From: Erysipelotrichaceae bacterium
GTDB lineage: Bacteria > Bacillota_I > Bacilli_A > RFN20 > CAG-826
Assembly (NCBI GenBank): GCA_015058945.1
Contig: SVBF01000018.1
Span: 1-64,000, forward strand
Reading direction: 5' to 3'
Length of the DNA stretch: 64,000 bases
Part shown: positions 1 through 64,000 of the stretch, one piece after another
Numbering within the stretch: the first letter of the stretch is position 1
Layout of the letters: every line of letters begins with the position of its first letter
Made by a program: the position numbers and the translations under genes
The notes under the pieces: model-generated
What the model saw: only the letters and a program-made list of their open reading frames with translations
What the model was told of the DNA's origin: nothing
The model's database searches: none

Positions 1-32
1 CCTTTTTTTCTACCCTCTTTTCCCGCATGCCC

Positions 33-38
33 TATAAT
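33..38 (+). promoter_or_regulatory. -10 box (TATAAT) six bases before a start codon
   Basis: A perfect TATAAT lies 6 nt upstream of the ATG at 45 and no Shine-Dalgarno is present. Transcription would start at or next to that ATG, so a leaderless mRNA is predicted. A T-rich tract lies upstream but no clear -35 hexamer. Confidence 0.55.
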
Positions 39-44
39 GAGGCT

Positions 45-539
45 ATGCTCGAAAAGACCTTCATCCGCCCCTATCGCAACGGCGACGCGGAACGTCTCGT
101 CGCCTTCCTTGATGAGGCGCGTTTCCTCCTCGGCGACGACGATTTCACCCCCGAGGGGAAGCACGCGCTCTATTTCCTTTTCTCCGAGCGGCTCGACATC
201 CTCGGCCTCATCGAGGCGGAAGTCGCCGCGACCAAGCACGTCGATGGCATCGATCCTTCCCTCATCGTCACCAAAATCGCCTTGAGGCGCGGCTATGAGG
301 ACGAGGATCTCGTCTCCTCATTGCTCGGCTTTTTGTTGCGCGAATGCAACGCCATGGACGTGAGCTATGTCTATCTGCTTGGCGAGGAAGTCCCCTTTGA
401 GAAAGAACTCGGCTTCGTCCTCGCCGCCCAAAAAGGCATCTACACCAAAGAAGAAAGCGAAGCCAACATCCCCTCGCTTCGCCTTTACGCCGTCGACAAA
501 AACAAAGAGACCGTCCCCGGTTTCCTCTATCGTTTGTAA
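45..539 (+). CDS. GNAT-like hypothetical protein
   Basis: A 164-residue protein from the ATG at 45. An in-frame ATG at 27 would add six residues but lies upstream of the TATAAT, so 45 is preferred. The layout recalls GNAT N-acyltransferases: an early 'FIRPYRNGDAERL' segment, a helix 'LVSSLLGFLLRECNAM' where the acyl-CoA-binding helix would sit, and a late 'FEKELGFV' resembling the 'fYeklGF' strand-loop of that fold. The usual Q/RxxGxG/A acetyl-CoA loop is not clear, so catalysis is uncertain. The gene is followed 12 nt later by a membrane protein gene with its own ribosome-binding site. The substrate cannot be guessed. Confidence 0.6.
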   Translation: MLEKTFIRPYRNGDAERLVAFLDEARFLLGDDDFTPEGKHALYFLFSERLDILGLIEAEVAATKHVDGIDPSLIVTKIALRRGYEDEDLVSSLLGFLLRECNAMDVSYVYLLGEEVPFEKELGFVLAAQKGIYTKEESEANIPSLRLYAVDKNKETVPGFLYRL

Positions 540-551
540 AAGGAGTCCACC

Positions 552-1241
552 ATGCGGAAAATCATGGAGCCCGCGTTTTATTTCCTCTATCTCGCCGCGA
601 TTGGCTTCGCGGGCGTCTTTTTGATCGTCCGTTCCATCCAGCAGAGGAAAAAGGGTGAGGATAATCATGGGTATCTATTGGGAATCGCCTGCTTTTTGCT
701 CGGCTTTGGCGACGCCTTCCATTTGATTCCACGCGCCATCGGGCTATTCACCGACACTTTGGATAACCCTTCGGAAAGCCTCGCTTTTTATCTTGGCGTC
801 GGCAAGCTCATCACCTCGGTCACGATGACCGTCTTCTATGACTTGCTCTACCTCTATTTCCGCAAAAAGGGGCTCTTTCCCGCCTCGAAGGCCTTGGACA
901 TCGTAGCGATCGTCCTCACCGCGCTTCGCTTTGCGTTGCTCTGTTTCCCCCAAAACGGATGGACCGTCAACGCGACCTCCCTCGACTTCGGCATCTACCG
1001 CAACGTCCCCTTCGTCATCCTCGGCGTCATGGTCATCGCCCTTTCCTTCCGTTTTTTGTGGAACGAGTCGCCCTACCGCTTCCTCGGCATCGCGATCACG
1101 TTATCGTTCCTCTTCTATCTCCCCGTCGTCCTCTTCGCCCATCTATCGGTCTATGTCGGCATGCTGATGTTGCCCAAGACCGTCTGCTATCTCTGGATCG
1201 CCGGGATGTTCCTCAAAGAGGCCTGGCCCAAGAAGGCATAG
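552..1241 (+). CDS. polytopic membrane protein, unknown function
   Basis: A 229-residue protein that I do not recognise. AAAGGAG is well spaced before the ATG. There are about seven hydrophobic segments, starting near residues 7-26 (FYFLYLAAIGFAGVFLIV) and continuing at about 40-60, 80-100, 112-132, 150-170, 178-198 and 203-220. Charged residues are confined to short loops (RSIQQRKKGED, YFRKKG), and the C terminus 'KEAWPKKA' suits a cytoplasmic end. It is probably cotranscribed with the GNAT-like gene 12 nt upstream. No catalytic motif is visible. Confidence 0.6.
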   Translation: MRKIMEPAFYFLYLAAIGFAGVFLIVRSIQQRKKGEDNHGYLLGIACFLLGFGDAFHLIPRAIGLFTDTLDNPSESLAFYLGVGKLITSVTMTVFYDLLYLYFRKKGLFPASKALDIVAIVLTALRFALLCFPQNGWTVNATSLDFGIYRNVPFVILGVMVIALSFRFLWNESPYRFLGIAITLSFLFYLPVVLFAHLSVYVGMLMLPKTVCYLWIAGMFLKEAWPKKA

Positions 1242-1320
1242 TAAGCGCTTTTTGATAACCTTGCGTTGAAAGTTCGGCCAATCGTCCTATCCTTTTGTCG
1301 TACGTTTTTAAGGAGCAACC

Positions 1321-1710
1321 ATGAAAAAAGCCATTAACGTCCTCGTCTTGATCAGCAAGATTCTCTCCATCGTCCTCGCCGTCCTCTATGTGATCCTCAT
1401 GATCGTGAACTTCGCCCAAGCCCCCGGCGCGACCGGCGCCACGCGTGACGCGTTCATCTCTAGCGGCGTCAGCAACATCTTCCAGTTGTCCTTCGCCATC
1501 GCCGCGATCATCGTGACCTACCTTAACGGTCCCAAGATGAATGAGGAGACCGCGAGCAAGGCCGAGGCGATCGTCGCCATCGTCTTCGGCGCCCTCGGCT
1601 GCCCGACCTTGGCTGCCGCCGGCATCGTCTACCTCGTTTTGGTCCACCAGAAGGAGAAGGGCGCGATCGCCGAAGCCCCCACAGAACCATCCGATTCGGA
1701 GCAGCGTTAA
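1321..1710 (+). CDS. small membrane protein, unknown function
   Basis: A 129-residue protein with AAGGAG before the ATG. Three hydrophobic segments are visible: residues 5-28 (signal-anchor-like, after MKK), about 48-66 and about 82-107. A hydrophilic acidic tail (EAPTEPSDSEQR) follows. It resembles the many short DUF-type integral membrane proteins of Firmicutes but I cannot name a family. A rho-independent terminator follows immediately, so it ends its transcription unit. Confidence 0.55.
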   Translation: MKKAINVLVLISKILSIVLAVLYVILMIVNFAQAPGATGATRDAFISSGVSNIFQLSFAIAAIIVTYLNGPKMNEETASKAEAIVAIVFGALGCPTLAAAGIVYLVLVHQKEKGAIAEAPTEPSDSEQR

Positions 1711-1718
1711 GCCTAGTG

Positions 1719-1750
1719 CCCGTCGCCGAAAGCGATGGGTTTTTTCTTTT
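1719..1750 (+). terminator. rho-independent terminator
   Basis: Stem CCCGTCGC/GCGATGGG (one G-U pair) with a 5-nt loop, followed by a T-run, directly after the 129-residue membrane protein gene. Confidence 0.7.
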
Positions 1751-1807
1751 CGGCGTCTCTAGGTCAAATATCCGCAAACTCGCGTCCACCTATCGTGCGC
1801 ATTGCGT

Positions 1808-1813
1808 TATAAT
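1808..1813 (+). promoter_or_regulatory. -10 box of pfkA
   Basis: TATAAT with a downstream Shine-Dalgarno GGAAGG at about 1826-1831. This gives a conventional leadered transcript for pfkA-pyk-glk. No good -35 is visible 17 nt upstream. Confidence 0.5.
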
Positions 1814-1839
1814 GGGATAAATTTCGGAAGGTTTTGGTT

Positions 1840-2802
1840 ATGATCCACAAAATCGGTGTTCTCACTTCCGGTGGCGATGCCCCGGGCATGAACTGCGCTA
1901 TTCGCGCCGTCGTTCGCGCAGGTTTGCGCTATGGCTTAGAAGTCTATGGCGTCACCAACGGCTACAAAGGTCTCGTCGAGGGCGACATCAAACGGATGGA
2001 TCGCTCCTCCGTCTCTGACATCGTCAACCGCGGCGGCACCATCCTCCAGACCGCCCGCCTTAGGGAATTCAAAGAGGAATCGGTCCGTCAGATCGCGGTC
2101 GATAACCTGAAGAAGCTCGGCATCGAGGCCCTCGTCGTCATCGGCGGCGACGGCTCTTACATGGGCGCGAAGAAGCTCACCGAGATGGGCATCAACTGCG
2201 TCGGCCTCCCCGGCACGATCGACAACGACATCGCCTCCACCGACTACACCATCGGCTTCGACACCTGCCAAAACACCATCGTCGAGTGCATCGATAAGAT
2301 TCGCGACACCACCGAGTCCCATCAGCGTTGCGCCGTCATCGAGGTCATGGGCAACCACTGTGGCGACCTCGCCCTCTACACCGGCCTCGCCGAAGGCGCC
2401 GAGATGATCATCACCCCCGATCACCCGATCCCCGAAGAAGAAATCATTTCCTCCTTGAAGAAACTCCACGACTCCGACAAGAAGCGCGCCGTCGTCATCG
2501 TTTCCGAGAAGATCTACCCCGATATCCATGCCTTCGCCGCCAAGATCCAAGAGGAGACCGGCTTCGAAACCAAAGCCGAAGTCCTCGGCCGCGTCCAGCG
2601 CGGCGGCTCCCCGAGCGCCTTCGACCGCGTCTTGGCCGCCCGTATGGGTGCCTACGCCGTCGACTGCCTGCTCGATGGCAAGGGCGGCATCTGCGTCGGC
2701 ATGGTCAACAACAAGATCGTGGCCTACGACATCTACGAAGCGTTGCAACTCCCCCGCGACAAGCACGCCTCGATGCTCCGCCTTATCGACATTCTCGCCT
2801 AA
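1840..2802 (+). CDS. pfkA: ATP-dependent 6-phosphofructokinase
   Basis: Phosphorylates fructose-6-phosphate to fructose-1,6-bisphosphate in the cytoplasm, the committed step of glycolysis. The 320-residue length matches bacterial PfkA. Visible motifs are the N-terminal nucleotide loop GVLTSGGDAPGMN, VIGGDGSYMGA (a glycine in the GGDGS segment marks ATP rather than pyrophosphate use), the catalytic GTIDNDI, MGNHCGD and GRVQRGGSPSAFDR. I chose the ATG at 1840, 9 nt after GGAAGG; a TTG two codons upstream is less likely. The gene heads a glycolytic cluster with pyk and a ROK glucokinase. Confidence 0.97.
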   Translation: MIHKIGVLTSGGDAPGMNCAIRAVVRAGLRYGLEVYGVTNGYKGLVEGDIKRMDRSSVSDIVNRGGTILQTARLREFKEESVRQIAVDNLKKLGIEALVVIGGDGSYMGAKKLTEMGINCVGLPGTIDNDIASTDYTIGFDTCQNTIVECIDKIRDTTESHQRCAVIEVMGNHCGDLALYTGLAEGAEMIITPDHPIPEEEIISSLKKLHDSDKKRAVVIVSEKIYPDIHAFAAKIQEETGFETKAEVLGRVQRGGSPSAFDRVLAARMGAYAVDCLLDGKGGICVGMVNNKIVAYDIYEALQLPRDKHASMLRLIDILA

Positions 2803-2857
2803 GTTCGACCGTCTCTTAGCTTGCTAGGAGACTTTATTTATCCGGAAAGGATTTTCC

Positions 2858-4315
2858 ATGAGACTCAACATTTCCAAGAAGACCAAAATCATCTGCACCA
2901 TCGGTCCCGCCTCGGACACCAAAGAAAAGGTCCGCGAGCTTTACGAATCCGGCATGAACGTCATGCGCATCAACTTCTCCCACGGGACCCATCCCCAGCA
3001 GCAGGAGAAGATCGACATCGCCCGTTCGTTTGAGAAGGAAGGCATCTACATCCCCGTCGCCTTGGACACCAAAGGCCCCGAGATCCGCACCGGCTATATG
3101 GAAGGGGACGCCCTCGATATCCCCGATGGCCACCAGATGCGCATCACGATGAAGGAATGCAAGGGTAACCTCGAGCGTTTCTCCGTCACCTACCCCGGCT
3201 TATATGACGACGTGAACGTCGGCGACCATATCCTCATCGACGACGGCAACCTCGACTTCGAGGTCATCGAGAAGGACGCGAAGGAAAAAGAGCTCGTCGT
3301 CGTCGCCAAGAACCACCACATCCTCAAGAACCAAAAAGGCGTCAACTGCCCCCACTCCCACCTCAACATGGATTTCATCTCGCCCAAAGACGAGGACGAC
3401 TTGAAATTCGGCTGCGAAAACGACGTGGATTGCATCTTTGCCTCCTTCGTCCGCCGTCCCGAGGACATCCGTGACATGAAGGCGGTCCTCAAGAAATACG
3501 GCAAACCCGACATCCCCATCTTCGCCAAGATCGAAAACCCCGAGGCCGTCGATAAAATCGAGGCCATCGTGGACGAATGCGAAGGCGTCATGGTCGCCCG
3601 CGGCGACCTCGGCGTCGAAATCCCACCCGAGACAGTCCCCGACGTCCAGCGCCACATCATCACCGTCTGCCGCAACAAAGGAAAACCGGTCATCACCGCG
3701 ACCCAGATGCTCGACTCGATGGTGACCCACCCCCGCCCGACCCGCGCGGAAGTGACCGACGTCGCGACCGCCGTCGACGAAGGTTCCGACTGCGTCATGC
3801 TCTCGGCCGAAAGCGCCTCCGGCCTATATCCGGTCAAAGCCGTTGAGATGCAGGCCGCGATCGCCCGCACCGAGGAGAATAACCACCTCGATTACGAAAA
3901 GCTTGCCGTCCAGGCCTACGAGACCAGCCAACGCACCAATAACGACGCCATCTCCAACGCCGTCGCCAATACCGCCCTCCTTATTGGGGCGAAGCTCATC
4001 GTGAACTTCACCGAGCGCGGCAATTCCTCTTGGCGCATCTCCAAGGCGCGCCCCTGCTGCCCGATCGTCTCCGTCACCGCCTCTAGGCGCGTCGCCTTAC
4101 AGGGCGCATGGATGTGGGGCGTCTATAGCGTCTTGCTCAAGACCTCCATGCCGGACTTCATCGAGGAGATGGAAGTCTTGGCGCTCAAGATCGCCCGCGA
4201 GCTCGGCATCGCCCCGGGCGAGCACATCATCCTCGCCGGCGGCACCCCCACCGGGGCCGGCAACACCAATTTCATGCGCATCATCACCGTCAACGACATC
4301 AAGGAGATCGACTAA
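2858..4315 (+). CDS. pyk: pyruvate kinase
   Basis: Converts phosphoenolpyruvate and ADP to pyruvate and ATP, the last step of glycolysis. It has 485 residues. Clear family motifs: KIICTIGPASDT, MRINFSHG, ALDTKGPEIRTG, the catalytic-lysine region IFAKIENPEAVDKIEAI, GVMVARGDLGVEIP, PVITATQMLDSM and PRPTRAEVTDVATAV. The C-terminal allosteric domain is present; the extra PEP-utiliser domain of some Bacillus enzymes is absent. GGAAAGGA precedes the ATG. Its stop overlaps the next start (TAATG), so glucokinase translation is probably coupled. Confidence 0.97.
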   Translation: MRLNISKKTKIICTIGPASDTKEKVRELYESGMNVMRINFSHGTHPQQQEKIDIARSFEKEGIYIPVALDTKGPEIRTGYMEGDALDIPDGHQMRITMKECKGNLERFSVTYPGLYDDVNVGDHILIDDGNLDFEVIEKDAKEKELVVVAKNHHILKNQKGVNCPHSHLNMDFISPKDEDDLKFGCENDVDCIFASFVRRPEDIRDMKAVLKKYGKPDIPIFAKIENPEAVDKIEAIVDECEGVMVARGDLGVEIPPETVPDVQRHIITVCRNKGKPVITATQMLDSMVTHPRPTRAEVTDVATAVDEGSDCVMLSAESASGLYPVKAVEMQAAIARTEENNHLDYEKLAVQAYETSQRTNNDAISNAVANTALLIGAKLIVNFTERGNSSWRISKARPCCPIVSVTASRRVALQGAWMWGVYSVLLKTSMPDFIEEMEVLALKIARELGIAPGEHIILAGGTPTGAGNTNFMRIITVNDIKEID

Positions 4316-5154
4316 TGCGTAAAGTCATCGCGCTCGACATCGGCGGCACCAACACCCGCGTCGCCCTAATCAATGAGGATTACGTCGTCGAAAACGTCCT
4401 CATCAAACCGACCGTCGTCGGTAATCTGGACTTGTTCCTCGCCTCCGTCGCGGACGTCATCCGCGAAGGCATCCCCTCTATGGAGGGCGTCATCGCCATC
4501 TCCGCCGGCGTCCCCGGACGCGTCCGCCATGACGGCTATATCTACGCCTTGCCGAACATCCATATCTCCGCGATTCCTTTAAGCGAATACCTCGAGAAGG
4601 AATTCGGCTTGCCCGTCTTCGTCCGCAACGACGCCGAAGTCGCCGCGCTTGCCGAAGCCAACGTCGGTCCCTACAAAGACTGCAAATCGCTCTATTTCGT
4701 GACCATCTCCACCGGAGTGGGCGGTGCGTTATGCATCGACGGAAAGCTCGTCAACTCCTCCTATGAGGTCGGCCACACCATGACCGCCTACCATAACGAG
4801 ATCCATGAATTCGAGCATATGGCGAGCGGCACCGGCTTACGCCGCCTCTGCGACATGAATGGCCTCAACATCGAAGACGCCCGCGCCTTCTTCGAGCTCG
4901 TCAAAAACAAGCATCCCCTCGCCTTAAGGGTCTATAAGGACTGGATCAAGATGCTCGCCGAATGGATCGAGATGAACCAAGACAACTTCTCCCCCGACGT
5001 CTTCACCCTCACCGGCGGCGTCATGAAGAGCAAGGACATCTTCTTCGAGGACCTTCGCCGCGCCTGCCCCTCCTCCCGCATCGAGGAATGCGGCTGCGGC
5101 CAACAAGCCGGTCTCATCGGAGCGGCCGTCTTCGGCTTCCAAAAAGTCGAATAA
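4315..5154 (+). CDS. ROK-family glucokinase
   Basis: A 279-residue ROK sugar kinase, probably making glucose-6-phosphate from glucose. The ATP loop is ALDIGGTNTR, the sugar-binding/catalytic segment is FVRNDAEVAALAEA, and the glycine-rich loop is ISTGVGGALCIDG. The conserved EVGH is present. The usual zinc cluster after it (CxCGxxGCxE) is missing, replaced by HTMTAYHNEIHEFEHMASG, so this is a divergent zinc-less ROK protein. A Cys-rich ECGCGQQAG lies near the C terminus. The start overlaps the pyk stop by one base and a strong terminator follows. Glucose specificity is inferred from the glycolytic context; another hexose or N-acetylmannosamine is possible. Confidence 0.85.
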   Translation: MRKVIALDIGGTNTRVALINEDYVVENVLIKPTVVGNLDLFLASVADVIREGIPSMEGVIAISAGVPGRVRHDGYIYALPNIHISAIPLSEYLEKEFGLPVFVRNDAEVAALAEANVGPYKDCKSLYFVTISTGVGGALCIDGKLVNSSYEVGHTMTAYHNEIHEFEHMASGTGLRRLCDMNGLNIEDARAFFELVKNKHPLALRVYKDWIKMLAEWIEMNQDNFSPDVFTLTGGVMKSKDIFFEDLRRACPSSRIEECGCGQQAGLIGAAVFGFQKVE

Positions 5155-5174
5155 GCGTTTTCTTGCCATAACCA

Positions 5175-5203
5175 ATCCCCATTTATGGGGATTTTTGTTT
5201 TCG
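5175..5203 (+). terminator. rho-independent terminator of pfkA-pyk-glk
   Basis: Perfect 8-bp stem ATCCCCAT/ATGGGGAT with a 2-4 nt loop, followed by TTTTGTTTT. Confidence 0.85.
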
Positions 5204-5239
5204 TGACGATTTTTTGCTTTCTTACTTTCCTCGCCTGCG

Positions 5240-5273
5240 TATAATACGTGCGTCACATTCGTATGAAGTGACG
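5240..5273 (+). promoter_or_regulatory. promoter -10 and inverted repeat before lipoprotein gene
   Basis: TATAAT at 5240-5245, followed by CGTCAC-N11-GTGACG (5251-5273). The repeat covers the expected transcription start, so it could be an operator or a hairpin at the mRNA 5' end. Confidence 0.45.
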
Positions 5274-5295
5274 CGACATGAAAGGAAACAAAACC

Positions 5296-5736
5296 ATGAA
5301 CAAAATCGCTCGTATCACCCTCGCCTTAGCCTCAGTCACCTTGCTCGCCGGCTGCGCGAAATCCGTCACCGCCGATGAGGCCAAGAAGATCGCCGACGGC
5401 TATAGTGCCTCCAAGGCCCTCGAAGCCAAATTCACCAAGGTCCACGTCGTCAACAAGTTCTCCGACGCCTCCCAAAACGAAGAGCACGACGCGACCGACA
5501 CCGCCCTCGCCATCCTCATCTCGGCCATGCCCGACCTCAACAAGGCGATGGTTTACTTCGCCGCCGGACTCGAAGGTACTTCCTTCAAGGCCGATGGCAA
5601 CAACCTCGAACTCAACTTCAAGTCCGAAGGCTCCGAGTCCGTCTACAAGATCTCCGATCTCGGTCTCACCCAGTACTCCAAGGTCACCGAAAAGGATGGC
5701 TCCTGGATGGAATCCACCTACACCTGGACCAAGTAA
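5296..5736 (+). CDS. small lipoprotein, unknown function
   Basis: A 146-residue protein with a lipoprotein signal peptide: MNK, a hydrophobic stretch ARITLALASVTLLAG, then Cys at about position 20 (lipobox LLAGC). I chose the ATG at 5296 because GAAAGGA lies 9 nt upstream; an in-frame ATG at 5278 has no such site. The mature part is hydrophilic and probably beta-rich, with no motif I can name. It would be tethered to the outer face of the membrane. It stands alone between two terminators with its own promoter. Confidence 0.7.
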   Translation: MNKIARITLALASVTLLAGCAKSVTADEAKKIADGYSASKALEAKFTKVHVVNKFSDASQNEEHDATDTALAILISAMPDLNKAMVYFAAGLEGTSFKADGNNLELNFKSEGSESVYKISDLGLTQYSKVTEKDGSWMESTYTWTK

Positions 5737-5756
5737 TTCCCTTCGAGATGAAAAAC

Positions 5757-5784
5757 AGCCGGTCGCGAGACCGGCTTTTCGTTT
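5757..5784. terminator. bidirectional terminator between lipoprotein and PAP2 genes
   Basis: Perfect 8-bp stem AGCCGGTC/GACCGGCT with a GCGA tetraloop, T-rich on the + side and AAAAA on the other. It sits between two convergent genes. Confidence 0.85.
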
Positions 5785-6760
5785 AGCAATATACCTTGAG
5801 GAAGCGGCGATACAAGAACGTCTCGCCGAGGTCATAGATCGCCAAGGAGAAGATCATGCCCCCGAGGACATCCGTCGCATTATGCGCGCCGCGCACGATG
5901 CGGGAGAGCCCCACCGTCAACGCGAAGGCATAGACCGCGATGCGGATGATGAGGCCCGCGTTCTTTTTCCTTAATTTGGGGAAGACGTCGCCTAGAGATG
6001 CCGCGCCAAGGCAGACCAAGGCGTTCATCGTGTGGCCGCTCGGGAAGGAATAGAATTCGTCGTTGCCCCATTTGCCGATGCCGAGGATCTTGGTCGCCTG
6101 CTCGATCTGGGCGGAGGTGAAGCCATATTCGCCGCCGACGCCATATTTCTTGAACGAGATGAAGAGCTGCGGATGGTAGAAAGGTAGCCACCAGGCGGAG
6201 ATGTCGTCGATCGCCCCCACTTGTAGCAACGCGTCCAAAGTACGGTAACGGGGACGGAACCAGATGAGCTTGATGATCTCCATCCAGATGACGGAACAAG
6301 CGAGGACCGCCACCACGAAGACGCCGAGGTGGAAGGCGTTACGCGAATATCCTTTATTCACGCGATAGGCGAAAAAGACGGAAAGAGGATAGATCAATAC
6401 CGATAAGCCTAACCCGATCAATAACTTTATCCCCGTCGAAGGGACATAGCATAAAGTGCGGCAAAGGAGCTTCGCCGCGTGATATCCCCCATAGAGGGAT
6501 AGCCCGATCGCGAGAATCAAAAAGAAGATGAAGAGGAAGCGGTCGCTCTTCTTCCCTTTTGAGGGATGGAAGCGGCTGATGAGGCTTAGCCCAAAGGCGC
6601 CGAGCCAATAGGGCGGGAAGACGGCGATGACCTCAAAGGTTTTGCCAAAGCCGTTATTGGGCTCATACAGCCCTTTGGTGATCGTGAGATCGACAATCGC
6701 GGCCAAGACGAAAAGGACGATGAGCGTACCGTAAACGATATATCGTTCCACTTTCTGCAT
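5783..6760 (-). CDS. PAP2-family membrane phosphatase
   Basis: A 325-residue integral membrane protein with about 7-8 hydrophobic segments and a C-terminal type 2 phosphatidic acid phosphatase core. The three PAP2 motifs are recognisable: K-rich motif 1 (KLIWFRPRYR, with RY where RP is usual), motif 2 SFPSGHT with its histidine, and motif 3 SRIVRGAHNATDVLGG with the nucleophilic His. Such proteins hydrolyse phosphatidate, lysophosphatidate or undecaprenyl pyrophosphate at the outer membrane face; which one cannot be told. No ribosome-binding site precedes the ATG, but TAAACT lies 6 nt before it. Confidence 0.85.
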   Translation of the reverse strand: MQKVERYIVYGTLIVLFVLAAIVDLTITKGLYEPNNGFGKTFEVIAVFPPYWLGAFGLSLISRFHPSKGKKSDRFLFIFFLILAIGLSLYGGYHAAKLLCRTLCYVPSTGIKLLIGLGLSVLIYPLSVFFAYRVNKGYSRNAFHLGVFVVAVLACSVIWMEIIKLIWFRPRYRTLDALLQVGAIDDISAWWLPFYHPQLFISFKKYGVGGEYGFTSAQIEQATKILGIGKWGNDEFYSFPSGHTMNALVCLGAASLGDVFPKLRKKNAGLIIRIAVYAFALTVGLSRIVRGAHNATDVLGGMIFSLAIYDLGETFLYRRFLKVYC

Positions 6761-6766
6761 GGTGAA

Positions 6767-6772
6767 AGTTTA
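6767..6772 (-). promoter_or_regulatory. -10 box directly before PAP2 start (leaderless)
   Basis: TAAACT on the minus strand, 6 nt before the ATG at 6760, with no Shine-Dalgarno between. TTTCTT lies about 16 nt further upstream as a weak -35. Confidence 0.5.
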
Positions 6773-6785
6773 CCGACAGAAGGCC

Positions 6786-6820
6786 ATAAAGAAAACCCCA
6801 AAGCCGGAGCTAAGGGGTTT
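6786..6820 (-). terminator. rho-independent terminator of eno
   Basis: On the minus strand AAACCCC pairs with GGGGTTT across a 14-nt loop and is followed by TTTTCTTT, just after the enolase stop. Confidence 0.65.
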
Positions 6821-6842
6821 GGTGGTCATCGAATCGCCGCGA

Positions 6843-8144
<1,302 letters not shown>

Positions 8145-8181
8145 TTACTCCTTAATTTTATTAAGAACTTGGTTTGAGCCA

Positions 8182-8187
8182 ATTATA
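8182..8187 (-). promoter_or_regulatory. -10 box of eno
   Basis: TATAAT on the minus strand about 40 nt upstream of the eno start. The rest of 8188-8360 shows no gene. Confidence 0.5.
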
Positions 8188-8365
8188 GAGCATATTGGGC
8201 CCTCATTAGCATAAAAATCGCTCCAAAAAGAACTTATCGCCTTTTTTAACCATGGACTGACCCGGCCGACGATTCTCCCTTTATCCTATGCCCCTTTTGG
8301 AGACGGCTTTCAACAAGCGACGCCGAAACGTTTCACACCCCGCCTAAAAGGAAAACGGCAACTTT

Positions 8366-8393
8366 GGAAATAGAAAAGCGGCACGATGGCCGC
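8366..8393 (-). terminator. terminator after the immunity-type gene
   Basis: Minus-strand stem GCGGC/GCCGC with a 6-nt loop, followed by TTTTCT. It would end transcription of the RHS/immunity unit. Confidence 0.55.
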
Positions 8394-8434
8394 GATTCGA
8401 CGTGGGTTCATTCGGGCTATGCCCTACTTTGTAA

Positions 8435-8785
8435 TCAATTTTTAATCATCAAAAATATTTGCCCGTCTTCGGATTTAACAGCCGCACGCGACTCCTCGGA
8501 AATCAATATGAAGGGGCCTTCCTCGCAATTGATCAACCGAATGGCTTCCTTTTCATCAATTAGTTTTCCGCCGGAATCATATAGGGCTACTAGACAAATG
8601 GCTCCCCTTAAGAAATCTGTCGGGAACTCTTTGGGACGGATTATCGACAAGATGGCTTCCTTCCGCAGCAATGATTCTGAGTCGTGGGCGAACCTCCAAA
8701 CGGCGTCGTTCCTTTTCTTTGGGTTCCCGAGCTCATATAGCAAGCGTGCCTGCCGAGTTCGGATAATAAAGTTTTTAACGAACAT
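8435..8785 (-). CDS. probable immunity protein of the RHS toxin
   Basis: A 116-residue soluble protein starting MFVKNFIIRTRQARL; the ATG at 8785 has AGAGGAAG just upstream. I recognise no named family. It lies 20 nt downstream of the RHS toxin tip on the same strand, is small and has no signal peptide. That is the classic position of the cognate immunity gene in polymorphic toxin loci. The assignment rests on position, not on sequence. A terminator follows. Confidence 0.55.
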   Translation of the reverse strand: MFVKNFIIRTRQARLLYELGNPKKRNDAVWRFAHDSESLLRKEAILSIIRPKEFPTDFLRGAICLVALYDSGGKLIDEKEAIRLINCEEGPFILISEESRAAVKSEDGQIFLMIKN

Positions 8786-8805
8786 TTCTTCCTCTAGCAT
8801 AACAG

Positions 8806-9144
8806 TTACCACCAATAATCTTCATCGTCATCGGCGTCGAGCCCAAAAAGCAGCCAAAGAAAATAATAATGCCAATGTTTGTATCTGGGATCATCGGGGT
8901 GAAAATGGGGGCCGTGCTTTCCATGCGCATGGAAAATTGGTTTCCTTTTTCCACCTTTATAAAAAGCTTTGTCATAAGCTTCTTTTTTGCTGTTAGACCG
9001 AATGCGCGGAGCAGCTTTCTTCCTTTGGTAAAACATCACGTTTGGCCCGATACCCAAAAGCGGATAGGAATAATGACCAAGCGATGAGGGACTGCTCGAT
9101 TCGAAGCCATTCCAAACCATGAGAAATCCCAAGTGGAAGCCCAA
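8806..9144 (-). pseudogene. C-terminal toxin tip of the RHS protein (shifted frame)
   Basis: This reading frame continues the RHS protein after an apparent single-base deletion near 9112-9113. There a GG in place of GGG would restore the join FSWFG-N-GFESSSPSS. The tail is basic and His-rich: SNSKKEAYDKAFYKGG, then IFHAHGKHGPHFHPDD and HWHYYF. Such clustered histidines are typical of metal-dependent nuclease-like tips of polymorphic toxins, but I cannot name the family. The frame lacks its own ribosome-binding site. It should be read as the variable effector domain of the gene beginning at 13021. The last residues DDDEDYWW are acidic. Confidence 0.5.
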
Positions 9145-11279
9145 TCGCCCAATGCATCAAAGGCATCTCCAATACCTTCTGCCACCATTTTCGACAAATT
9201 CGTAAGAAGATGGGTTTGAGGCTCAGTAACCGCTAATGTGAAGAGCCCTGCGGCGGCAAGAATCCACATGATAGTTCCAAATGTGAAGGCTATCGCTTCG
9301 TGACCGGTCGCATCGGTATACGTTACGGGGTCGTTGTAGCAATAGACGTACGGGTTTACCCCGTCGATCCTAGAGGCGTCGAGGTAATCCACACCGTCGG
9401 GGCTCAGCCAGCGGTAGAGGAACGGGGCGTACCATCGCGTTCCGAAGAGGTAGAGACCGCTCTCCTTATCGTATAGCCCGCCTTTATAACGGATGGGGTT
9501 GACGTTGCCGACGAAGGATTGCGACGCGTTCTCGTTCCACGATGCGTCGTAGACCTTACCGTTGCCGAAGGCGTCGTAGGCGTACCTCGCGACGACGCCC
9601 GAACCGTTAACGATCGCCGAAACGTTCCCATAGGCATCGAATCGGTAAAGGTAATTGCCGGCCGCGGACCCGCCGCGGACGACGAAGCCCATCGGTCCGC
9701 GGGCCCCATAGAGGAACAGCACAGAATAAGAGTCGCTTATCTCCTCGATCAGGCGCCCAGACGGGTCTCGGACGAAGGTGGAGTCCCTGCCGGACCCGGC
9801 CCTGCCGACCAGGTTTCCGAAGGCGTCGTAGGAGAATGAATTCGCCCCATAAGACGCAAGCCTACCACTCTGCCACGTGAGCGCCGTCCCCGCGATGGAG
9901 GAGGGATATCCGGAGACACTAGCGACCGAAACCCCGTCGACGGAGGTCAGCAACGCCCCCCACGCGGAGGTGAAGCCGAACGTATGCAGCGTCGAGGTGC
10001 TCGATCCGGAGGTCGAGTACGGACCTTGCCGCACCCGCCACAAGTTGCCCGAGGAATCATAGTCGTAGAAATAGGACGCGCCGAGGCGTTCGTTATTCTC
10101 GCGGATTATCCTGCCATTGCCGTCCCTGACGAAGCTCTCACTTTTGTTTCCGCCGTCGCCGATCGTCCGCGCCGTGACCCTGCCCGCCGAATCGAGGGTG
10201 AGGCCCTCCGTGGAGGTCGACGGGACGTGGCTCGTGGGCATCACTGTCGTGGAGATCGAGGTTACCCTATCGAGCGAATACGAGGGCGTTGACGTGACCT
10301 CAAAGGAGCCGAGAGAGGAGGCGACGTATTGGGTCCTGCCCTTGGCGTCGAGGGGGGTGGACTGCGAGAAGGTGTAGGTCACACCGGAGACCTGCAGCGT
10401 CCCGCCGACCTGAGTCGGGACGTTGGTCCCTCCGAGGTAGGTGACGGCGACGCTTTGGGCGTGACTTCTTGTCGCGGAGATCACGGTCCGGTGGGCGACC
10501 CTGCCCATGTCGTCCATCGTCACGCTCGCCGAAATGGCGGTGGACGGGTTCGACGGACAGGTTCGCGTTGCCGTCCGCGTCAAGCCATCGCTGCTCAGCG
10601 TGAAGACGGTGGTCGAGTTCGTCACGGAATCGTCGATCCTTCGCAAGGGGGAGGAATATGTTTCGGTTTCGCCCGCCTCGTCGGTGAACGCGTAGGTCAG
10701 GCTCGCCAGCGGCGTCGGCGAGGAGGAGCCGGTCAGCCGTTGCACTGAGACGGGCCTGCCATATTTCGAATAGACGGTCCTCACCCCTCCCGTGGCGCCG
10801 TAGTTGACGTCGCGTTTGGCGCCCGAGGCAGCAAAGGAGTTGAGCCGCGTCTCGTAGTAGCAGGACCCGCCCGCGACGGCGTAGGTGAGGCCTCCGAGGC
10901 CGTAGAGGAGCTGGACGCCCCCGGTGCCTTGGGAGGCGTGGGTCAGGTGGTTCAGTTCATAGGAGGAGGAGAGCGAGGCGCCGGCCCGAACGACCGTGGT
11001 CGCGTGCTCGTCGCGCGGCGTGAAACCGGCGGTGATCTGATAACCCCAGTCGCTCTGCGAGGCGTAGAGCCTTTTCACGTTGAGTGTCGACCCCGAGTAG
11101 ACGTAATGGAGGGTCAGGTCGGTCGTCGCGGCGGTCAGCGGCCGGGGGTCTTGCCCGGAGTAGGTCCGATTCTCATAGTCCCCGAGGGTGCCATCCCTAT
11201 ACGTTTCCTGGACGCCGGTGGGGTTGCCAAAGTCGTCGCGTGTGACGGCGTTTCCACCCAAGGGGCCCTCCCGCCCCAT
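9036..11279 (-). pseudogene. RHS/YD-repeat protein, middle and core part
   Basis: A 747-codon open stretch forming the second part of an RHS protein. It shows many YD-type repeats (DGNGRIIRENNERLGASYFYDYDSSGNL, written here in pieces: DGNGRIIREN, YFYDYDSSGNL) and the RHS-associated core RYKGGLYDKESGLYLFGTRW, YAPFLYRWLSPDG, NPYVYCYNDPV. RHS proteins build a hollow beta-barrel that encloses a C-terminal toxin. The 5' part is in another frame (11135-13021); inserting one G near 11327 joins them as SYDGDVESVSTSLFNQKG. The final residues of this frame after about 9113 look out of frame. Either both shifts are sequencing errors or the gene is decaying. Confidence 0.8.
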
Positions 11280-13021
11280 GGCGTCCCCCTTTTGGTTAAA
11301 CAGGGACGTCGAGACGCTTTCGACGTCCCGTCGTAGGAGGAGACGGCTTCCTCGAGCTTCGAGGAGACCGCCCGGAACCGGGTCATCGAATGCGCGCCGA
11401 ACGCGGGTTGGGCGTAGCAGCCGACGACGGCGGAGGACGGGGACTGCTTCGGAAAGTTCGGCCCATAACCAAAGGAGCCGCTCCGGAGCGTATGGAGGTC
11501 GTCGCAGAAGAAGAGGCTCTCACCCCTGAGGGCGAGGAGGACGTTCGCTGAGGCGTCGGAGGGGAATATGTACCCGTCCTCGGACCCGCCGGAATAGCGT
11601 CGGCCGTAGGAGTTACCGTAGCTCTTGGGGGACCAGTTCTGCCCGAAATACGGCCCGACCGAACCGCCGGAGGGGAGGCAGAAATCCACTGAGTCCGCGG
11701 CCACGACGCAAAGCTGGACGATCTTGACCGTGCCGTTTATGTTGGAGAAGGAAACGCGGAGATTCGCGATGCTCGTCGCGGAGGCGGTAAAGAAGCCGTA
11801 ACGGGTCCGCAGTGTCCCCGAGCCGGAGCCGAAATCCAAGGTCGGTCCGACCGTCGCCGAGTAGGATCTGAGCGTCGCGGAGAAAGAAACACCGGACTGG
11901 CCGGGCAGGGAGCAGGCGGAGAAGTCCGCGGTCATCGAGAAACAGTATTTTTTCCCGACCGTCAGCGACCCCGGCCCCATGTAGGAGCGGAAAACGTCGC
12001 CAAGGATGTCGTCGGTGCCGGAATTGAAGACGGTGAGCGGGTATTCCTCGGGCAGGGCGCGAAGATACGCCTTGGAGGCGAAAGGGGAGGAAAGGGGCTC
12101 CTTGGGCGGGGCGACGGCGCGCAGCCTCCCGGTCACGTCGCCGACCGTATCCACTTCATAACCGTCGTCGTAGGTGACGTCGCTGACCCGCCCTTGGAAG
12201 TTGGAGACGGTGGCACGGTTTGGCGCGTAGGTGACCGTGAGGAGTTCCTCTGCCGCGAAGGACGTCCCTTGGACGACCCCCTTGCCGAGGCTCGAGAGAC
12301 GGCCGTCGTTGTCGAAGACGACGTTCAGTACCTCCCCCGCGGGGTCGGTGACGCGCTGAAGCCCAGCGGGGATGTGGGCGAAGACCCTCTCCCATCCCCC
12401 GTCGCCGTCAGGCCCGGCGTATTTCAGCCCCGTCATCCTGCCCGACGCGTCCCTGGTGAACGTGGCGACGTGGGTGCCGCCGTTGAGCGAAAGGGAGTTC
12501 AGACTCGCCGTCAGCGTGTTGCCGAGCCGATCGGTCGTGGTGAAGGAGGAATTGGCGTAGGAGACCGTGAGGAGGACGTTGCCGTAGCCGTCCACCTTGC
12601 GGACGAGCTTACCACCCGTGAAAACGGAATTCGCGCCGCTCATGGCGTCGATAACGAGGGTGGATCCCGTGTTGTCCACGCGGGAATAGAGCCCCGAGCC
12701 GCGCGGGTCGTAACGGACCGAGGAATCGTCCTGGGTGGGGACGAACTCGATCTTGGAGCCGTCACCGAGGGTCAGCACGTTCGACGAATAGGTCTCCATG
12801 AAGGAGAGACGGACACCTTTCGGCAGGCAGTAATGGGCGTTGGAGGACCTGATGGCGGAGTCGTAGCATACCGCCACGGGGAAGAGGAACACGTTCTCGA
12901 AAAGGGGAAAAGAGCAATGCTCCACGCCGTCAAAGGCATTGCAGGAAAGCGTCGTCCCGTCCTGCGTTGTTAGACTTGCGATTGGGTGGAAGGGAACCAC
13001 CCCGGAACTTAAGGTTGTCAT
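11135..13021 (-). CDS. RHS/YD-repeat protein, N-terminal part (frameshifted)
   Basis: The start of a large RHS protein, about 1405 codons if both frameshifts are repaired. AAGGAGG lies ideally before the ATG at 13021. The product begins MTTLSSGVVPFHPIAS with no signal peptide or membrane anchor, so export would need a dedicated route. Early YD-like repeats appear, such as VDGYGNVLLTVSYANSSF, RDASGRMTGLKYAGPDGDGG and VVFDNDGRLSSLGKG. Residues after about the codon at 11327 are out of frame. By eye the codon use is GC-rich like the core genome, except for the AT-richer toxin tip. An inserted non-RHS segment around residues 300-500 is Ser/Gly-rich and aromatic. Confidence 0.8.
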   Translation of the reverse strand: MTTLSSGVVPFHPIASLTTQDGTTLSCNAFDGVEHCSFPLFENVFLFPVAVCYDSAIRSSNAHYCLPKGVRLSFMETYSSNVLTLGDGSKIEFVPTQDDSSVRYDPRGSGLYSRVDNTGSTLVIDAMSGANSVFTGGKLVRKVDGYGNVLLTVSYANSSFTTTDRLGNTLTASLNSLSLNGGTHVATFTRDASGRMTGLKYAGPDGDGGWERVFAHIPAGLQRVTDPAGEVLNVVFDNDGRLSSLGKGVVQGTSFAAEELLTVTYAPNRATVSNFQGRVSDVTYDDGYEVDTVGDVTGRLRAVAPPKEPLSSPFASKAYLRALPEEYPLTVFNSGTDDILGDVFRSYMGPGSLTVGKKYCFSMTADFSACSLPGQSGVSFSATLRSYSATVGPTLDFGSGSGTLRTRYGFFTASATSIANLRVSFSNINGTVKIVQLCVVAADSVDFCLPSGGSVGPYFGQNWSPKSYGNSYGRRYSGGSEDGYIFPSDASANVLLALRGESLFFCDDLHTLRSGSFGYGPNFPKQSPSSAVVGCYAQPAFGAHSMTRFRAVSSKLEEAVSSYDGTSKASRRPCLTKRGTPWGGRAPWVETPSHATTLATPPASRKRIGMAPSGTMRIGPTPGKTPGR

Positions 13022-13139
13022 CGTACCGCCTCCTTATGGTCATCGTATCGATTTAAAGATGCCAATATTGTAAGCCATCCGCTGACTAAATGGATAAATA
13101 ATCCCAATTATGCGTGCTAGATGGGGCTAGAAACGCGCA

Positions 13140-13898
13140 TCAACATAGAAGAGATTTCCCGAGTTCAATCGCCAAATCGACGGCTTTGGTTTGCCGACGC
13201 CTTTCCCTCTCTCCGCCTAAGTCTCCCGCTTCCCAAGCGGCGGAAAGCAAATCGCCCGCGAAGAAGAAGACGTATAAGTCGACGCCGATATGGTTCGCGA
13301 TAGCCTCTAGCCCCGAAGCCTCCATGCCCACGCAAAGAACCCCTTCTTTCCTGCGCGCGGAGATCTTGGCCTTGGTTTCGTGGTACATGGCATCGGTCGT
13401 CCAGCCTTTGCCTGTGACGAAATCGACCCCTTGCCTTTCCAAGAAAGAAGCGACGGTTCCGTGGTTGGAGATCCTCAGGTAATCCGAAGGCGGGGCGTAA
13501 TGGAAGGAATAGCCTTCCTCGCGGTAGCACGCGCTCGGTACGAGGTACTTTCCCTTTAACGAAGGATCAAGCACCCCGCAGGAACCGAAATAGACGAAGC
13601 GATGCGCCCCAAACATATAGGCCACCTCTTCGAGCATCGCCCCCGCCACCGCGGCTCCGATCGGGGACATGAATAAAAGTACTTTGTCTTCCTTAAGGTA
13701 ATACATCGTCGCCGGCCCGTTCGCCGTCGCGGGGAAGATACGGTAAACCTCATAAGGTCGACTCGCCAAAACATAATCACGCGCCTTATAGGAAAAACAC
13801 ACGACCACCACGTCGCTGATAAAGGGGGACTTCTCATAGAAGTTCGCGGGAGTGATCAACGGCTCCCCGTCTTTTTCGTACGCCTTATGGATCGCCAT
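13140..13898 (-). CDS. nucleoside phosphorylase family protein
   Basis: A 252-residue protein of the PNP/uridine phosphorylase fold. These enzymes split nucleosides with phosphate to give base and ribose-1-phosphate in purine or pyrimidine salvage. Visible: GAAVAGAMLEEVAYMFGAHRF followed by VYFGSCGVLDPSLKGKYLV (the conserved GtcG loop) and the substrate-binding GVLCVGMEASGLEAIA (the 'vdMEaa.l' segment), each within 21 residues of the family pattern. I chose the ATG at 13898 (MAIHKAYEK). A TTG at 13919 would read SWHSK first, but CATAGT (-10-like) lies only 6 nt before 13898. Substrate class is not determined. A deleted second copy lies at 16004-16128. Confidence 0.8.
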   Translation of the reverse strand: MAIHKAYEKDGEPLITPANFYEKSPFISDVVVVCFSYKARDYVLASRPYEVYRIFPATANGPATMYYLKEDKVLLFMSPIGAAVAGAMLEEVAYMFGAHRFVYFGSCGVLDPSLKGKYLVPSACYREEGYSFHYAPPSDYLRISNHGTVASFLERQGVDFVTGKGWTTDAMYHETKAKISARRKEGVLCVGMEASGLEAIANHIGVDLYVFFFAGDLLSAAWEAGDLGGERERRRQTKAVDLAIELGKSLLC

Positions 13899-13904
13899 GG
13901 CTTT

Positions 13905-13910
13905 ACTATG
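13905..13910 (-). promoter_or_regulatory. -10 box directly before phosphorylase start (leaderless)
   Basis: CATAGT on the minus strand, 6 nt before the ATG at 13898, with no Shine-Dalgarno. The same arrangement is preserved in the degenerate copy near 16128. Confidence 0.4.
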
Positions 13911-13993
13911 CCATGACAAGGGAAAAGAGAAAGAGCAAACCTCATGTTATATTCGCTTAATTCCACACAACGATTCGATGTTATTATAAGAAC

Positions 13994-14968
13994 ATGTTTG
14001 CGCGCACATTCATTAAAATAGGCCTAAATATTTCTTTTGCCGTGACTGGCCTACACTCATCCATGATTGAGGACATGGAACTTTTCTTTCCTAGGGACAA
14101 CGACCCTGGAGAATCAACAAGCCTAATCGACGTCAACGGAGCGCTTCTAATACCCAATTATTTTTATTTTTGGAACCTCGAAACTAATTTTCCATCCAAT
14201 ACTTCGGGCGATTGTTCCTGGATTGCGGTCACTATGTATTTAAGTTATATGGAGGCATGCAACAAAAATGGTTTAATCAGTTCAAACTATGTTGTTCATT
14301 CTTTCGATAGCCTTTCTAACGTGGCTGCTTTTGGTGAATCTCCCGGCACCGTCGATGGCCAACCCTATAACAACTCTGATGGTATAACAAATAGTTTTTA
14401 TAAATGGTTTGTCCCCTATTATGAAGACCGTGGTTTTGATTGGCCTTTTCTTCGCTACAACCCTTTGTATTTGACGCACTTTTCGGACCAAGCGGCCTTA
14501 CTAAGAGCATATTTTGGGTCTTTATCCTACACTGAAAGCGTTGATTATTTTATTAATGAATATAGTTTTCTCATGCCAGGACCCGGTATGTTTAACTACA
14601 TTGTTAATGAGCTCCAAACAGGTAGACCCGTAATAGCAAATACAACCGCTCACTCATTTATTATTTATGGGTATATTCCAAATACGCATCAATTCATCGT
14701 GCATAATGGGTGGAAAAATGGACATAGCCATGACATCTTTGACAATGACAATCCCGATGGTGAGAGTTCAAGCGTTCAGTATGTGATTTCAAGTAATTTC
14801 TATGCCCACGCTCACTCATACTACTACCACAATGGAAACGCGGTTTACTGCGCTTGCGGCGATGACGCATGGTCGGTTCCTTATCTTCATAAGCACCAAT
14901 GGAGCATTCACTACGTCAAACCAAAAGTCTGGTACTATCAATGCACCATATGTGGGGAGAGGAACTGA
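13994..14968 (+). CDS. secreted papain-like cysteine protease with C-terminal Cys/His segment
   Basis: A 324-residue protein that is AT-richer than its surroundings. The N terminus (about residues 3-22) is hydrophobic and could serve as a signal peptide or anchor. Residues SGDCSWIAVTMYLSYMEA carry a Cys (C74) in the context seen in C39-like/C10-like papain-fold peptidases. H220 in TTAHSFIIYGYI and N238 in FIVHNGW complete a plausible Cys-His-Asn triad. The C terminus has YCACG, HKHQW and QCTICGE, a Cys/His pattern like a small zinc-binding module. The stop lies 4 nt before the next gene, a serpin-like lipoprotein, so the pair is almost certainly one operon. The substrate is unknown. A peptidase-like processing role is equally possible. 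Confidence 0.65.
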   Translation: MFARTFIKIGLNISFAVTGLHSSMIEDMELFFPRDNDPGESTSLIDVNGALLIPNYFYFWNLETNFPSNTSGDCSWIAVTMYLSYMEACNKNGLISSNYVVHSFDSLSNVAAFGESPGTVDGQPYNNSDGITNSFYKWFVPYYEDRGFDWPFLRYNPLYLTHFSDQAALLRAYFGSLSYTESVDYFINEYSFLMPGPGMFNYIVNELQTGRPVIANTTAHSFIIYGYIPNTHQFIVHNGWKNGHSHDIFDNDNPDGESSSVQYVISSNFYAHAHSYYYHNGNAVYCACGDDAWSVPYLHKHQWSIHYVKPKVWYYQCTICGERN

Positions 14969-14972
14969 TCTT

Positions 14973-15956
14973 GTGAAAAAGCCAATATCGATTGTTCACC
15001 TTCTTGTCCTTTTGGGTTTATTATCCGCATGCGAAAGCGTTTCCTACGCTCGGGAATGGACTGGGGAACTGAAACAGAACGCCGCCTCTTCCTTTCGAGC
15101 GAAGCAAGACGACCCATCCTATGCACGGGCAAAACTAAAACTCAGCTCAGGGTTTGGTGAAGGCAATGTTGTCTATTCCCCGACCTCTGCAATGCTTACG
15201 GACTTTGTCTATAGCCACAGGCTCGGTGACTATTCCTTTTACGTCAATAACGCATTAAACGCTGAGAATGGTGCCTTCAAGATATGTTCTAAGTCTGTCG
15301 TCGCCTCCACTAATGAGGTCGAGGAGACGCGGAGGGAAGAATATTTGGCCCATGGCGTTGATGTTTATGTTGGCACCATCCCAGCGCTGGAAACGAGCCT
15401 CGCCGATCATTTTGGGCAAAAAGTCACGCTTAATGGCAACCCTGGCGAATATGTCTTGTCCAAATTGACCCTGAATGATCGCTTTCCATTGCCATTACGC
15501 GAAAAATCGCTGCCGTTCGAAGGTCAAGGTTCTTTCACCTATGCCTCATATACGGGCGTTGGCCTTTACGCTAGCGAGGAAACTTATTCTGCCGTGACGA
15601 TCCGCATCGGCCAGACGTCCTTAGCTTTCTTTTTGCCCAAAGATGGGATTGAATTGAAAGCATTTAATACGGATTTCATTCTCTCTTCGAGTTGGAAAGA
15701 AGGACGGGTATCCGCCACCGCGCCACAGTTTTCTATCTCGTCGAGTCATCGCGACACCGAAGAGTCGCGAGAAATAGTCCAAGACTGTCGTTTTGACTTC
15801 AACCGTTATGGAGTCCACGGGGAGGCGTTCACGATCAACGGTCCGACGGCTATGTCGCCCGATTATGATTTCTCTTTGACCTTAGACCGCCCCTTCTTCT
15901 TTCTATCCTCCTATAGAAATCTACCAATATTTATCGGACAGGTGACGAAGCTTTGA
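14973..15956 (+). CDS. serpin-like lipoprotein
   Basis: A 327-residue protein from a GTG start. GAGAGGA lies about 11 nt upstream, and the signal peptide KKPISIVHLLVLLGLLSAC ends in a lipobox Cys at position 20. The body resembles a serpin: NVVYSPTSAM (cf. NvffSPlSi), LSKLTLNDRF, a strand run ending LAFFLPKDG (cf. 'iLPk.g'), and the C-terminal LTLDRPFFFL...LPIFIGQV (cf. 'aDrPFlf.I...iLFmGrv'). It is shorter than usual serpins. The reactive-loop hinge lacks the Ala-rich pattern (GVHGEAFTINGPTA), so inhibition by loop insertion is doubtful. It sits 4 nt after a papain-like protease gene. It may restrain that protease or host proteases, which is inference. Confidence 0.65.
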   Translation: MKKPISIVHLLVLLGLLSACESVSYAREWTGELKQNAASSFRAKQDDPSYARAKLKLSSGFGEGNVVYSPTSAMLTDFVYSHRLGDYSFYVNNALNAENGAFKICSKSVVASTNEVEETRREEYLAHGVDVYVGTIPALETSLADHFGQKVTLNGNPGEYVLSKLTLNDRFPLPLREKSLPFEGQGSFTYASYTGVGLYASEETYSAVTIRIGQTSLAFFLPKDGIELKAFNTDFILSSSWKEGRVSATAPQFSISSSHRDTEESREIVQDCRFDFNRYGVHGEAFTINGPTAMSPDYDFSLTLDRPFFFLSSYRNLPIFIGQVTKL

Positions 15957-16003
15957 CGCCAAAAAACAGGCTACCCTCTTGTGGTTTCCTATTCGACGAT
16001 TCC

Positions 16004-16128
16004 CCAAGTTCGATCACCAAATCGACGGCTTTGGTTTGCCGATGTCAATATGCTTGGCGATGGCCTCTAGGCCCGAAGCCTCCAAATCCACGCAAAGGAC
16101 CCCGACTTTTTGCCTTATGGATCGCCAT
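16004..16128 (-). pseudogene. internally deleted copy of the nucleoside phosphorylase
   Basis: Near-identical to both ends of the gene at 13140-13898. The first codons MAIHKA and upstream sequence to about 16172 match 13898-13942. They are then fused, out of frame, to the region encoding GVLCV-MEASGLEAIA and to the 3' end (DLVIELG). The middle of the gene, roughly 570 bases, is missing. The join creates a frameshift and an early stop, so it is not functional. Both copies flank the protease/serpin pair, in the same orientation. Confidence 0.75.
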
Positions 16129-16189
16129 GGCTTTACTATGCCATGACAAGGGAAAAGAGAAAGAGCAAACCTCTTCCCTTTTGCACCCA

Positions 16190-16390
16190 TGAGAGTAATA
16201 TGTACTCGCGTCGACGGAGACACGGGGGACGCCTATAGGCCATCCCTTACCACTCCCGAGCCCCTTAGGAAACAACTAAGGCGTCCGTTCCTGCGTTAAG
16301 GGAATCCCAAAGAGCGTGATCCGTTTTGGATTACGAAATAAGGTGGTACCGCGTCAATCCGGCGTCCTTATCGAGGACGCTTTTATTTAT
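16190..16390 (+). promoter_or_regulatory. T-box riboswitch leader of thrS
   Basis: The T-box core AAGGTGGTACCGCG is at 16340-16353. It is followed by a terminator stem GCGTCCT (16362-16368)/AGGACGC (16374-16380) with TTTTATTTAT. Upstream sequence from about 16190 would form stem I; an ACC (Thr) at 16249-16251 is a candidate specifier codon. Uncharged tRNA-Thr binding would favour the antiterminator and thrS expression. Confidence 0.85.
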
Positions 16391-16406
16391 ATAAGGAGGC
16401 AAATCC

Positions 16407-18305
16407 ATGCACATCATCTACAAAGGCAACAACGTCGAATTGCCCGAAGAAGCCAATGGCTTCGTCGCGTTAAAGACGTTGGAACCCGAAATCAAGAACA
16501 AAGTCCTGGCCTATAAAGTCGGCGAGGAAGTCTTTGATCTCGGCCGCCCCTTCATCGAAGGCGAGGAAGTCGTTTTCCTCACCGGCGAAGATCCCGAAGG
16601 CTTCGAGATCATGAACCACTCCTGCTCCCACTTGATGGCCCAGGCCCTCAAGCACCTCTATCCCGGCGTCTTGTTCGGCTTTGGCCCCGCGATCGAGGAA
16701 GGCTTCTATTACGACATCGACCTCGGCGAGCGCGTCTTGACCGACAAAGACTTCCCCGCGATCGAGGCGGAGATGAAGAAACTCTCCAAACAAGCCATCC
16801 CCTACCGCCGCAAGGAAATCAGCAAAGAGGAAGCCCTCGAGATTTTCAAGGACAACCCCTACAAGGTCGAGCGCATCTCCGAGCTCGAAGGGACCATCTC
16901 CATGTACGAGCAAGGCGACTTCATCGACCTTTGCCGCGGCCCCCACGTCCCGAACACCTCCTACCTCAAGCACTTCAAGCTCCTCTCCCTCGCCGGCGCC
17001 TATTGGAGGGGCGACAGCAAGAACAAACAGCTCACCCGCATTTATGCGACCTGCTATCCGAGCGAAGAATCCCTCAAAGAGCATCTCGAGATCCTCGAGA
17101 AGCGCAAGGCCAACGACCATCGCCGCCTCGGCAAGGAACTCGGCCTCTTCATGTTAAGCGACTACGCCCCGGGCATGCCTTTCTTCCTCCCCAAGGGACA
17201 GATCGTCATGAACGAACTCATCTCCTATTGGAGAAAGATCCATGAACGCGAAGGTTACACCGAGATCACGACCCCGACGATGATGTCCCGCCGCCTTTGG
17301 GAGACCTCCGGTCACTGGGACCATTACAAGGACAACATGTACACGACCAAGGTCGACGAGGAAGATTACGCGATCAAGCCGATGAATTGCCCTGGCTCCA
17401 TCTTGGTCTACCAAAACTCCTTGCATTCCTATCGCGACCTCCCGCTCCGTTACACGGAGTTAGGCCATGTGCATCGCCACGAGGCCAGCGGCGCCCTCAA
17501 CGGTCTATTCCGCGTCCGCGCCTTCACCCAGGACGACGCCCACATGTTCGTCCGCCGCGACCAGATCGGCGACGAGGTCAAGCGCATCATGGCCCTCTTC
17601 GACGAAGTCTATGCCGTCTTTGGCTTGGACTATCGCATCGTCCTCTCCACCCGTCCGGAAGACTACATCGGCGAAATCGAGTTCTGGAACGAATCCGAAG
17701 CCATCCTCGCCAAAGCGTGCGAGGAATCCGGCCACTCCTATTCCATCAACGAGGGCGACGGCGCCTTCTATGGCCCGAAGCTCGACTTCAAGCTCAAGGA
17801 CTCCATGGGCAGGACCTGGCAATGCGGCACGATCCAGCTCGACGTCAACCTCCCCCATCGCTTCGGCCTAAGCTATGTCGACGAAAACGGCGAGAAAGTA
17901 GAGCCGGTCATGCTCCACCGCGTCGTCTTCGGTTCGGTCGAGCGCTTCATCGGCGTCATCATCGAAAACTACGGCGGCGCCTTCCCCACCTGGCTCGCCC
18001 CCGTCCAAGTCGCGGTGCTCCCCGTTAACGACGACGCCCACGGCGAATACGCGCAGAAAGTCCTCAAGGAACTCAAGTCCATCGACGTCCGCGCCGAACT
18101 TAATCCGGCCACGGAGAAACTCGGCTACCGCCTCCGCCAGTCGCAGGTCAACAAGATTCCCTATACCTTGGTCCTCGGCGAGAACGAGGCCAAGGATAAC
18201 TCGGTCACCTACCGCGTCTATGGCGATCCCAAACAGATCACGGTGAGCCTCGACGAATTCAAGAAGCTCATCCGCAACGCCATCGACACCAAGGCGAGGT
18301 TCTAA
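16407..18305 (+). CDS. thrS: threonyl-tRNA synthetase
   Basis: Charges tRNA-Thr. The 632 residues have full bacterial architecture: an N-terminal TGS-like domain (about 1-60), a second additional/editing domain with the metal motif HSCSHLMAQALKH, the class II core with MNCPGSILVYQ and RYTELGHVHRHEASG, then GLFRVRAFTQDDAHMF, and a C-terminal anticodon-binding domain (APVQVAVLPVND). The HEASG variant and metal-binding Cys of the core are in place. AAGGAGG precedes the ATG. Expression is probably controlled by the T-box upstream. A strong terminator follows. Confidence 0.98.
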   Translation: MHIIYKGNNVELPEEANGFVALKTLEPEIKNKVLAYKVGEEVFDLGRPFIEGEEVVFLTGEDPEGFEIMNHSCSHLMAQALKHLYPGVLFGFGPAIEEGFYYDIDLGERVLTDKDFPAIEAEMKKLSKQAIPYRRKEISKEEALEIFKDNPYKVERISELEGTISMYEQGDFIDLCRGPHVPNTSYLKHFKLLSLAGAYWRGDSKNKQLTRIYATCYPSEESLKEHLEILEKRKANDHRRLGKELGLFMLSDYAPGMPFFLPKGQIVMNELISYWRKIHEREGYTEITTPTMMSRRLWETSGHWDHYKDNMYTTKVDEEDYAIKPMNCPGSILVYQNSLHSYRDLPLRYTELGHVHRHEASGALNGLFRVRAFTQDDAHMFVRRDQIGDEVKRIMALFDEVYAVFGLDYRIVLSTRPEDYIGEIEFWNESEAILAKACEESGHSYSINEGDGAFYGPKLDFKLKDSMGRTWQCGTIQLDVNLPHRFGLSYVDENGEKVEPVMLHRVVFGSVERFIGVIIENYGGAFPTWLAPVQVAVLPVNDDAHGEYAQKVLKELKSIDVRAELNPATEKLGYRLRQSQVNKIPYTLVLGENEAKDNSVTYRVYGDPKQITVSLDEFKKLIRNAIDTKARF

Positions 18306-18312
18306 ATTCATT

Positions 18313-18346
18313 GCCATCGGAATTCACGTTCCGGTGGCTTTTTTCC
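18313..18346 (+). terminator. rho-independent terminator of thrS
   Basis: 10-bp stem GCCATCGGAA/TTCCGGTGGC (one G-U) with a 6-nt loop, then TTTTTT. Confidence 0.9.
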
Positions 18347-18378
18347 ACTCTTTTTTCGACACTGTATAGTCGCGCTTC

Positions 18379-18406
18379 TTGTTTCTTCGTCTCCCGCGCA
18401 TAAACT
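18379..18406 (+). promoter_or_regulatory. promoter of HD-domain gene, leaderless
   Basis: -35 TTGTTT (18379-18384), 16-nt spacer, -10 TAAACT (18401-18406), then only 6 nt to the ATG at 18413. No Shine-Dalgarno is present. Confidence 0.6.
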
Positions 18407-18412
18407 TGTGGC

Positions 18413-18925
18413 ATGACAATCGCGCGCGATTACATCACCGACGACCCGATCGCTGTCTTGCTCCGATATGGTTCCGACATTCTTCGTAATCCGAAGTATC
18501 TGAAACTCAAGGAGTACAAACAGCATCAGCGTTCGACCACCTATGACCACTGCGTGGCCGTGACTTTGTCCGCGCTTAAGACCGCGAAGAAACGTCACTT
18601 CAAGGTCAACGCCTCGATTTTGGTCCGCGGTTGTTTGCTCCACGATTATTTCCTTTATGACTGCCACGAGAAGGGGCACCCCAAACATCATTGGTTTCTC
18701 CATGGCATCCACGCGGCGATGAACGCCATGCACGACTTCGGCATCAACGAGGTCGAGGCCGACATGATCGCCAACCACATGTGGCCCCTGCATCCCCTCC
18801 GCTTCCCCATCCACCCCGAAGGATGGCTGCTCGTCTATTCGGACAAGAAGGAAGCGTTCAAGGACGCCTTTGGGAAAAAGCGCCTCAAAGAACGCGAAAA
18901 ACTCAAGGCCATCGAGACGCGATAA
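18413..18925 (+). CDS. HD-domain phosphohydrolase-like protein
   Basis: A 170-residue cytoplasmic protein with the HD metal ligands in order: H in STTYDHCVAV, HD in CLLHDYFLYD, a further H in ANHMWPL, and D in YSDKKEA. This layout matches small HD hydrolases of Firmicutes, which cleave nucleotides or phosphodiesters. It is too short for a (p)ppGpp synthetase/hydrolase and the substrate is unknown. The C terminus is basic and helical (KKRLKEREKLKAIETR). The ATG is preceded by a -10 box 6 nt away rather than by a ribosome-binding site. A terminator follows. Confidence 0.8.
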   Translation: MTIARDYITDDPIAVLLRYGSDILRNPKYLKLKEYKQHQRSTTYDHCVAVTLSALKTAKKRHFKVNASILVRGCLLHDYFLYDCHEKGHPKHHWFLHGIHAAMNAMHDFGINEVEADMIANHMWPLHPLRFPIHPEGWLLVYSDKKEAFKDAFGKKRLKEREKLKAIETR

Positions 18926-18945
18926 AAATATATAGGAAAATATGC

Positions 18946-18976
18946 AACTCCCACTTAATTTGTGGGAGTTTTCTAT
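18946..18976 (+). terminator. rho-independent terminator of HD-domain gene
   Basis: Perfect 9-bp stem AACTCCCAC/GTGGGAGTT with a 7-nt loop and TTCTATT. Confidence 0.8.
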
Positions 18977-18982
18977 TAAAAT
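18977..18982 (+). promoter_or_regulatory. -10 box directly before Fic-like start (leaderless)
   Basis: TAAAAT 6 nt before the ATG at 18989, with no Shine-Dalgarno. It immediately follows the preceding terminator. Confidence 0.55.
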
Positions 18983-18988
18983 ATTGGT

Positions 18989-19945
18989 ATGGCCAAACAA
19001 ATCGAACCCTATAAATGTGCTTTCTCGATCTCCAATGAGATCCTCACGAGCGCCGCGAGCATCGCCTTTAAGCTCGGCCGTCTCTCGCTCACCCATGAGC
19101 ATGAGGCCGACGCGGACGATTTCGCTCTGGCGACCAAGTCGACCCTTGCCCTCGAAGGCATCGAAATCAAGCCGTCCCAGATGCGTGGCATCAATAAAGG
19201 TGACGACGTCCCTTCGCACCCTTTGGCGAGCGCGGTCAACCGCCTCTACGCCAAGATGCCGAAGATTGATCCCTATGACGCTTCGTTCCCGCAGGTTTTC
19301 GAAGCCGCGATTTGGCCCGATGGCGTCCCTCACCGCATGTCGCGTCGCGTCGCCTCCTTTCCCTATCCCATCCCGATGCATGCCCGCATCGAGCCGATGA
19401 TGAAGGGCCTTTACGCTTTCGCGAATGGCGGCAAGGGCAGAATCCATCCCCTGACCCTCGGTTGCCTCTTCTATTTCGAGTTGCTCGCCATCCAGCCTTA
19501 TAGCGAATACACCGGCATCTTGGCCCGTTATCTCCTCAAGGCATTCCTAGGTTCTTATTCCCCAAACCTCTATTGTTTGCCCTTGGAACGACTCATGCTC
19601 GTCCATAAGGACGAAATCGATAAAGCCTACGCGAGTAGCGTCGAGCGCGCCGACACGGCCCCTTTCGTCACCTGCATGATGGCGCTAATCGATGAAGGCG
19701 TCACTTCCTTGCTCCGCCGCGCGGTGAAGAAAGAGCCGGAGCAATCCCCGCTCGTCACCAAGATGCTCGGCCTCATGGAAGAGGGACGCTTCTATAGCGC
19801 CACCGAACTCTGTGCCTTGCTCGGATTAAAATCGCGCCTTGGTTTGCAAAAGAACTACATCAAGCCCGGTTTGGAGGGCAAGGTGCTCGAGATGAGCAAC
19901 CCCGTCTGCCCGACCGACCGCACCCAGAGGTATCGTAAAAAATGA
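18989..19945 (+). CDS. Fic-fold protein lacking the catalytic histidine
   Basis: A 318-residue protein with the Fic layout. An N-terminal inhibitory-helix motif is present: TLALEGI, residues 52-58, matching [S/T]xxxE[G/N]. The Fic core helix is LLAIQPYSEYTGILAR at 165-180. A C-terminal winged-helix-like segment ends KVLEMSNPVCPTDRTQRYRKK. The active-site signature HPFxxGNGRxxR reads QPYSEYTGILAR: the catalytic His is Gln, Asn is Thr and the first Arg is Ile, while the last Arg is kept. AMP transfer is therefore unlikely. It may be a regulatory or scaffold pseudoenzyme, or use other chemistry. The stop overlaps the next gene (ATGA). Confidence 0.7.
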   Translation: MAKQIEPYKCAFSISNEILTSAASIAFKLGRLSLTHEHEADADDFALATKSTLALEGIEIKPSQMRGINKGDDVPSHPLASAVNRLYAKMPKIDPYDASFPQVFEAAIWPDGVPHRMSRRVASFPYPIPMHARIEPMMKGLYAFANGGKGRIHPLTLGCLFYFELLAIQPYSEYTGILARYLLKAFLGSYSPNLYCLPLERLMLVHKDEIDKAYASSVERADTAPFVTCMMALIDEGVTSLLRRAVKKEPEQSPLVTKMLGLMEEGRFYSATELCALLGLKSRLGLQKNYIKPGLEGKVLEMSNPVCPTDRTQRYRKK

Positions 19946-20325
19946 GCCCCTTCGGTTATCTTTCCTTACTTTTCGGTTTGCTCGCCCTGGTGACGTTCTT
20001 TTGGAAAGTCATCGCCAAGGAGCGCGCCTTCAAATACGTCCATTTCATTTGCCTTGGGCTCTATATCGCTTTCTTCGTTTGCTTCGTGCTTTGGGCCAAA
20101 GACCTATACGTCAACGACAAGGACCCCCATCTCGCCTTATGGACCTTCTCCGTCGGGGCGCTCTTCTATGGCACGATCCTCGCGTATCCTTACACCAAGC
20201 CCTACCGCATCCCCACTTATGTGAACATGACGCTCTTCTTGTTGCTTGGGGCGACGCTCATCATCCTCGCTATTTGTCTATCCAAGACCGTCATCCAGCC
20301 TAACGGCACCTTCCTCGCCCTTTGA
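19942..20325 (+). CDS. small four-helix membrane protein
   Basis: A 127-residue protein with four hydrophobic segments: about residues 4-22, 35-55, 67-85 and 96-116. The loops are basic near the N-terminal half (KVIAKERAFKY). The ATG overlaps the Fic-like stop by 4 nt, so its translation is coupled to that gene and the two products probably work together. I recognise no family. No signal peptide cleavage site or catalytic motif is seen. Confidence 0.6.
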   Translation: MSPFGYLSLLFGLLALVTFFWKVIAKERAFKYVHFICLGLYIAFFVCFVLWAKDLYVNDKDPHLALWTFSVGALFYGTILAYPYTKPYRIPTYVNMTLFLLLGATLIILAICLSKTVIQPNGTFLAL

Positions 20326-20403
20326 TAAACACGCCTACATTTAGAAAGGGCCATTTTTTTGCATGCTCCAGAGCCCAAGGCGGTGTGATTATCTTTAAGA
20401 AAA

Positions 20404-20419
20404 TTATAGTGTACTATCG
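20404..20419 (+). repeat. palindromic operator copy 1
   Basis: TTATAGTGTACTATCG, with inner arms ATAGT/ACTAT around GT. An identical 16-mer recurs 54 bp downstream at 20458-20473, before the DUF3990-like gene. Confidence 0.65.
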
Positions 20420-20445
20420 CTATCACTATTCTTTTTTCGCATAAA

Positions 20446-20474
20446 TTGACCTTGGTTTTATAGTGTACTATCGT
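20446..20474 (+). promoter_or_regulatory. promoter overlapped by operator copy 2
   Basis: -35 TTGACC (20446-20451), 17-nt spacer, -10 TATCGT (20469-20474), then 7 nt to the ATG at 20482. The second TTATAGTGTACTATCG (20458-20473) covers the spacer and -10. A protein bound there would block RNA polymerase, as in autoregulated toxin-antitoxin operons. Confidence 0.55.
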
Positions 20475-20481
20475 TTTATCG

Positions 20482-21132
20482 ATGAAACTCTTCTATGCTG
20501 CGGACAAAATAATCGAAACCCCTGTTTTTGGAAAGGGGAACCCGACCAACGACTATGGCCTTGGTTTTTATTTGACCCCCGATAAAAAGATCGCGAGGCT
20601 TTGGGCAGCCAAGAATTCAAGCGGAGGATTCGTCATAGAATATGACGTCAACCTTACGGGTCTAAGCGTTCTACGTTTGGACACCAAAGAAGACGAAGAT
20701 GTCCTTCGCTGGATTTCCCTCTTGGCAAAACACCGCTTCTCACGCAGGGATCGCGAAGACCATAAAGACACCTTGGAATGGTTGGAGAAAAGATTCCCGG
20801 TGGATGTTTCTGCCTATGATGCCGTCATTGGTTATCGCGCGGACGACGCGTATTTTGCCTATTCACTGGACTTCGTTTCAAACGCACTTTCATTAGAAAA
20901 GCTTAAGGAGGCGATGTTGTTAGGGCGTCTCGGCCTCCAGTATGTCCTCATAAGTCCCAAAGCCTTTGGGCAGATCCGCTTTGTTCGGTCCGAAGAGGTC
21001 CCCTATTCCAACGAATATGAAGCGTTCCACGGCCAAATGGCTGGCGAATACCACAAAGTGCGTTCCGAGGATTCCTATCGAAATACGTTTTTGCGCGACA
21101 TCATGAGGAAATACGATGATCAGGTTCGTTGA
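20482..21132 (+). CDS. DUF3990-like (ADP-ribosyltransferase-fold) putative toxin
   Basis: A 216-residue soluble protein. The N terminus MKLFYAADKIIETP followed by NDYGLGFYLTPDKKIARLWA matches the DUF3990 pattern (LyHGs..ii..p......DFG.GFYlT....qA..wA). The YDAVIGYRADDAYFAYSLDF and GLQYVLISPKA segments also fit. Such proteins resemble ADP-ribosyltransferases and are often toxins of two-gene modules. No ribosome-binding site precedes the ATG and the promoter is 7 nt away. It overlaps the HTH gene downstream by 17 nt. Toxicity is inferred from family and context, not shown. Confidence 0.65.
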   Translation: MKLFYAADKIIETPVFGKGNPTNDYGLGFYLTPDKKIARLWAAKNSSGGFVIEYDVNLTGLSVLRLDTKEDEDVLRWISLLAKHRFSRRDREDHKDTLEWLEKRFPVDVSAYDAVIGYRADDAYFAYSLDFVSNALSLEKLKEAMLLGRLGLQYVLISPKAFGQIRFVRSEEVPYSNEYEAFHGQMAGEYHKVRSEDSYRNTFLRDIMRKYDDQVR

Positions 21133-21997
21133 TTTGGAGCGTTTTGAGGAAACCTTTGCGAGAATGCTATCCGCTTTTCATCATGACGGAGGGCTCTCTT
21201 TCGAACATATCACCCGGAAAATCGTCGAGGGCGATTATTTCGATTTTCTTGAGAAAAACGATTGGGATGCTTTGGAGGCATATAGCGGCAAATCGTATCA
21301 GACGATGCTCCGGGAATTGTTCGGCTTTGAATTCAACAAAAACCTTTCGGAAGAAGTGGGCCCTGTTTATTGGGCTGGCAAAGCTTACATGAAAGTCTTC
21401 TTCAATTACCGGATTCCCCTAAAGCAACTCTTCTTGCTTTGCCCCTTAGAAAAGATGGTGGGCTACTTCAGTCCCTTCCATGAAATGGGTTTTTCTTCCG
21501 TCTGCGACCAAATACGCAAGGAAGACTGCCGCGCCTCCATCCTAAAGACACTTCGGAAAACTCGTGGGTACACCGTCGCCCAACTATCGATTCTCACCGA
21601 CATTTCGAAAACGACTTTGACTTATTACGAACTGGATAACGACCATCTCTTTAAGGCCTCTTCCGATAACATGGCGAGCCTTGCAAGGTCACTAAAAGCG
21701 GATCCTTCCATTTTCCGCAGGCGCTCCTTTTTTAACCCGATGAGTCGCTTCTTGTTGCGGGATGCCGCATTCTCCCAAGGGCTCTTGCAAGCCTTGACCG
21801 GATTCTATGGACTGCCCCACGACCAAAATCTACCCGTGTTTTTCCAAAACGACATCGAAGGGGACGGGCTTTACGTCGGACAAAGAAACCTATTGGTCAT
21901 AAACGGCAAGACGATCTCCGTGCCCGATAGCGTCATCGAGGATCTCGTATACGCACGCGTCATCGCATTCGATGGCAATGGCACGTTGCTCTATTAG
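21116..21997 (+). CDS. HTH-domain protein, probable antitoxin/regulator
   Basis: A 293-residue protein overlapping the DUF3990-like gene by 17 nt. Residues about 140-205 form a Cro/XRE-type helix-turn-helix: ASILKTLRKTRGYTVAQLSI, LTDISKTTLTYYE, then SSDNMASLARSLKADPSIF. The N-terminal 130 residues (FFNYRIPLKQLFLLCPLEKM) and the C-terminal 85 are not recognised; one may neutralise the partner. Binding to the duplicated palindrome upstream is a natural expectation. Length is unusual for an antitoxin, so a transcription factor with a fused binding domain is an alternative. Confidence 0.6.
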   Translation: MIRFVDLERFEETFARMLSAFHHDGGLSFEHITRKIVEGDYFDFLEKNDWDALEAYSGKSYQTMLRELFGFEFNKNLSEEVGPVYWAGKAYMKVFFNYRIPLKQLFLLCPLEKMVGYFSPFHEMGFSSVCDQIRKEDCRASILKTLRKTRGYTVAQLSILTDISKTTLTYYELDNDHLFKASSDNMASLARSLKADPSIFRRRSFFNPMSRFLLRDAAFSQGLLQALTGFYGLPHDQNLPVFFQNDIEGDGLYVGQRNLLVINGKTISVPDSVIEDLVYARVIAFDGNGTLLY

Positions 21998-22095
21998 CCG
22001 ATCGCGCATCATCGTTTCACATCCCCGTTTCGAATAAAGCCGAATGAAATAACTGAATCCGGTTTACTCTGTAAATGCACGGATGAAAATAAATG

Positions 22096-22123
22096 TTGCA
22101 ACCCATCACAAAGTGAGTATATT
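22096..22123 (+). promoter_or_regulatory. promoter of infC-rpmI-rplT
   Basis: TTGCAA (22096-22101), 16-nt spacer, TATATT (22118-22123). The remaining 21998-22095 shows no gene. Confidence 0.55.
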
Positions 22124-22275
22124 TATCCCCGTCGAAAGAAGTAGAAAGCAGTCTCCCCGACTCGCCAGATCTTCCCCGAAGATTGGCTCCTAACTACAAG
22201 ACGGACAAAAATCCACTTGATCGTTAGCCGGGAAATTGCTTCCCGGCTTATTTCGTCCAAAGGAGGATAGTCACT
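22124..22275 (+). promoter_or_regulatory. L20-type autoregulatory leader of infC operon
   Basis: About 150 nt of untranslated leader that ends in a terminator-like hairpin AGCCGGGAA/TTCCCGGCT (22226-22248) with TTATTT, just before the infC ribosome-binding site AAAGGAGG. In Firmicutes the same operon has an L20-binding attenuator. The position and hairpin fit; I did not fold the upstream part. Confidence 0.6.
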
Positions 22276-22833
22276 ATCGCACACTTCAATCCCAATGACC
22301 GCCGTCGCCCAGCCAAGCGAGTCGACCCCATCAACGAAAACATCCGTTATCCCGAAGTCATCGTTATCGGTCCTAACGGAGACAACCTCGGCAAGATGTC
22401 CTCTCGCGCCGCCAACGAATTAGCGGTCAGCTATGGACTTGACCTCTTCTGCGTGGCCCCGGGAGCCCAGCCCCCCGTCTGCAAGATCCTCAACTACGGC
22501 AAATACCGTTTCGAGAAGCAGAAATCCGACCGCGTCCAAAAGAAGAACTCCAAATCCGCCACTTTAAAGGAAGTGCAACTCCACGTCTCGATCGGCGCCC
22601 ACGACCTCGCCACCAAAGCCAAGCACGCCAAAGGCTTCTTGGCCGACGGAGACAAAGTCAACGTTCGCGTCGTCCTCAAAGGCCGTGAAATGGCCCACCA
22701 GGAAATCGGCGAAGAGCTCCTCAAGAAGTTCGTCGCCCTCATGGAAGAGAACGGTCCCGTCACCATCGAGAAGGCCCCGTCATGGGAAGGAAAGTGCTAT
22801 AGCTGCATCCTCGCATCGAAAAGCAAGAAGTAA
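22276..22833 (+). CDS. infC: translation initiation factor IF-3, AUC start
   Basis: Binds the 30S subunit and checks start-codon/initiator tRNA pairing. Read from ATC at 22276, 9 nt after AAAGGAGG, it gives 185 residues: (M)AHFNPNDRRRPAKRVDPIN, then VIVIGPNGDNLGKMSSRAANELA, YGLDLFCVAPGAQPPVCKIL and the C-terminal domain with KEVQLHVSIGAHDL and RGREMAHQE-like FKGREMAHQEIG. The first ATG (22396) would drop 40 conserved residues. AUU/AUC/AUA starts are well known for infC and permit IF-3 autoregulation. Confidence 0.93.
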   Translation: MAHFNPNDRRRPAKRVDPINENIRYPEVIVIGPNGDNLGKMSSRAANELAVSYGLDLFCVAPGAQPPVCKILNYGKYRFEKQKSDRVQKKNSKSATLKEVQLHVSIGAHDLATKAKHAKGFLADGDKVNVRVVLKGREMAHQEIGEELLKKFVALMEENGPVTIEKAPSWEGKCYSCILASKSKK

Positions 22834-22847
22834 AGAAGGAGAAGACC

Positions 22848-23042
22848 ATGCCCAAGATGAAATCCAATCGCTCCTTAATGAAGCGAATCAAAATTACCGG
22901 CAACGGTAAAGTGAAATACGTTCACGCCTACAAGGGCCACCACGCCCCCTACAAGACCCCGAAGCAGTCCCGTCAGCTTCGCCGCTCTGGAATGCTTGAT
23001 CGCACCGACTATCGTCGCATCAAGTTCATGATCGTCAAATAA
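22848..23042 (+). CDS. rpmI: ribosomal protein bL35
   Basis: A 64-residue basic protein, MPKMKSNRSLMKRIKITGNGK at the start (family: MPKmKTh....KRf..TgsGK), with PYKTPKQSRQLRR in the middle. AAGGAG precedes the ATG, 14 nt after infC. It is the second gene of the infC-rpmI-rplT operon and part of the 50S subunit. Confidence 0.96.
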   Translation: MPKMKSNRSLMKRIKITGNGKVKYVHAYKGHHAPYKTPKQSRQLRRSGMLDRTDYRRIKFMIVK

Positions 23043-23060
23043 GGAAGGAGAATCGACACA

Positions 23061-23420
23061 ATGGCTAGAGTCAAAGGTGGCACCGTTACCCGTGCCCGTC
23101 GCAAAAAGATCTTGAAGGCTGCTGAAGGCTATTTCGGCTCCAAGCACCTCCTCTTCAAAACCGCCAAAGAGCAAGTCTGCCACTCGCTCCGTTACGCGTA
23201 CAATTCCCGTCGCCTCGTCAAGCGCGACTACCGCAAACTTTGGATCAAGAGGATCAATGCCGCTTGCCGCGTCAACGACATCTCCTACTCCAAGTTCATG
23301 AGCGGTCTCAAGAAATCCGAGATCGCCATCAACCGCAAGATGCTCTCCGAGATCGCCATCAACGATCCCAAGGCCTTCACCGGTTTGGTTCAGACCGCGA
23401 AGAAAGCCCTCGCGAAGTAA
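23061..23420 (+). CDS. rplT: ribosomal protein bL20
   Basis: A 119-residue 50S assembly protein: [50 protein letters not shown]-like [14 protein letters not shown], and a conserved C-terminal half. AAGGAG precedes the ATG. L20 is the expected repressor of this operon through the leader. A terminator follows. Confidence 0.97.
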
Positions 23421-23437
23421 TTCGCCTAATCGCTTAG

Positions 23438-23476
23438 AAAAACCCATCGACCCCACGAAGTCTGATGGGTTTTTGT
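23438..23476 (+). terminator. rho-independent terminator of infC-rpmI-rplT
   Basis: 9-bp stem AAACCCATC/GATGGGTTT with a loop of about 15 nt, followed by TTTGTTT. Confidence 0.8.
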
Positions 23477-23556
23477 TTACAACAAAAAAGAGCTCTCCTC
23501 TTAATTGCCATAAATTCCCAACTAAGATATAGTGGTCGATAAGAAGGATTGCGGTC

Positions 23557-23709
23557 ATGGAAACGATTGGACTGGCTTGCTCCGTCGAGCGAATGACTTC
23601 GAAAGATGCGGATTCCGCGGAAAGCGTTTATTTGGTCTGCCCGAAGATCGATGGCCTCGACGGCGATCGCAATGATTATATTCAACTGGGGTGCCGACGC
23701 GTATTTTGA
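23557..23709 (+). CDS. small hypothetical protein, 50 residues
   Basis: Starts METIGLACSVERMTSKDADS and ends QLGCRRVF. AAGAAGGA lies about 10 nt before the ATG, and a TATAGT -10 candidate is about 30 nt upstream. Its stop is 13 nt before the next membrane protein gene. No family is recognised, and it could be a degraded remnant. The good initiation signals argue for translation. Confidence 0.4.
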   Translation: METIGLACSVERMTSKDADSAESVYLVCPKIDGLDGDRNDYIQLGCRRVF

Positions 23710-23722
23710 TTGGTGGTGATTT

Positions 23723-24202
23723 ATGGCTTGGATCGGAGTGGCAATTTCTTTGTCTACAACGATATGCGTTTACGCGTACCTAGTTCGCAGTTTTAATCAC
23801 GCAAAGCCTTATTCTAGCGAGTTATGCGATCTTTATTTGCTAAGGCACATGTTGCCGGACGTGCATCCGCTGTCGTTTATGTACAAAGGTCTGCCTCGGA
23901 CAGAGAAATTTCCGCGTCTTCTGTGGCCTTGCGTGACGACGTTTGCCTGCGCTGGAATCACCTTGATATCCGCCTCGCTTGCCATCGTTTTTTCCGTGAA
24001 TGGCGTTTTAAGTGGTGAGGGCGCTGAGATGACTTTCCTTTTGGTGACAATAGTTTCCGTGGTCATTGCCGTGGCTGTCCTGATGGGAATCCCAACGATT
24101 CAGAATCATCGGTGCTTTAAAGAAATGAGAAAAATGAGTATGGCCGAATTATTTCATATTCGCGTCAGCATTGAAAAGAAGTGGCCTGGCTTCTATAACT
24201 GA
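23723..24202 (+). CDS. three-helix membrane protein, unknown function
   Basis: A 159-residue protein with hydrophobic segments at about 2-22, 69-92 and 101-123. A hydrophilic loop (RHMLPDVHPLSFMYKGLPRT) lies between the first two, and a soluble basic tail ends WPGFYN. There is only a weak GGTGG before the ATG. It may be translated by coupling from the 50-residue ORF 13 nt upstream. It belongs to a run of four small unknown genes of moderate GC. I do not recognise it. Confidence 0.55.
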   Translation: MAWIGVAISLSTTICVYAYLVRSFNHAKPYSSELCDLYLLRHMLPDVHPLSFMYKGLPRTEKFPRLLWPCVTTFACAGITLISASLAIVFSVNGVLSGEGAEMTFLLVTIVSVVIAVAVLMGIPTIQNHRCFKEMRKMSMAELFHIRVSIEKKWPGFYN

Positions 24203-24203
24203 T

Positions 24204-24331
24204 ATGACCCCGTCGGGGGAATCTAAGTGGATCCCACAATCCAGGAAGCCCAAGGAGGCTGCCAAGATCGCCAGGTTCATGGCCTGTTTCGAGGCCAAAC
24301 GGAATGCCCTGCCGAAAAGGAAACCGATATG
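24204..24331 (+). CDS. small basic hypothetical protein, 42 residues, overlapped with next gene
   Basis: Begins MTPSGESKWIPQSRKPKEAA 1 nt after the preceding stop and ends NALPKRKPI. Its TGA overlaps the ATG of the next gene in an ATGA. The middle KEAAKIARFMACFEAKRNA is an amphipathic basic helix. The tight spacing on both sides suggests coupled translation across four genes. No family is recognised. Confidence 0.4.
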
Positions 24332-24805
24332 ACGAGAAAACACATCCCGTTCCCGACTGTACTCATCTGCCAGGGGCTAGTGGCGGTCTTAATGCTTCCC
24401 CTAATTGGAATTGGGCTGTATTTTGTGCTTTTCAATTTGGGAATTACAATCGCGATTATTTCGGTTGTTATTATCTCGATTGCTATTTTGGCTATCGGAG
24501 ATGCTGTGGTCGCCGTCCTTTCTCTCACTATTTGGTGGAACGTTCCAATCGTCGTTAACGTGGACGGGATATCAAGATGGGGGAAGGCGCATCGTTGGGA
24601 GGACGCTGAATCTATTACGATGAAAAATCTGGTTCGAACGGGATACGGCCCATTATTTCGCTCTCTGACAACCATCATATATTCCAATGGAGATTCAATT
24701 CGGTTTGAACTTACTCAAGGGCTGGACAAGGACATCAAAATATTATGTAGAGACAAGACATTTCTCGCGAAGCTTGAAAGCGCCAAGAAAGAATTAGGCT
24801 ATTAA
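24329..24805 (+). CDS. membrane protein with PH-like C-terminal region, unknown function
   Basis: A 158-residue protein from the ATG at 24329, which has AAAAGGAAA upstream and overlaps the preceding small ORF by 3-4 nt. Two long hydrophobic segments lie at about 8-30 and 33-68. The remaining soluble part (WGKAHRWEDAESITMKN, LTTIIYSNGDSIRFELTQG) has the strand pattern of small membrane-associated beta domains. An in-frame upstream extension is unlikely. It ends the unknown small-gene cluster. Confidence 0.5.
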   Translation: MTRKHIPFPTVLICQGLVAVLMLPLIGIGLYFVLFNLGITIAIISVVIISIAILAIGDAVVAVLSLTIWWNVPIVVNVDGISRWGKAHRWEDAESITMKNLVRTGYGPLFRSLTTIIYSNGDSIRFELTQGLDKDIKILCRDKTFLAKLESAKKELGY

Positions 24806-24879
24806 TCGCACGAATAACTGAAGTCGGATGAAGATGGAACGGATTTAGCCGAAGGCGAGAGCTTCGTGGGAAAAAGGAA

Positions 24880-25764
24880 TTATATTGATTCTCTATAAAT
24901 AGAGACTATGTCTTCTAAAATACTTCTATCGATATTGTTATCTATAAACACGAGGTTTGTTTCTCTTATCAAATCTAAATTTTCAATGGGGAGCCCTACC
25001 AGTTTGTTTTCTTTTATTTCTCTAGAACAAGCGCTCTTTGGCAAAATAGAAATTCCAAGATTTTTTCTCACAAGCATTTTAATAGAAGCCACATTATCCA
25101 TTTCTAGTGATAAATGAAAATTGTTAATATCTTCGTCCATTTTCGCCAATTCATTAACGAAAAGAGTTGAGGTACCACTTTCAAGGTTTCTTAAGATAAG
25201 GTTTTCTTTTTTTAAATCGTTAATAGTAACTACTTTTTTATTAGCAAGAGGATTATCTAAGGAAACAACCGCTACCAAGGAATCGGTGCCAAGCAAAATA
25301 GAGGAGAATTTTTTATTAGTAATCTTTCCTTCAATTATTGCTAGATCAATCTGATAAAGGCTTAATTTCTCATAAAGGTTTTTTATAGAGTCAGAAATAA
25401 TTCTTATATGTGATCCACTATTTCTTTCTGAATATTTTGCCATGATTTCTGGAGCGATGTTGCTCTCGGAAGTATGGGTAATACCAACTGTCAAATTATT
25501 AGCACATTTCTTGTAATCTTTTAGTTTGCGATTCATATCGTTGTAAAGAGATTGAATGCGCAAAGCGTATTTAAGTACGATTTCCCCTTCTTTTGTTAGG
25601 GAAAGATTATTGTTTGATCGAATAAATAATTTTGCGTCAAATTCCTCTTCTAGTTGTTTGACGTGTTGGCTAACAGCGGGCTGAGTCAAATTTAGCGCTT
25701 TTGCGGCTTTAGTAAATGAATTTACTTCGCTTAATTCGATGAGAGTTAACAATTTTGCATCCAT
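24880..25764 (-). CDS. LysR-family transcriptional regulator
   Basis: A 294-residue protein with the N-terminal winged helix of LysR regulators (LTLIELSEVNSFTKAAKALN, LTQPAVSQHVKQLEEEF) and a C-terminal periplasmic-binding-like effector domain (LTVGITHTSESNIAPEIM, then ILLGTDSLVAVVS). The gene is markedly AT-rich with A/T-ending codons. It is divergent from a MATE transporter gene 106 nt away, the usual LysR target arrangement. It probably controls that transporter in response to a small ligand. The start lies 7 nt after a TATAAA box with no Shine-Dalgarno. Confidence 0.92.
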   Translation of the reverse strand: MDAKLLTLIELSEVNSFTKAAKALNLTQPAVSQHVKQLEEEFDAKLFIRSNNNLSLTKEGEIVLKYALRIQSLYNDMNRKLKDYKKCANNLTVGITHTSESNIAPEIMAKYSERNSGSHIRIISDSIKNLYEKLSLYQIDLAIIEGKITNKKFSSILLGTDSLVAVVSLDNPLANKKVVTINDLKKENLILRNLESGTSTLFVNELAKMDEDINNFHLSLEMDNVASIKMLVRKNLGISILPKSACSREIKENKLVGLPIENLDLIRETNLVFIDNNIDRSILEDIVSIYRESI

Positions 25765-25869
25765 GGATATATTTATAAACTTTTTTTATAGTAATGAAAG
25801 TTTCTCTTATTTATTTTTTCTTGTTTTTTGGACTAGATTCGAGCAAGAAATCTTTTTCAATTTACTGTT
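25765..25869. promoter_or_regulatory. divergent LysR/MATE intergenic control region
   Basis: 105 very AT-rich bases between the two divergent starts. On the minus strand TATAAA (25772-25777) lies 7 nt before the LysR ATG. No Shine-Dalgarno is seen before either start. A LysR box would be expected here but no clear T-N11-A palindrome could be singled out by eye. Confidence 0.4.
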
Positions 25870-27351
25870 ATGACTAACAATTTGGATTTAAAAAAGAAAG
25901 ATTTGTTTGAAAACAAACCCGTACTCCAGGCGATTCTAAGTTTAGCTATCCCTTCTATTATCGGGCAGCTTATTCTTGTCATCTATAACATCACCGATAC
26001 GTTCTTTATTGGATTAGCGGCGACTAATATGGCAGATAAGGAATTAGGGAACGCTTTAGTAGCAGGCGTAACTATTTGTATGCCTGTATATATGATATTA
26101 AGCGCCATATCGAATTTATTTGGGATAGGCGCCTCTAGCGTTATATCTCGTTCTCTCGGGAAAAATAATCCATGGAGAGCTAAAAATGCGTCTCGCTTTG
26201 CTTTTTATGCTTGTTTAATTACGACGTTAATTTATTGTTCATTCATTTTTATTATTAATAATCCTCTGTCTAATTTATTATCAGGAAACAAATCTCCTGA
26301 AACTTCTAGTTACGCTAGATCATATATCTTATATTGCGTAGTGATATTCGGTATTCCGACAGCGATTAATACACTGTTTTCCCATTTATTAAGAGCGCAA
26401 GGAAAATCTAAGCATGCTTCTTATGGGATTGTTCTAGGGGGATTGCTGAACTGCGGTTTAGATCCCCTGTTCATGTTTGTTATCATGCCATCGAATCCAG
26501 AAGTTGCCGCGGCTTTAGCAACCGGGATAGCGAATTCGATCGCGTTGATTTATTACGTTATCCTGATGATTATCAGGAAAAAGGATTTGGTAATTTCTAT
26601 TAAATTCTCTAAGAAAATGTTCACAGAAAACATTCCTAGCGAAGTCATTAAAGTCGGCATTCCAGCTTGCTTGATGACCTTATGCGAAAATGTTTCTTAT
26701 ATGATCCTTGATGCTTTAATCGGTTCAGTTATTGTCGTTAAAGCAGAAAGCGATGCCGCACTAGCAGGTATTGGAGTCGCCAAAAAAATCAATATGTTTG
26801 CTCATTCTTCCGTGAGGGGCATGACGCAAGGCGTTTTGCCTATCATCGGTTATAACAAGGCTAGTGGAAATCGTAAAAGGATGTCGAAAATTGTCTATGT
26901 TAGTGGCGCAATTTCAATAGGCATTGCTTTGTTTGCTATGATTGTTTCTATTATTTGGGCCGCTCCTTTATCCACTATCTTCATCCACGAAAACAATTCC
27001 ATTGCTTACGCCACAAAATTTTTAAGAATACTGTGCATTGGTTGTCCTTTTTCTGCCGTTGCTTATACAGTTATTTCCTTTTTCCAAGCTGTCGGTAAAC
27101 CTTGGAGAAGTCTTGTTTTGGCCTTATTGAGAAAAGGAGTTTTAGATATACCTTTAATGTTTATCTTCTTTTCTATCTCAAAAATGGAAAATAACTCTAT
27201 TGGACCAGAGCTTATAATTTGGGCCACTCCTATTACCGATATTATCTGCTCTTTTGTCGCGGTTACTTTGTTTTGCAGATATGTTAAACGCAATGGTAAA
27301 ACAGCACCCGCTTTTAATGAGCAAGGAAAATTCCCATCTCTAAAAGGCTAA
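25870..27351 (+). CDS. MATE-family multidrug efflux transporter
   Basis: A 493-residue integral membrane protein with twelve predicted helices in two homologous halves. Family signs: LAIPSIIGQLILVIYNITDT at the N terminus (P..i..l...ly...D..fig), GIGASSVISRSLGKN, HLLRAQGKSKHA and, in the second half, RGMTQGVLPIIGYNKASG. MATE proteins export cationic drugs or metabolites using sodium or proton gradients. The gene is AT-rich like the divergent LysR gene and probably arrived with it. The substrate is unknown. Confidence 0.92.
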   Translation: MTNNLDLKKKDLFENKPVLQAILSLAIPSIIGQLILVIYNITDTFFIGLAATNMADKELGNALVAGVTICMPVYMILSAISNLFGIGASSVISRSLGKNNPWRAKNASRFAFYACLITTLIYCSFIFIINNPLSNLLSGNKSPETSSYARSYILYCVVIFGIPTAINTLFSHLLRAQGKSKHASYGIVLGGLLNCGLDPLFMFVIMPSNPEVAAALATGIANSIALIYYVILMIIRKKDLVISIKFSKKMFTENIPSEVIKVGIPACLMTLCENVSYMILDALIGSVIVVKAESDAALAGIGVAKKINMFAHSSVRGMTQGVLPIIGYNKASGNRKRMSKIVYVSGAISIGIALFAMIVSIIWAAPLSTIFIHENNSIAYATKFLRILCIGCPFSAVAYTVISFFQAVGKPWRSLVLALLRKGVLDIPLMFIFFSISKMENNSIGPELIIWATPITDIICSFVAVTLFCRYVKRNGKTAPAFNEQGKFPSLKG

Positions 27352-27356
27352 TAATT

Positions 27357-27641
27357 ATGAATAAGATTATTGATCTAAGACATAGGAAGCATGCTAGAAA
27401 AATATCGATTGCATTTTGTGGTAATAGTATTTTTTCTAACATTTATAACGAAATAAAAATGGAAGGCTATGAAATCACTGATTATATATATTCCAGCAAA
27501 GAAAAAGATTCTTGCGTTATAAATCTGACAGTTAAAAGAAAAAACAAATCATTTGATGAATATATTGCGTTTTTGGCAGATAAAGAATTTTGCAAAACTA
27601 TTTATATATATGATTACACGGAAGTAGATAATGATTTCTAA
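27357..27641 (+). CDS. small hypothetical protein downstream of MATE
   Basis: A 94-residue soluble protein starting 5 nt after the MATE stop. It begins MNKIIDLRHRKHARKISIAF and includes EIKMEGYEITDYIYSSKEKD and KTIYIYDYTEVDNDF, an alternating alpha/beta pattern that recalls ferredoxin-like domains (for example MgtC/ACT-type C-terminal domains). The family is not identified. Composition matches the AT-rich island. Its 3' end abuts a recombinase remnant on the other strand. Confidence 0.55.
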   Translation: MNKIIDLRHRKHARKISIAFCGNSIFSNIYNEIKMEGYEITDYIYSSKEKDSCVINLTVKRKNKSFDEYIAFLADKEFCKTIYIYDYTEVDNDF

Positions 27642-27885
27642 TCTCAGCATTAAAACTGAAACTGAACAGTTCCACTCTCTGGTCTTTAGAGCCATGTCGC
27701 TTTCCCTGGATGAATAAATATCCATCCTTGATATCAGTGACGTCCGCTCTAGCTGCTTCAACAGTTCTTAAGTCAGTCGCACAACAGCGAAATCTCGATA
27801 ATTAGAAATCGATTTTGAACTCATCTTTTTAGTTTTTGATAAAAGCTTATGAACCTGAGCAAGAGTCAAATTAGATGACGCTCCA
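27640..27885 (-). pseudogene. tyrosine recombinase (integrase) remnant
   Basis: Read on the minus strand in two frames: SNLTLAQVHKLLSK, SISNYRDFAVVRL, then in another frame RTVEAARADVTDIKDGYLFI and QGKRHGSKDQRV. This matches the start of the catalytic domain of phage/transposon integrases (LT..qv..ll...; lRdyAiv.Lml.tGLRt.Ei.RadvgDi...; l.vqGKG..sKd). The TGL before the catalytic Arg is lost with the frameshift, and the rest of the catalytic domain is absent. It is therefore a non-functional fragment at the edge of the AT-rich island. Confidence 0.65.
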
Positions 27886-27956
27886 TAGTTCGAATCCAGT
27901 TGACGTATTATTTTTCATTAGCACTATCAAAAGGCCAAAATACATTAGTCCCTTTT

Positions 27957-28385
27957 TTATGCGTGGGGTATGAAGAGAATGATGAGCAACGCCACCGAAG
28001 CGGCGATCAATATGGAATGGAGGATTCCTAGCACCAAATACCAGACGCGATAAGGTCTTCCGCTCCGCTTCATGTGGCGAAACGAGGCAATCGTCCCGAT
28101 GATCGCGTCGACTAGCACAAGCCCGACCAAAAATAGGACGAGGAGCACCGCGAGGACGATAGCCCATCCCACGGCGATCGCACCGCCGATTTGACCGGCG
28201 ATTTCCATAGAACTCGAGGCGGAGGAATCACCGCTGGAAGTGACCGATGAAGACGGTGTGGCGAATATGGATATCCCAAGCGTATAAGCGAAGATCAATG
28301 TAAGGGTCGCTAACGCAAGGAAAACGCATAAAACGATGATGCGCGCCTTATCGCCATGGTGGGGTTTGACGTTATTTTCTTCCAT
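27957..28385 (-). CDS. small membrane protein, unknown function
   Basis: A 142-residue protein with three hydrophobic segments: about 16-42, 66-93 and 117-138. A Ser-rich linker (TPSSSVTSSGDSSASSS) lies between the first two, probably extracytoplasmic. The ATG overlaps the end of the C-S lyase gene by 14 nt, so it is the last gene of the DUF3737/lyase operon. It recalls DUF4064-type proteins but I cannot assign it. Confidence 0.55.
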   Translation of the reverse strand: MEENNVKPHHGDKARIIVLCVFLALATLTLIFAYTLGISIFATPSSSVTSSGDSSASSSMEIAGQIGGAIAVGWAIVLAVLLVLFLVGLVLVDAIIGTIASFRHMKRSGRPYRVWYLVLGILHSILIAASVALLIILFIPHA

Positions 28386-29532
28386 AGGCTTCCACGCCTT
28401 CTTTCAGGCGACGAAGGCCTTCTTCGACATTTTGATGCGAGGTGGCCAAATTGATGCGGACAAAGCCTTCACCACCGGCACCATATTCTTCCCCGTTGGA
28501 GAGGAAAAGACCCGTTTTTTCCCGCAAAAAGGCAAGGAAATCGCGAGAATCCGCGCAAATCTTGCGACAATCGACCCAGAGCAAATACGTCGCCTCGCCA
28601 TCGATCACGCGCAGGGACGGAATCTCTTTTTTGATGTAATCAGAGGCATATTTTCTCGAGACGGCGACATAGGCGTTCATCTTGTCGAGCCACTCATCAC
28701 CTTCGTTTAGGGCCGCGGTGGAAGCGACGCAGGAGAAGACGTTCGGTTCAGCGACTTCGTCCGTGTTGATCTGCCGCTCGACCTTTTTCCGGATTTCCGG
28801 ATTCGGGATCACGATGGCGGCGGTATGGATGCCGGCGAGATTAAACGCTTTTGTGGGCGAGATGGCGCTATAGGCGACTTCGCTTGAAAGAGGAATTGAA
28901 AGCATCGGCTTATAGGGATGGCCAGGAAGAGAAACCGGGCCATGGATTTCGTCGGAGAGGATGATGACATTATGTTTCTTTGCCAAAGCAAGAAGCTTCG
29001 CCATCTCTTCCTCGGTGTAGATCTTGCCGACGGGATTATGCGGATTGCAGAAGAAACAAAGCTTCGCCTTTTCGTCCGCAAACGCCTTCTCGATGTTTTC
29101 GTAGTCGAGGGAATAGACGCCGTCCTTTTCGATTAAGGGCACGACGCTAGGAACGCGCTTCGAATTCAGGATGCTATTGAAGAAGATGTTGTAGACCGGG
29201 GTGAATAAAACGACCTTGTCCCCCACTTCCGTTAGCGCGCGGACGGAAGAAGACAAAACCGGGACGACGCCGAGGCAAAAGATCAAGTCCTTGGAGTCGA
29301 TATCCCAGCCAAACCGCCTTTGGTAAAAGCCCACATAGGCCTTCGCCCATGCTTCGTCGGGCATGCAATAGCCAAACACGCCATGCTCGACGCGCTTAGC
29401 CAAAGCCTTGCGGACGCATTCGGGCGCGGAAAAATCCATGTCCGCCACCCACATCGGGAGCTCGTTGTCTTTCACGTCCCATTTGATGGAACCGGATTTA
29501 CGACGGTCGACGAGGATATCGAATTCACTCAT
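28372..29532 (-). CDS. MalY/PatB-type C-S lyase (aminotransferase fold)
   Basis: A 386-residue PLP enzyme of the MalY/PatB branch, which cleaves cystathionine or cysteine-like thioethers to a thiol, pyruvate and ammonia. Visible: WDVKDNELPMWVADMDF near the N terminus (typical of the branch), GVVPVLSSSVRALTEVGD, FCNPHNPVGK, the aspartate pocket LSDEIHGPV, the PLP lysine in SPTKAFNLAGI and the substrate Arg in GFVRINLAT. It overlaps the DUF3737 stop by 8 nt and the next gene by 14 nt, so the three are one operon. Cystathionine beta-lyase activity is likely but not certain. Confidence 0.9.
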   Translation of the reverse strand: MSEFDILVDRRKSGSIKWDVKDNELPMWVADMDFSAPECVRKALAKRVEHGVFGYCMPDEAWAKAYVGFYQRRFGWDIDSKDLIFCLGVVPVLSSSVRALTEVGDKVVLFTPVYNIFFNSILNSKRVPSVVPLIEKDGVYSLDYENIEKAFADEKAKLCFFCNPHNPVGKIYTEEEMAKLLALAKKHNVIILSDEIHGPVSLPGHPYKPMLSIPLSSEVAYSAISPTKAFNLAGIHTAAIVIPNPEIRKKVERQINTDEVAEPNVFSCVASTAALNEGDEWLDKMNAYVAVSRKYASDYIKKEIPSLRVIDGEATYLLWVDCRKICADSRDFLAFLREKTGLFLSNGEEYGAGGEGFVRINLATSHQNVEEGLRRLKEGVEAYGRK

Positions 29533-30370
29533 GGATGACGATTTCCGTTTTGCTATGATCGAGCGAATCGTCGTCGCGGATGATTTCCTTTACGCCCTTG
29601 CAGACGATGCGCCCGGAGATGGGGTTCTTGATCGAATCAATTTCGGTGACGACTTCGGCGTCGATATTCTCACAGTATTCGAAGGCGAGGTCCGTATCGA
29701 CGATGCGGCAGTCGACGAGTTTGACGTTCTTCATGTAGCAGAAGCCTTGGTGCGAACGGATTTCGCAATGGATCAAGGTGATGTCCTCACTGTTCCAGCC
29801 GAAGTATTCGCCTTCGATATAGCAATTCTCGACGCGAACCCTCTTGCAGTTCCAGAAGGCGTCTTTCGTGCGTAAGACGGAGTCGCGGATCGTGACGTCC
29901 TTGCACCCGTCGAAGGCATAATTGCCTTGGAGGTCGAGGTGGTCGATTTCAACGTTCTTCGAGCCCTGACAAAAATATGGGCCGTTAACGACGCTCGCGT
30001 CGGAGATCTTGACGCCCTTGTTCCACCAAAGCGTTTCCTCGGCATCGGTGAATTCGGTGTCCTTCAAGGTGACGTTCTCGCATTTGCGGAGGAATTTCGG
30101 CCCTTGGAAAGCGCAATGGGTGAAGGTGATGTCTTTGGTGTACCAAACGCCAGCCCTGCTCGTCGGAAGGAAGGAACATTCGATGACGTTGATGTCCTTG
30201 CCATACCAAAGAGGGTATTTCCAACCGAAGGTGCTATGGACGACGTCGAGGTCGCCGCTTTCCTTTAACGGGGATTCGCCATCGTCGAAAAGGCAATCTT
30301 GGATATAGGCATCCTTCGTTTGGAACAAAGCGCGTTCGCCGGTGAAATGTTGATTGAGATAATTAGCCAT
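29525..30370 (-). CDS. DUF3737-family right-handed beta-helix protein
   Basis: A 281-residue soluble protein made of short repeats, one strand turn every 20 or so residues, e.g. LDVVHSTFGWKYPLWYGKDI, NVIECSFLPTSRAGVWYTKD, VRVENCYIEGEYFGWNSEDI. This is the DUF3737 family, predicted to form a right-handed beta-helix. Function is unknown; no signal peptide is present, so it is cytoplasmic. It heads a three-gene operon with a C-S lyase and a membrane protein. GGAGACGACT before the ATG provides the ribosome-binding site. Confidence 0.85.
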   Translation of the reverse strand: MANYLNQHFTGERALFQTKDAYIQDCLFDDGESPLKESGDLDVVHSTFGWKYPLWYGKDINVIECSFLPTSRAGVWYTKDITFTHCAFQGPKFLRKCENVTLKDTEFTDAEETLWWNKGVKISDASVVNGPYFCQGSKNVEIDHLDLQGNYAFDGCKDVTIRDSVLRTKDAFWNCKRVRVENCYIEGEYFGWNSEDITLIHCEIRSHQGFCYMKNVKLVDCRIVDTDLAFEYCENIDAEVVTEIDSIKNPISGRIVCKGVKEIIRDDDSLDHSKTEIVIHE

Positions 30371-30379
30371 AGTCGTCTC

Positions 30380-31558
30380 CTATTTTTGGACTTCCTGTCC
30401 TTCGGAAAAATATATTGTCTCCACTCCCGCGAGGCATTCTTGGATCAACGACTCGTAATCGAAGCGGGATTCATAGAGCAGGCACTCATCAAGATGAGGT
30501 CTGGTCTTGGGTTTCTTCGGTTTGAAGATCGTGCAGCAATCCTCGTAGGGACGGATGGAAATGTCGTAAGTGTCGATGCGTTTGCTCGTCTCGATGATGG
30601 AGAGCTTATCGGTCGCGCATAAAGGCCGCAAAATGGGGAAGTTGGTCACTTCCTCGATGACCCCAATGGATTCGAGGGTCTGCGAGGCGACCTGCCCGAT
30701 GCTTTCGCCCGTGGCGACCGCCAGGCACTTGTTCTTCTTCGCCATAGCGACGGCGAGGCGGATCATCATGCGACGCATGGTCGTGATGCAATAAGGTTCG
30801 GGGACGTTATCGTAGATGGCTTCCTGGATCTTCGTAAACGGCAAGACCTGGAGCTTGATGTCCGATTGATAGACATTCAGTTTGGCCAAGATGTCCTTGA
30901 GTTTATCCACCACCGCCATCGAGGTATATGGGGGCGAGGCGAAATGGAGGCATTCGATGCGGATGCCGCGCCGAATCAAGGCATAGGAAGCGACGGGCGA
31001 ATCGATGCCACCGCTAAGGAGCATCGTCACCTTGCCGATCATTCCTAAGGGATACCCGCCGAGGCCGAGTTCTTCGTGGCAAGAGAGATAACTCGCGTCC
31101 ACGCGTAGCGTGATCTTCACTCTCGCGTCGGGTTCATGGAGGTCTACGGTCAAGGAAGAATGGTCGAGGACATAATCCGCGACCGCGCAGGAAATGCCAT
31201 AGGAATCGAGTGGGAAGCGCTTGTTGACGCGCTTGACGTCGAGCTTGAAGGTCTTCGCGCCTTTTTCTTCTTGCAATAAGGCAAGCGCGGCTTCCTGCAT
31301 CGCCTCGAGGGTCGGCTCCGCCTTCATGACGAGGGAGAGGCGTTGGATGCCGGCGACTTCCTTTAGGCGTTCAAAGATCGGCTTAGGGTCCTTGCCCGCC
31401 AAATAGACGTAAATGTGGTCACGGTCGGCCTTGCTTTCCACCCCATAGGGTTTTAAGGCGCAGCGGACGTTATGGAGGAGGCAGGCGATGAAGGCTTTGC
31501 GGTTATCGCCTTTGGTGGAGAGCTCACCATAATGGATCATGATCATGTCGGCGTTCAT
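30380..31558 (-). CDS. thiI: tRNA 4-thiouridine synthase ThiI
   Basis: Inserts sulfur at U8 of tRNA. It has 392 residues: an N-terminal ferredoxin-like domain and THUMP (about 1-165), then the PP-loop domain with LLSGGIDSPVASYALI at about 180. The downstream catalytic-Cys segment is KCLAVATGESIGQVASQTLES. The C-terminal rhodanese domain of E. coli ThiI is absent, as in Bacillus. The start overlaps the cysteine desulfurase stop by 4 nt; that desulfurase is the sulfur donor. The tail after residue 360 (RFDYESLIQECLAGVETIYF) is family-typical. Confidence 0.96.
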   Translation of the reverse strand: MNADMIMIHYGELSTKGDNRKAFIACLLHNVRCALKPYGVESKADRDHIYVYLAGKDPKPIFERLKEVAGIQRLSLVMKAEPTLEAMQEAALALLQEEKGAKTFKLDVKRVNKRFPLDSYGISCAVADYVLDHSSLTVDLHEPDARVKITLRVDASYLSCHEELGLGGYPLGMIGKVTMLLSGGIDSPVASYALIRRGIRIECLHFASPPYTSMAVVDKLKDILAKLNVYQSDIKLQVLPFTKIQEAIYDNVPEPYCITTMRRMMIRLAVAMAKKNKCLAVATGESIGQVASQTLESIGVIEEVTNFPILRPLCATDKLSIIETSKRIDTYDISIRPYEDCCTIFKPKKPKTRPHLDECLLYESRFDYESLIQECLAGVETIYFSEGQEVQK

Positions 31559-32685
31559 CTATGGTGCACCTCCTTTAACAAAGTAGACAAAGTATCTAGG
31601 AATACTTTCGCCTCTTCAAGCGAATTGCTCTCGTCGAGGGAAACGCGGATGGCGTTGCTCGCCTCGTCATTCGTCGCCCCCATGGCCAAAAGCACCGTCG
31701 AGGCATGCTCGATTTTGGAGGAACAGGCCGAGGCCGTGGACACATAGATCTCTTTTTGGCTTAATGCCTCCACGATGACGGAGGCCTTATGATGGTTCAA
31801 TGAAAAGTCGAGGACATAAGGTGAACCGTTTTCAGGGGAAAAGATGCGTACGTCCAGTTCCTTTAAGCCATTCCAAAGATAATCGTGGACTAGGGTGACT
31901 TTCGCCTCGTTTTCCTTTAGGTGGGACAACTCTTCCCCAACCGCGGTCACAAGGGATGCGGCTAAGGGCAAGCTAACCGTTCCGGAACGGACACCGTCTT
32001 CTTGGCCGCCGCCATGGATCAATGGGGTAAGGCGGATTGAGGAACGGTAAATCAACGCGCCCGAGCCTTTGATGCCGTGGAGTTTATGGCCGGAGAAGGA
32101 AAAGAGGTCCAAGGACGCATAGGGAACGTCGACCTTCCCGATTGCCTGAGTGAGGTCGCTATGGAAATAGGCTTTGGGAAAACGATGGACGATTTGGGAT
32201 AAGGCATTCAAATCCGATATCGCGCCCGTCTCGTTGTTGACGCCGAGGATCGAGACGAGGATCACGTCTTTATCCATATGACGTTCGAGCTCTTCCGGGG
32301 TGACGACGCCATCTTCGTTCACCGCTAGTTCGATTAACTCAAAGCCAAAACGTGCGGCGAGCTCTTTTGCCGGCATGGTGACGGAAGGATGCTCCGCGGA
32401 GGATATCAGGATCTTCTTGCCCCGGTTTTGGTAAGAGAAAGCAATCCCTTTTAGGGCGAGGTTATTCGCCTCGCTCGCGCCGGAAAGAAAAACGGCGCGA
32501 TGCGTTTTCCCTAAGCCAAAGAGGCTTAATAGACGACTTCTTTCTTCGTCGAGCCTTCTTCCCGAGGCACGGCCTAGTCCGTGAACCGAGGAAGGATTAG
32601 CGAAATATTCTTGGTTTGCTTTGGCAAAAGCGTCGAGGACGGCGGGGCTCGGCCTGGTGGAGGCGGCGGAATCGAAATAGATCAC
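31555..32685 (-). CDS. cysteine desulfurase, partner of ThiI
   Basis: A 376-residue PLP enzyme that takes sulfur from cysteine as an active-site persulfide. Visible: YFDSAASTRPSPAVLDAF, FLSGASEANNLALKG, ISSAEHPSV, VNNETGAISDL, the PLP lysine in SFSGHKLHGIKGSGALI and the catalytic Cys in STASACSSKI. It belongs to the NifS/NifZ type found beside thiI in Bacillus. It starts 3 nt after the ezrA stop and overlaps thiI by 4 nt, giving a sulfur-relay operon for s4U. Confidence 0.95.
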   Translation of the reverse strand: MIYFDSAASTRPSPAVLDAFAKANQEYFANPSSVHGLGRASGRRLDEERSRLLSLFGLGKTHRAVFLSGASEANNLALKGIAFSYQNRGKKILISSAEHPSVTMPAKELAARFGFELIELAVNEDGVVTPEELERHMDKDVILVSILGVNNETGAISDLNALSQIVHRFPKAYFHSDLTQAIGKVDVPYASLDLFSFSGHKLHGIKGSGALIYRSSIRLTPLIHGGGQEDGVRSGTVSLPLAASLVTAVGEELSHLKENEAKVTLVHDYLWNGLKELDVRIFSPENGSPYVLDFSLNHHKASVIVEALSQKEIYVSTASACSSKIEHASTVLLAMGATNDEASNAIRVSLDESNSLEEAKVFLDTLSTLLKEVHHR

Positions 32686-32688
32686 GTC

Positions 32689-34401
32689 TTATTCCCCACG
32701 GATGCGTTTCAAACAGGCTCCGGTTTCGGTATAGGCGCGGCGGAAGTCGCCGTTGAAATAATAGCTTTCGGTCTGCTTGAGGGCGTCGTTGACTTCGCCA
32801 AGATGGCGACGGTCGCGGTTGGCGTAGACGATCGCGGCGTCGGCGAGGAGACACTGGTCATAATCGCCCATCGCGGCGTCATAGACGGCTTTGCCTTCGG
32901 TCTGAAGCTTGGCGATGTTCTCGTTCACCGCCTCGACGTCAATCGGCAAGGTGTGGACGAGGCGATGGACCTCATCGATGTAGCCATAGCATTTCTCGAT
33001 GGCTTCGCCATAACGCTCACGGACCACGTCGAGGCCGATGCGGTCGATCGCGACTTCGCAGTTATGGAGTTTGTTATGGTATTCCTCGATGATGTTCACG
33101 GCGGATTCTGTGTCGGATTTGAGCGAGAAGAGATAACGCTCGAAATCGTCGATCGCGGTCGAGGCCTGCTCCGCTTCGTCGCGAAGGGTATGCATCTTAT
33201 CCACCAAGATGGAATAAGGCTGCTTGGTGCCGGAATGGATGAAGGTGTCGAGCGATCTCTTGGTCGCGCCGGCTTTGTTGATGAGGTTCTTGATGCCGTC
33301 GATTTGGCTCTGGGCCTTCGGCGGGATGACATAGATGCTCTTCACTTCGGGAAGACCATTGCAAAGGCGGATGTATTTCTTTTCGATGGAGGCTTCTTCC
33401 ACATAGACCTTATCGCATTCGTTTTCGAAGACGAGGCGGGCATCTTTTTCCTTGTCAAAGAGGTCGAAGTATTCGTCGATGCGGGCGATGATCGCGTCGA
33501 GTTCCTCCTGGACGCGGTTGAGGTTGAATTCCATGACGCGGTCGGTGATTGCCGAAAGAGAGGCGTTCATGTCCTCGATGTTTCCTTTGACGATGAGGTG
33601 ATGCAACGGGAAATCGGCGCGGATCATCTCCTCGTAACGGTTTTGTAGCGAGGCCAGGCGATCGGGAATGACCGTGGTGATGGTGATGCAGATGTTCGGG
33701 AGGTCTTGCAGACAACGGCCGAGTTCCTTGATGACCGCGGCGATGTCGGGCAAAAGATTCTTCGCCTCATCGTATTGGGCGGATTCGACGAAAGCTTCGA
33801 AGGATTGGAATTGCTCGTCGAGCGATTTGAAGACGGCGTCAAAAGAAGGCGCGACCAAAGCGAGGTCGGCCTGCTTGATGAAATAGCTCTGCTTGATTTT
33901 TCGGAGCTCTTCCTTGAGGCGGAGCGAACTTTGACGGCACTCCTCCTCCGGTTTGATGATCTGCAGGAGGTCGTTGTTTAGCGCGTTCACTTCCTCGTCG
34001 TAGTTCTCGATGATGGTCCTGGCTCTTGGAAGCTCGGCCTTAAGCGCCTTGAAGCTACGCTCGGAGATGAGGTCCTTCAAATTGTTGATGGTCGCTTGGG
34101 CGGAAGAGTCTGATTTGTCGCGGATGTCCTTAAAGCGTTTGTTGTAGGTCGCATGGGTGTCGACGTAGAGCAAATTGGTCTGCGAGATGGCCTCGATGCG
34201 GCGGAGGTATTGGGAATCCTGACCGGTGAGCAAGGCGTGCAGATATTCAAAACGGCGAGATAAGTCACGGACCGCCTTTTTATGACGCATCGCGGAGAAG
34301 AGAGTGAAGTGCAAGAGCAGCCAAAGCCCGATCGCGGTGACGACGACGCCGACGATGATCAAGGCGATTTGGAATCCTTCGATGAGAACGAGTTGAACCA
34401 T
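32689..34401 (-). CDS. ezrA: septation ring formation regulator EzrA
   Basis: A 570-residue protein matching EzrA of Bacillus in length and plan. One N-terminal membrane helix lies at about residues 8-32 (FQIALIIVGVVVTAIGLWLL) and is followed by an all-helical cytoplasmic part of repeated coiled-coil bundles. EzrA binds FtsZ and limits ring formation. I chose ATG 34401 (MVQLVLIEG) because the long 5' extension to 34464 lies upstream of a TATAAT at 34411-34416, 9 nt before this ATG, and no Shine-Dalgarno exists. It is followed by nifS-thiI, the same order as in B. subtilis. Confidence 0.88.
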   Translation of the reverse strand: MVQLVLIEGFQIALIIVGVVVTAIGLWLLLHFTLFSAMRHKKAVRDLSRRFEYLHALLTGQDSQYLRRIEAISQTNLLYVDTHATYNKRFKDIRDKSDSSAQATINNLKDLISERSFKALKAELPRARTIIENYDEEVNALNNDLLQIIKPEEECRQSSLRLKEELRKIKQSYFIKQADLALVAPSFDAVFKSLDEQFQSFEAFVESAQYDEAKNLLPDIAAVIKELGRCLQDLPNICITITTVIPDRLASLQNRYEEMIRADFPLHHLIVKGNIEDMNASLSAITDRVMEFNLNRVQEELDAIIARIDEYFDLFDKEKDARLVFENECDKVYVEEASIEKKYIRLCNGLPEVKSIYVIPPKAQSQIDGIKNLINKAGATKRSLDTFIHSGTKQPYSILVDKMHTLRDEAEQASTAIDDFERYLFSLKSDTESAVNIIEEYHNKLHNCEVAIDRIGLDVVRERYGEAIEKCYGYIDEVHRLVHTLPIDVEAVNENIAKLQTEGKAVYDAAMGDYDQCLLADAAIVYANRDRRHLGEVNDALKQTESYYFNGDFRRAYTETGACLKRIRGE

Positions 34402-34410
34402 AGTGTGTTC

Positions 34411-34416
34411 ATTATA
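34411..34416 (-). promoter_or_regulatory. -10 box directly before ezrA start (leaderless)
   Basis: TATAAT on the minus strand, 9 nt before the ATG at 34401, without a Shine-Dalgarno. Confidence 0.55.
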
Positions 34417-34503
34417 CATTCGCAAGGCGCGCCCTCGCACGAAGAAACGAAAGTTTTTGCACAATTCTTCTTCGGATGAAGAAGTTCATCATGATCTCCC
34501 GCT

Positions 34504-34530
34504 CAAGAAAAAACCCGCATTTCGCGGGTC
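34504..34530 (-). terminator. terminator of DUF1295-family gene
   Basis: Minus-strand stem ACCCGC/GCGGGT with a 5-nt loop and TTTTTTC, just after the stop at 34543. Confidence 0.8.
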
Positions 34531-34542
34531 TTTGACTCAAAT

Positions 34543-35448
34543 TCAGTTCGTTTCTGCGGGGTTTTCCGCGCATTCTGCCGCTTTTGCTGCCTTTTTTCTG
34601 GGCAGGATCAAAAGCATGCTGACTTTCTTTTGGTAAAGAGCATAAGAAGGCTTGTAGGTGAGGAAGTTCTTCTCGATCATCGGGATGGAGATGAAACAGA
34701 AGAGCAACACCATGCCGACCGCCCCGGACGCCCAATACCAGATTTCGGCCTGAGGGATGATCAACAACGCCCCGCCGACCCAGAAGAGGATCTCGCCGAG
34801 GTAATTGGGGTGACGGGAGTATTTCCATAGCCCAGTCTCGTTGATTTGGGAACGGTCGGTGCGGTTCTTGATGAAACGCTTCATCTCCATGTCGGCGACG
34901 AGTTCCAAGGTGACCGCGAGGGTCATGGTGATGAGGGCGAAAAGATCCCAATAGGAGAAGTCGCGGCTCACGCCATAGAGGAAGAACGGAACCGAGGCGA
35001 GGTAGACGAGCAAAGTCGGCATCATGTTGATGCCAAAGAAATTGACGATTTGGAACGCTTTCCCGGTCTTGGCCTTGAGCATCTTATAACGCCAATCAAT
35101 GTAATGGATGTCATCGAATCCGACGATGAAATTCGCCGTAAGGCGAACCGAATAGTACGTCAACACGGCCAAGACCAGAATCGTCCCGAGGTTCCAACGG
35201 GCGAAATAGACCAAGAGGAAGAGATAAAAGAACAGGGTCTGCAACGACCAATAAGGGTCGTAGACCGAAGGGGATTTGCTCACGACGCCGAAAAGATATA
35301 CGATCGCGGTCGCGATCACGTCCACGAGCAAAAGCGAGAGCAGAATATCCCATCCCGCACGCAGTAAGAGAACCTCGACGCTTAAGGCGATGCCAAAGGC
35401 GAGGACATAAACGACCAGAAGATAGAGAAGGCCTTTTAGTTTGTTCAT
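34543..35448 (-). CDS. DUF1295 / steroid-reductase-like membrane protein
   Basis: A 301-residue polytopic membrane protein with about seven helices. The C-terminal signature ETGLWKYSRHPNYLGEILFW is that of the DUF1295 and isoprenylcysteine methyltransferase/steroid 5-alpha-reductase fold group. Also visible are SVYDPYWSLQTL in the N-terminal half and ALYQKKVSMLLILPRK near the end. Such proteins bind S-adenosylmethionine or NADPH; the substrate, probably a lipid, is unknown. The start has no Shine-Dalgarno, but TACAAT lies 7 nt upstream. The tail is Ala/Glu-rich. Confidence 0.85.
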   Translation of the reverse strand: MNKLKGLLYLLVVYVLAFGIALSVEVLLLRAGWDILLSLLLVDVIATAIVYLFGVVSKSPSVYDPYWSLQTLFFYLFLLVYFARWNLGTILVLAVLTYYSVRLTANFIVGFDDIHYIDWRYKMLKAKTGKAFQIVNFFGINMMPTLLVYLASVPFFLYGVSRDFSYWDLFALITMTLAVTLELVADMEMKRFIKNRTDRSQINETGLWKYSRHPNYLGEILFWVGGALLIIPQAEIWYWASGAVGMVLLFCFISIPMIEKNFLTYKPSYALYQKKVSMLLILPRKKAAKAAECAENPAETN

Positions 35449-35455
35449 GCGACAA

Positions 35456-35461
35456 ATTGTA
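35456..35461 (-). promoter_or_regulatory. -10 box directly before DUF1295 start (leaderless)
   Basis: TACAAT on the minus strand, 7 nt before the ATG at 35448, without a Shine-Dalgarno. Confidence 0.5.
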
Positions 35462-35492
35462 TCGGAACACCAAATCGAGACAACAAAATTAT

Positions 35493-35521
35493 TTGCTTTG
35501 CCTCACGCATACGCATATAAT
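35493..35521 (+). promoter_or_regulatory. promoter of rpsD
   Basis: TTGCTT (35493-35498), exactly 17 nt spacer, TATAAT (35516-35521). A near-consensus sigma-A promoter. Confidence 0.8.
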
Positions 35522-35527
35522 CTCACC

Positions 35528-35683
35528 TGCGTGTGAAAGCAGCAGGCATCTACCCTTTCGCCCGACGTCGGTAAATCAAAACAAGTAAGCCCCCGCTACT
35601 AGGGCCGAACGGAAGCTCCGACACCCGGAAAGACGGAAGATACCCTTCTAACTTTGTACCCGCAAAGAAAGGAGACATTGAAT
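35528..35683 (+). promoter_or_regulatory. rpsD untranslated leader, probable S4-binding autoregulatory RNA
   Basis: About 155 nt between the promoter and rpsD, GC-rich and with no open frame. It ends in GAAAGGAGA before the ATG. In Firmicutes rpsD has a leader bound by S4. Position and length fit; I did not verify the fold. Confidence 0.45.
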
Positions 35684-36280
35684 ATGTCTAAATCCGCATG
35701 GAAAAAGAGCCGTCACCTTGGTTTCTCCACCCTTGAGACCGGCGACGAACTCAAAAAGCGCCCCTATGGCCCGGGCCAACACGGCCAAGATCGTAAGAGG
35801 AAACCCTCCGAATACGGTGTCCAGCTCCTCGAGAAGCAGAAACTCCGCGAACTCTATGGCGTCTCCGAGCGTCAGTTCCGCCGTCTCTTCTTGATCGCCA
35901 AGAAGGAACCGACCGTCACCGGTCTCGCCTTCTTCCGCATCCTCGAGTCCCGTCTCGACAACCTCGTCTATCGCATGGGCTTCTCCAGGACCCGCGCCGG
36001 CGCCCGCCAGCTCGTCAACCACGGCCACATCCTCGTCAACGGCAAGAAGGTGGACATCCCCTCCTACCTCTGCAAGGTCAACGACGTCATCTCGGTCAAG
36101 GGCGACAGCCCCCTCAAGGTCGTCAAGGAAGCCATGGAATCCAAGCCGTCCACCTGTGGCTATGTCAAGGTCGACGATACCAAGTTCGAAGGCACCTACG
36201 TCCGTGAGCCCGAGCGCAACGAGCTCCCCCAAGAGATCAACGAATCTCAAATCATCGAGTACTACAACCGCAAGCTCTAA
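35684..36280 (+). CDS. rpsD: ribosomal protein uS4
   Basis: A 198-residue primary 30S assembly protein. It starts at MSKSAWKKSRHLG (GAAAGGAGA upstream); an upstream in-frame extension to 35654 lies in the leader. RKPSEYGVQLLEKQKLRELY and the S4 RNA-binding domain (RLDNLVYRMGFSRTRAGARQ, then VNHGHILVNGKKVDIPSY) are clear. It lacks the N-terminal Cys zinc site and is therefore a Cys-free S4. A terminator follows. Confidence 0.97.
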   Translation: MSKSAWKKSRHLGFSTLETGDELKKRPYGPGQHGQDRKRKPSEYGVQLLEKQKLRELYGVSERQFRRLFLIAKKEPTVTGLAFFRILESRLDNLVYRMGFSRTRAGARQLVNHGHILVNGKKVDIPSYLCKVNDVISVKGDSPLKVVKEAMESKPSTCGYVKVDDTKFEGTYVREPERNELPQEINESQIIEYYNRKL

Positions 36281-36303
36281 TACTCGAGCCGCAACTAGTA
36301 GCC

Positions 36304-36332
36304 AAAGGGCCGCCGTCATGGCGACCCTTTTT
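36304..36332 (+). terminator. rho-independent terminator of rpsD
   Basis: AAGGG-CC-GCC/GGC-GA-CCCTT hairpin with a 5-nt loop and a T-run. A second GC-rich inverted repeat (GGCCGCCCGT/GGACGGCC) lies at about 36347-36369. Confidence 0.65.
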
Positions 36333-36459
36333 AACGCAAAAGAGAGGCCGCCCGTCACTGGACGGCCGTTCCCTTATTTGGTTTTCGTTTGTTTGTCTTC
36401 CACTTTATCCCTTTATTTTTTGTGCACGCGCCCGCGTGTATATGAACATCGGCGAATTA

Positions 36460-36474
36460 TTATACAGTGTATAA
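36460..36474 (+). promoter_or_regulatory. palindromic operator upstream of DUF362 gene
   Basis: A perfect 15-bp palindrome TTATACA-G-TGTATAA about 90 nt before the DUF362 start. A 14/15 match (TTATACAGTGTGTAA) lies at 41634-41648 upstream of the glutathione peroxidase gene. Confidence 0.55.
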
Positions 36475-36566
36475 ATATTCCTGATTTACAGACTTATGCT
36501 GGGATATATCTCTATACTGAGGTTGACGAATATTGTAGAATAACAAAGTTAATAAGGATTTAAATC

Positions 36567-37454
36567 ATGGCTAAATCAAAAGTCTTCTTCACCAAGGAAA
36601 TCACCCCCGATTCCCTTCTCCGCATCTACAAGGCCCTCGGCCGAGAACTCCGTGGCAACATCGGCGTCAAAATCTCCACCGGGGAGATGGGTGGCCATAA
36701 CTATCTGAAGCCCGAGTTAATCGGCAAGCTTGTCGACGAGCTTAACGGCACGATCGTCGAATGCTGCACTGCTTATGGCGGCTCCCGCCAGGAAAAGGAC
36801 AAGCATTGGGACACCATCAAGGCCCACGGCTTCCTCCCCCGCTTCAAGGTCGACCTCATGGACGAATTCGGCGAGATTGAGATCCCCGTCCACAATGGCT
36901 TCCACCTCGACAAGGACATCGTCGGCGAACATTTGAACAACTACGATTCGCTTTTGATCCTCTCCCACTTCAAGGGACACATGATGGGTGGATTCGGCGG
37001 TGCCCTAAAGAACATCTCCATCGGCATCGGTTCCACCGCCGGCAAAGCCTACATCCATTCCGCCGGCACCACCACCTCTTCCACCGATTGCTGGGGTAAG
37101 AACGCGCCCAAGCAAGATGACTTCCTCGAATCGATGGCCGACGCCTGCGAAGCCGTACTCCGCTACGTCGGATATAAGAATCTGGCCTACATCAACGTCG
37201 CCAACCGTCTCTCCGTCGACTGCGACTGCGATTCCAACCCCCACGAACCCGAAATGGGCGATCTCGGCATCTTTGCTTCCCTTGACCCCGTCGCCTTGGA
37301 CCAAGCCTGCTACGACGCGGTGAAAAACGCGAAAGACCCCGGCAAAGCCGCCCTTATCGAACGCATGGATTCCCGTCATGGCATCCATACCGTCGAAGCG
37401 GCCGCAAAACTGGGTCTTGGCTCCCGCGAATACGAAATCGTTTCCCTCGATTAA
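36567..37454 (+). CDS. DUF362-domain protein
   Basis: A 295-residue cytoplasmic protein of the DUF362 family, seen as KVFFTKEITPDSLLRIYKAL, VGVKISTGEMGG-like IGVKISTGEMGGHNYLKPEL, SLLILSHFKGHMMGGFGGAL and NVANRLSVDCDCDSNP. Some relatives carry 4Fe-4S ferredoxin domains; this one does not, though CDCD and CCTAYGG cysteines could bind metal. Function is unestablished. AAGGAT precedes the ATG, and a palindrome shared with the peroxidase gene lies upstream. It ends at a terminator shared with the convergent galactanase gene. Confidence 0.85.
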   Translation: MAKSKVFFTKEITPDSLLRIYKALGRELRGNIGVKISTGEMGGHNYLKPELIGKLVDELNGTIVECCTAYGGSRQEKDKHWDTIKAHGFLPRFKVDLMDEFGEIEIPVHNGFHLDKDIVGEHLNNYDSLLILSHFKGHMMGGFGGALKNISIGIGSTAGKAYIHSAGTTTSSTDCWGKNAPKQDDFLESMADACEAVLRYVGYKNLAYINVANRLSVDCDCDSNPHEPEMGDLGIFASLDPVALDQACYDAVKNAKDPGKAALIERMDSRHGIHTVEAAAKLGLGSREYEIVSLD

Positions 37455-37464
37455 GAACCAAACG

Positions 37465-37502
37465 AAAAAAGGGCGACTCAGCAAAGTGAGCCGCCCTTTT
37501 TT
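37465..37502. terminator. bidirectional terminator between DUF362 and galactanase genes
   Basis: Long near-perfect stem AAAAAAGGGCGACTC/GTGAGCCGCCCTTTTTT with a short loop. It gives a T-run on either strand between two convergent genes. Confidence 0.85.
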
Positions 37503-37512
37503 CGTTTGCCAA

Positions 37513-40104
37513 TTACTGGGCAGAGAAGGAGAACTTATCGCAATGTCCCCAAGAATCGGCCGCCGCATTGGTCGCGGTCAGACCGATGGTCACATCGCTT
37601 TCTTCGGTAATCTCGATCGAGCGGAAGAACTTGGGCATGACACCTCCGTTCCACCCGACGATATCGATATTCATACCAATTTTCTCGCCAGTGCCGATTT
37701 GGTACCAGAGCTTCAACGACTCATAGCTTCCGGCGGCCATGACGAGGCCAGAGAGCTCGTAGGTGCCGGCGGGCACGGCAGTCAGTTTTTGGGAGAACGT
37801 GAAGCTGAAGGTGGACCCATACCACCACTTCACGTGCCAGGAACCATCGACGTTGGTGAGACCGGCATCGTCGTTCGTCTCATAGCAATAGGTGCGGTCT
37901 GCGTTAGAGATGGTCCAACCATTCATATTTCCGTCCTCGAAAGAGCCATTGGCCAATAGGTTGCCCGTGGCGTGGACGGTCGCGGTGACGTTGAACTTTT
38001 TGCCGCCATTGCCGTTGACGACGCCATCGACGGTATAGGTACCGACGCCAGTGATCGCGGCGATATCCGCGGAATCCCAGGCAATCGCGACCTCACGGAG
38101 CTGTTTGATATTGGTTTCCACCACCGCTTTCTCCGGCAATTTGTCCGCCACGTTTTCCACTCCATATTGGAAGGAGACCTCGAATTCGTCTTCCCTGAGC
38201 TTTGCGTCTTCGACGGTGACTTCGCGGTCCTTGTCTTGGATGTGTTTATAGACGGAAGCGCTCGGAAGGGCTTTGCCGGTATAGGAGAAGAGGGCCTGGT
38301 TGCACCAGTTGGCGCGGACGGATTCGTCCGAATAGCCTTTGGCGGCGATTTGCTCGGCGGTGCCATCGACACCATTCTGGATGTAATACTGAGCGGCCTT
38401 GCTGGTGCCGATCGCGCCAGCGACGGGGAGCCAATCCGGCTGCCAATAGAAGACGCCGATGCCGTTCTTACCGCTGATCTTGGATAAACCGTCGACGATG
38501 TCGGAGACTAAGCTTGCCTGACCTTGAGCGCCGGTGGCGTATCCGCCAGGGATTTCGTTATTGGGCGACCAATAGGCGTTATGGGTGACGTTTTCGACCC
38601 AATCATCCGTAAAGCCATAGGAAGTTTCGGCGCAGATGACGGGCTTGCCGTAGTTGGTGACCGCGGATTGCAGGAAGGAGAAGTAATTGGCCTGCGAGCC
38701 ATGGTAATAGGAATAATAGGAAACGCCCACGATGTCGTAGTCGACGTTCGCACTCTTTAGCGCGCCCAAAACCGTGTTTGCGGAATTGTAGTTATTGCTG
38801 GTTTGCGTGAGATGGACGATGGTCTTGATGCTCGGGAAGACGGATTTCGCCCCGGCGATGCCAGAGGCGTAGATCGCGGTGTAGTTGGAATCGATACGGG
38901 TGACGCCAGCGATGCCAGAGTTGCTCTCGTTGCCGATTTGGACCGAGTCAACAGTCACGCCCGCATCTTTGAAGGCTTGCAAGGAATCCTTGGTGAAGTC
39001 CTCGACAAGACCCGGGATTTCGTTGGCGGATTTGTCCTTCCACGCCTTCGGAGCTTGGTAACGGATCGGATCGGCCCAGGAATCGCTGTAATGGAAGTCG
39101 ATCATGACCTTCATGCCTGCCGCTTTGGCGCGTTTGGCCAAGGCGATATCGGTCGCGAGATCGTTGTTGCCACCGCCATATTCGGCGCCGTCGACGGAGG
39201 ATTTCGGATCGTTCCATAAGCGAAAACGGGCGTAGTTGACGCCATCGCGGGCCAAAATCTGGAAGACATCTTCTTCGATGCCGTCCTCGTTATAGTAGAC
39301 GCCGCCGTGCTTTTCGACTTCGGCGACCATGGAAAGGTCGGCGCCATAGGCAAACTCTTCGGTGAGTTCGTTCGTGGGGCCATTCACCTTGAGGGAGGCG
39401 TAATCTTGGGCTTCGTCGTTATATTTCTTGGCCAAGAAGGTCGCGGTGTAGGTTTCGTCTTTGGTCGCCGCGACGATTTCTTTGTCCCAGCCGTCGAAGA
39501 TATAGACGGTCTTCGCCTCTTTGGCTTTGGTCGGGGTATCGCCGTCATAGACTGGGGTATCCCCTTCTTCCACGTCATAGGTTTTTAGGACCTGGCCGTC
39601 CGCGTTTTTGAAGGTGATCTTATAAACCTTGGTCGCGGGGGTGGAACTTCCTTCGGACGATTGTTCCGAAGAGGCTTCGCTCGACTTCTCGGAGGAAGCT
39701 TCGGACGATTGTTCCGAGGACGCCTCAGAGGATTGCTCGGAAGATTGCGCGGGGGAGGATTCGCTCGACTGTTCCGAAGACTGTTCCGAAGAGGCTTCGC
39801 TCGACTGCTCGGAGGAGGCTTCGGAAGACTGCTCGGAGCTCACCTCGGAGGTTTGCTCTTGGCTTTGTTCTGAACTTTGGGTCGGAGTCTCCGACGAGGA
39901 TGTCGTCGGGGCGAGGCTGGTGGTCTCTTCTTTGGAAGGCTCTTCGGAGGTCGCGCTCTTCTCGGAGGAGAGGGAACTGCTCATCGCGGGGACGGAGGAT
40001 TCTTCCTTTGAGGAGGGGGTTGAGGATGAGGTCGAGGCGCCACAGGAGGCGAGGGCGAGGGTCAATAAGGATAACGCCGTGGCGTGAAAAGTTTTATTTT
40101 TCAT
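37513..40104 (-). CDS. GH53 arabinogalactan endo-beta-1,4-galactanase lipoprotein
   Basis: Cuts beta-1,4-galactan side chains outside the cell. It has 863 residues from the ATG at 40104 (GGGAG upstream). Order: a signal peptide with lipobox (LLTLALASC); a Ser/Glu/Gln-rich linker to about 165 with repeated SSEQSSEAS units; a small beta domain (FKNADGQVLKTYDVEEGD...IFDGWD) like InlB/MucBP-type repeats; the GH53 TIM barrel from EFAYGADLSMVAEVEKHGG through DFHYSDSWADP, acid/base Glu in VQIGNESNSG and nucleophile Glu in VICAETSYGF; an Ig-like domain; and a C-terminal carbohydrate-binding domain (NLLANGSFEDGNMNGWTIS), probably CBM61-like. A cre-like site lies upstream. Confidence 0.93.
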   Translation of the reverse strand: MKNKTFHATALSLLTLALASCGASTSSSTPSSKEESSVPAMSSSLSSEKSATSEEPSKEETTSLAPTTSSSETPTQSSEQSQEQTSEVSSEQSSEASSEQSSEASSEQSSEQSSESSPAQSSEQSSEASSEQSSEASSEKSSEASSEQSSEGSSTPATKVYKITFKNADGQVLKTYDVEEGDTPVYDGDTPTKAKEAKTVYIFDGWDKEIVAATKDETYTATFLAKKYNDEAQDYASLKVNGPTNELTEEFAYGADLSMVAEVEKHGGVYYNEDGIEEDVFQILARDGVNYARFRLWNDPKSSVDGAEYGGGNNDLATDIALAKRAKAAGMKVMIDFHYSDSWADPIRYQAPKAWKDKSANEIPGLVEDFTKDSLQAFKDAGVTVDSVQIGNESNSGIAGVTRIDSNYTAIYASGIAGAKSVFPSIKTIVHLTQTSNNYNSANTVLGALKSANVDYDIVGVSYYSYYHGSQANYFSFLQSAVTNYGKPVICAETSYGFTDDWVENVTHNAYWSPNNEIPGGYATGAQGQASLVSDIVDGLSKISGKNGIGVFYWQPDWLPVAGAIGTSKAAQYYIQNGVDGTAEQIAAKGYSDESVRANWCNQALFSYTGKALPSASVYKHIQDKDREVTVEDAKLREDEFEVSFQYGVENVADKLPEKAVVETNIKQLREVAIAWDSADIAAITGVGTYTVDGVVNGNGGKKFNVTATVHATGNLLANGSFEDGNMNGWTISNADRTYCYETNDDAGLTNVDGSWHVKWWYGSTFSFTFSQKLTAVPAGTYELSGLVMAAGSYESLKLWYQIGTGEKIGMNIDIVGWNGGVMPKFFRSIEITEESDVTIGLTATNAAADSWGHCDKFSFSAQ

Positions 40105-40174
40105 AGATAACTCCCTTTTCTGGGCAAAGTTTACCATGCCGCCTTTTGGCTTTAGATATCTTTTTCTACGCAGA

Positions 40175-40188
40175 TGTAAGCGCTTTAT
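40175..40188. promoter_or_regulatory. cre-like (CcpA) operator upstream of galactanase gene
   Basis: TGTAAGCGCTTTAT resembles the catabolite-responsive element consensus (TGTAARCGYTWNCA). It lies about 70-85 nt before the galactanase start, with TTGTCA (possible -35) next to it. Repression by preferred sugars is expected. Confidence 0.55.
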
Positions 40189-40281
40189 TTGACAATTTTT
40201 GCCTATTTATAGGAAACGAATCTCCGTACATTCGCATAAAGGCATTGTAGGGGTTTCTCCTCGCGCGTATGTAAAAAACTA

Positions 40282-40315
40282 AGGAAAAGAGGGCGGCACG
40301 GATCATGCCACCCTC
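40282..40315 (-). terminator. rho-independent terminator of tyrS
   Basis: Minus-strand 10-bp stem GAGGGTGGCA/TGCCGCCCTC (one G-U) with a 7-nt loop and TTTTCC. Confidence 0.85.
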
Positions 40316-40327
40316 AATGACGCTTTT

Positions 40328-41581
40328 TTAGGCTAATTCGGCGAGGTAGTAGTTCTTCTTCCCGCGGCGGATGAGCACGTATTTCCCATAGAGCGCCTGG
40401 GCTTTGGTGATCATGAAGCCGAGCTCGGTGACCTTCGTTCCATTCACCAAGACGGAATTGCCTTGGATGAAGGTGCGTGCCTCGCGTTTGGAGGTCGCCG
40501 CGCCAACAGCGATGAGGAGGTCTTCTAGGGCCATCTCCCCTTCCACTTCCTTTTTGAAGGAACCGAAGACGGTTTCGATGTCCTCTTCGCTTAAGCTTCC
40601 GACCGCGCCGGAGAAGAGTGTTTCGCTCAGTTCGATCGCGTGCTTCGCCGCCTCTTCGCCATGGAGGTCCTTGGTGATTTCGTAGGCGAGGGTCTTTTGA
40701 CCGATGCGCGCGCCGGGATTGCCGAGATGTTCCTTGGCCACCGCCTCGATCTCTTCCTTGGAAAGGAAGGAGAAGATCTTGAGGAAGCGGATCGCGTCCT
40801 CATCGGTGACGTTGATGAGGAACTGGTAGATCTCATAAGGGGAGGTGAGCTTCGGATCGAGGAAAAGCGCGCCCTTTTCCGATTTGCCGAACTTCTTGCC
40901 ATCGCTGCGGAGGATGAGTTTGCCGGTCATGCACTCGACCTGCTCGTCGAGGCCGTCGATCTTGCGGATGAGTTCTAGGCCCGAGGTGAGGTTGCCCCAC
41001 TGGTCGTTGCCACCGATCTGCATCGATACGCCAAAGGCGTGATGGAGATGGTAGAAGTCGATGGACTGCAAAATCTGATAGGCGAACTCAGTGAAGGAGA
41101 TGCCCGATTCTAGGCGCGACTTCACGATTTCCTTGGAAAGCATGTAGTTCACGGAGAAGTATTTGCCATAGTCGCGCAGGAAATCGATCATGGAGAGTTC
41201 GCCAAGCCAATCCAAGTTGGAGACGATCGCGCCCTTCTCCGGATTCTCGAGGTCGAGGTATTTCTCAAGCTGCGCCTTGATGGAGGCGGTGTTGAAAGCG
41301 AGTTTCTCTTTGGTTAGAAGATTACGCTCACTGCTCTTGCCCGAAGGATCGCCGATCATGCCGGTAGCCCCGCCGACGACGGCGACGATCTTATGCCCCG
41401 CGAGTTGAAAACGCTTGAGCAAGGAGATCATGGCGTAGTTGCCAAGGTGCATGGAGGCGGCGCTCGGGTCGAAGCCGCAATAGATGGTTTGTTTGCTTTC
41501 GAGCATTTCGCGGATCTTCTTCTCATCCGAGTATTGCTCGATGAGTCCGCGGTAATTGAGTTCGTCGATGATGTTTGCCAT
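40328..41581 (-). CDS. tyrS: tyrosyl-tRNA synthetase
   Basis: Charges tRNA-Tyr. It has 417 residues: class I core with YCGFDPSAASMHLGNYAMIS (HxGN motif HLGN), the tyrosine pocket FAYQILQSIDFYHLHH, MQIGGNDQWGNLTSGLELIR, and KFGKS in place of KMSKS. A C-terminal S4-like RNA-binding domain (SKREARTFIQGNSVLVNG) follows. No Shine-Dalgarno precedes the ATG, but TAAAAT lies 6 nt before it, and no T-box is present, unlike thrS. Confidence 0.97.
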   Translation of the reverse strand: MANIIDELNYRGLIEQYSDEKKIREMLESKQTIYCGFDPSAASMHLGNYAMISLLKRFQLAGHKIVAVVGGATGMIGDPSGKSSERNLLTKEKLAFNTASIKAQLEKYLDLENPEKGAIVSNLDWLGELSMIDFLRDYGKYFSVNYMLSKEIVKSRLESGISFTEFAYQILQSIDFYHLHHAFGVSMQIGGNDQWGNLTSGLELIRKIDGLDEQVECMTGKLILRSDGKKFGKSEKGALFLDPKLTSPYEIYQFLINVTDEDAIRFLKIFSFLSKEEIEAVAKEHLGNPGARIGQKTLAYEITKDLHGEEAAKHAIELSETLFSGAVGSLSEEDIETVFGSFKKEVEGEMALEDLLIAVGAATSKREARTFIQGNSVLVNGTKVTELGFMITKAQALYGKYVLIRRGKKNYYLAELA

Positions 41582-41587
41582 GGCGCT

Positions 41588-41593
41588 ATTTTA
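41588..41593 (-). promoter_or_regulatory. -10 box directly before tyrS start (leaderless)
   Basis: TAAAAT on the minus strand, 6 nt before the ATG at 41581, without a Shine-Dalgarno. Confidence 0.55.
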
Positions 41594-41633
41594 GACACTG
41601 GATAGAAATATCTCTAGATATAGCGATGCGTTT

Positions 41634-41648
41634 TTATACAGTGTGTAA
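41634..41648 (+). promoter_or_regulatory. palindromic operator upstream of peroxidase gene
   Basis: TTATACAGTGTGTAA, 14 of 15 bases identical to the palindrome at 36460-36474. It lies about 75 nt before the peroxidase start and on the promoter side of the divergent tyrS gene. Confidence 0.5.
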
Positions 41649-41720
41649 GAAACGTCGGCCTATTTTTGGCTTTATGAAGGCCCATCGTTTCCGTAAAATG
41701 GGGAAAACAGGAGAAAAACC

Positions 41721-42266
41721 ATGCCCACGATTTATGATTACGACATCATCTCGCCTAATGGCGAGGCCATTCCCCTAAGGCGTTATGAAGGCAAAGCCCT
41801 CGTCATCGTCAACACCGCGACCGGCTGCGGCTTCACCCCGCATTACGAACCGTTGGAGAAGATGTATCGCGACTACCATGAGCGCGGTTTGGAGATGATC
41901 GACATCCCCTGCAACCAATTCGGCGGTCAGGCCCCCGGAAGCGATGCGGAGATCCATGAATTCTGCACCCTCCACTACAACACCACCTTCCCGCAGATGA
42001 AGAAATCGGACGTCAACGGTCCGAATGCGTTACCGTTATACGGCTACCTCAAATCCCAATGCGGGTTCCGCGGCTTTGGCGAAGGGCAAATGGCCGAGAT
42101 GATGAACGACTTGCTCGCACGCATCGATCCCGATTTTCATAGCAACCCCGACATCAAATGGAACTTCACCAAATTCGTCGTGGACCGCAAAGGCAACGTC
42201 GTCGCCCGTTTCGAACCGACCGATGACATCAAGGAATTGGAGAAACTGGTACTCTCCCTACTCTAA
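41721..42266 (+). CDS. glutathione peroxidase family (thiol peroxidase)
   Basis: A 181-residue cytoplasmic peroxidase. The catalytic Cys sits in NTATGCGFTPHYEPLEKMY at about residue 37, with family motifs IPCNQFGGQAPGSDAEI and IKWNFTKFVVDRKGNV. The Cys in CNQFGG may be the resolving residue, as in thioredoxin-dependent members; a selenocysteine is not used. It reduces peroxides or lipid hydroperoxides. AGGAG precedes the ATG. It may share a regulator with the DUF362 gene through the palindrome upstream. It ends at a hairpin shared with groEL. Confidence 0.93.
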   Translation: MPTIYDYDIISPNGEAIPLRRYEGKALVIVNTATGCGFTPHYEPLEKMYRDYHERGLEMIDIPCNQFGGQAPGSDAEIHEFCTLHYNTTFPQMKKSDVNGPNALPLYGYLKSQCGFRGFGEGQMAEMMNDLLARIDPDFHSNPDIKWNFTKFVVDRKGNVVARFEPTDDIKELEKLVLSLL

Positions 42267-42275
42267 GGCAAAGGA

Positions 42276-42313
42276 AAAGGCGCGCCGCCCAGCTTGGGGT
42301 GACGCGCCTTTCG
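42276..42313. terminator. bidirectional terminator between peroxidase gene and groEL
   Basis: AAAGGCGCG/CGCGCCTTT, 9-bp stem with a long internal loop that can extend it (CCGCCCAGC...GGGGTGA). Confidence 0.65.
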
Positions 42314-42322
42314 TTATGGTCA

Positions 42323-43945
<1,623 letters not shown>

Positions 43946-43958
43946 TTATCCTTCTTTC

Positions 43959-44237
43959 TTATTCGACGATCGCGAGGATGTCTTCTTCCTTGATGAGGAT
44001 GTACTTATGCCCATCTTCCTCGTAATCGGTGCCGCTGTACTCGCGGTAGATGACCTTTTGCCCGGCCTTGAGGGTGGTCGGGACGAATTTGCCGGATTCA
44101 AGGGTGATTCCGGGGCCGACGGCGAGGATGGTCGCGACGTTACCGGCCTTTTCTTCTTTGGTGAGAATGATAGAGCCCACCTTCTTCTCGGAAGGGACCT
44201 TCTCGAGGAGAATGTTGTCATTTAAAGGTTTGATCAT
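43959..44237 (-). CDS. groES: co-chaperonin GroES
   Basis: A 92-residue lid of the chaperonin. MIKPLNDNILLEKVPSEKKV, the mobile loop KVGSIILTKEEKAGN (shorter than usual and without the standard GGIVLT spelling), VGPGITLESGKFVPTTLKAG and YILIKEEDILAIVE. AAGGAGCA precedes the ATG. It heads groES-groEL with a CIRCE-like operator and a TTGACA/TAACAT promoter upstream. Confidence 0.96.
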   Translation of the reverse strand: MIKPLNDNILLEKVPSEKKVGSIILTKEEKAGNVATILAVGPGITLESGKFVPTTLKAGQKVIYREYSGTDYEEDGHKYILIKEEDILAIVE

Positions 44238-44280
44238 GATTGGTTCTGCTCCTTGTTCGTTAAATATGTTAGTTCGTTAT

Positions 44281-44307
44281 TTAGCACTGTCAAGCGTTGA
44301 CTGCTAA
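44281..44307 (-). promoter_or_regulatory. CIRCE-like operator of groES-groEL
   Basis: TTAGCAgTC-N9-cAGTGCTAA on the minus strand: the exact 9-9-9 spacing of CIRCE with one mismatch in each arm. It overlaps TTGACA, a good -35. HrcA repression is expected. Confidence 0.8.
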
Positions 44308-44322
44308 ATCTGACTCAGAGCA

Positions 44323-44347
44323 AAGAAAAAGAGGGGCAAGCCCCTCT
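44323..44347 (-). terminator. rho-independent terminator of LacI-family gene
   Basis: Minus-strand perfect 7-bp stem AGAGGGG/CCCCTCT with a 4-nt loop and TTTTTCTTT. Confidence 0.8.
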
Positions 44348-44363
44348 ATGCGATCGGTTACGA

Positions 44364-45368
44364 TTACTTGGTCGACTGACCGTGGACGAGTTTGGCCTCG
44401 ATACGGCAGGTCTTTTCCACGAGCTCTTGGTTCAAGAGATCGGTGAGCATATACATCGCGCGCTTGCCCACTTCCTGCATGTTGATCTGCATCGTGGTAA
44501 GGGTCGGACGGACGATGTAGGAATACTTCGTGCCGACGAGGGAGAGAACCTCGACTTGTCCCGGGACGGAGATGCCGGAGTCGGTCGCGGCGTTAAGGAC
44601 GGCCGCGGCGATGGAGTCGCGGTAGCAGATGTAATAGCCACGATGATTGGCCTCGTCTTTGAAGTAGTCGAGGAACTGCTGGTAGGTCTGGGTATAGGAG
44701 TCGTGGCAATTGACGATCCGATAATCCCGGCCGAGTTCCTCGTGGGTCTTGAGGAAGGTCTTCTCGCACCTGGCGAGCAAACGGCCGGCGTTATGGACGT
44801 GGAGGAAGGCCATGGGGTTGGCCGCGCCACGAGCGTAATATTCTTTGATCAAGTTCTCCAACGAGGAGTCGTAGGAGAAGCGGATGTCGGCGACGCGGTC
44901 GCCCTTGATCTTATTGTCGATGACGACCGAAGGCACGTTATACGAGGTGATTTTCTCTACGTCTTCCTGGGCTAATTGGTCATCGAAGATAATGGTGCCG
45001 TCGACGTGGGCCGTGATGACCTTGTCGATGGACTGGAGCGCCTCATCGCGGGAATGGGAAGTCGTGAAGAGGGTCAAGGTATAGTTTTTCTCCTTGGCGA
45101 TCTCGGTGATGCCCGAAAGCATGTTGGCGATATAGACGTAGTTCGCGCTAGGAATGATGATGCCGATGTTCGTGGAACGGTTGGTCGCGAGGGCCTGGGC
45201 CAATCCAGACGGCTTATAGCCGAGCGCTTCAATGGTGTCCTGGACCTTCTTACGGGTCGCGGGGGTCACCGATTCGGATTTGTTGATGACGCGCGAGACG
45301 GTCGCGAGGCTCACCCCGGCGGCTTGGGCGACTTGGTAGATCGTTACCCTGTCTTTCAAATTCTGCAT
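44364..45368 (-). CDS. LacI-family transcriptional regulator
   Basis: A 334-residue repressor. N-terminal LacI helix-turn-helix and hinge: TIYQVAQAAGVSLATVSRVI, NKSESVTPATRKKV, LGYKPSGLAQALA. The sugar-binding core is of the CcpA/RegA type (NIGIIIPSANYVYIANMLSG). The C-terminal segment IVRPTLTTMQINMQEVGKRA is family-typical. AGGAGG precedes the ATG. It could be CcpA itself, which would fit the cre-like site at the galactanase gene, but it could equally be a dedicated sugar regulator. It is monocistronic with its own terminator. Confidence 0.92.
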   Translation of the reverse strand: MQNLKDRVTIYQVAQAAGVSLATVSRVINKSESVTPATRKKVQDTIEALGYKPSGLAQALATNRSTNIGIIIPSANYVYIANMLSGITEIAKEKNYTLTLFTTSHSRDEALQSIDKVITAHVDGTIIFDDQLAQEDVEKITSYNVPSVVIDNKIKGDRVADIRFSYDSSLENLIKEYYARGAANPMAFLHVHNAGRLLARCEKTFLKTHEELGRDYRIVNCHDSYTQTYQQFLDYFKDEANHRGYYICYRDSIAAAVLNAATDSGISVPGQVEVLSLVGTKYSYIVRPTLTTMQINMQEVGKRAMYMLTDLLNQELVEKTCRIEAKLVHGQSTK

Positions 45369-45419
45369 GCTTTTATCCTCCTTTGAGGCAAGGACACTAT
45401 ACTCAAATCTTTCAGATTG

Positions 45420-45434
45420 TGAAACATATTTTCA
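45420..45434. promoter_or_regulatory. possible LacI-type operator
   Basis: TGAAA-CATAT-TTTCA inverted repeat about 50-65 nt before the LacI-family start, next to a minus-strand TATAGT at about 45395-45400. Autoregulation is possible. The rest of 45435-45550 is AT-rich without a gene. Confidence 0.35.
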
Positions 45435-45555
45435 TCTTTTTCAGAAAATTATTGTCATGTTTTGTGAAAATCTACGATGAACAAATGAGTCTTCTTACGA
45501 AAGACATTTTCTTTTTTTCGGCGTTTTTCCACCGTTGTTTTCATTTTTGGTCGAA

Positions 45556-45582
45556 AAAAGAAAAGCCGGCACAGAGCCGGCA
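45556..45582 (-). terminator. rho-independent terminator of pepV-trmB-ytpR
   Basis: Minus-strand GCCGGC/GCCGGC stem with a 5-nt loop, followed by TTTTCTTTTTTCG. Confidence 0.8.
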
Positions 45583-45598
45583 TGCGTCTTTCGTTGGA

Positions 45599-46192
45599 TT
45601 AATCTAAGAAGAAATCCTGACCCGCTTCTTTTCCTTCGGGGATGAACGCGAGTTTGAATTCGTCGCCGATATGCAGGTCTTTCTCACAGCAAACCTCGCA
45701 TTCGATGGGGATATTCTTCACCACTTTGGCTTTGAATTGGGTGCCGTCGAACTTCATCGCCCCATCGGTGACGACGACGATCTTGCTTCCGATTTCGAGG
45801 TTTTGGTAACGGGAAACCGTGGTCAGCGTCTTTTCTTTCACTTTCAGGGTCACGATATGGCTACGTTCGTCCAAGGGATGTTCTTCGAGGTTCGTGATCT
45901 CCCCGACCGTGAAACCGGTGTCGCGGCAATAGGGAAGCTTTTCAAGCCCGGCGTTGACGAGCTTGTCATTGATGACGTTGATGAGAATATCCTCCGGGGC
46001 GACGATCATGCCGCTAGCCTTGATCTTGCAGGTCTTGCCGAAGTCGAAGAGGTTGATCCCCACGAGATCCTCGCCTTGGTATAAGGCCACCACTTCGCCT
46101 TTGTTTTCGACCCGGTCGGGATAACGGTCCGGGCAAAGGACGACGAAGAGTACGTCGCCGACGGATTCATGGTTATAGAAGAGACGGTACAT
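45599..46192 (-). CDS. ytpR: YtpR-type tRNA-binding domain protein
   Basis: A 197-residue protein. The N-terminal half matches the DUF4479 domain of YtpR (MYRLFYNHESVGDVLFVVL, GEDLVGINLFDFG). The second half has an EMAP/MetRS-type tRNA-binding OB fold (GFTVGEITNLEEHPLDERSH, SKIVVVTDGAMKFDG), somewhat diverged. YtpR resembles the free-standing N-terminal domain of the PheRS beta chain. GGAGG precedes the ATG. It ends the pepV-trmB-ytpR unit, a grouping also seen in Bacillus. Confidence 0.8.
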   Translation of the reverse strand: MYRLFYNHESVGDVLFVVLCPDRYPDRVENKGEVVALYQGEDLVGINLFDFGKTCKIKASGMIVAPEDILINVINDKLVNAGLEKLPYCRDTGFTVGEITNLEEHPLDERSHIVTLKVKEKTLTTVSRYQNLEIGSKIVVVTDGAMKFDGTQFKAKVVKNIPIECEVCCEKDLHIGDEFKLAFIPEGKEAGQDFFLD

Positions 46193-46204
46193 ATGGTGAA
46201 CCTC

Positions 46205-46819
46205 CTATTTCACGATGATGATGCGGTGGATGTTTTGGCCTAGGGAACGAAAGCGGGCTTCATATTCACTCATCGCATCGTGTTCCGGGTCAAAGACATA
46301 TTGGTCGGTGCATTCTTTGACGCAAAGCTTGGCCAAGGGCACTTCGTCCAAGGTAAAGGCGTAAAGCGAGGCGTTATCGGTCTTCATGACGATCTCCCCG
46401 CCTTCCTTAAGCAAACTCGCGATCAGGGCGAGACGCTCATGGTAGGTCAAGCGACGCTTCGCGTGGCGTTTCTTGGGCCACGGGTCGGAGAAATTCAGGT
46501 AGATCTTGTCGAAGCGATAAGCCTTCAACGATTCGTAGACTTTATCGAAGTCCTCGGCGATGAGACGGACGTTATCAAGGTTAAGCCCCTCGATCTTTTT
46601 GGCCGCCGTCGCTAAGACGGAACGGTCGCGTTCAAGGCCGAGATAATGGCCTTCCTGCAGACGGCTGATCCCGATGAGGAAATCGCCTTTGCCCATCCCG
46701 ATCTCCAGATATAAAGGGGAAACGGAAAGGAAGGGGTCGTTTTCTTCGATTTGGGGATAAACCAGTTCGGGGTGTTCCTGAAGATAAGGAATGGCCCAGG
46801 GTTTGGCGCGGCCTCTCAC
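46205..46819 (-). CDS. trmB: tRNA (guanine-N7)-methyltransferase
   Basis: Methylates G46 of tRNA. It has 204 residues from a GTG at 46819 that overlaps the pepV stop (GTGA). Motifs: the N-terminal RGRAKPWAIPYLQEHPEL, the SAM loop YLEIGMGKGDFLIGISRLQ, the catalytic NFSDPWPKKRHAKRRLTY and the C-terminal YVFDPEHDAMSEYEARFRS. A longer frame to 46870 would run into pepV and is rejected. Confidence 0.95.
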   Translation of the reverse strand: MRGRAKPWAIPYLQEHPELVYPQIEENDPFLSVSPLYLEIGMGKGDFLIGISRLQEGHYLGLERDRSVLATAAKKIEGLNLDNVRLIAEDFDKVYESLKAYRFDKIYLNFSDPWPKKRHAKRRLTYHERLALIASLLKEGGEIVMKTDNASLYAFTLDEVPLAKLCVKECTDQYVFDPEHDAMSEYEARFRSLGQNIHRIIIVK

Positions 46820-48198
46820 TTCTTGAGCTGTCCTAAGGAGTAGATGGCGTCGGCCAAGATCGCGATCCACTGCTTGAAGTCTTCGACGTAGACGTATTCG
46901 TTGGGCGAATGGATGTCGCCTTCGCGTCCTTTGAAGGAGCAGCCGTAGGCGACGCAGTTCTTCGCTTCTTTCGCATAGGTTCCCCCACCGATGGCCATCG
47001 GCTTGTCGAAGAACTTATGGGTCATGTGCTTGTAGGACTTCATCAAGGTGGAGATGAGCGGTCCCTTCTTATCGAAATAGAGCATCGGGGCGACGCTATT
47101 GGTCACGACGCTTAAGCCAGTCGCCGCGGACAAAGCGCGAAGCGCTTCTTCCGGTTTGGCCTTTTCGCCATAACGGTAGTCGATGGTGAGGCTCAACTTG
47201 CCATCCTTATAGGAGACGATGCCGTAATTGAAGGTGCTCTTGCCCGCTTCCTCGAAGCCCTCGGAATAGCAATCGCCGCCGAAGGAGGTGCCGAAGGGAT
47301 CCTCGAGCGCTTTAGCGATTTTGGAAAGCTCCTTGAGGCCATAGATCTCGCCCAAGGTCTTGAAGGCGATGAGGGCGGCGTTCACGCCGAGTTCCGGCGT
47401 GGAGCCGTGGGCGGATTTGCCAAAGAAAGTCACGATCTGGATCGGGCCGCAGTCACTGATATCGAACTTGACGCCTTTCGCATTTAGTTTCTCCGCGAGT
47501 TTCTTATCGGCTTTCAAGGTGACCAAGATACGGTCGCAGACGGCATTGGAGACCACGCCGCCATCCATCGCGACGATCGGGGAAAGGTCGAGCTTACCCG
47601 AGGCGGTGGCATGGGTGATGCCTTTTTCGGCATAGATAAGCGGGAATTCCGCGTCGGGCGTGAAGCCGTAATCGGAATCGGGTTTCTTCAGCGAATGGAA
47701 ATAATGGACGAGGCAAGAGGAACCGCGCTCTTCGTCGCCGCCAGCGACCAAACGCACGCGGAAGCCGTTGATGAGGCCGTTGTCCTTGAGGAGTTTCATG
47801 GCCATGAGCGAAGCGATGAGGGGGCCTTTGTCGTCGGTGGAACCCCTACCGATGATCTTCATGTCCTTGCCTTCGCCGACCATATCCGCCGCGAAGGGCT
47901 TATGGTCCCATTTGCCGGAGACGGGGACGACGTCGGCATGGGCATAGACGCCGATGAGGGGACCGGATTCGCCAAAGGTTAGCTCGGTGCAATAGCCTTC
48001 GCAATCATCGACCGCGAAGCCGTAATCCTTGCCGAGCTTGGCAACGTAATCGAGGGCGGATTTGACGCCTTCGCCATAGGGGGCGCCTTTGGCGATGGTC
48101 TTCGCGTCATAGACGGAGGCTTTGCCGATGAGGGCGCGCAGCGCCTTGATGCCGGTCTCTTCGTAATTCTTGGCGAGTTTTTTGAAATTCGGATGCAT
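46816..48198 (-). CDS. pepV: dipeptidase PepV (M20 family)
   Basis: A 460-residue zinc dipeptidase that cleaves imported dipeptides. The metal motif VYAHADVVPVSGKWDHKPF, the bridging Asp in GRGSTDDKGPLIASL, the catalytic Glu pair in GGDEERGSSCLVHYF, the lid-domain segment SAHGSTPELGVNAAL and the late His in GGGTYAKEAKNCVAYG all fit PepV. GGAG precedes the ATG. It overlaps trmB by 4 nt and lies 10 nt after a putative transporter gene. Confidence 0.95.
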   Translation of the reverse strand: MHPNFKKLAKNYEETGIKALRALIGKASVYDAKTIAKGAPYGEGVKSALDYVAKLGKDYGFAVDDCEGYCTELTFGESGPLIGVYAHADVVPVSGKWDHKPFAADMVGEGKDMKIIGRGSTDDKGPLIASLMAMKLLKDNGLINGFRVRLVAGGDEERGSSCLVHYFHSLKKPDSDYGFTPDAEFPLIYAEKGITHATASGKLDLSPIVAMDGGVVSNAVCDRILVTLKADKKLAEKLNAKGVKFDISDCGPIQIVTFFGKSAHGSTPELGVNAALIAFKTLGEIYGLKELSKIAKALEDPFGTSFGGDCYSEGFEEAGKSTFNYGIVSYKDGKLSLTIDYRYGEKAKPEEALRALSAATGLSVVTNSVAPMLYFDKKGPLISTLMKSYKHMTHKFFDKPMAIGGGTYAKEAKNCVAYGCSFKGREGDIHSPNEYVYVEDFKQWIAILADAIYSLGQLKK

Positions 48199-48208
48199 GG
48201 GAAACTCC

Positions 48209-48691
48209 TTAACGTAAGCAACGCGCTTTGACTAACCGAGGCAATACCTTGCGCGAAGCGATATATAGCGGCGGTACGATGATCGCGGCGACGGTCATCT
48301 CCCCAGCCATTCCGAGCAAGATCACGAAGGTGAACGTCAGGGCCGTTCCTAGGGCCACGGGGCTCTGGGAGGAGAATAGGCCGGCGATGGTGTCCGGATA
48401 GAAGACATAGAGGTCGAGGAACACCAGTCCGGTGTGCAGCATAGTGAGCAAGGCACACGCCAGTGCTAAATATAAGCCGAATGTCTTCTTTTTGAAAGTC
48501 TTTCCTAATAAGGAAAAGACGAGCCCGGCGACCAAGCCGAAAACGACGCGGGGCGGGATGGCGACCCAAGGGTAGGCGAAGAGGGCGTTGAAACCGGCGC
48601 TGCTAAGGGCTTGCATATAAGAGGAAACGCCGAAGATGAGGCCGAGCATTAGCCCCTTCTTCCATCCGCCGAGCGCCGCGCCAAGAAGCAC
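48209..48691 (-). pseudogene. ECF transporter S component (probable PanT), C-terminal part
   Basis: About 160 codons that continue the protein begun at 48923 in another frame. Removing one base near 48692 (CCCAGTG to CCCGTG) joins HIP to VLLGAALGGWKKGLMLGLIF. Helices follow at ALSSAGFNALFAYPWVAIPP, VVFGLVAGLVFSLLG, LACALLTMLHTGLVFLDLYV and GTALTFTFVILLGMAGEMTV. The GAxLGGxxGxxxG pattern after the first helices is typical of ECF S components. It has no ribosome-binding site of its own. The shift may be a sequencing error or a real lesion. Confidence 0.7.
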
Positions 48692-48923
48692 TGGGGATAT
48701 GGAGCAACGTCAGCGAGACGAAGGGAGTCACGGGGATATAGCCTAGACTCGGGACGAACGTCATGAGCAGAATGAGGGCGACGAAGACGGCGTCCAAAGT
48801 CATGCCGGAGACGATTTCATGCGTCGTCTTCTCCTCTTTCTCGTAAGGGTGCAAAAGAAGGAAAGTCAAGAACAGGGTCAGCGCGAAAAGGACCACGCTG
48901 AGGATACGGATCGGATCAGTCAT
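48603..48923 (-). CDS. ECF transporter S component (probable PanT), N-terminal part
   Basis: The 5' part of the split gene. It starts MTDPIRILSVVLFALTLFL with an ATG overlapping the coaX stop by 4 nt. An acidic/basic loop (HPYEKEEKTTHEIVSG) and MTLDAVFVALILLMTFVPSL then YIPVTPFVSLTLLHIP follow, which is the classic S-component opening. After about 48692 this frame is nonsense. Coupling to coaX, which phosphorylates pantothenate, suggests the ligand is pantothenate or a precursor. This is inference from context. Confidence 0.7.
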   Translation of the reverse strand: MTDPIRILSVVLFALTLFLTFLLLHPYEKEEKTTHEIVSGMTLDAVFVALILLMTFVPSLGYIPVTPFVSLTLLHIPSASWRGARRMEEGANARPHLRRFLLYASP

Positions 48924-49681
48924 TTTTCGTTTCTCTTATGGATGTCGGCCAAGCCGTCGAGGACGAGGCTTGGGGCGTATTCGAATTCGGGCAGCAAGCC
49001 TTTCACGTAAGCGGCGAACCCGCCCGTGAGGACGCGCTTGCAAGGATAGCCGGCTTCTTTTTCTAGTGCGTCGGCTAAGGAACGGATCATCAACGCATTG
49101 CCGTAAGTCAGGGCGCTATTCATGCAATCCGCGGTGTTTTTGCCGAGGATTTTACGCGGGATTTGCAAGGAAACCTCCGGTAAAAGCGCGGCGGAGGAGG
49201 AGAGGGATTTCTCTTGTAGTCCTAGGCCCGCGCCGATGGTGCATCCAGCAAAGGATCCTTTGTCGTCGAGCAAGATCAGTTTGGTCGCCGTGCCGAGGTC
49301 GGCGATGATACAGGGATAGCCAAAGCGCGACTTCGCCCCGACGGAGACGGCGATCATGTCGCCCCCGACTTCCTTGGGGTTATCCGTGTCGATCTTAAGT
49401 CCGCTTTTTAGCCCAGGCCCAAGGACCCTAGGCTCGACGTGAAGAAAGTCGCGGCACAAGCCGAGATAGATCTCCGTTAGGGAAGGAACGACCGAGGAAA
49501 TGATGGCCGCGGTGACCTTGGATGGTTCGATGTTTTTGCTCTTGAAGAAGAGTTCCGAGGAAGCGATGGCCTCCTCGAGGGTGACGTCCCGATTCGACTT
49601 GCTGCGGAAATAGAGTGTCTCCATTCCGCCGTAAAGCCCGAAATCGGTCATCGTGTTGCCGATGTCAATGGCGAGTAGCAT
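48920..49681 (-). CDS. coaX: type III pantothenate kinase
   Basis: Phosphorylates pantothenate, the first step of coenzyme A synthesis. It has 253 residues of the ASKHA fold: MLLAIDIGNTMTDFGLY (phosphate loop), ISSVVPSLTEIY, the GGDM that replaces the common GADR but keeps its Asp, IIADLGTATKLILLD and VLTGGFAAYVKGLL. GGAGG precedes the ATG. The overlap with the S-component gene links uptake to phosphorylation. An unusual point is DLGTATK where DxGTAxTxD is common. Confidence 0.92.
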   Translation of the reverse strand: MLLAIDIGNTMTDFGLYGGMETLYFRSKSNRDVTLEEAIASSELFFKSKNIEPSKVTAAIISSVVPSLTEIYLGLCRDFLHVEPRVLGPGLKSGLKIDTDNPKEVGGDMIAVSVGAKSRFGYPCIIADLGTATKLILLDDKGSFAGCTIGAGLGLQEKSLSSSAALLPEVSLQIPRKILGKNTADCMNSALTYGNALMIRSLADALEKEAGYPCKRVLTGGFAAYVKGLLPEFEYAPSLVLDGLADIHKRNEK

Positions 49682-49761
49682 AGGGTCTGCCTCCGTTTCG
49701 GTCCGCGAAGGGTACCGAACGATTAAAAGATAATGGGTTGGGTTTTATCCTTCAAGGATAA

Positions 49762-52170
49762 TCAAGCGACGACGACGTTAAGGATCCTGCCCTTGACGTA
49801 GATGACCTTGACGATGCGCTTGCCTTCGAGGAAAGGCTTGACCTTCTCGCTTTCGAAGGCGATGGCCTTGGCTTCCTCTTCGGTCGCTTCCGCGGGGACC
49901 AAGATCACGTCACGGGTCTTGCCGTTGACGGAGACGGCGAGCTTGACCTCGTCTTTGACGAGTTTGGCTTCGTCATAGGTCGGCCAAGGTTCGTACGTCA
50001 AAAGGTCTTCGTGGCCGAGCAAGGACCACATCTCCTCACCGACGAAGGGGCAGACGCAGGAGAACATCTTCACGAACCCTTCGATATAGGGACGATAGAG
50101 GGATTTGGCCTTATAGCAGTCGTTGATGAAAATCATCATCTGCGAGATCGCGGTGTTGAAGCAAAGGTCCTCGAAATCGCCGCTGACCTTCTTGACGAGG
50201 AAGTTATAGGAGTAATCGAGTTCGCCGGAATTCTCGTCACTGATGCGTTCCTTGAAGACAGGTTCGTCGAGGAGGCGATAGACGCGCTCGATGAAACGAT
50301 GGGCGCCATCGAGTCCGTTCGTGGACCAGGGTTTGACCTCGTTAAGCGGGCCGGCGAACATCTCGAAGAGACGGAGCGAGTCGGCGCCATGGCTTTCGAC
50401 GATGTCGTCAGGATTGACGACGTTGCCGCGGCTCTTGGACATCTTCTCGCCGTTTTCGCCCAAAATCATGCCTTGGTGATAGAGGCGCTGGAAGGGTTCC
50501 TTGCAGGAAACGACGCCGATGTCGTAGAGGAACTTATGCCAGAAACGGGCATAGAGCAAATGGAGTACGGCGTGTTCGGCGCCGCCGATATAAAGGTCGA
50601 CGGGGAGCCAGTGCTTCAAAAGTTTTTCGTCGCAGATCGCGTCCGGGTTATGGGGATCGATGTAACGGATGTAATACCAGCAAGAACCGGCCCATTGGGG
50701 CATCGTGTTGGTCTCGCGGATTCCCTTCCTGCCGTCGGGGGTGACGTAATTGAGCCACGCCGAAGGGGCTTGGGCTAACGGAGGTTTGCCGCCTTTGGAC
50801 GGCTGATATTGGTCCATCTCGGGAAGGGTGAGGGGCAATTGGTCTTCCGGAAGCGGGAATTCGGTCCCGTCCTCGAGGGTGACCATCGGGATGGGCTCGC
50901 CCCAATAACGCTGACGGGAGAAGATCCAGTCGCGGAGCTTGTAATTGATGACGCGCTTTCCGGCGCCGAGCTCGATGAGCTTCTTAGTGATCGCGACCTT
51001 CGCCTCGTCGATGAATAAGCCGTCCGCGAAGGAGGAGTTGATGTGTTTGGCGTCGCCGGTGAAAGCATTCTCGGAGATATCGCCCTCGAGGACTTGGATC
51101 ATCGGCAAGCCATGCTTCTTCGCGAAGGCATAGTCGCGCTCATCGTGGGCGGGGACGGCCATGACCGCGCCAGAACCATACGAGCCAAGGACGTAATCAG
51201 CGACGTAGACGGGGATCTTCGCGCCATTGATCGGATTGATGGCCTCGACGCCGAGATAGACGCCGGTCTTCTCTTTTTCGGTGCCGGTGCGGGCGAGGTC
51301 GGACTTCGCCGCGGCGGCTTTGACATAGGCCTCCACCGCTTCTTTTTGCTCTGGGGAGACGAGTTTAGCCACCAATGGGTGCTCGGGGGCGAGGCAGCAA
51401 TAGGTACAACCGAAAAGGGTATCGACGCGGGTGGTGAATACCTGGAAGGATTCCTTTTGACCCGCGATCGCGAAATCGATGGACACGCCTTCGCTGCGGC
51501 CGATCCAGTTGCGTTGCATCTCGAGGGTGGACTTGGGCCAATTGAGGCCTTCGAGGTCCTCGGCGAGGCGGTCGGCATAGGCGGTGATCTTGAGGACCCA
51601 CTGCCTCATCGGCATGCGGATGACGGGGAAACCGCCGACTTCGCTTTTGCCGTCGACCACTTCCTCGTTCGCGAGCACGGTGCCGAGTTCCGGGCAATAG
51701 TTGACCGGGATGTTGGAGACGTAGGCGAGGTCATGGGCGTAGAGCTGGAGGAAGATCCACTGGGTCCATTTGTAGTAATCCTCGTCGATGGTCGCGATTT
51801 CCTTGCTCCAGTCGTAGCTGAAGCCGAGGGAGCGGATCTGACGCTTGAAGTTGGCGATGTTCTTACGGGTGAACACCTCGGGGTGGACGTTGTTCTTGAT
51901 CGCGAATTGCTCCGCGGGCAAGCCAAAGGCGTCCCAACCCATCGGATGGAGGACATTGAATCCCTGCATGCGCTTCATGCGGGCGACGATGTCGCTTGCG
52001 GTATAGCCTTCCGGATGGCCGACGTGGAGCCCTTGGCCAGAAGGATAAGGGAACATGTCGAGGGCGTAACATTTCGGTTTGGAGAAATCGTGGGTGTCGC
52101 AAAAGAAGGCGTCGCGCTTCTCCCAGGCGTCCGCCCATTTGGTCTCAATGTGCTTAAAATCGTAACTCAT
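49762..52170 (-). CDS. leuS: leucyl-tRNA synthetase
   Basis: Charges tRNA-Leu. It has 802 residues, bacterial type: [20 protein letters not shown] (HIGH motif HVGH), an inserted CP1 editing domain ([35 protein letters not shown]), the [12 protein letters not shown] loop and the C-terminal anticodon-binding domain with [12 protein letters not shown]. No Shine-Dalgarno precedes the ATG, but TATAAT lies 8 nt upstream. No T-box is present. A weak hairpin follows the stop, but no convincing terminator. Confidence 0.98.
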
Positions 52171-52178
52171 ACGGGTGG

Positions 52179-52202
52179 ATTATAAGTTTTTCTATAGAAA
52201 AA
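52179..52202 (-). promoter_or_regulatory. leuS promoter region with palindrome (leaderless)
   Basis: On the minus strand TATAAT (52179-52184) lies 8 nt before the ATG at 52170. Upstream of it, 52187-52202 is a perfect 16-bp palindrome, TTTTTCTA/TAGAAAAA, where a -35 would be. It may be an operator or chance in an AT-rich tract. Confidence 0.45.
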
Positions 52203-52204
52203 GA

Positions 52205-52238
52205 AATAAAAAGCTGCTCCCTGGGAAGGAAGCAGCTA
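52205..52238 (-). terminator. rho-independent terminator of glg operon
   Basis: Minus-strand AGCTGCTTCC/GGGAGCAGCT hairpin with a short loop and TTTTTATTTCTTTTT, just after the glgA stop. Confidence 0.85.
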
Positions 52239-52255
52239 AGCGAAGCTCATTCTTG

Positions 52256-53674
52256 TCAGTAAAGCTTGAGGTATGCCTGCGCGCTCTTCCGCCAGGAGTG
52301 GTCCGTCTTCATCGCGTTATGGATGAGTTTGCGCATGGTCTTGCCGTCGGCGAAGACCGTGAGGGCCTTCTCCACCGTCGCCTTTAAGGCACCGAGGTCA
52401 TAATCGACGAAGGAGAAACCGGTCGCGACGTCGGCGTTTTTGCCGTTGAAGCCGACGACGGTATCCTTCAGCCCGCCGACCGCGCGGACGATCGGCAAGG
52501 AGCCGTAACGCTGGGCGATCATCTGCCCGATGCCACAGGGTTCGAAGAGCGAAGGCATCAGGAAGAAATCGCTCGCGGCGTAGATGTCGTGGGCCAATTG
52601 GTTGTTGTAGCCGATATAGATCGCGCAGCGGGTCGGATAGGCGTCGCGCAGCCGTTGGGCTTGGCGCTGCAGCTCTTCCTCGCCAGAGCCGAGGACGATG
52701 AATTTGCCGCCGTGACGAAGGATGCTCTCCCCCACTTTTAACGCAAGGTCGATGCCTTTTTGGAACGTGAGGCGCGACACCAAGCCAAAGATCGGGGCGT
52801 CGTCGTTCTCTAGTTCATAGTCAAAACAAAGCTTCTTTCGGCACGCCTCTTTGCCGGAGACGAAAGAGGTGACGCCGTAATTCTTCGGTAAGAAGGGATC
52901 GTTCATCGGGTCGAATTCCTCGACGTCGACGCCGTTGACGATGCCGCAGAAATCCCTGTCGCGCAGACGGAGTACGCCGTCTAGCCTCATGGGGTCGCCG
53001 GGGCTAAGCAATTCCTTCGCGTGGGAGGGGGAGACGGCGACGACTTTGTCGGAATAGACGATGCCGGACTTCAAAGTCGACACCATGTCGTCGAAACGTA
53101 CCGCGCCCGACTCATAGATGCGGTCGTCCAAGCCGAAGAAATGGTTGAGGAAATAACGGTCCAGATACCCTTTGAACGCCTCATTGTGCAGTGTCATGAC
53201 GAAGCGGGTGTTCTGGTAGACCTCCTCCCCGAGCGATTGCTCCTTGATGAGGACGGGGACCATGCCGGCTTGCCAATCGTGGACGTGGATGACGTCGACG
53301 GGCAGGTTTAGGAACGGGAAGAGGCGTTGGACCGATAAGGCGAAGAAAGCGAACCGTTCGCCGTCGTCGTCATAGCCATAGAGGTTTTCCCGGTTGAAGT
53401 AATAATCGTTGCCGATGAGGTAAAACTTCACGCCGAGATATTCCCAGAGGAATATGTCCGCGTTTTGTTTTCTCCAAGAGAGCCGCACCTCATAGCTGCC
53501 AAGGCGGCGCAAAGCCATCGCGGGGCGGTCTTTGATGATTTTGTAAAACGGGAGGACGATACAGGCTTCGTGACCCATTTTGCTTAGTTCATGGCTGAGC
53601 GACCAAATCACGTCGGCGAGCCCGCCGGTTTTGCATAGGGGCAACGCCTCGGAGGCGATCATCGCGATCTTCAT
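52256..53674 (-). CDS. glgA: glycogen synthase
   Basis: Adds glucose from ADP-glucose to the non-reducing ends of alpha-1,4-glucan (GT5). It has 472 residues: the N-terminal ADP-glucose loop MIASEALPLCKTGGLADVIW (KTGGL), DVIHVHDWQAGMVP, the catalytic-region GIVNGVDVEEFDP and the C-terminal nucleotide-binding SLFEPCGIGQMIAQRYGSLP with ExxxxG(L)xQ. It is the last gene of glgC-glgD-glgA and overlaps glgD by 4 nt. No branching enzyme or phosphorylase gene is in the window. Confidence 0.97.
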   Translation of the reverse strand: MKIAMIASEALPLCKTGGLADVIWSLSHELSKMGHEACIVLPFYKIIKDRPAMALRRLGSYEVRLSWRKQNADIFLWEYLGVKFYLIGNDYYFNRENLYGYDDDGERFAFFALSVQRLFPFLNLPVDVIHVHDWQAGMVPVLIKEQSLGEEVYQNTRFVMTLHNEAFKGYLDRYFLNHFFGLDDRIYESGAVRFDDMVSTLKSGIVYSDKVVAVSPSHAKELLSPGDPMRLDGVLRLRDRDFCGIVNGVDVEEFDPMNDPFLPKNYGVTSFVSGKEACRKKLCFDYELENDDAPIFGLVSRLTFQKGIDLALKVGESILRHGGKFIVLGSGEEELQRQAQRLRDAYPTRCAIYIGYNNQLAHDIYAASDFFLMPSLFEPCGIGQMIAQRYGSLPIVRAVGGLKDTVVGFNGKNADVATGFSFVDYDLGALKATVEKALTVFADGKTMRKLIHNAMKTDHSWRKSAQAYLKLY

Positions 53675-54792
53675 AGAATCGCTCCTTGGGCGACGTACAT
53701 CGGCTCTTTGGGTTTGCCTTTGATGCCATGTCCGCGCTCAATGATGGAGTATTTGTCGATGACCGCGTTTTCGATCACCGCGCCCTCGTTGACCTTCACG
53801 GTTGAGAAGATGATGGAGTTTTTGACGATGGCGCCTTTGGCGATGGTGACGTTACGGGCGATGATGGAGTTGATGACTTTGCCCTCGATTTTCGCACCGT
53901 TGGAGATATAGGAATTGCTCACGGAACTGTTCTCGCCATACATCGCCGGCGGGGTATCGTGGGTCAAGGTGTAGATCGGCCAATCGGGATGGAAGAGCTG
54001 ATCGGCCTTGCGGCGGTCGAGCATGTCGAAGGAGAGTTGCGCGTAATGGGCAAAGGAATCGACGCAGCCGACGTAGCCGTCAAAATAGCGCACCGCCATC
54101 GCGTAAGTCTTCTCCCGGATGGCGAGCATGATGAGGGTGAAAAGGTCGGCGTCAGGATAGGTGGGCGCGTAGCGGCGCAAGATGTCGATGAGCGTCGGGC
54201 GGTTGATGATGAAGGTGTCGAGTGAGACGGCGTGCTGACCAAGGAATTGCCCTTCGTTGACACTCGCGCCGACGAGTTGTCCGTTCTCATCGAAATCGAG
54301 GACGCGCGAACCGTGCCAATAGGTCTTTAGGTTGCGCTGCGTTGAGGCCAAAATGGTGATCTGGCGCTGATGGTCGAGATGGTCGTTGAGATAGGGACGG
54401 AAGTCGATCGAGGCCACCAAATACGACGGGGTAAAAAGCAGGTACTGGGAGTCGGAATCGTAGAGCAGCCAGTCGTTGAACAATAGATTGTTCACGTCGC
54501 TATTGAGGCGCGGGTCCTTCTGGGCCGGCTCGTTGAACATGAGACGCTGATGGCCGATCTTGGTGTTGATGACCCACGAATCCATCGAGCCGAGGTGCTT
54601 CATGATGGAACGGAGGTGGTCCTTGACGAGCAAGCCCACCTGGGTCACGCCGGAGTTACAGAGGTTGGATAAGGCAAAGTCACAGAAGGCGTAACGGCCC
54701 AAAAAACTCGTGGAGCCGAGTGGGCGCGAATTCGTGATCGGGGCGATGTTGGGCTCGCAATGGAAATTGACGATGGCGGTTACTTTTCTCAT
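53671..54792 (-). CDS. glgD: GlgD-type subunit of ADP-glucose pyrophosphorylase
   Basis: A 373-residue GlgC paralogue of Firmicutes that pairs with GlgC and raises its activity. It keeps the nucleotidyltransferase fold (STSFLGRYAFCDFALSNLCN, SGVTQVGLLVKDHLRS) but the N-terminal GGxGTRL loop is missing (NFHCEPNIAPITNSRPLGS), so it is probably non-catalytic. A left-handed beta-helix lies at the C terminus (NSYISNGAKIEGKVINSIIA, RNVTIAKGAIVKNSIIFS). It overlaps glgC and glgA by 4 nt each. Confidence 0.93.
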   Translation of the reverse strand: MRKVTAIVNFHCEPNIAPITNSRPLGSTSFLGRYAFCDFALSNLCNSGVTQVGLLVKDHLRSIMKHLGSMDSWVINTKIGHQRLMFNEPAQKDPRLNSDVNNLLFNDWLLYDSDSQYLLFTPSYLVASIDFRPYLNDHLDHQRQITILASTQRNLKTYWHGSRVLDFDENGQLVGASVNEGQFLGQHAVSLDTFIINRPTLIDILRRYAPTYPDADLFTLIMLAIREKTYAMAVRYFDGYVGCVDSFAHYAQLSFDMLDRRKADQLFHPDWPIYTLTHDTPPAMYGENSSVSNSYISNGAKIEGKVINSIIARNVTIAKGAIVKNSIIFSTVKVNEGAVIENAVIDKYSIIERGHGIKGKPKEPMYVAQGAIL

Positions 54793-55925
54793 TTGGCGGT
54801 CCTCCCTAAGGCATAAAGCGCGATGCCTTCGCGCGAGCCGTTGACCACTTCATCTTTGCGGATGGTCTCACCCGGACCGACGAGGCAGTCATAGACTTTG
54901 GCGCCCGACCGCACGTGGCAGCCGTTCATCAGGACGACGTTATAGCATTCGGCGCCCTCCTCGACGATGACTTCGCTCGAGACGACGCAGTGGTCGATCT
55001 TGCCGCGGATCACCGCGCCTTGGTTGACGAGGCAATCTTTGACCTCGGCGCTAGGGCCGATATATTGCGGGGTGCAGTGATTGTCCTCGGAATAAATATG
55101 GCAGTCCTCTTGCAAGGTATAGAGGTTCATCGCCGGGTCGCCGCTAAGCAATAGGTCCATGTTGGCCTCATGTAATGAGGAAATGGTTCCGACGTCCTTC
55201 CAATAGCCGCCGTAACGGTAGGCGACGAGGCGTTTTTGACGGGCGATCATCGCTGGGATGATGTCTTTGCCGAAATCGTGTTCGGTCTTTTCCTTTAACG
55301 CGTCGGCCTTAAGGTATTTCTTCAAGGTCTTGTAGGTAAAGATATAGATACCCATCGAGGCGAGGGTGCCCTTGGGCTGCTTGGGCTTCTCCTTGAAGTC
55401 GATGATGAAACCGCGTTCGTCGGTCTCACAAATGCCGAAACGGGACGCCTCGGCCAAGGGGACCTCGCGCACGGCGACGGTGCAATCGGCTTTGTTCTTA
55501 ACGTGAACGCGCAGCATCTCCTCATAGGTGGTCGCGTAGATGTGGTCGCCGGAGAGGATCAACACGTATTCGGGATCAAGTTCGTCGAGCCAATCGAGGT
55601 TTTGGTAGATGGCGTCGGCCGTGCCGCGATACCAGCTCGACCCCTCTTCGGTCTGTTTGGGGGAGAGGACGCTCGTGAGGCAATTGACGCCGTTGAGGCC
55701 CCAGTTTTTGCCGTTGCCGATATACGAATTGAGCGCGCTGCTTTCATATTGGGTCAATACCCCGACATGGGTGATGCCGGAATTGGCGCAATTGGATAAA
55801 GGAAAATCGATGATACGGTATTTTCCGCCATAGCTGACCGCGGGTTTGGCAAGCTTCCGAGTAAGGGCGCCTAAGCGCGTTCCCTTACCGCCGGCGAGGA
55901 TCATCGCGGCGATTTGAATAGCCAT
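54789..55925 (-). CDS. glgC: glucose-1-phosphate adenylyltransferase
   Basis: Makes ADP-glucose from glucose-1-phosphate and ATP, the committed step of glycogen synthesis. It has 378 residues: the catalytic loop MILAGGKGTRLGALTRKLAK, YRIIDFPLSNCANSGI, the metal-binding ILSGDHIYATTYEEML, SRFGICETDERGFIIDFKEK and a C-terminal left-handed beta-helix. AGGAGG precedes the ATG. TATAAT at about 55967-55972 (minus) is the operon promoter, divergent from rpmB. Confidence 0.97.
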   Translation of the reverse strand: MAIQIAAMILAGGKGTRLGALTRKLAKPAVSYGGKYRIIDFPLSNCANSGITHVGVLTQYESSALNSYIGNGKNWGLNGVNCLTSVLSPKQTEEGSSWYRGTADAIYQNLDWLDELDPEYVLILSGDHIYATTYEEMLRVHVKNKADCTVAVREVPLAEASRFGICETDERGFIIDFKEKPKQPKGTLASMGIYIFTYKTLKKYLKADALKEKTEHDFGKDIIPAMIARQKRLVAYRYGGYWKDVGTISSLHEANMDLLLSGDPAMNLYTLQEDCHIYSEDNHCTPQYIGPSAEVKDCLVNQGAVIRGKIDHCVVSSEVIVEEGAECYNVVLMNGCHVRSGAKVYDCLVGPGETIRKDEVVNGSREGIALYALGRTAK

Positions 55926-56027
55926 TGGTGGGCCTCCTGTTCCTCATTGGGAATTAATTTATATCATTATACCGCAATTCGAGAACGATTTCCGTAGGAA
56001 TAAGGCGCGCGCACTGTGCGAAAACAT

Positions 56028-56056
56028 TTGCCACCGTCAAACGTGCGTGGTATATT
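56028..56056 (+). promoter_or_regulatory. promoter of rpmB
   Basis: TTGCCA (56028-56033), 17-nt spacer, TATATT (56051-56056). Confidence 0.7.
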
Positions 56057-56087
56057 ACACACCGCGTCTAACGCGGGAGGTGAAAAC

Positions 56088-56282
56088 ATGTCCAAATATT
56101 GTCCGATCACTGGCAAGGGACCGCTCAGCGGAAACAATCGTAGCCACTCCTTAAGGGCTACCCGTCGTCGCTGGAACGTCAATCTTCAAAAGCGCAAAGT
56201 CGAAATCGATGGAAAGGTTGTCGAGATCCGCATGTCGAATCGCGCCTACCGCACTTTAAAGAAGTCCAAAGCCGTCAAATAA
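56088..56282 (+). CDS. rpmB: ribosomal protein bL28
   Basis: A 64-residue 50S protein: MSKYCPITGKGPLSGNNRSHS, RATRRRWNVNLQKRKVEIDG and a C-terminal NRAYRTLKKSKAVK. Only one Cys is present, so this is a zinc-free L28. GGGAGGTG precedes the ATG; a longer in-frame 5' extension is upstream of the ribosome-binding site and is rejected. It is monocistronic. Confidence 0.96.
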   Translation: MSKYCPITGKGPLSGNNRSHSLRATRRRWNVNLQKRKVEIDGKVVEIRMSNRAYRTLKKSKAVK

Positions 56283-56301
56283 GCTTTGCCTTAACGAAAA
56301 C

Positions 56302-56327
56302 GCCGACCATATGGCCGGCTTTTTTCT
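56302..56327. terminator. terminator of rpmB, near the convergent operon end
   Basis: GCCGACCAT/ATGGCCGGC stem (one G-U) and TTTTTTC. It overlaps the 3' end of the convergent operon. Confidence 0.75.
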
Positions 56328-57016
56328 TACTTTAGGTTGAGGAGGAGGAATCCGAGTAGCCCCGCGATCGTCGAGACGAGGGAGAAGATCAAGGCCAGAT
56401 GTTCTGAGAAAGCGAGGACGAAGGGCTTCGGCCGATAGGTCGTCACGTTCCCCTGCTCGTCCATCGTGGAACGGAGTTCGCCCCAATGGGATAGCCTTGG
56501 GTTCACTAAAAGCAGGAAATGGATCGCGGCGAAGGCGACCATCGCGACGCAGAACCCTAGGGCCAAGGACGAATCCACCGGCATGAGGTTCGCAAAAGTC
56601 ACCGCACTCGAAGCCTCGGCGAGGACGCTAAGTCCGCTATAGGCGACATAGGCGAGCAAATGCTGCTTCGGGTTATAGGCGGAGATGAGGCCCAAGGCGA
56701 GCAAGGCCACGTTTTGGAGCACAAAGAACACGAGCACCACGATGGCCAAGGGCAAAAGGTAGGTATGCTTGTCCAAGGTGAGCAACAGATAGCTCCCGGC
56801 AAAAGCCGACGCGGCCAAATAGAAATAATAAGAAACGCGCGTGGCGTTCTTCGCCCCACTGCCGCCTTCAAGCATTTCATAAGGGAACATCGTGAGAAGG
56901 GAATAACGCTTCTTGTTTTCCTCTTTATATGCGTGCGCGCCTAGGAACCAGGTCAGCAAAAGGAACACGACCGGCGTGAGCGCAAGCAGCAAAAACCACG
57001 AAGCGGAGGGAGTCAT
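56327..57016 (-). CDS. polytopic membrane protein at operon end, unknown function
   Basis: A 229-residue protein with about six hydrophobic segments: about 6-27, 64-82, 89-112, 121-143, 148-175 and 205-227. A basic loop KEENKKRYSLLTMFPYE follows the first, and a hydrophilic loop (LRSTMDEQGNVTTYRPK) precedes the last. Its ATG overlaps the rpe stop (ATGA), so it is the last gene of the long priA-to-rpe operon. No family is recognised. Confidence 0.6.
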   Translation of the reverse strand: MTPSASWFLLLALTPVVFLLLTWFLGAHAYKEENKKRYSLLTMFPYEMLEGGSGAKNATRVSYYFYLAASAFAGSYLLLTLDKHTYLLPLAIVVLVFFVLQNVALLALGLISAYNPKQHLLAYVAYSGLSVLAEASSAVTFANLMPVDSSLALGFCVAMVAFAAIHFLLLVNPRLSHWGELRSTMDEQGNVTTYRPKPFVLAFSEHLALIFSLVSTIAGLLGFLLLNLK

Positions 57017-57678
57017 AGGTTCTTTAGGCCCTCCAGACGCTCGGCATAATCGTCATGGCCATATAAATAGGAACCCGCGACGAGCACGTCGGCCCCTTTC
57101 TCCACGACCAAGCGGCCGGTTTCATGATTGATGCCGCCATCGACCTCGAGGTAGACCCCACGACCCAAAGCGTCGATCTTCTTACGGCAATAGGCGATCT
57201 TTTCTAACGACCCTTCCATGAAGGCCTGTCCGCCTTTGCCCGGTTCGACCGACATGATGAGGACGAGATCGACCAAAGGGAAATAGGGATCCAAAACCTC
57301 GACTTTCGTCGCCGGTTTGATCGAAATGCCGACTTTGACGCCAAGCTTCCTTAGCCCTTCGATGCAATGAAGGCGTTCTTCCTCGGTTTCATAGGCTTCG
57401 TAATGGAAGGTGATGAGTTCGGCTCCTGCCTTTGCGAATCCTTCCGCGGCCGCCAAAGGTTCATAGACCATCAAATGGGCGTCGCGAAGCATCTTCCCGC
57501 AATAAGGGACGATACGGGCGACGGTTTCCGGACCAAAGGTCTTATTGGGGACGAAACGTCCGTCCATGACGTCGAGGTGGATGAAAGTCGCGCCGGCTTT
57601 GTCCATTTTGGCCACTTCGGCCTCTAGGACGGAAAAATCGGCGGAAAGGATGGATGGGGCGACGTTGACGCGACTCAT
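57013..57678 (-). CDS. rpe: ribulose-phosphate 3-epimerase
   Basis: Interconverts ribulose-5-phosphate and xylulose-5-phosphate in the pentose phosphate pathway. It has 221 residues of TIM-barrel type: NVAPSILSADFSVLEAEVAK, the metal-binding FIHLDVMDGRFVPNKTFGP, HLMVYEP, MSVEPGKGGQAFM and YLEVDGGINHET. I chose the ATG at 57678, overlapping the prkC stop (ATGA). In Bacillus rsgA lies between prkC and rpe; here it is absent from this spot. Confidence 0.97.
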   Translation of the reverse strand: MSRVNVAPSILSADFSVLEAEVAKMDKAGATFIHLDVMDGRFVPNKTFGPETVARIVPYCGKMLRDAHLMVYEPLAAAEGFAKAGAELITFHYEAYETEEERLHCIEGLRKLGVKVGISIKPATKVEVLDPYFPLVDLVLIMSVEPGKGGQAFMEGSLEKIAYCRKKIDALGRGVYLEVDGGINHETGRLVVEKGADVLVAGSYLYGHDDYAERLEGLKNL

Positions 57679-58547
57679 TTGAACCCAAAGAGCTTGCGCA
57701 GAAGCCCTTTCCTTTCCTTGAAGTTCTCGGTGTCGGACATCGCCTTGACGATGGCTTGGTTCATGTCCATGGCGGTGAGGAAGCGCTCCTCCGGCCTCTT
57801 GCGGCAAGCCATGATGGTGATCTTATCGATGGAACGGGGAATCGAAGGGACGATCTTGGAGGCTTCCGGCAGGCGCTTGCGCATCTGCTTCATCGCCACT
57901 TCCTCCACGTTTTGGCCGTCGAAGGGCACCTGCCCGGTCAAAAGTTCAAAGAAGATGACGCCCATTGAATAGATGTCGTTGCTGATCGCGACCGGGGCGC
58001 CCATGATCATCTCGGGGGCGCAGTAATAGATCGTGCCCTGGATGGAATCCGAATCGGACGAGAGGCCGATGGGGCTCGCGATGCCGAAATCAGAGATTTT
58101 AAGCGTGCCATCGGACATGTAGAAAAGGTTGTCGGGCTTCAGGTCGCGATGGACGATGCCGTGACGGTGGATATAATCCACGCCCGAAGTGAGTTGCAGC
58201 ATAACTTCGCAGGCGTCGTATAACGGCAAGGCGCCGGCGAAATTGAGTTTGTCGCGCAACGTCTGGCCACGGATGAACTCGTTGGCCATATACGGTCTTC
58301 CCTCGACCGTTCCCCTACCGAGGACGCGGACGATATTGGGGTGGTTCAAAGAAGCCGCGGCGGCGGTTTCGTTCATGAAACGGGAAACGTTTTCCTGATT
58401 GGCCATGAGTTCTTCCTTCATGACCTTGAGTGAGACGATGCGTCGTGAGATGAGATCGTTGGCTTCGTAGACATCGGCCATGCCCCCTGTGGCAATGCGG
58501 GAAACGATGCGGTAACGATCGTCGATCTTATCTCCGATTTTGATCAT
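57675..58547 (-). CDS. prkC: Hanks-type Ser/Thr kinase (PrkC kinase domain only)
   Basis: A 290-residue soluble kinase: glycine loop IVSRIATGGMADVYEA, ATP lysine in SLKVMKEEL, catalytic HRHGIVHRDLKPDNLF, DFGIASP and the activation-segment end GTIYYCAPEM. It stops about 20 residues after the kinase domain (ERKGLLRKLFGFK). The transmembrane helix and extracellular PASTA repeats of typical PrkC are missing, so it cannot sense cell-wall fragments that way. The start is ATG 58547, overlapping the phosphatase stop; an upstream frame to 58565 is rejected. Its partner is the phosphatase gene. Confidence 0.94.
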   Translation of the reverse strand: MIKIGDKIDDRYRIVSRIATGGMADVYEANDLISRRIVSLKVMKEELMANQENVSRFMNETAAAASLNHPNIVRVLGRGTVEGRPYMANEFIRGQTLRDKLNFAGALPLYDACEVMLQLTSGVDYIHRHGIVHRDLKPDNLFYMSDGTLKISDFGIASPIGLSSDSDSIQGTIYYCAPEMIMGAPVAISNDIYSMGVIFFELLTGQVPFDGQNVEEVAMKQMRKRLPEASKIVPSIPRSIDKITIMACRKRPEERFLTAMDMNQAIVKAMSDTENFKERKGLLRKLFGFK

Positions 58548-59287
58548 GATCGAACGGCCTCCCATAACGCGATTCCGATGTTGTCCGAGCCACCGTTGGC
58601 ATTGGCTTCCGCGATGAGCGAGGCGACTTTTTGGTCGGCGCGTTCGTCGGTGGCGAGCATCGCTCGGATCTCCGGTTCGGACACATTGTTATATAAGCCA
58701 TCGGAGCAAAGCATGATGGTCTCTCCGTGGTATGGCTTCACCATCAGATCGAGCGAACACGACGGGAAGATCCCTAGCGCGTTCATGAGCACGTGACGGT
58801 CGGGGGAAGAGCTCTTCTCCCGTTCCTGAATTTGACCGGAGCGATAGAGGTAATCGACATAGGTCTGGTCTTGGGTGAGACGGGTTAAGCCGGCCTCGCT
58901 ATAGGCATATGCCCTGGAGTCGCCCGCGTTGGCGATGATCATTTTCTTGCCCTGGATCAGCAAGGCGACGCAGGTTGTGCCCATATCGTGGTAGACGGGG
59001 TTATGCTCGGCTTCGTCGAAGATGGTCGCGTTGGCTTTCTTGAAGGCGCGCCGGAGCCACATCCGTGAGAGAAACGCGGGCATTTTCGGCTTCTTTTGGA
59101 ACGCCTCCACAAGGGTGTCCAACGCCATTTTCGACGCATAATCCCCCTTATTTTGGCCGCCCATGCCGTCGCAGACGACCATCAAAACCTCACCGTAATA
59201 GTTGGTGAGGACATAGGCTTGGTCCTCGTTGGAGACGCGGACTTTGCCAATATCGGTACGGGAGGCGAAATGACCTTTGAAATTCAT
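58544..59287 (-). CDS. stp: PP2C-type Ser/Thr phosphatase (Stp/PrpC)
   Basis: A 247-residue metal-dependent phosphatase that reverses PrkC phosphorylation: DIGKVRVSNEDQAYVL, VVCDGMGGQNKGDYAS, IANAGDSRAYAYSEAGLTRL, MLCSDGLYNNVSEPEI and GGSDNIGIALW, with all metal-binding Asp in place. It overlaps rlmN and prkC by 4 nt each. An extra basic stretch (FLSRMWLRRAFKKANATIF) at about 70-88 is a mild family variation. Confidence 0.96.
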   Translation of the reverse strand: MNFKGHFASRTDIGKVRVSNEDQAYVLTNYYGEVLMVVCDGMGGQNKGDYASKMALDTLVEAFQKKPKMPAFLSRMWLRRAFKKANATIFDEAEHNPVYHDMGTTCVALLIQGKKMIIANAGDSRAYAYSEAGLTRLTQDQTYVDYLYRSGQIQEREKSSSPDRHVLMNALGIFPSCSLDLMVKPYHGETIMLCSDGLYNNVSEPEIRAMLATDERADQKVASLIAEANANGGSDNIGIALWEAVRS

Positions 59288-60336
59288 TTGGTTTCCTCCG
59301 TGAGCACTTTGGAACGAAGTTGGCCGCAGGCGGCGTCGATGTCCCCGCCGAACTCCTTGCGGACGGTGGTGTTGATGCCTCGCTTCATCAAACGGTCGGC
59401 GAAGGCCTTGATCGCGCTTGAAGAGGCGCGGCGATACGGTTTTTCCTTAACTTCGTTATAAGGGATTAGGTTGACGTAAGCGAAGATGCCATAATGGTGG
59501 ATCAAATCGGCGAGTTCGTCGGCTTGGGCCAAGGAATCGTTCAGCCCACCGAGCATGATGTACTCAAACGTGACCCGACGCCCGGCGTTTTCCTCATAAT
59601 CCTTGACGGCCTCCATGAGGCGATCCATCGGATAGGCTTTGGAGATCGGCATGATCTGGTTGCGGATCTCATCGTTAGGCGCATGTAGGGAAATCGCGAG
59701 GTTGATCTGAATCCCCTCGTGACCGTATTTCTTGATGCCGTCGACCAAGCCGCAGGTCGAGACGGTGATGTGCCTCGCCCCGATCGCTAGGCCGAATTGG
59801 TCGTTCGCGGCCTTGATGAAGGACATGACGTTGTCATAGTTGTCGAAAGGCTCGCCGGTGCCCATGACGACGATGTGGGTGACTCTCCTGCCCCATTCGG
59901 CGAGGAGGTCGTTCATCACGAGGAGCTCGCCCATCATCTCGGCGCTGCTCAGGTTGCGGGTGCGGCGATGGAGTCCAGAGGCGCAGAAAGCGCAGCCCAT
60001 GTTGCAGCCAACCTGCGAGGAAACGCAGATCGCGTCGCCATAGTTATAGGGCATCAAGACAGTCTCGACCTTCGCCCCGTCTTCCATTTCGACGAGGAGT
60101 TTGATCGTGCCGTCGCTGGAATCCTGACGGGTGTGGATCTTGGGAAGGTCAAGGCAATAGTCGCGGTTTAGCAATGCGCGAAAATCCTTGGAGATGTCGG
60201 TCATTTCGTCGAAGGAAAGGACGCGCTTTTGGTAAACCCAGGTAAACACTTGTTTGGCGCGGTATTTGGTCTGACCTAAAGAAACGAATTCTTCGGTCAT
60301 CTGGGATAAAGTGTAACCGAGTAAATTCTTTTTCAT
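59284..60336 (-). CDS. rlmN: 23S rRNA/tRNA A2503/A37 C2-methyltransferase RlmN
   Basis: A radical-SAM enzyme methylating A2503 of 23S rRNA and A37 of some tRNAs. It has 350 residues with the 4Fe-4S motif CNMGCAFC (C111, C115, C118) and the second catalytic Cys near residue 338 (GGDIDAACGQL). GTGEPFDNYDNVMSFI and ISLHAPNDEIRNQIMPIS are typical. Its start overlaps the preceding stop by one base (TAATG). The gene is fully intact next to its degenerate neighbour. Confidence 0.97.
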   Translation of the reverse strand: MKKNLLGYTLSQMTEEFVSLGQTKYRAKQVFTWVYQKRVLSFDEMTDISKDFRALLNRDYCLDLPKIHTRQDSSDGTIKLLVEMEDGAKVETVLMPYNYGDAICVSSQVGCNMGCAFCASGLHRRTRNLSSAEMMGELLVMNDLLAEWGRRVTHIVVMGTGEPFDNYDNVMSFIKAANDQFGLAIGARHITVSTCGLVDGIKKYGHEGIQINLAISLHAPNDEIRNQIMPISKAYPMDRLMEAVKDYEENAGRRVTFEYIMLGGLNDSLAQADELADLIHHYGIFAYVNLIPYNEVKEKPYRRASSSAIKAFADRLMKRGINTTVRKEFGGDIDAACGQLRSKVLTEETK

Positions 60337-61676
60337 TATTTGGATGAGGCTTGGGGTGCGGAGGCGGTTTGGGTCGCCGGGGCGATGGCGGTGATGTCGG
60401 CGAAAGCCGGCGGGATGGTGAGCTCACGCTCGCCCTTCAAAAGTTCGGCGACGTAAGCGGCGGTCTCATATTCCTCATGCGGGAAGTACTGCTTCTCGGA
60501 GACGAGGGAGAATTCGGGGTGGATTTTCAGGAACTCGGCGACGTTCTGATGGCCTTCCTTCTTGGAGATGGTGTAGATGATGTAAAGGAGGGTGCCACCT
60601 TGCTCGACGTATTTGGCCGCCCCTTCGAGGGCTTTCTTTTCGCCATCGATGATCGAATCCATGGATTGGGTATCGAAATGGAGCAGGTAGTCCGGGGTGG
60701 TCGGAATGAGGTCGAAGCCCGTCGATTTGGGCGAGCAGACGACGAGTTTTTGCATCGAGGAAACCGCCGCCTCCATGGAGAGGACGTCCGGGGCGGAGAA
60801 ATAGTTCACATTGTGAAGTTCCTTGTCCTGGATCAATTTGATGACTTCCGGCTTGGCGTCGGTGTCCGGGGTGGCAAGGTTTAATCCGACCTTGGCGCCG
60901 TAGGTCTCGATGAGTTCACGTTCCAAGGAGGAATCCTCGTTGCCGTTATAGAGGAGGATTTCGCTCGGCTCGGAAACCGGGTGTTCGTCGAGGATGGCTT
61001 TGGTGAGCATCTTTTCGCCGAAGAGGAGTCCCTTCTTGTATTCGGGGATCTTGCGGAGAGGAACGCTTCCTTTATAGAAGACGATGCCGTTGACGGGGGA
61101 GGCGCTGAAATCCGCGTTCTCGAAAAGTGAGGCGAGGCCTAACGCGGAAGTGCGGACGCGAAGCGTGGTCGTCGCGGGGCGGGCGAATTTGCGTAACGCC
61201 TGATAAGTATTGCTGCCACCGAAATGGGCCATGATCTTGACGGTCCATTCGGGAACGTTGAAGCGAAGTGAGAGATAGAGGTGGCTCTTGCGGTCGACTT
61301 CGGCGGGGATGTAATTCTCCGGGGTCGAGGCCAAATCGAAGAGATTCTGGACGGAGGCGAGTTTCTCTTCGCCGACTTTCTCCAAGAGACTCTTCTTCGT
61401 CTCTTCGACGTCAAAGCGACGATAGAAATAGGCATTGGCCAAGACGAGGCAAAGCAGACGGCGCTCGTCATTGCCCCAACCCTCGAGCTTACGGGTCATG
61501 TATTCGAAATAGATGTGATGACGGAGCTCGCATCCGACGAGTCCGGCGACCTGTCCGCGGAAGGGACGGATGTCGACGTTGTTCTTAAACAGATCGCGCA
61601 AGGCGTCGGCGAAGGGTTTCTTTTTGTCGATGACCTCGTCGAGAACGGCGAGGGATAATTCAAATTCCTTGATCAT
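60336..61676 (-). CDS. RsmB-like protein lacking catalytic residues
   Basis: A 446-residue protein where rsmB is expected (between priA and rlmN). The N-terminal NusB-like helical domain (LSLAVLDEVIDKKKPFADAL, LVLANAYFYRR) and the general RsmB length are kept. The methyltransferase domain has lost its signatures. SAM motif I (DxCAAPGGKT) is LLYNGNEDSS at about 241-250. The PCSG segment reads VVCSPKSTG at about 312-320. The second catalytic Cys segment (STCT) is IIYT at about 366-369. The C terminus is Ala/Thr/Gln-rich. It is therefore probably a non-catalytic RNA-binding protein. TTGGAGG precedes the ATG. Confidence 0.7.
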   Translation of the reverse strand: MIKEFELSLAVLDEVIDKKKPFADALRDLFKNNVDIRPFRGQVAGLVGCELRHHIYFEYMTRKLEGWGNDERRLLCLVLANAYFYRRFDVEETKKSLLEKVGEEKLASVQNLFDLASTPENYIPAEVDRKSHLYLSLRFNVPEWTVKIMAHFGGSNTYQALRKFARPATTTLRVRTSALGLASLFENADFSASPVNGIVFYKGSVPLRKIPEYKKGLLFGEKMLTKAILDEHPVSEPSEILLYNGNEDSSLERELIETYGAKVGLNLATPDTDAKPEVIKLIQDKELHNVNYFSAPDVLSMEAAVSSMQKLVVCSPKSTGFDLIPTTPDYLLHFDTQSMDSIIDGEKKALEGAAKYVEQGGTLLYIIYTISKKEGHQNVAEFLKIHPEFSLVSEKQYFPHEEYETAAYVAELLKGERELTIPPAFADITAIAPATQTASAPQASSK

Positions 61677-61694
61677 AAACGTACCTCCAAGAAA

Positions 61695-62243
61695 TCAGTT
61701 TTTGTTTTTGCGGCTTTCCTCGTAACGCTCCTCAAAACCTTCAAAGGCGTTTCCGAGGTAAATGTCCGTCTCGCTTTCTTCGTGATGATGGTGGTGATGC
61801 TCCTCGCATTCCTCGTCATCACATTCGTCCTCCTCCCCTTCCATGAGGTCCGGGACGTCGCCGAATTCCATCGAGGCGGCGTCATCGCGGATCTCGTTGG
61901 TGGTGATGAAGCGCGGATATTCTTTGTTCACATAGGAGTAACGAGATTCCTCATCATAATATTCGAAGACGACCTCGACGTTGATGGAATAGACCGAAAG
62001 CGTCTTGAGGATGTAGTCCGCGACGCCCTTTTCCATGACGCGATACTTCTTCGGGGCGAGGATTTTCACCAAGGTGTTCCAACTCGTCTGCTCGACGCCG
62101 TTATGGAACATCATCGCGTTGGGCGCGTAAAAAGAAACATCGTCTTCCGAGCACTCGAAAAGCTGGGCGATGTTTCCGCCGCTCTCCCTGGAATATCGGC
62201 CGACCACGAACTGGTCTAGGCCGAGGACTTGAATCGTAATCAT
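61695..62243 (-). CDS. DUF1904-like protein with acidic and His-rich tail
   Basis: A 182-residue protein. Residues 1-110 (ITIQVLGLDQFVVGRYSRES, LFECSEDDVSFYAPNAMMF, GVADYILKTLSVYSINVEVV) match the pattern of DUF1904, a small tautomerase-like fold. Residues 130-160 are very acidic and include GEEDECDDEECEEHHHHHHE, a natural run of six histidines that could bind Zn or Ni. The start is ATG 62243 with GAGAGG upstream. It occupies the place of def and fmt in Bacillus. Function is unknown. Confidence 0.55.
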   Translation of the reverse strand: MITIQVLGLDQFVVGRYSRESGGNIAQLFECSEDDVSFYAPNAMMFHNGVEQTSWNTLVKILAPKKYRVMEKGVADYILKTLSVYSINVEVVFEYYDEESRYSYVNKEYPRFITTNEIRDDAASMEFGDVPDLMEGEEDECDDEECEEHHHHHHEESETDIYLGNAFEGFEERYEESRKNKN

Positions 62244-62262
62244 GATGCGGGACCTCTCATTA

Positions 62263-62289
62263 GTCTGTGATATTCTATCACTAGACTTT
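62263..62289 (-). other. intercistronic hairpin after priA
   Basis: On the minus strand AGTCTAGTGATA-GAA-TATCACAGACT forms a strong stem with one bulge directly after the priA stop. No T-run follows (AATGAG), so it is more likely an mRNA-processing or stability element, or an operator, than a terminator. Confidence 0.45.
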
Positions 62290-63999
62290 TCAGTAATCGA
62301 GGGGGTCCACGTCACATTCGATGTCGACGCCGCCTTTGCCGGATAAGGCGTGGATCAGATCGCCGAGGTAAGGTTTGATTTCGGCCGGGTTTCTGGTCTT
62401 GATCAAAACGAGCCGACGGTGCTTTTCGGCGAGGAAGGAAATATAAGGCACGATCGGGCCGAGGCAGATCGATTCGGGGAACTGCCGTTCGATGTTCTCG
62501 CGGAACTCAACAGAGGCGCGAACGCAGCGCTCCTCGTCCTTCGCGGCGAACTTCAACGCGATGAGGAAAACGTAGGGAGGGAAGCGGGTGATTTTCCGTT
62601 GCTGCATCTCCTTTTGATAGAAGGCCTCATAGTCTTGTTTCGCCCCTAGGCTGACCGCGTAATGGAACGGGTTATAGGATTGGATCAAGGCGTCGCCGGT
62701 CTTCTCTCCCCTGCCACTTCGACCGACCGCCTGAGTGATCAAGCCAAACGTCGTTTCCGCGGCGCGGTAGGAGGGCTGGGAAAGGCCGATATCCGCCAAA
62801 ACGAGGCCGACCAAAGTTACGTTTGGGAAGTCATGGCCTTTGGCGATCATCTGCGTCCCGACGAGGATGTCATATTCGAAATTACGGAATTCTTGCAAGG
62901 TTTTCGCCACCTTTTTGCGGACTTTTCCGACGTCGCTGTCGAGTCTTCCGATGCGCGCTTCGGGCAGATATTCGTTGAGGACTTTGACGATGCGTTCCGT
63001 GCCGAAGCCAACCCTCATGATCTTTTCTTTGCCACATTCGGGACAATGGTCCGGATAGGCTTCGACATAACCGCAATGATGGCACTTGAGCAGTTCGTCC
63101 TCCCGGTGGTAGGTCAGGTTTCCATGGCAATTGGGGCAGGTGAAAATGTGACCGCAGTTGCCGCAGGTGACATAAGAGCTATAGCCGCGGCGGTTGATGA
63201 GCAAGATGACCTGTTCTTTCCGCTGCAGGCGTTGTTTGATCGCGTCGATGAGGACTTTGGAGAACACCCGGTCCCCCGGCATCATGATTTTGCGGTCCCT
63301 CAAGTCGATGATGGTGGTCTTGGGCAGGCCCTTTTCATTGATGCGCTTTTTGAGTTCGGCGTAACCATAGACGCCCTTCATCGCCCTGGCCTTTGTCTCG
63401 AAGGAAGGGGTCGCCGAGCCGAGGACGACTTTCGCGCCGAAATGTTTGCCGCGCATGATGGCGACTTCCCGGGCATGGTAATAAGGGAGGTTATCTTGTT
63501 TATAGGATTCGACGTGTTCTTCGTCGAGGATGATGAGACCGATGTTTTTTAACGGGGCGAAGACGGCCGAACGGGCGCCGACGACGACCCTGGCGTCTCC
63601 CCTAGCGATGCGGCGGTATTCGTCATACTTCTCCGCGGGGGTGAGCTCACTATGAAGGATCGCGACGTTGCCCTCGAAGCGACGGGAGAAATACTCGACC
63701 ATGATCGGGGTGAGCGAAATCTCGGGCACGAGCATGAGGATGTTTTTGCCTTGGGAAAGGATTTCTTCGCTGAGCTTCAGGTAGACTTCGGTTTTCCCGG
63801 AGCCCGTGACGCCTTGGAGCAAAACGACCTCTTTGTCGTTATGGAGGATGTTCTCCACCGCTTCTTTTTGGGCGATAGTGAGTTCACGGGGTTTCTGTTC
63901 CTTCTCGTATTCGGGGATGAGAAAGCGTTCCTTCTCTTTTTTGACGAAGCGGATCTTCCCGTGTTTTCGAAGTGCGTTGGCAATCGAATCCGACCCCAC
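62290..63999 (-). CDS. priA: primosomal protein N' (replication restart helicase PriA), C-terminal part
   Basis: Restarts replication at collapsed forks. The window holds 569 residues; the start lies beyond 63999. Helicase motifs: LLQGVTGSGKTEVYLKL (Walker A), LIILDEEH (Walker B as DEEH), VLGSATPSFETK and VGTQMIAKGHDFPNVTLVGL. The paired zinc sites lie between (CGNCGHIFTCPNCHGN; CHHCGYVEAYPDHCPECG). The C-terminal domain ends VDIECDVDPLDY. It is the first visible gene of the operon running to 56327. Confidence 0.96.
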   Translation of the reverse strand: MGSDSIANALRKHGKIRFVKKEKERFLIPEYEKEQKPRELTIAQKEAVENILHNDKEVVLLQGVTGSGKTEVYLKLSEEILSQGKNILMLVPEISLTPIMVEYFSRRFEGNVAILHSELTPAEKYDEYRRIARGDARVVVGARSAVFAPLKNIGLIILDEEHVESYKQDNLPYYHAREVAIMRGKHFGAKVVLGSATPSFETKARAMKGVYGYAELKKRINEKGLPKTTIIDLRDRKIMMPGDRVFSKVLIDAIKQRLQRKEQVILLINRRGYSSYVTCGNCGHIFTCPNCHGNLTYHREDELLKCHHCGYVEAYPDHCPECGKEKIMRVGFGTERIVKVLNEYLPEARIGRLDSDVGKVRKKVAKTLQEFRNFEYDILVGTQMIAKGHDFPNVTLVGLVLADIGLSQPSYRAAETTFGLITQAVGRSGRGEKTGDALIQSYNPFHYAVSLGAKQDYEAFYQKEMQQRKITRFPPYVFLIALKFAAKDEERCVRASVEFRENIERQFPESICLGPIVPYISFLAEKHRRLVLIKTRNPAEIKPYLGDLIHALSGKGGVDIECDVDPLDY

Positions 64000-64000
64000 T

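Follow-up and report, generated by a model that had tools for sequence, protein, structure and literature searches.

We find that a gene for a putative secreted papain-fold cysteine protease lies directly upstream of a gene for a lipoprotein predicted to have a serpin fold in the 64,000-nt stretch of DNA analysed here (the window; the host genome assembly is 1.46 Mb), and that pairs of this kind have been assembled repeatedly in related bacteria. We think it rather likely that the two genes form a unit in which the protease is encoded with its cognate, membrane-anchored serpin inhibitor, with self-protection or dosing of the enzyme as the most probable role. A secreted cysteine protease with a co-encoded inhibitor is a known arrangement; the serpin as candidate inhibitor is what is new. 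The roles of bacterial serpins have been described as enigmatic (PMC8233489), and a serpin whose gene stands beside that of its likely target, an arrangement reached several times independently, provides a native target that is directly testable.

The two open reading frames were confirmed at the following positions:

13994..14968, + strand: gene for a secreted, predicted papain-fold cysteine protease (324 aa), a distant relative of NCBIfam NF045837 (Mplas_Cys_pep)
14973..15956, + strand: gene for a short, predicted serpin-fold lipoprotein (327 aa, GTG start)

As the first-pass annotation had stated, the lipoprotein gene begins 4 nt after the papain-like gene. Both lie on the + strand, and an SD-like GGGGAGAGG stands upstream of the GTG start of the lipoprotein gene.

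The product of the first gene has an export-like segment at its N-terminus, then a papain-fold core, then a Cys/His tail. Pfam returned a weak C39-like match alone, and the NF045837 model matched residues 68-271 with 34.4 bits (E 2e-8), which is under the curated cut-off of 45 bits; the same model matches all 22 of the 22 aligned protease relatives. Judged by these profiles, the window protease is a distant member of the NCBIfam Mycoplasma "putative cysteine peptidase" group. A sequence search of the PDB with the protease found no papain relative. Its AlphaFold model (pLDDT 72) gave papain-fold matches to IdeS (Z 12) and to SpeB (streptopain) and cathepsins (Z about 10), in keeping with the original description of the protein as papain-like, and the model and invariant residues together indicate a clan CA papain fold with the Cys-His dyad in order. 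The residues and motifs concerned are these:

14213..14215, + strand: codon for catalytic Cys74, an invariant column in the protease-family alignment
14651..14653, + strand: codon for catalytic His220, likewise an invariant column in that alignment
14702..14704, + strand: codon for His237, which probably completes the catalytic set; relatives have H or N here
14849..14953, + strand: Cys/His tail CxCG..PYxHxH..CxxC, putatively metal-binding

The catalytic triad initially proposed was Cys74/His220/Asn238. Its first two members stand, both being invariant, and the third does not: Asn238 is not conserved in the family alignment, nearly all relatives carry H or N at position 237, and His237 is probably the third member. 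The Cys/His tail that had been pointed out is likewise real, its motif being invariant across the three closest proteases (those of the window and of loci L117 and L122).

The second gene carries a lipoprotein signal:

14973..15032, + strand: lipoprotein signal peptide and lipobox Cys20, read from the sequence, with signals likewise in all protease-paired relatives

The lipobox is LLSA-C20. The Pfam Serpin family (PF00079) matched residues 261-326 only, which are the last 66 aa, with 19.4 bits (E 7e-4) against a cut-off of 27 bits, and a sequence search of the PDB with the lipoprotein found no serpin relative. The AlphaFold2 model of the lipoprotein (pLDDT 69, pTM 0.69, with the loop itself below 50) was built from an alignment of locus proteins only, two of which are canonical serpins. 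Its best PDB match is a serpin (Z 24.3, rmsd 3.0, 273 residues, spanning 40-327), serpin matches as a whole cover residues 31-327, and serpins account for all 50 of the 50 Foldseek matches listed (best E 1e-14). A serpin fold comprises three sheets and eight to nine helices; the model shows this fold over most of the protein, with some helices shortened or missing. The first-pass annotation had claimed serpin-fold landmarks in this protein and had offered the lack of a serpin fold in structure prediction as the result that would speak against them; the fold predicted is that of a serpin, and according to the model the lipoprotein is a short, divergent member of that group, with the fold spanning the whole mature protein.

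Compared with its relatives, the window serpin lacks stretches in its N-terminal half and in the helix I region, as seen in alignments. The score of 18-19 bits to Pfam Serpin and the AT-rich, probably imported setting, with an intact gene on one side and its decayed copy on the other, might indicate that the short serpin is a decaying remnant that sits beside the protease by accident. We regard this as highly improbable, since the open frame, the SD-like site and the lipobox are all intact, and the same short form is kept with a protease in a different genus: the serpin of L117 is 24% identical to that of the window (E 2e-13) and lacks the same regions, which argues that the short form has been maintained. 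Six more pairs are known besides.

These pairs came from searching 224 genomes of the family, 279 of the order and 395 of the class with profiles of the protease alignment and of serpins, after which gene neighbourhoods were read. Single-sequence searches had suggested that the two genes lie apart in relatives, a result overturned by the profile searches and inspection of neighbours. The six further pairs, with their intergenic gaps, are L117 in G209 (-31 nt), L126 in G119 and L170 in G085 (about 6 nt each), L193 in G228 (18 nt), L192 in G233 (17-18 nt) and L267 in G488 (-1 nt). With the window, this makes seven genomes in five genera, three families and two orders. The protease gene is upstream in every pair, with gaps ranging from -31 to +18 nt, and the serpin is a lipoprotein every time; that of L267 is a full canonical serpin, scoring 134 bits to PF00079 and thus over the cut-off. 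The search of gut Bacilli genomes for the same pair that had been proposed at the outset therefore shows that it recurs, and the finding named beforehand as adverse, genes apart in all relatives, is not what we see. The closest protease of the same genus, at L122 (G159), keeps the Cys and His and has no adjoining serpin or lipoprotein gene. At L192 the protease has an in-frame stop and the serpin is intact; loss of the protease ahead of the serpin is what a protective serpin would predict.

Within the 224 family genomes, serpin-protease adjacency occurs in 4 genomes (3 genera) as against about 0.08 expected, a rough estimate from approximately 80 proteases, 140 serpins and 1,300 genes per genome; the adjacency is beyond chance. 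The two might instead be independent accessory surface genes, the serpin protecting the bacterium from host or competitor proteases, as has been proposed for the siropins and miropin, and the protease acting on host or diet proteins. Lipoprotein serpins standing alone are frequent in these bacteria (27 of 72 serpin loci have neither a protease nor an ECF gene), and inhibition of host proteases by gut serpins is documented (PMC8233489). Nonetheless, we hold such independence to be decidedly unlikely, as the adjacency with one protease family is tight, ordered and repeatedly evolved.

The repeated evolution emerges from both gene trees, in which long branches limit exact placements. Of the six distinct paired serpins, five occupy three separate branches of a clade of unusual serpins in the serpin tree, and that of L267 falls among canonical serpins; a single clade for the paired serpins is rejected (p 6e-9). 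The protease tree places the pairs in four positions and rejects a single clade for the paired proteases (p 1e-12). With a single origin rejected on both sides, serpins have come to stand beside this protease family more than once. This repetition is the strongest argument that protease and serpin are functionally linked, and the rise of such pairs again and again in related bacteria suggests that some bacterial serpins exist to restrain the cell's own secreted enzyme.

Whether the window serpin could act as serpins ordinarily do turns on its hinge and loop:

15810..15869, + strand: hinge and reactive-centre loop, located by alignments, with P15 at Gly280
15852-15854, + strand: codon for Met294, the nominal P1 according to standard spacing

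With standard spacing the loop reads G(P15)VHGEAFTINGPTAM(P1)/SPD, and in the alignment its length is within two residues of normal. The hinge, RYGVHGEAFT, departs from the inhibitory consensus at P17-P9 (ExGTEAAAA) and is, as had been remarked, not Ala-rich. A different mechanism had been surmised from this hinge and the shortness of the protein. Both features are real, but the hinge alone is no argument for it: the even, sheet-facing hinge positions carry small residues in every pair (P12 G/A, P10 S/A, P8 T/S), so that the window serpin may yet act by an ordinary serpin trap. Loop insertion is not assured, given the non-Ala-rich hinge and the missing helix I and other pieces. The pair at L267 is an independent one with a near-canonical serpin and hinge. 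We also considered a GPT motif at P5-P3 as a signature of the cognate site (GPTAM in the window, GPTGM in L117, GPSGG in L126) and rejected it, as it is absent from L193, L192 and L267.

We propose that the first gene would yield an exported papain-fold cysteine protease and the second, presumably from the same transcript, a serpin-fold lipoprotein held at the external side of the producing cell's membrane by its lipid anchor. Protease active at the producer's own surface would bind the serpin and attack its reactive-centre loop near Met294/Ser295; the cleaved loop would insert into the main sheet, and the enzyme would be trapped or wasted one for one. Protease diffusing away would keep its activity and work at a distance, leaving the producer protected from its own enzyme. 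Papain-like proteases are among the documented targets of serpins (PMC4493575, PMC8233489).

The lipoprotein may instead be a non-inhibitory partner, serving as a surface tether, a factor for substrate capture or activation, or a sensor cut by the protease, with a logic like that of the mycoplasma Ig-binding and Ig-cleaving MIB-MIP system. The departure of the hinge from the inhibitory consensus fits such a role, as does the company kept by each gene: the protease family's other partners are lipoproteins of unrelated kinds, some solute-binding-like, and relatives in the serpin clade are transmembrane proteins encoded with ECF sigma factors, which would suit sensing. We nevertheless consider a non-inhibitory role unlikely, because the serpin, best known as a protease-trapping fold, has been chosen repeatedly and independently beside a protease, and because the sheet-facing hinge positions keep small residues.

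The tendency of the protease family to be encoded beside lipoproteins, which the first-pass annotation did not describe, is general. An adjacent same-strand lipoprotein gene, mostly downstream, was found for 56 of 79 distinct family proteases versus 5 of 40 background genes (p 1e-9), a small background; a second rule for neighbouring genes, with a larger but cruder background, points in the same direction (lipoproteins in 48 of 92 versus 27 of 247). The partners belong to many unrelated families, mostly without a recognised inhibitor fold; one has a BamE-like stretch and three resemble solute-binding proteins by Pfam or sequence. The window pair is thus one case, with a serpin as the partner, of a general pairing of protease with lipoprotein. 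Unrelated small lipoproteins beside this one protease family occur at L069, L071, L073, L078, L084, L090, L103, L107, L110 and other loci. Such non-serpin partners are candidate new protease inhibitors or regulators, and they make up a ready list.

The inhibitor-encoding unit that we favour has several known counterparts. In Bacteroides, C10 proteases share transcripts with staphostatin-like inhibitors that are exported and in part lipoproteins (PMC3462683), and these Bfp/Btp and Bfi/Bti proteins resemble the window pair in being from gut bacteria and in having a papain-fold secreted protease directly beside an exported inhibitor, possibly a lipoprotein (PMC3462683). They differ in that the Bfi/Bti gene may precede or follow the protease gene, whereas the protease always comes first in window-type pairs; in that Bfp/Btp (family C10) is a lipoprotein with a propeptide, unlike the window protease; and in that Bfi/Bti is a staphostatin-like beta protein of approximately 120-140 aa, whereas the window's candidate inhibitor has a predicted serpin fold (PMC3462683). 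Co-transcription was measured for the Bacteroides pairs (PMC3462683) and may hold for the window pair, whose genes are 4 nt apart. In staphopain/staphostatin and SpeB/Spi a secreted cysteine protease gene is similarly contiguous with a dedicated inhibitor gene; however, staphostatins and Spi are small cytoplasmic proteins of other folds (PMC3462683), while the window lipoprotein is exported and membrane-anchored and its model has a serpin fold rather than that of a staphostatin or Spi. Prokaryotic serpins such as miropin, the siropins and thermoserpins share the fold, and many are exported (PMC8233489). Those known are full-length, the "hub" ones have an ExGTEAAAA hinge, and the ones studied are thought to face foreign proteases (PMC8233489), whereas the window serpin is short, lipid-anchored, has the hinge GVHGEAFT and is encoded with a protease. 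The mycoplasma NF045837 proteins are alike in the core, over residues 68-271, with the window protease under the cut-off (34 of 45 bits). A search of the literature accessible without subscription found no report of a bacterial serpin-protease operon or of a serpin linked to ECF or anti-sigma systems.

The surroundings of the module bear on how it arrived:

13140..13919, - strand: intact nucleoside phosphorylase (PNP_UDP) gene, identified by a domain match
15998..16173, - strand: partial, decayed second copy of PNP_UDP at the opposite flank, identified by sequence comparison
13882..13943, strand not applicable: left copy of a 62-nt direct repeat, 100% identical to the right copy
16112..16173, strand not applicable: right copy of that repeat, 100% identical to the left copy

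The decayed copy is a remnant of the ends of the intact gene, and the module is AT-rich (the protease gene has a GC3 of 0.42, and the median for ORFs of the window is 0.74). The AT-richness, the intact and decayed PNP_UDP genes and the perfect 62-nt repeats suggest that the module was imported via recombination at the PNP_UDP gene, or that the PNP_UDP gene was duplicated. The nearest named relatives of the window protease are in horse-faecal and RUG-series Bacilli/Erysipelotrichaceae MAGs, the latter presumably of rumen origin. Viral contigs contained no relative of the close protease type, the window protease was absent from phage search results, and the window serpin was absent from plasmid search results. 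Elsewhere in the window, two adjoining ORFs at 24880-27351 have its lowest GC3 (0.28 and 0.35; median 0.74) and are probably another imported segment. Large GC-rich minus-strand ORFs with YD/RHS-like repeats lie at 9036-13021, immediately left of the module.

Serpins of these bacteria also occur in a second setting. An ECF sigma factor gene, mostly with a 4-nt overlap, is directly beside 25 of 32 membrane-helix-scored serpins and 5 lipoprotein-scored serpins. The loci include the following:

L001 (own genome, C9:72100), L004, L006, L009, L148, L160, L164, L217-L225, L229, L230, L253 and others: ECF-adjoining serpins

These serpins have a cytoplasmic N-terminus of 30-60 aa and, given this and the ECF neighbour, resemble anti-sigma proteins whose outside domain is a serpin. 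It is possible, and we put this forward tentatively, that serpins in gut Bacilli make up a general surface-proteolysis kit, in which one lineage of unusual serpins would supply both lipid-anchored cognate guards against the cell's own cysteine proteases and forms fused to a membrane helix and encoded with ECF sigma factors, putative anti-sigma proteins that signal loop cleavage inward. Were this so, serpins would be parts of bacterial immunity and sensing, beyond weapons against foreign proteases. At L258 and L259 (genus g39), a lipoprotein serpin gene is followed 21 nt on by an ECF gene, the reverse of the order in the membrane-helix type.

Follow-up and report, generated by a model that had tools for sequence, protein, structure and literature searches.

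A lineage-wide RsmB homologue without catalytic motifs, kept in the priA-rlmN operon of Bacilli: a possible methylation-free helper of 30S assembly

Introduction

It has proved difficult to say what preserves rRNA methyltransferases: the methyl group they add, or the binding of the protein to the assembling subunit. To our knowledge, the closest functional parallels to the bacterial protein described here are mitochondrial. One of these, METTL17, presumably belongs to a different family from our protein, and the partner of the other, MTERF4, has what we take to be a different fold from that of u206, the neighbouring gene product discussed below. METTL17 (Rsm22) is described as an assembly factor of the mitochondrial small subunit with a methyltransferase (MTase) fold, which does not methylate the region it contacts, whose activity is proposed to have been lost and whose role is proposed to be structural; it keeps the typical features of class I SAM-dependent MTases (PMC10790355), which our protein has lost. 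For our protein an assembly role would be drawn by analogy. NSUN4, a member of the m5C-MTase family that acts on the mitoribosome with the unrelated partner MTERF4, is reported to have an assembly task separate from, and independent of, methylation (PMC3916286). It is a structural neighbour of our model and is catalytically active, unlike our protein, for which u206 is a candidate partner.

In bacteria, RsmB (Fmu; E. coli structures 1sqf and 1sqg) makes m5C967 in 16S rRNA and consists of a NusB-like domain, a linker and an MTase domain. The E. coli ΔrsmB strain is reported to accumulate the 17S precursor, and RsmB to act on an early 30S intermediate; the authors suggest that RsmB accelerates assembly or keeps misassembly from occurring (PMC7056703). 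The 17S phenotype could result from the lost methylation and not from the lost protein. The clade described below would separate the two naturally, since its RsmB has apparently lost the chemistry while the target base and a selected protein are kept.

Results and Discussion

On the minus strand, the window (the whole 64,000 nt stretch of DNA analysed) carries the gene order priA, u206, dead rsmB, rlmN, prpC, prkC and rpe, where "dead" is our shorthand for RsmB homologues that lack the catalytic motifs and "active" for those that keep them. The dead rsmB frame (60336..61676, minus strand, a strand left unstated in the preliminary description) has 446 codons, begins with ATG and is preceded at 7 nt by the Shine-Dalgarno sequence GGAGG (61684..61688, minus strand); it is indeed as long and as well initiated as had been claimed. 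Its stop codon overlaps the start of rlmN (59284..60336, minus strand) in the sequence TAATG. Upstream lie u206 (61695..62243, minus strand) and a frame which we take to be priA (62290..63999, minus strand), a name that follows the preliminary description, with translation and synteny as its basis; this frame extends past the window edge. The dead gene occupies the syntenic place of active rsmB beside rlmN-prpC-prkC, and the order priA...rsmB-rlmN-prpC-prkC is common to both, in agreement with the conserved operon position noted earlier. A chance ORF or an assembly error was ruled out by matches in all 30 congeners sampled; among all genomes searched, 52 of 61 gave a match.

Sequence profiles score the dead protein weakly, at 18.4 bits for PF01189 (cut-off 27) and 53.2 bits for the NCBIfam RsmB model PRK14902 (cut-off 319). 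The closest solved structures to its AF2 model (mean pLDDT 90.3) are E. coli Fmu/RsmB 1sqf, followed by 1sqg. The match to 1sqf (Foldseek E 3.9e-21; VIA Z 34.0, rmsd 3.9, 397 aligned residues, 12% identity) spans model residues 2-415 and takes in the NusB-like N-terminal domain and the MTase domain at full length. Because the structure matches end to end, we count the protein, by its predicted fold, as a full-length RsmB, and its homology to RsmB/Fmu rests on both profile HMMs and structure. The modelled NusB-like domain (residues 1-125; 61302..61676, minus strand) is invisible to the Pfam NusB profile, unlike that of RsmB/Fmu; in nearly all dead-lineage genomes this profile matches a separate NusB gene only. 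NusB matches were present in 45/45 genomes searched, the dead-lineage copy having a frame of its own, roughly 130-180 aa long, which rules out the dead RsmB as a NusB substitute.

All three catalytic motifs are degenerate, exactly where the preliminary description had placed them, as an alignment with active Bacilli homologues confirmed. Motif I, the SAM loop, reads LLYNGNEDSS (residues 241-250; 60927..60956, minus strand) in place of DMCAAPG.K, motif IV reads VVCSPKSTG (residues 312-320; 60717..60743, minus strand) in place of LLDAPCSGxG, and motif VI reads IIYT (residues 366-369; 60570..60581, minus strand) in place of STCT, so that the catalytic cysteine is Tyr368. Merging identical C-termini left 157 sequences; the final tally, which includes rows from loci fetched later, comprises 135 dead and 42 active rows, with each column counted over the rows that have a residue there. 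The catalytic cysteine of motif VI (column 368) occurs in 0/131 dead rows versus 42/42 active ones, and the same holds for Asp242 of the motif I consensus DxCAAPGxK (0/133 versus 42/42), Asp269 of motif II (0/132 versus 42/42) and Asp315 of motif IV (0/132 versus 42/42). Remnants are few: Gly249 is left in 15/132 dead rows and Asp297 in 36/130, and Cys318 of motif IV, a serine in the window protein, is found in 7/132, none of which also has Cys368. Judged from this alignment, the dead RsmB has lost its SAM site along with both cysteines. A frameshift or another alignment that would restore the cysteines was rejected, with intact frames in independent genomes and no dead sequence that has both. 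Together with the operon context, these counts strongly support the central claim of the preliminary description, a catalytically dead RsmB homologue kept between priA and rlmN.

The dead state extends well beyond that description: it is ancient and common to three family-level groups. In the window's order, groups f1, f3 and f5 have the dead form and f2, f6, f7 and f8 the active one, and RsmB is active in all the other class-level families sampled. Most relatives that have names are Bacilli assembled from rumen and gut metagenomes, including Candidatus Alloenteromonas pullicola and pullistercoris; the same genome may occur in our sample under a genome handle and as a named record. In a tree of 103 rows, the dead set forms one side of a single branch (1 change, SH-aLRT 100), and a tree of 75 rows with the motif columns removed again gave a single branch (1 change, SH-aLRT 100); both were quick, unrooted trees. 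For the larger one, the partial rows L105, L124 and L128 were dropped and f1-type rows were thinned at 55% identity; for the smaller one, the long-branch rows L035 and L175 were dropped and f1-type rows were randomly sampled to 25. In the set designated A2, L113 (internal stop) and three further rows were left out. Given the single branch and the active enzymes in outside families, a single, ancient loss of activity in an ancestor of f1, f3 and f5 is probable. We found no report of a dead RsmB in the open-access literature searched; the protein is a lineage-wide pseudoenzyme, an RsmB homologue that does not pass as the enzyme by profile score or by motif. Annotation pipelines must not count such an ORF as an m5C967 enzyme.

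The gene is absent in places. No credible dead RsmB was found in the four genomes of genus g6 searched (G035, G089, G110 and G127) or in G062, and the dead-RsmB profile gave no credible RsmB in the four sampled f4 genomes. In G035, u206 directly adjoins rlmN (locus L243, 2465-4381), and genus g6 seems to have deleted dead rsmB; with u206 beside rlmN and no dead RsmB found there, at least one line can do without the protein. One scan of viral contigs revealed no viral relatives.

Elsewhere, the dead RsmB is evidently under purifying selection, as the dN/dS check proposed for it indicates: in close pairs, the median NG86 omega was 0.090 (25 pairs), and by part it was 0.096 for the N-terminal and 0.077 for the MTase portion (32 pairs each). 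Values for the same loci were 0.036 for rlmN, 0.048 for priA, 0.046 for prkC, 0.081 for prpC and 0.123 for u206, all of them rough, since NG86 is a simple method and dS was high for some pairs. The dead proteins have also become acidic (median pI 5.96 versus 8.02 for active RsmB; net charge per 100 aa -1.43 versus +0.48), with no acidic shift in the rlmN products of the same loci, and this argues against unchanged RNA binding. Furthermore, they have conserved positions of their own, including Arg52, His53, Asn140 and Phe321. The stretch GCELRHH (residues 48-54; 61515..61535, minus strand) is conserved in the dead clade and differs in active RsmB, and in LSLRFNVPEW (residues 135-144; 61245..61274, minus strand) P142 and W144 are common to dead and active proteins and N140 is specific to the dead clade. 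Such positions are less readily explained by plain decay than by a change of binding partner.

The reading that we prefer, at a rough probability of one half, is that of an ancient pseudo-RsmB that helps early 30S assembly without methylation. SAM binding and catalysis would have disappeared from RsmB, in the simplest case a single time, in the common ancestor of f1, f3 and f5, a large group of uncultured Bacilli, and in most descendants purifying selection would have maintained the protein at full length. It would still bind at h31, in pre-16S rRNA or in the assembling 30S head, hold this region and then leave, with no m5C967 made. Both the binding to 16S rRNA or the 30S subunit and the assembly role are proposed by analogy with E. 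coli RsmB, METTL17 and NSUN4. An assembly role would fit the 17S phenotype published for E. coli ΔrsmB as well as the conserved fold, synteny and constraint of the dead protein. The lack of the protein in g6 and G062, the acidic shift relative to active RsmB and the strong divergence of the NusB-like domain speak against this reading. The preliminary description had offered an RNA-binding assembly factor or loss of the C967 modification, and the two readings are not exclusive. For probing in E. coli whether RsmB has a role apart from methylation, the dead clade supplies a ready set of sequences.

The gene directly upstream brings in a second reading, in which the dead RsmB would be a protein scaffold that forms a two-protein unit with u206 and whose task need not be at h31; a subunit from the MTase family paired with an unrelated protein would be reminiscent of NSUN4-MTERF4. 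The u206 product (182 aa) combines a DUF1904/MIF-like fold with an acidic, His-rich tail: the model of residues 1-106 matches the DUF1904 structure 4m1a (Z 14.5, 103 aligned residues), which by structure gives it the tautomerase-like (MIF-like) fold. Its core is therefore like that of DUF1904 proteins (PF08921; 4m1a, 1u9d), from which it differs in scoring only 13.2 bits against PF08921, below the Pfam cut-off of 24.1, and in the extra acidic tail, which ends in a conserved motif (consensus IYLGDAFEGFE). It starts with Met-Ile, not Met-Pro, and is without the N-terminal proline that we take to be typical of tautomerases. u206 was present in 29/29 dead-lineage genomes and in 0/27 others, and it stood directly 5' of dead rsmB in 89 of the 91 loci with room upstream (94 dead loci, less L074, L083 and L128, which were set aside as lacking upstream sequence), versus 0/42 active loci. 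At L103:2-1984 (contig CASEWT010000020.1), a deletion that takes out the stop codon of u206 together with the Shine-Dalgarno sequence of rsmB has left a single 661-aa frame for u206 and the dead RsmB. The loss of positive charge and the clade-specific residues R52, H53, N140 and F321 would also suit a scaffold. Against this, the co-occurrence amounts to one phylogenetic event, u206 marking the same ancestor as the activity loss, and the fusion is a single case near the end of a metagenome-assembled contig, with the close relatives L101, L104 and L105 unfused. Moreover, where synteny broke, in G040 and G073, u206 stayed with priA while dead rsmB lies elsewhere, and u206 persists in G035, where dead rsmB was not found; these three genomes weaken the idea of a strict partnership. 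u206 is a candidate partner of the dead RsmB, yet it may belong with priA, and we consider the scaffold rather unlikely, if a serious contender.

The 30S GTPase RsgA had no match of RsgA strength in 13 of the 25 dead genomes (four genomes of the window's genus, g42, g30, g36, g38, g44, g51 and one from f5) and was present in 13/13 active ones; G051 has RsgA. In the window itself, prkC and rpe have no RsgA between them (57013-58565). One could imagine a two-protein, methylation-free 30S module, made of the pseudo-RsmB and the MIF-fold protein, that replaced the RsmB step, with RsgA partly lost later. This is a speculative extension to which we give little credence; if it were true, bacteria would have their own equivalent of NSUN4-MTERF4 or of METTL17, and small-subunit assembly would look as if rewired.

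The genomes were also searched for another RsmB-type enzyme. Among 25 dead genomes, exactly one strong PF01189 match (>125 bits) was found in 22 and none in 3 (G022, G068 and G073), versus two or more in 11/13 active genomes. The 17 of these 22 copies whose loci were fetched are all built like RsmF, their MTase domain lying in the N-terminal half, and the RsmF-type copy of the window's genome carries the RsmF PUA-like domain. Profile search and locus architecture thus revealed no second RsmB in the 25 dead-lineage genomes. The base itself is kept: C967 was found in 47 of 48 h31 placements, and the 16S of the window's own genome has it too; the search pattern had fixed flanking bases and hit a 16S in 47 of 196 f1 genomes, the majority giving no match. 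Loss of the target base as a general cause was ruled out on this ground. With the wider, order-level pattern, 47 of 169 genomes matched, again with one A967; that set holds one active-family genome (G044) and therefore allows no comparison of dead with active. The sole A967 among the placements lies at G195:C4:67697-67726 (GATACACG), in a genome that still carries the dead RsmB (L262). At the next position, a change from A968 to U is common, though not universal, in f1.

With the target C retained and no further RsmB-type enzyme found, m5C967 is probably missing, unless RsmF took over, and it is in this sense that we infer an unmethylated state. The exception deserves weighing: an RsmF-type paralogue of widened specificity might still methylate C967, with the dead RsmB as its guide or simply redundant. 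It would draw on the one catalytic RsmF-type protein with a strong match in 22/25 dead genomes, on the conserved C967 and on Thermus RsmF, which is multi-site going by the titles of structure entries 3m6v and 3m6w. We find it doubtful, for the three genomes named above are also without a strong RsmF match, and m5C967 is dispensable elsewhere, with RsmB reported absent from several Mollicutes groups (PMC4014445).

The neighbouring m2G966 also belongs to h31. It is made by RsmD, which was at full strength in 36/39 genomes, including 22/25 dead ones, and this rules out a joint loss of h31 modification. The exceptions were G000, G086 and G055. The first is the window's own genome (92% complete); the three congeners sampled have a full-strength RsmD, and its absence here may be an assembly gap.

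Another possibility is that the dead RsmB retains chemistry, its SAM site being altered or a different ligand being used, or that its true cysteines were misaligned. The model shows an intact Rossmann-like domain, and Glu374 (130/130), Thr369 (129/130) and Tyr365 (128/131), around the former active site, hardly vary in the dead rows; Gly361 (130/131) is kept as well. Yet Asp242, Asp269, Asp315 and Cys368 are gone wherever a dead sequence can be scored at the position, the loop that replaces the SAM motif varies across the clade, and no sequence has both cysteines, which makes this possibility very improbable next to a methylation-free helper. Least probable of all is a relic held in place by translational coupling to rlmN or by the polar effect of its deletion, for which the TAATG overlap, the strong ribosome-binding site and the lineages without dead RsmB might be adduced: coupling leaves the amino-acid sequence unconstrained, so a relic would not show a median omega of about 0.09 in both of its parts, nor does it accord with full-length frames, residues near-invariant over three families and a fold predicted with high confidence.

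Beyond the cluster, the minus strand of the window encodes a 229-aa protein (56327-57016), which gave nothing above cut-off in Pfam or NCBIfam and whose hydrophobic stretches suggest a membrane protein. Many related loci have a relative of it downstream of the cluster.
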